7,116 nucleotides of DNA, taken from contig JBKPCR010000424.1 of assembly GCA_046727435.1 (NCBI GenBank), positions 1-7,116 of the forward strand. Reading direction: 5' to 3'. This DNA is from CAVPRW01 sp046727435 [NCBI: bacterium] (GTDB lineage: Bacteria > Tectomicrobia > Entotheonellia > J063). How positions within the stretch are numbered: the first letter of the stretch is position 1; each line of letters starts with the position of its first letter. This document shows positions 1-7,116 of this stretch, in pieces. The notes under the pieces were generated by a model. The model did no database searches. It worked only from the letters and a program-made list of their open reading frames with translations, and had not been told where the DNA came from. The translations under genes and the position numbers were made by a program.

Positions 1-883
1 TCTCTAAGACGAGCAAGCGATAGACGGTTGGCGGCGCGCAGAAGGTGCTGATGGGATAGCGCTCAAGAAGCTCCAGGGTCTGCCGGGCATCGAAGCGACC
101 TCGCCCGTCGAACGTAAACATCGCCGCCCCCATGATCCAGGGGCCGAATAGGTTGCTGTATGCCGCTTTGGCCCATCCCGTATCGGAAAGGTTCCAATGC
201 AGATCGGTGGGCTTCAGGTCCAACCAGTACTTGCCCGTGACGATATGCCCGATGGGATACGACACATGTGTGTGCAGAACCATTTTGGGATAGCCCACGG
301 TGCCTGAGGTGAAGTAGATCATCATGGGCTCATCGCTGCGCGTCGGTTCGGGTTTGAGAGTGCTCATGGCCGAGGCCACCGCCCGGGCATAGTTGACCCA
401 GCCCGCACGTTCCGCCCCAAGTACAATCTTCAGACGCAATGTCGGGCATTCATTGGCCACCTGTTCCACCTTCAGCGCCCCTTCTTCGTCGGTGATCACA
501 GCGACTGCTTCAGCCGCTTGGATACGATAGGCGACATCCTTCGGAGTCAACAGGGTCGTGCCGGGCATGGAGATGGCGCCGATTTTCATGATGCCGAGCA
601 CCGCTTCCCACCACTCGGGCAGGCGGGGCGACATGATTAAGATGCGGTTGCCCTTGAGGATGCCCATGGTGCGCAAGGCATTGCCTACCTGGTTCGAACG
701 CACCGTGAAGTCGCGGAAGGTGAGGCGCTTTTCATCCCCGCGTTCGTTGACCCACAGCATCGCCAGCTTCTGGGCATCCTCACCCCAGCGATCGACCACG
801 TCGACGGCGAAATTGTAGTGCGTGGGGACTTCCCAGCGAAACTCGCGGCAGGCCTGTTCGTAATCGACCATCTCAGGATACAC
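1..883 (-). CDS. AMP-forming acyl-CoA synthetase, medium-chain (ACSM-like) type, N-terminal part
   Basis: Adenylate-forming ligase that activates a carboxylic acid with ATP and joins it to CoA in the cytoplasm. The gene leaves the window at base 1, so 294 codons of the usual roughly 550 are present and the C-terminal lid domain is missing. Seen in the translation: the phosphate-binding motif FTSGTVGYPK at residues 191-200, the SDTGWAKA stretch at 233-240 and CAPPTVYRLL at 282-291. All three match the pattern of ACSM/acetyl-CoA synthetase relatives. I chose the GTG at 883-881 because AGGAGG (896-891) lies 7 bases before it. The in-frame ATG at 871-869 is 19 bases from that site and has no good site of its own; it would remove four residues. 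The gene lies 91 bases downstream of the FAH-family gene on the same strand and may be co-transcribed with it. The acid substrate (acetate, fatty, branched or aromatic) cannot be told from this half. Confidence 0.9.
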   Translation of the reverse strand, partial: MYPEMVDYEQACREFRWEVPTHYNFAVDVVDRWGEDAQKLAMLWVNERGDEKRLTFRDFTVRSNQVGNALRTMGILKGNRILIMSPRLPEWWEAVLGIMKIGAISMPGTTLLTPKDVAYRIQAAEAVAVITDEEGALKVEQVANECPTLRLKIVLGAERAGWVNYARAVASAMSTLKPEPTRSDEPMMIYFTSGTVGYPKMVLHTHVSYPIGHIVTGKYWLDLKPTDLHWNLSDTGWAKAAYSNLFGPWIMGAAMFTFDGRGRFDARQTLELLERYPISTFCAPPTVYRLLVLE

Positions 884-889
884 AGAGAA

Positions 890-898
890 CCCTCCTCC
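890..898 (-). promoter_or_regulatory. Ribosome binding site deciding the acyl-CoA synthetase start
   Basis: The minus strand reads GGAGGAGGG here. The AGGAGG core (896-891) sits 7 bases before GTG 883-881, which is ideal spacing, against 19 bases before ATG 871-869. This favours the GTG start. Confidence 0.65.
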
Positions 899-907
899 CG
901 AAGGATA

Positions 908-970
908 GTCCTGAGTCCTGAGTGTAGGAAAGCTTTACTCTTCAGGACTCAGCACTCAGGACTCAGCACT
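908..970. repeat. Inverted repeat built from ACTCAG(G/C) heptamers
   Basis: The right side carries a 14-base unit, TCAGGACTCAGCAC, twice in tandem (942-955 and 956-969). It resolves into heptamers ACTCAGC (947-953), ACTCAGG (954-960) and ACTCAGC (961-967). The left side has the opposite orientation, CCTGAGT at 910-916 and 917-923. Bases 908-924 and 953-969 can pair at 16 of 17 positions around a 28-base loop, so either strand's transcript could fold. The element fills most of the gap between the FAH-family stop and the acyl-CoA synthetase ribosome site. On the minus strand no T-run follows the hairpin, so it does not look like a simple intrinsic terminator for the FAH gene. It could be a transcript-stabilising or attenuating hairpin, or a copy of a dispersed intergenic repeat family. 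Confidence 0.8.
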
Positions 971-974
971 GTTT

Positions 975-1931
975 TTATGGCGCTTTGGCGACCGGATTTT
1001 CTAGCACCCCCAGCCCGGCGATCTCGACGCGCACTGTTTCACCCGGTCGCAGCCAGCGGGGCGGCTTGCGTGTGAACCCGACCCCAGCGGGAGTGCCGGT
1101 GGAAATCACGTCACCTGGCTCCAGCGTCATGACTTGCGACAGGTATTCTACCGTCTCAGGGATCTTAAAAATGAGCTGGCGAGTGTTAGACCGCTGTAGG
1201 ACTTCGTCTGCGATGCTGAGACTGAGGTCGAGGGTGTGTGGATCCGGGATTTCATCTTTGAGCACGAGGGCCGGGCCCATCGGGCAATGCGTATCAAAGG
1301 TCTTGCCTACCATCCACTGCGAGGTCACGAACTGATAATCGCGGGCGCTCACATCGTTGATGATGGTATAGCCGGCAACATAGTCCATGGCGCGTTCGCG
1401 GGGGATATGATGACCGTGGCGTCCGATGACAAAGGCAAATTCCGCCTCATAGTCGATCTGCTCCGTAGTGCGTGGAATGAGAATGGTTGCACCGGGTCCG
1501 ACCACACTATTGTTATACTTGGCGAACAACGTCGGTACCTCAGGGATCTTCTGGCCCGTCTCCTCGGCGTGATCGCGGTAGTTAAGGCCCAAGAGAATCA
1601 GCTTCCCCGGTCGTGGGATTGGGGCCTTGAGCGCCACCTCGCTGCGCGTGAACACCACCCCGTCACGCTTCAATCCTTCGGCCTGCTCTCCGGAGCCGAG
1701 CCCCTCCTGCACGTACCCCTCGGCCTCGCGGATGGCCGCCAGCGCTCGTTCGCCCGCCTCTAAGATGCCGATCATGTCTGCCGGCACGAGGGCATCAGCC
1801 ATCGCCTCGGCGCGTGGGTCTCCACGTTGCGCCAAAAGCACTGTATAAGCCCGGTTGACATCGATCACATGCTCCCGTTCAAGCAGCCCCACACGCTGAA
1901 CGCCTCGATGGCCATAGGTCACGAGTTTCAT
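975..1931 (-). CDS. Fumarylacetoacetate hydrolase (FAH) family protein
   Basis: Predicted cytoplasmic metal-dependent enzyme of 318 residues. Family members hydrolyse, decarboxylate or isomerise 2-oxo or acylpyruvate-type acids. An N-terminal region of about 105 residues precedes the catalytic domain. That domain shows LNYRDHAEE (116-124), the metal-ligand pattern E162-x-E164 in DYEAEFAFVIG, D193 in INDVSARDYQ, K210 in VGKTFDTHCPMGP, and the GTPAGVG loop (279-285). The full set of expected acidic ligands suggests an active enzyme. The ATG at 1931-1929 has GAGGAGA (1945-1939) 7 bases upstream, and the stop is TAA at 977-975. Length is normal for the longer FAH-family enzymes. The neighbouring acyl-CoA ligase downstream suggests a shared role in organic-acid breakdown. 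Exact activity is not decidable here: fumarylpyruvate or acylpyruvate hydrolase, 2-hydroxyhepta-2,4-diene-1,7-dioate isomerase, oxaloacetate decarboxylase and ureidoglycolate-lyase-like annotations are all possible. Confidence 0.93.
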   Translation of the reverse strand: MKLVTYGHRGVQRVGLLEREHVIDVNRAYTVLLAQRGDPRAEAMADALVPADMIGILEAGERALAAIREAEGYVQEGLGSGEQAEGLKRDGVVFTRSEVALKAPIPRPGKLILLGLNYRDHAEETGQKIPEVPTLFAKYNNSVVGPGATILIPRTTEQIDYEAEFAFVIGRHGHHIPRERAMDYVAGYTIINDVSARDYQFVTSQWMVGKTFDTHCPMGPALVLKDEIPDPHTLDLSLSIADEVLQRSNTRQLIFKIPETVEYLSQVMTLEPGDVISTGTPAGVGFTRKPPRWLRPGETVRVEIAGLGVLENPVAKAP

Positions 1932-2005
1932 CTCAGTCTCTCCTCAGTTAAGGCTCTGTATGTGATGCTTAGCGTTGTTCAGACGCCGGAAACAAGGGTT
2001 AGCCC

Positions 2006-2035
2006 AAGGTAGTCCAAAGGTAAAATCGCTGTCAA
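2006..2035 (-). promoter_or_regulatory. Candidate sigma-70-type promoter for the FAH-family gene
   Basis: On the minus strand a perfect TTGACA lies at 2035-2030. The -10 position, 17-18 bases on, reads CTACCT (2012-2007) or TACCTT (2011-2006), which is a poor match to TATAAT. Transcription would begin near 2000 and give a leader of about 70 bases before ATG 1931. The -35 is convincing and the -10 is not, so this may be an activator-dependent promoter or a chance match. Confidence 0.35.
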
Positions 2036-2291
2036 GCTGATTTGTGGCGGTGACCCTGGGTTATCACCTGCTAAGGAAGAGATGGCTGGTCTGCACTGGC
2101 AATGATGGGGGTTGGATAAGGCCGGTTGACGATATGCGTGCTGCATGCTCTCTCGATCACAGCTTCTGCCGGAATTTTGACATGCGTCGATTTCTTGACG
2201 GTCGAGCGATGGCCTCTTAGACTGGTTTTTCGACCGCCAGCGTGGCCGAGAACCACCCGAACCGCCAGAGAAGCCACTTTGAAATGTATTA

Positions 2292-2319
2292 TCGAAATTT
2301 ATCAAAAATATAATATAAT
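2292..2319 (+). promoter_or_regulatory. Candidate promoter of the ketosynthase-kinase operon
   Basis: Two overlapping exact TATAAT boxes occur at 2309-2314 and 2314-2319 inside an AT-rich island. TCGAAA at 2292-2297 is a 4-of-6 match to a -35 box, 16 bases before the second TATAAT. A further TTGAAA at 2279-2284 is too far away for normal spacing. Transcription would start near 2326, leaving a leader of about 80 bases. The low-complexity AT content means one of the boxes may be fortuitous. Confidence 0.5.
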
Positions 2320-2388
2320 GATATTGGTATTGCTCCGCATAACTCGGAAGCAATACGGGCGTCATATTCAGAGGTCGCCAGCATTGTG

Positions 2389-2395
2389 GGAGGAG
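2389..2395 (+). promoter_or_regulatory. Ribosome binding site fixing the ketosynthase start
   Basis: GGAGGAG lies 9 bases before ATG 2405. The reading frame stays open upstream to 2126, so this site is what separates the true start from a spurious 93-codon extension. Confidence 0.8.
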
Positions 2396-2404
2396 AAGCG
2401 TTCC

Positions 2405-3673
2405 ATGGCACAGAAGCAGCGCGTGGTGATTACGGGTCTCGGCGCCATTGCCCCAAACGGCATCGGCAAGGAGGCTTTTTGGGAGAGCCTGATCCAGGGA
2501 CGCTCTGGGATCTGCCGGATCACGCACTTCGATGCCAGTCAGTTCCCTTGTCAGATCGCGGGAGAGGTAACTGGTTTTCAGCCGACTTCATTCATCGACC
2601 GACAAGATGTGAAGCGCATGTCGCGTGTCTCTCAATTCGCCGTTGTTGCGGCCAAGATGGCCTGCGACAACGCAGGCTTTGAGGTCACAGCAGCGAACGC
2701 CAGAAGGATCGGAGTCTGCTTTGGGACCTCGGCAGGGATGGGCGAGATCTTCGAGACCTCGCACCTTCCATTCTTGGACAGGGGAGTCCGTGGGATCCAT
2801 CCCTCCGCAATGTTCGAGTTTTCCCCCCATGGAGTGTCGAGTCACGTCGCAATTGCACTAGGTGCCAGTGGAGTCTGTGGGTCAGTTTCCACAGGTTGTA
2901 CGGCGGGACTGGACGCCCTCCATTGGGGCTATCTGCGGCTTTGTTCTGGACATGCCTCGATTATGGTTGTTGGGGGCGCTGAAGCCTTACTGAGCCCGTT
3001 TGCATTTGGTGCCATCTGTGCGTCTGGGGTGCTCTCGAAGCGCAACGAGTCACCCGAGGAAGCCTCACGACCCTTCGATTTTCATCGGGACGGCATGGTC
3101 CTGAGCGAAGGTGCCGGCGCAGTCGTCCTGGAAACATTAGCGCAGGCGCTGGAACGTGAGGCCCCCATCTATGCGGAGGTTCTTGGGTGTACTACGGTGC
3201 GCGACGGCCCAGAGCTTTTCAGGTGTGACCTCAGCGGCTCAGACATGGCACGGGTGATGGAAATCGCCCTCTACGAGTCGGGGCTGTCAAAATCGTGTAT
3301 CGACTATATCAATGCCCATGCTCTGGGTTTCCGGGATTACGACATGGCCGAAACGAACGCCATTAAGGCCGTCTTCGGAGACCAGGCCTATCACATCCCT
3401 GTCAGCTCGCTGAAATCCATCATTGGACACCCCTTCGCAGCAGCAAGCGCTCTTCAGGTCGTGGCCTCCTGTTTGACCATACAGCACCAAATCATCTCTC
3501 CGACAATTAATTACAATACCCCCGACCCTTGCTGCGACCTTGATTACGTCCCGAACCGAGCACGCAGGGCGCGCGTGCGCACCCTCCTCGTACACGCGCA
3601 CGGCATGGGCGGAACCGACTCAGCGCTTGTGCTTGGGAAATATGACGCGACGTTGGAGTCACCATGGAGCTGA
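2405..3673 (+). CDS. Beta-ketoacyl-ACP synthase (FabF/KAS II-like) family protein
   Basis: Condensing enzyme of the thiolase fold, 422 residues, expected to join an acyl thioester to a malonyl-type extender by decarboxylative Claisen condensation. The N-terminus RVVITGLGAIAPNGIG (6-21) is typical of the family. The nucleophile is C165 in VSTGCTAGLDA. H305 (INAH), K337 (SSLKSIIGH) and H342 complete the active site, matching E. coli FabF C163, H303, K335 and H340. Because Cys is present it is not a chain-length factor. Two places are unusual. The loop after NAH reads ALGFRDYD instead of GTSTP-like, and the C-terminal loop reads HAHGMGGTD instead of NSFGFGGTN, so the FabF gate residue F400 is replaced by Met and F398 by His. 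These suggest a substrate other than ordinary fatty-acid chains. Start chosen at ATG 2405 by ribosome site and family alignment. It overlaps the kinase gene by 10 bases. No carrier protein, reductase or dehydratase gene is in the window, so primary versus secondary metabolism is open. Confidence 0.92.
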   Translation: MAQKQRVVITGLGAIAPNGIGKEAFWESLIQGRSGICRITHFDASQFPCQIAGEVTGFQPTSFIDRQDVKRMSRVSQFAVVAAKMACDNAGFEVTAANARRIGVCFGTSAGMGEIFETSHLPFLDRGVRGIHPSAMFEFSPHGVSSHVAIALGASGVCGSVSTGCTAGLDALHWGYLRLCSGHASIMVVGGAEALLSPFAFGAICASGVLSKRNESPEEASRPFDFHRDGMVLSEGAGAVVLETLAQALEREAPIYAEVLGCTTVRDGPELFRCDLSGSDMARVMEIALYESGLSKSCIDYINAHALGFRDYDMAETNAIKAVFGDQAYHIPVSSLKSIIGHPFAAASALQVVASCLTIQHQIISPTINYNTPDPCCDLDYVPNRARRARVRTLLVHAHGMGGTDSALVLGKYDATLESPWS

Positions 3674-6168
3674 ATCTCGTCGCGACCTTGCCTCTATGGA
3701 TGATCAACCTTGCCCTGGCGGGGCTAGTCTATTGCCGGCGCCCTCGAAAACTGTGTCATCATGCCTTTGCGGTGTTTGTCTCGATGATCGTCAGCTGGTC
3801 GTTCTGCACGACCATGTTCTATGTATACGCCGCTCATCCTTCCCAACTCCTGTGGGGGCGCCTAGCTTTTACTGCCGTCTGCCTTATTGGGAGTACCTTT
3901 ACTGTCTTCTGCCAAGTCTTCCCAGATCGCGATAACCTGAGACTGAGTAGGAAGAGCCGCTTCCTCGTTCTGCTAGGCCTGCTGTTGGCCGGCCTCAGCC
4001 TCACACCGATGATTCTGCGTCGTCTAGACATCACCAGTACAGGAGGTGTTCAGCGTAACTACGGCCCCATGTACTCGGTGTTCGGCGGGTATATATTGAC
4101 CGTGCTCGGTCATGGGGTTTGGACCTTGGCCAGACAATGGCAGAGCGCCCGTGGGCGTAGTCGGCTCCAGATTCAGTATCTTGGATTGGGCTTGTGCTTG
4201 TTCTTTTGCGGCGGCGTCACCACGAATCTCATCATTCCTACCTTGATTCCAAGCACGCGTGCTGGCCTCCATGGTCCGTATTTCAGCCTGTTTCTGGTCG
4301 GCTTGACGGCCCATGCAATTATTCGGCATCGCCTCATGGACATGCGAGTGGTCATCCGCCAGAGCGTGACTTATGGTTTATCAGCAGGAGCCGCCGTGGG
4401 TATCATCTGGGGTCTCTTCCTCGCTATCGACAAGGGGCTTGGGGTCAAATTCCAGCCATCCTCGGCCTTTCTTCCGCTGATGATTGGTGGTGCCGGCGCT
4501 ATCGTTTTTCATCCAATTCGAACCACCATCCAGTACTTACTTGATCGCTACTGTTACCGCAGGGAATACGATTATCGTCAGGCCATTCGGATAATCAGTC
4601 AGGTGTTGGCCAGTCTTCTACGCATCGACCCTCTATGCGAGCGCCTGACCATGTTCATCCTCAACACGCTCAAAGTAGAAGAGGTAGCCGTGTACCTGTG
4701 CCACGAGGACTCGTTCATCGAACAGCGCTCGTACCAACACGCAAGCAATGGAGAGCAAGGCCAGACAGGTGCTCTCACCATGGTATCCCCCAGCCTTATG
4801 ACGCTGCTTGAGCGCGCCCGTCAGCCCATTCTCCAGGATGAGTTGGCGCTCTGGACAGATGTGAGTGATCAGGCACATCTGCATGAAGAGTTCATGCTCC
4901 TGCGCAGCCAAGTGCTCATCCCCCTGTTCATTGAGCAGGAGGTTGCCGGCTTCATCGCGGTTGGCGAAAAACGTTCAGGCGATCCGTTCTTCACCCAGGA
5001 TATCGAATTCCTGGCGACGATCGGTCATCAGGCAGACGCGGCATTGAAACGGGGCCAGCTCCACGAAGAAGTGGCCTGGATGAAGGAATATAACGAAAGT
5101 ATTCTGCGACACATGAAGAGTGGGCTAGTGGTGATCAGTCACGACAATCTGATCACGGTGGTGAACGAAGCGGCGGCACGTATGCTGGGGATACATGCCA
5201 CGGAGATCGTCGGCCAGCCTCTCGAAAAGCTCATCGCGTGTGGACTGGGGCTACCGCTCCTCGATACTCTCCTAGAAAAGACGGTCTATACCAACCACGA
5301 AGCTACACTCATGACCGGCTCGGGGCAGACCCTGCCCGTCGTCTTGAGCACGTCGATTCTGCATGGGGAGGATGATCAGCCTAACGGGGCAATCTTGGCG
5401 TTCAATGATCTGTCACAGATCAAAGCCCTTGAAGAAGAAAAGCGCCGCATCGAACGCCTGGCTTCTATTGGCGCCTTCATGGCCGGTATCGCCCATGAAA
5501 TCAAAAACCCCTTGGTCGCCATCAAGACGTTGGCGGAACTTTTGCCGGAGCAATACGATGACGTGGAATTCCGCGAGACATTTACGAAAGTGACGCTCAG
5601 TGAGGTCGACCGTATCGACGGGTTAGTGCGTCGGCTGCGAAGCTTGTCAAGTGGTTCCACCGTGCCGTTGCATCCGCTAAACATCCTCGCTCCTCTCGAA
5701 GAGACGCTTTCTCTGGTATCTGGTGAGCTCACGCGCCACCACATTAATGTGATACGTGACTATCAGTCACCAGTACCACCGATCATGGGCGATCACGATC
5801 AACTGAAGCAAGTATTTGTGAATCTTTGTTTGAATAGTGTTGAAGCAATAGGGGAGGTCGGGACGCTGATGGTGACCGTGGAGAATCGAGATAAACCTGT
5901 CGGGCAGGCATCCGAGTTGATCATTCAGATCGCCGATACGGGTTCGGGCATTCCCGCCGAACACCTCTCCACTATCTTTGATCCCTTCTTTACGTTGAAA
6001 GAGCAGGGGACCGGCTTGGGATTAGCGATTTGCCGAGGCATTATCGACTACCATCGCGGGTCGATTACTGCAGCGAACAGTTCTGAGGACTCCGGAGCGG
6101 TCTTCACGGTTAAACTTCCAGTGGTACAGGGAGTCGAGGGGTATGAAAGCACTGTTGCTGGTGGCTAA
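3664..6168 (+). CDS. Membrane sensor histidine kinase (multi-TM, GAF, PAS, HisKA, HATPase)
   Basis: Inner-membrane sensor kinase of 834 residues. About eight to nine hydrophobic segments lie within residues 8-285 (roughly 8-23, 33-55, 65-85, 100-118, 138-155, 170-192, 205-220, 235-255, 268-285). The RHRLMDMRVVIRQSVTYGL stretch resembles N-terminal 7TM-type kinase sensors. A GAF-like domain follows (about 305-462), then a PAS domain (about 475-590; SGLVVISHDNLITVVNEAA, ATEIVGQPLEKL). The dimerisation domain has its phospho-acceptor H611 in AGIAHEIKNPL. The ATPase domain shows the N box around N724 (NLCLNSVEAI), G1 DTGSGIP (758-764), the F box FDPFFT and G2 GTGLGLAI (782-789). All catalytic motifs are intact, and no receiver domain is fused. 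ATG 3664 has GGAG (3655-3658) 5 bases upstream and overlaps the ketosynthase stop, which implies coupling. The layout is similar to PrsK-like kinases of PEP-CTERM systems, but the PAS domain and context prevent that name. The signal is unknown. Confidence 0.95.
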   Translation: MELNLVATLPLWMINLALAGLVYCRRPRKLCHHAFAVFVSMIVSWSFCTTMFYVYAAHPSQLLWGRLAFTAVCLIGSTFTVFCQVFPDRDNLRLSRKSRFLVLLGLLLAGLSLTPMILRRLDITSTGGVQRNYGPMYSVFGGYILTVLGHGVWTLARQWQSARGRSRLQIQYLGLGLCLFFCGGVTTNLIIPTLIPSTRAGLHGPYFSLFLVGLTAHAIIRHRLMDMRVVIRQSVTYGLSAGAAVGIIWGLFLAIDKGLGVKFQPSSAFLPLMIGGAGAIVFHPIRTTIQYLLDRYCYRREYDYRQAIRIISQVLASLLRIDPLCERLTMFILNTLKVEEVAVYLCHEDSFIEQRSYQHASNGEQGQTGALTMVSPSLMTLLERARQPILQDELALWTDVSDQAHLHEEFMLLRSQVLIPLFIEQEVAGFIAVGEKRSGDPFFTQDIEFLATIGHQADAALKRGQLHEEVAWMKEYNESILRHMKSGLVVISHDNLITVVNEAAARMLGIHATEIVGQPLEKLIACGLGLPLLDTLLEKTVYTNHEATLMTGSGQTLPVVLSTSILHGEDDQPNGAILAFNDLSQIKALEEEKRRIERLASIGAFMAGIAHEIKNPLVAIKTLAELLPEQYDDVEFRETFTKVTLSEVDRIDGLVRRLRSLSSGSTVPLHPLNILAPLEETLSLVSGELTRHHINVIRDYQSPVPPIMGDHDQLKQVFVNLCLNSVEAIGEVGTLMVTVENRDKPVGQASELIIQIADTGSGIPAEHLSTIFDPFFTLKEQGTGLGLAICRGIIDYHRGSITAANSSEDSGAVFTVKLPVVQGVEGYESTVAGG

Positions 6169-7116
6169 CAAGCAAGAACGACTCACCCAGTTGCAGAAGT
6201 TGCTCGGTGAGACGCATACGCTGTTCACAGCTGAATCTCCGGCAGATGCCGTGGAGTTCCTGCAGCTCACCAAGGTGGACGTGGTGATAGGGGCCTTTGA
6301 CACGCGTTCTCCGCAAATCGTCCAGTTTTTCGAGCAAATCAAGACGGTGCAACGCCACTGCGTCACCCTCTACTTGGCACCTCCGCCTCCCCCCGACGGT
6401 GCGAGTGAGGAGACATCCATTCCCCGAACCGACTTTGTCCTGCGCCGTCCATTCTCCCGTGAGGATCTCTGCCAGGTCATTGACCAAGCTCTGGAAAAAC
6501 AGCACCTGCTCGAAGAACTCGCCTCCGTGCGCGGTCAGGCAGGAGCCCAACCCGCTCCAGTCGCTCCCAAGCTCAACAACGATCTATCGCTGTCAAGGAT
6601 TGGGCAGATCCTGCGGGATTTCGCCAAGGCCTTCAGTGCGAAGTCCGATTTACACCGCGCCCTGAATCTGTTTCTCGATGCCATTGGAGAATTCCTGCGC
6701 CCGAGTCGGATGTCGATCCTCGTTCGCAATACCACCACTCGTGAGTTCGCGATACGTGCCCACCGCGGCCTTCAGCCTCAGATCGCTGACAGCCTACGCC
6801 TCCGCGCCAACGAGGGGCTACCGCTGTGGCTCATGACGGAGGCCCGAATCCTCCATCGTGCCGAGGTCGAAAGTCATCTGCACACGCCGATTTACCTGGA
6901 TGTCCATCGTGAGATGCAAGCCCTGCGGACGGTGGCGAGCATCCCCTTGATCGCCTCCAGCAGCCTAGTTGGCATCCTCAATCTCGGTGAACGCGTCACC
7001 GGCCTGCCATACACCGATGACGAGCTCGAGATCCTGTTCAGCTTAGCTGGCCAGGTGGCCATCAGCATCCAAGACATCAATCTGCAAGAGGAGTTCCAAT
7101 CGCAGAAGACGTGCAT
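6143..7116 (+). CDS. Degenerate receiver plus GAF domain signalling protein, N-terminal part
   Basis: 324 codons are in the window and the gene continues beyond the right edge. Residues 1-120 have the length and pattern of a response-regulator receiver (MKALLLVANKQERL, VDVVIGAFD, FVLRRPFSREDL). The key residues are gone, however. The N-terminal acidic pair is replaced by ANK, the phospho-acceptor position in VVIGA is Ala51 (nearest Asp is D53), and the conserved Lys before PF is Arg102. A Pro-rich and polar linker (80-90, 130-147) leads to a GAF domain of about residues 165-312 (SILVRNTTTREFAIRAHRGL, VASIPLIASSSLVGILNLGE, TDDELEILFSLAGQVAISI). ATG 6143 is preceded by AGGGAG (6128-6133) at 9 bases and overlaps the kinase gene by 26 bases. 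The missing C-terminus could hold a kinase, a sigma-54 AAA+ output or a cyclic-di-GMP domain. It is probably a partner or modulator of the upstream kinase rather than a classical phospho-accepting regulator. Confidence 0.85.
   Translation, partial: MKALLLVANKQERLTQLQKLLGETHTLFTAESPADAVEFLQLTKVDVVIGAFDTRSPQIVQFFEQIKTVQRHCVTLYLAPPPPPDGASEETSIPRTDFVLRRPFSREDLCQVIDQALEKQHLLEELASVRGQAGAQPAPVAPKLNNDLSLSRIGQILRDFAKAFSAKSDLHRALNLFLDAIGEFLRPSRMSILVRNTTTREFAIRAHRGLQPQIADSLRLRANEGLPLWLMTEARILHRAEVESHLHTPIYLDVHREMQALRTVASIPLIASSSLVGILNLGERVTGLPYTDDELEILFSLAGQVAISIQDINLQEEFQSQKTC

What the first reader, a model, noticed from the sequence alone, without database searches (positions are those of the whole stretch)
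2405..6168. Ketosynthase translationally coupled to a multi-span sensor kinase: possible signal synthase and receptor pair
Seen: the condensing enzyme's last codons overlap the kinase start by 10 bases, and the kinase has a large multi-TM N-terminus suited to sensing a membrane-soluble or lipid-like ligand. No acyl carrier protein, reductase or dehydratase is adjacent. Known: stand-alone ketosynthase-like enzymes make signals in some bacteria (photopyrone synthase PpyS, PqsD), and small-molecule synthases can lie next to multi-TM kinases (CqsA/CqsS, LqsA/LqsS). Inference: this pair could be an undescribed acyl-signal circuit. The alternative is a lipid or secondary-metabolite cluster with a co-located regulator.
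Basis: partly seen in the sequence, partly recalled or inferred. Interest (0 to 1): 0.7.

Follow-up and report, generated by a model that had tools for sequence, protein, structure and literature searches.

The report
Ketosynthase–7TM sensor kinase gene module
A fatty-acid-type condensing enzyme is genetically tied to a seven-helix membrane sensor kinase and further regulators in distantly related bacteria, which suggests an undescribed circuit in which a cell makes and senses its own lipid-like molecule, although the molecule itself has not been seen.

Summary
In detail: a FabF/KAS II-type ketosynthase (2405-3673) overlaps by 10 bases a 7TM-GAF-PAS-HisKA-HATPase kinase (3664-6168). The pair is not local: kinase-linked ketosynthases occur in Kuenenia's order (7TM kinase in 26 of 27 fetched loci), in desulfobacteria (same gene run in 17 of 17 testable loci) and in a planctomycete with the window's gene order. 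Of 87 other ketosynthase loci, 1 had a 7TM kinase on the fetched stretch. An ACP-like gene sits in 29 of 30 FabF controls and 0 of 32 family loci. Frequent companions are an NtrC-type regulator, an HD-GYP regulator and a second receiver/GAF/PAS or AAA-HisKA protein that is only sometimes a complete kinase; some loci add tailoring enzymes. Rivals: a regulated lipid pathway, or a ketosynthase that senses acyl-ACP. Against autoinduction, a simple scan found no sigma-54 promoter upstream in 23 loci.

The parts
2405..3673 (+). FabF/KAS II-type ketosynthase, 422 aa; Cys165, His305, Lys337, His342
   Evidence: C165, H305 and K337 invariant in 36 of 36 aligned rows (35 distinct genes), position 342 is His in 18 rows and Gln in 18
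3664..3673 (+). 10-base overlap of KS end and kinase start
3664..6168 (+). membrane histidine kinase: 7TM (residues 13-227), GAF (322-461), PAS (478-582), HisKA (603-663), HATPase_c (709-820)
   Evidence: motifs; model; a 7TM profile built without the window hits it at 123 bits, 2.7e-36
6143..7114 (+). third gene, runs off the window: receiver-like part without the canonical phospho-Asp (VDVVIGAFD), then GAF; probably the start of a receiver-GAF-PAS protein, with or without a kinase part
   Evidence: blastp to the L135 receiver-GAF-PAS-kinase 23% over 339 aa, 3e-24; tblastn to L001 3.9e-16; domains of L135, L094, L097 and L182
2292..2319 (+). sigma-70-like promoter candidate (TCGAAA-16-TATAAT, 10 of 12)
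   Evidence: a consensus match only (2 found, 0.5 expected in shuffles)

Best explanation
A self-contained lipid-signal circuit. The KS takes acyl and malonyl groups from the cell's own fatty-acid ACP pool (no dedicated ACP) and makes a beta-ketoacyl-derived hydrophobic molecule, in some lineages further tailored (methylation, reduction, cyclisation, radical SAM chemistry). The 7TM domain of the adjacent kinase binds it in or at the membrane and changes kinase activity; the signal goes, with a soluble receiver/GAF/PAS or AAA-HisKA protein as a second input, to an NtrC-type regulator and often an HD-GYP regulator. Shown: gene order, overlap, domains, intact motifs of KS and kinase, conservation of the linkage. 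Inferred: the product, its binding by the 7TM domain, the direction of phosphotransfer, and what follows the window's end.
For: 7TM kinase on the fetched stretch: 26 of 27 loci of Kuenenia's order, 12 of 17 desulfobacterial loci with 1.5 kb flanks, against 0 of 54 FabF loci of three other phyla, 0 of 3 FabF loci of Kuenenia's order and 1 of 30 other KS loci. With wider sequence 17 of 17 testable desulfobacterial loci have it in the same gene run (15; L140 and L141 show its start; L138 and L139 end too early). L135 has the window's order KS - 7TM kinase - receiver-GAF-PAS-kinase - NtrC. Score separation from FabF: 16 hits of 620 bits or more in 14 of 198 genomes, next 584; 26 genomes at 6.7e-204 or better plus G300 at 1.3e-178, next 1.2e-126. 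Catalytic Cys, first His and Lys invariant. ACP-like gene 0 of 32 versus 29 of 30 FabF controls. KS and kinase identities correlate, r = 0.78, Mantel p 0.0005, 21 loci. Tailoring enzymes in some loci: ICMT, SDR, SRPBCC cyclase, B12 radical SAM. Known parallel: phcB-phcS-phcR-phcQ, where PhcR has a receiver and a kinase domain and no DNA-binding domain (PMC8578825 passages).
Against: No product or ligand known. No sigma-54-like site above shuffled background upstream of 23 KS gene runs (home-made score, no positive control). The second catalytic His is Gln in 18 of 36 rows, though His in the window. The window's first-His motif is AHALGF, not AHGTST. In L128 KS and kinase stand without the other module genes. 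No tailoring enzyme is visible in the window. The second signalling protein is not always a kinase: no HATPase_c match in L094, L097, L182 nor in the AAA-HisKA proteins of L126, L127, L130, L136. In the tree the kinase-linked KS are not an exclusive clade: Chloroflexota KS and L008 fall among them, support under 95. The 7TM fold gave no solved-structure match at E <= 0.001. Correlated divergence is also expected from shared descent.
Confidence: 0.4

Rival explanations
1. Regulated lipid or secondary-metabolite pathway: the KS contributes to a membrane lipid or metabolite that is not a signal, and the kinase and NtrC regulator sense an outside cue and control that pathway or other genes.
For: FadL-type outer-membrane protein genes near the module in L001, L002, L094, L095, L097, L135 and L136, Mla lipid-transport genes beside L001; tailoring enzymes; extra KS genes in L095, L096, L182, L183; Kuenenia's unusual lipids and many FabF paralogues (PMC2649909).
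Against: No ACP-like gene with the family KS; the domain tables that I ran show no AT or dehydratase, and one SDR gene (L136), but not every neighbouring gene was scanned; the place that matches the published kuste2802-2805 ladderane candidates is elsewhere in the Kuenenia genome, and its B12 radical SAM has no blastp hit at 1e-5 to the module's.
Confidence: 0.32
2. KS as an intracellular sensor: the ketosynthase binds acyl- or malonyl-ACP and reports lipid-synthesis status to the kinase by contact, with little or no product made.
For: Decarboxylation His is Gln in 18 of 36 rows while Cys, first His and Lys stay; overlap or short gaps to the kinase (-10 to 44 bases where it is the next gene) would suit a complex; no ACP-like gene.
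Against: Window and 17 further rows keep Cys-His-His; tailoring enzymes in several loci would be unexplained; kinases keep their own 7TM and GAF domains.
Confidence: 0.2
3. Chance neighbourhood of a FabF paralogue and a common kinase type.
For: 1 of 30 unrelated KS loci (L025) also has a 7TM kinase on the fetched stretch.
Against: Linkage kept across at least two phyla and absent from 57 FabF control loci.
Confidence: 0.02

Closest known systems
PhcBSRQ quorum-sensing operon (Ralstonia)
   Same: synthase gene beside a sensor kinase, then a soluble protein with receiver and kinase domains and no DNA-binding domain, then a receiver-domain regulator; fatty-acid-derived signal (PMC8578825, abstract and passages)
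   Different: synthase there is a methyltransferase (PhcB), here a ketosynthase; NtrC-type and HD-GYP regulators in relatives here; the second protein here is a full kinase in only some relatives; no signal demonstrated
Rpf/DSF system (RpfF-RpfC-RpfG; recalled)
   Same: fatty-acid-derived signal, multi-TM kinase, HD-GYP regulator (HD-GYP seen in relatives)
   Different: RpfF is a crotonase-type enzyme (recalled); none found here
CqsA/CqsS and LqsA/LqsS (recalled)
   Same: small-molecule synthase beside a multi-TM kinase
   Different: CqsA/LqsA are PLP-dependent synthases (recalled), not ketosynthases
PpyS/PyrS photopyrone-type ketosynthases
   Same: stand-alone ketosynthase making a signal
   Different: FabH-derived with Cys-His-Asn (PMC4578411 passages); here FabF/KAS II-type with Cys-His-His; pyrone signals are tied to LuxR-type receptors (listing and abstracts)
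FabF / KAS II (TIGR03150, PRK07314)
   Same: domains and catalytic residues
   Different: below the FabF equivalog cut-off; no ACP-like neighbour; Asp at position 170 of the active-site loop in 29 of 36 rows, as recalled for type II PKS ketosynthases; linked to the kinase
PrsK/PrsR of XrtA/PEP-CTERM loci
   Same: membrane kinase with NtrC-type regulator (recalled)
   Different: PrsK model scores 101 bits against a cut-off of 300

Membership tests
FabF equivalog (TIGR03150) | score above curated cut-off 493.75 | tested here: not met
   403.9 bits; the broader PRK07314 subfamily is just met, 388.1 against 387
FabF / KAS II superfamily | both ketoacyl-synthase domains and Cys-His-His plus Lys | tested here: met
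   C165, H305, K337, H342; best solved relatives are FabF enzymes, E 5e-92
housekeeping FabF | ACP gene as neighbour | tested here: not met
   pattern for ACP-like small ORFs: 0 of 32 family loci (window included) against 29 of 30 FabF controls
PpyS/OleA (FabH-derived) ketosynthases | FabH-type family and Cys-His-Asn | tested here: not met
   PF00109/PF02801 hits and second His in the window; family features from PMC4578411 passages
HisKA_7TM kinases (PF16927) | N-terminal 7TM domain above gathering score | tested here: met
   44.2 bits against 28.6
PrsK (TIGR02916) | score above cut-off 300 | tested here: not met
   101.2 bits
PhcBSRQ-type operon | methyltransferase synthase | tested here: not met
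   none among the window's long ORFs; ICMT-like methyltransferases in L135, L136, L137, L142 only
PhcBSRQ-type operon | receiver+kinase protein after the membrane kinase | tested here: inconclusive
   met in L135; the window protein is cut off after GAF and its receiver lacks the phospho-Asp
quorum-sensing synthase/receptor pair | product of the synthase is the kinase's ligand | not testable with these tools
   needs biochemistry or genetics
quorum-sensing synthase/receptor pair | autoinduction of the synthase operon by the cognate regulator | tested here: inconclusive
   no sigma-54-like site above background in 350 bases upstream of 23 KS gene runs, lowest shuffle fraction 0.087; no positive control, other feedback routes not tested

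The most novel reading that the evidence does not exclude
A previously undescribed class of bacterial lipid-signal circuit, shared by Kuenenia's order, desulfobacteria and the window's lineage, in which a FabF-derived ketosynthase makes a hydrophobic signal read by its own 7TM kinase and passed through a second cytoplasmic signalling protein to NtrC-type and HD-GYP outputs.
Probability: 0.33. Interest if true: 0.85.

Novelty: new variant of a known kind. Interest (0 to 1): 0.6.

Why it matters
If true, it gives a chemical signalling system to anammox-type and sulfur-cycle anaerobes that matter for nitrogen and sulfur turnover, with a synthase type that I know from no kinase-linked quorum-sensing system. 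Even if the product is not a signal, this KS group marks an uncharacterised lipid or metabolite tied to a large regulatory relay, and one gene deletion with extract complementation would decide between the readings.

Tried and rejected
Chance adjacency: rejected by conservation with controls. Ordinary FAS locus: rejected, no ACP-like gene. Published ladderane-candidate cluster kuste2802-2805: the place of the same make-up in the Kuenenia genome (L175: AcpS, B12 radical SAM by Pfam, then two KS by blastp) has a radical SAM without blastp hit at 1e-5 to the module's, so the module is separate; that L175 is the kuste2802-2805 locus is inferred from gene order. Sigma-54 autoregulation: no support. 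Three Omnitrophota KS of intermediate score (594-610 bits, 3 of 126 genomes) have neighbours that read as ordinary FAS or LpxA-like genes by eye and no 7TM kinase on 10-17 kb, so the score gap seen in desulfobacteria is narrower elsewhere. Viral contigs: none with the single sequence; brought 80 loci of more distant KS that were not used. The phylum of L024's genome gave 0 of 100, without a positive control; the order of G723 holds only that genome. Fold search of the 7TM domain: weak GPCR-like hits, best E 0.0034, taken as no evidence. The KS model (mean pLDDT 78.1) was not used. The window's organism was not identified: no whole genome is held; best KS identity to a relative is 49%.

Limits: profiles A1, A3 and A4 were built from kinase-linked members, so a kinase-free outer branch could be under-sampled. 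Profile A1 does not separate desulfobacterial members (447-516 bits) from Nitrospirota FabF (436-468 bits), so the Nitrospirota search does not show absence: only the best 30 of 224 passing genomes were fetched, and these are FabF-like without a 7TM kinase. Phylum samples are partial. 148 KS ORFs were reduced to 112 distinct rows for a quick-method tree; the window is on a long branch. The 36-row alignment holds one gene twice (L086 and L183). ORFs come from a simple caller; some long genes are split (L096, L142, L143, L183). My note says 27 genomes below 1e-200 in Kuenenia's order; the right count is 26 plus G300.
Full report
What is in the window. Three co-directional, overlapping genes: a ketosynthase (2405-3673), a membrane histidine kinase (3664-6168) and a third gene (6143 to the end). 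The KS-kinase overlap is 10 bases, the kinase-third gene overlap 26. The KS has PF00109 and PF02801; it scores 403.9 against the FabF equivalog cut-off of 493.75 and 388.1 against 387 for the broader PRK07314 subfamily. Its closest solved relatives by sequence are FabF enzymes. The kinase has HisKA_7TM, GAF, PAS, HisKA and HATPase_c with intact kinase motifs. The third protein has a GAF domain and an N-terminal receiver-like part without the canonical phospho-Asp (sequence). On the other strand, about 470 bases away, are an FAA hydrolase and an AMP-binding acyl-CoA synthetase. No Rfam family reaches its threshold in the window. The source organism is unknown; G+C is 56.6%.

First look at relatives. 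A scan of the genome collection with the KS gave 32 loci. The two closest, Candidatus Kuenenia hertensis (L001, 47%) and a planctomycete MAG (L002, 45%), both have a homologue of the kinase directly downstream, matching residues 21-820 in L001 and 21-701, to the contig end, in L002. None of the other 30 had such a match next to the KS; L026 has a kinase-domain match 1.7 kb away, and L016, L019 and L025 have more distant ones. Kuenenia belongs to Candidatus Brocadiales.

The module in Kuenenia's order. In 62 genomes of that order a three-row KS profile gave 26 genomes at 6.7e-204 or better and G300 at 1.3e-178; the next match was 1.2e-126. In the 26 loci L063-L088 the 7TM kinase homologue follows the KS, and a radical SAM homologue precedes it in 24; L081 and L085 are cut by contig ends. 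A 7TM profile built without the window finds the kinase in 26 of 27 loci; in the exception, G300, it lies about 7 kb downstream on the same strand. In the nine wider loci with sequence upstream (L001, L002, L093-L097, L182, L183) the HMM scan finds a receiver-GAF-PAS(-kinase) protein in 9, radical SAM in 9, NtrC-type regulator in 7, HD-GYP regulator in 6 and FadL-type protein in 5 (two of these loci begin at a contig end). The second protein has an HATPase_c match in L001 and L002 but none in L094, L097 and L182. Two extra KS genes lie in L095, L096, L182 and L183.

The module in desulfobacteria. In 297 genomes of the phylum of L009 (record title Thermodesulfobacteriota) 15 genomes, 17 places, passed 1e-140. 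With profile A4, 198 genomes of the same phylum (shared handles) gave 16 places of at least 620 bits in 14 genomes and then a drop to 584; two of these genomes, G537 and G567, were new. Of the 19 loci together, L138 and L139 end too soon after the KS. The other 17 have the 7TM kinase downstream on the same strand: 15, and the first 54 and 86 residues of it in the cut loci L140 and L141. In 13 it is the next gene; in L136, L137, L142 and L143 one or two enzyme genes lie between (SDR and ICMT; SRPBCC cyclase and ICMT; the same; B12 radical SAM). In the 12 loci with sequence beyond the kinase, an AAA-HisKA protein follows in 8, an NtrC-type regulator in 9 and an HD-GYP regulator in 7 (L126, L134 and L143 end in the NtrC gene; L128 has none of them). 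The AAA-HisKA proteins of L126, L127, L130 and L136 have HisKA but no HATPase_c match. A planctomycete, G723 (L135), has KS - 7TM kinase - receiver-GAF-PAS-kinase - NtrC, the window's order; its kinase aligns with the window's over 817 aa at 32%, and its third protein with the window's at 3e-24.

Controls. 7TM kinase on the fetched stretch: 0 of 30 Nitrospirota, 0 of 12 Acidobacteriota and 0 of 12 Pseudomonadota FabF loci, 0 of 3 FabF loci of Kuenenia's order (all with about 1.5 kb flanks), 1 of 30 other loci (L025; flanks up to 10 kb); family loci with the same 1.5 kb flanks: 26 of 27 and 12 of 17, the misses being L089, three loci cut by contig ends (L100, L101, L109) and two with genes between (L103, L110). 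No hit near family level in 247 Acidobacteriota (best 577 bits) or 200 Pseudomonadota genomes (best 516) with profile A4. In Nitrospirota absence is not shown, because profile A1 does not separate desulfobacterial members from FabF. In 294 Planctomycetota genomes 14 passed: 13 relatives of Kuenenia and G723. ACP-like small ORF by pattern: 29 of 30 FabF controls, 0 of 32 family loci; one pattern match in L138 lies in the start of an SDR gene and was not counted.

Phylogeny and active site. In a 112-row tree the window falls in a 35-row clade (SH-aLRT 99) whose other members are kinase-linked, G300 with the kinase 7 kb away; a group of nine desulfobacterial KS (support 91) is near it, kinase-linked in the seven that can be tested. 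L135, L008 and Chloroflexota KS also branch there with support under 95, so the kinase-linked KS are not shown to be one exclusive clade. In 36 aligned rows (35 distinct genes) Cys165, His305 and Lys337 are invariant, position 342 is His in 18 (window included) and Gln in 18, and position 170 is Asp in 29. That an Asp there recalls type II PKS ketosynthases is from memory. KS and kinase identities correlate (r = 0.78, Mantel p 0.0005, 21 loci), as co-inheritance predicts.

How it most likely works. The stable link to a membrane sensor and to transcription and HD-GYP regulators, with no dedicated carrier protein, is best read as a circuit in which the KS diverts acyl-ACP into a hydrophobic molecule that the 7TM domain senses. 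The layout resembles phcBSRQ, where PhcR is a receiver plus kinase protein without DNA-binding domain (PMC8578825 passages), but with a ketosynthase as synthase. A polyketide signal is known from an anaerobe, Clostridium acetobutylicum (PMC5686105 passages), and ketosynthase-made signals from Photorhabdus (PMC4578411 passages), the latter from another KS branch. Against it: no product is known, no sigma-54-like sites stand out upstream of 23 KS gene runs, the Gln variants may not decarboxylate malonyl groups normally, and the second signalling protein is not always a kinase. Rivals are a regulated lipid pathway and a KS acting as an acyl-ACP sensor.

Relation to published anammox work. Rattray et al. 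2009 (PMC2649909; abstract, passages and section 9 read) discuss Kuenenia's FabF paralogues and a B12-radical SAM protein, Kuste2803; kuste2802 (AcpS) and kuste2805 (FabB-like) are listed there too. The term 'histidine kinase' does not occur in that text. The place of that make-up in the Kuenenia genome here (L175) is not the KS-kinase module. No title or abstract start listed in my searches describes a KS - 7TM kinase module (open-licence papers only, listings capped).

Noticed in passing
window 907-970: Tandem 14-mer and imperfect 18-base inverted repeat between the two - strand genes.
   Followed up: no
L127 12518-14065; also L126, L129, L130, L132, L133, L134, L136: A degenerate NtrC-type AAA domain (no GAFTGA by pattern in the seven checked) joined to HisKA without an HATPase_c match (Pfam on L126, L127, L130, L136), next to the 7TM kinase; an unusual chimera.
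   Followed up: partly
L095 4612-7137, L096 3494-6071, L182 4485-7066, L183 4849-7126: Two further ketosynthase genes between the NtrC and radical SAM genes; the first is much diverged.
   Followed up: partly
NtrC-type regulators of 16 module loci: The sigma-54 contact loop is GAFTNA in seven desulfobacterial loci (L126, L127, L129, L130, L132-L134), GAFTDA in L136, GSFTNA in L135, GAFTGA in L143 and L093, GSFTGA in L001, L096, L182, GSFTSA in L002, GAFAGA in L095.
   Followed up: no
L226-L253 (IMG/VR contigs, several over 50 kb): FabF-like ketosynthases at about 24-26% identity on long contigs of the viral collection.
   Followed up: no
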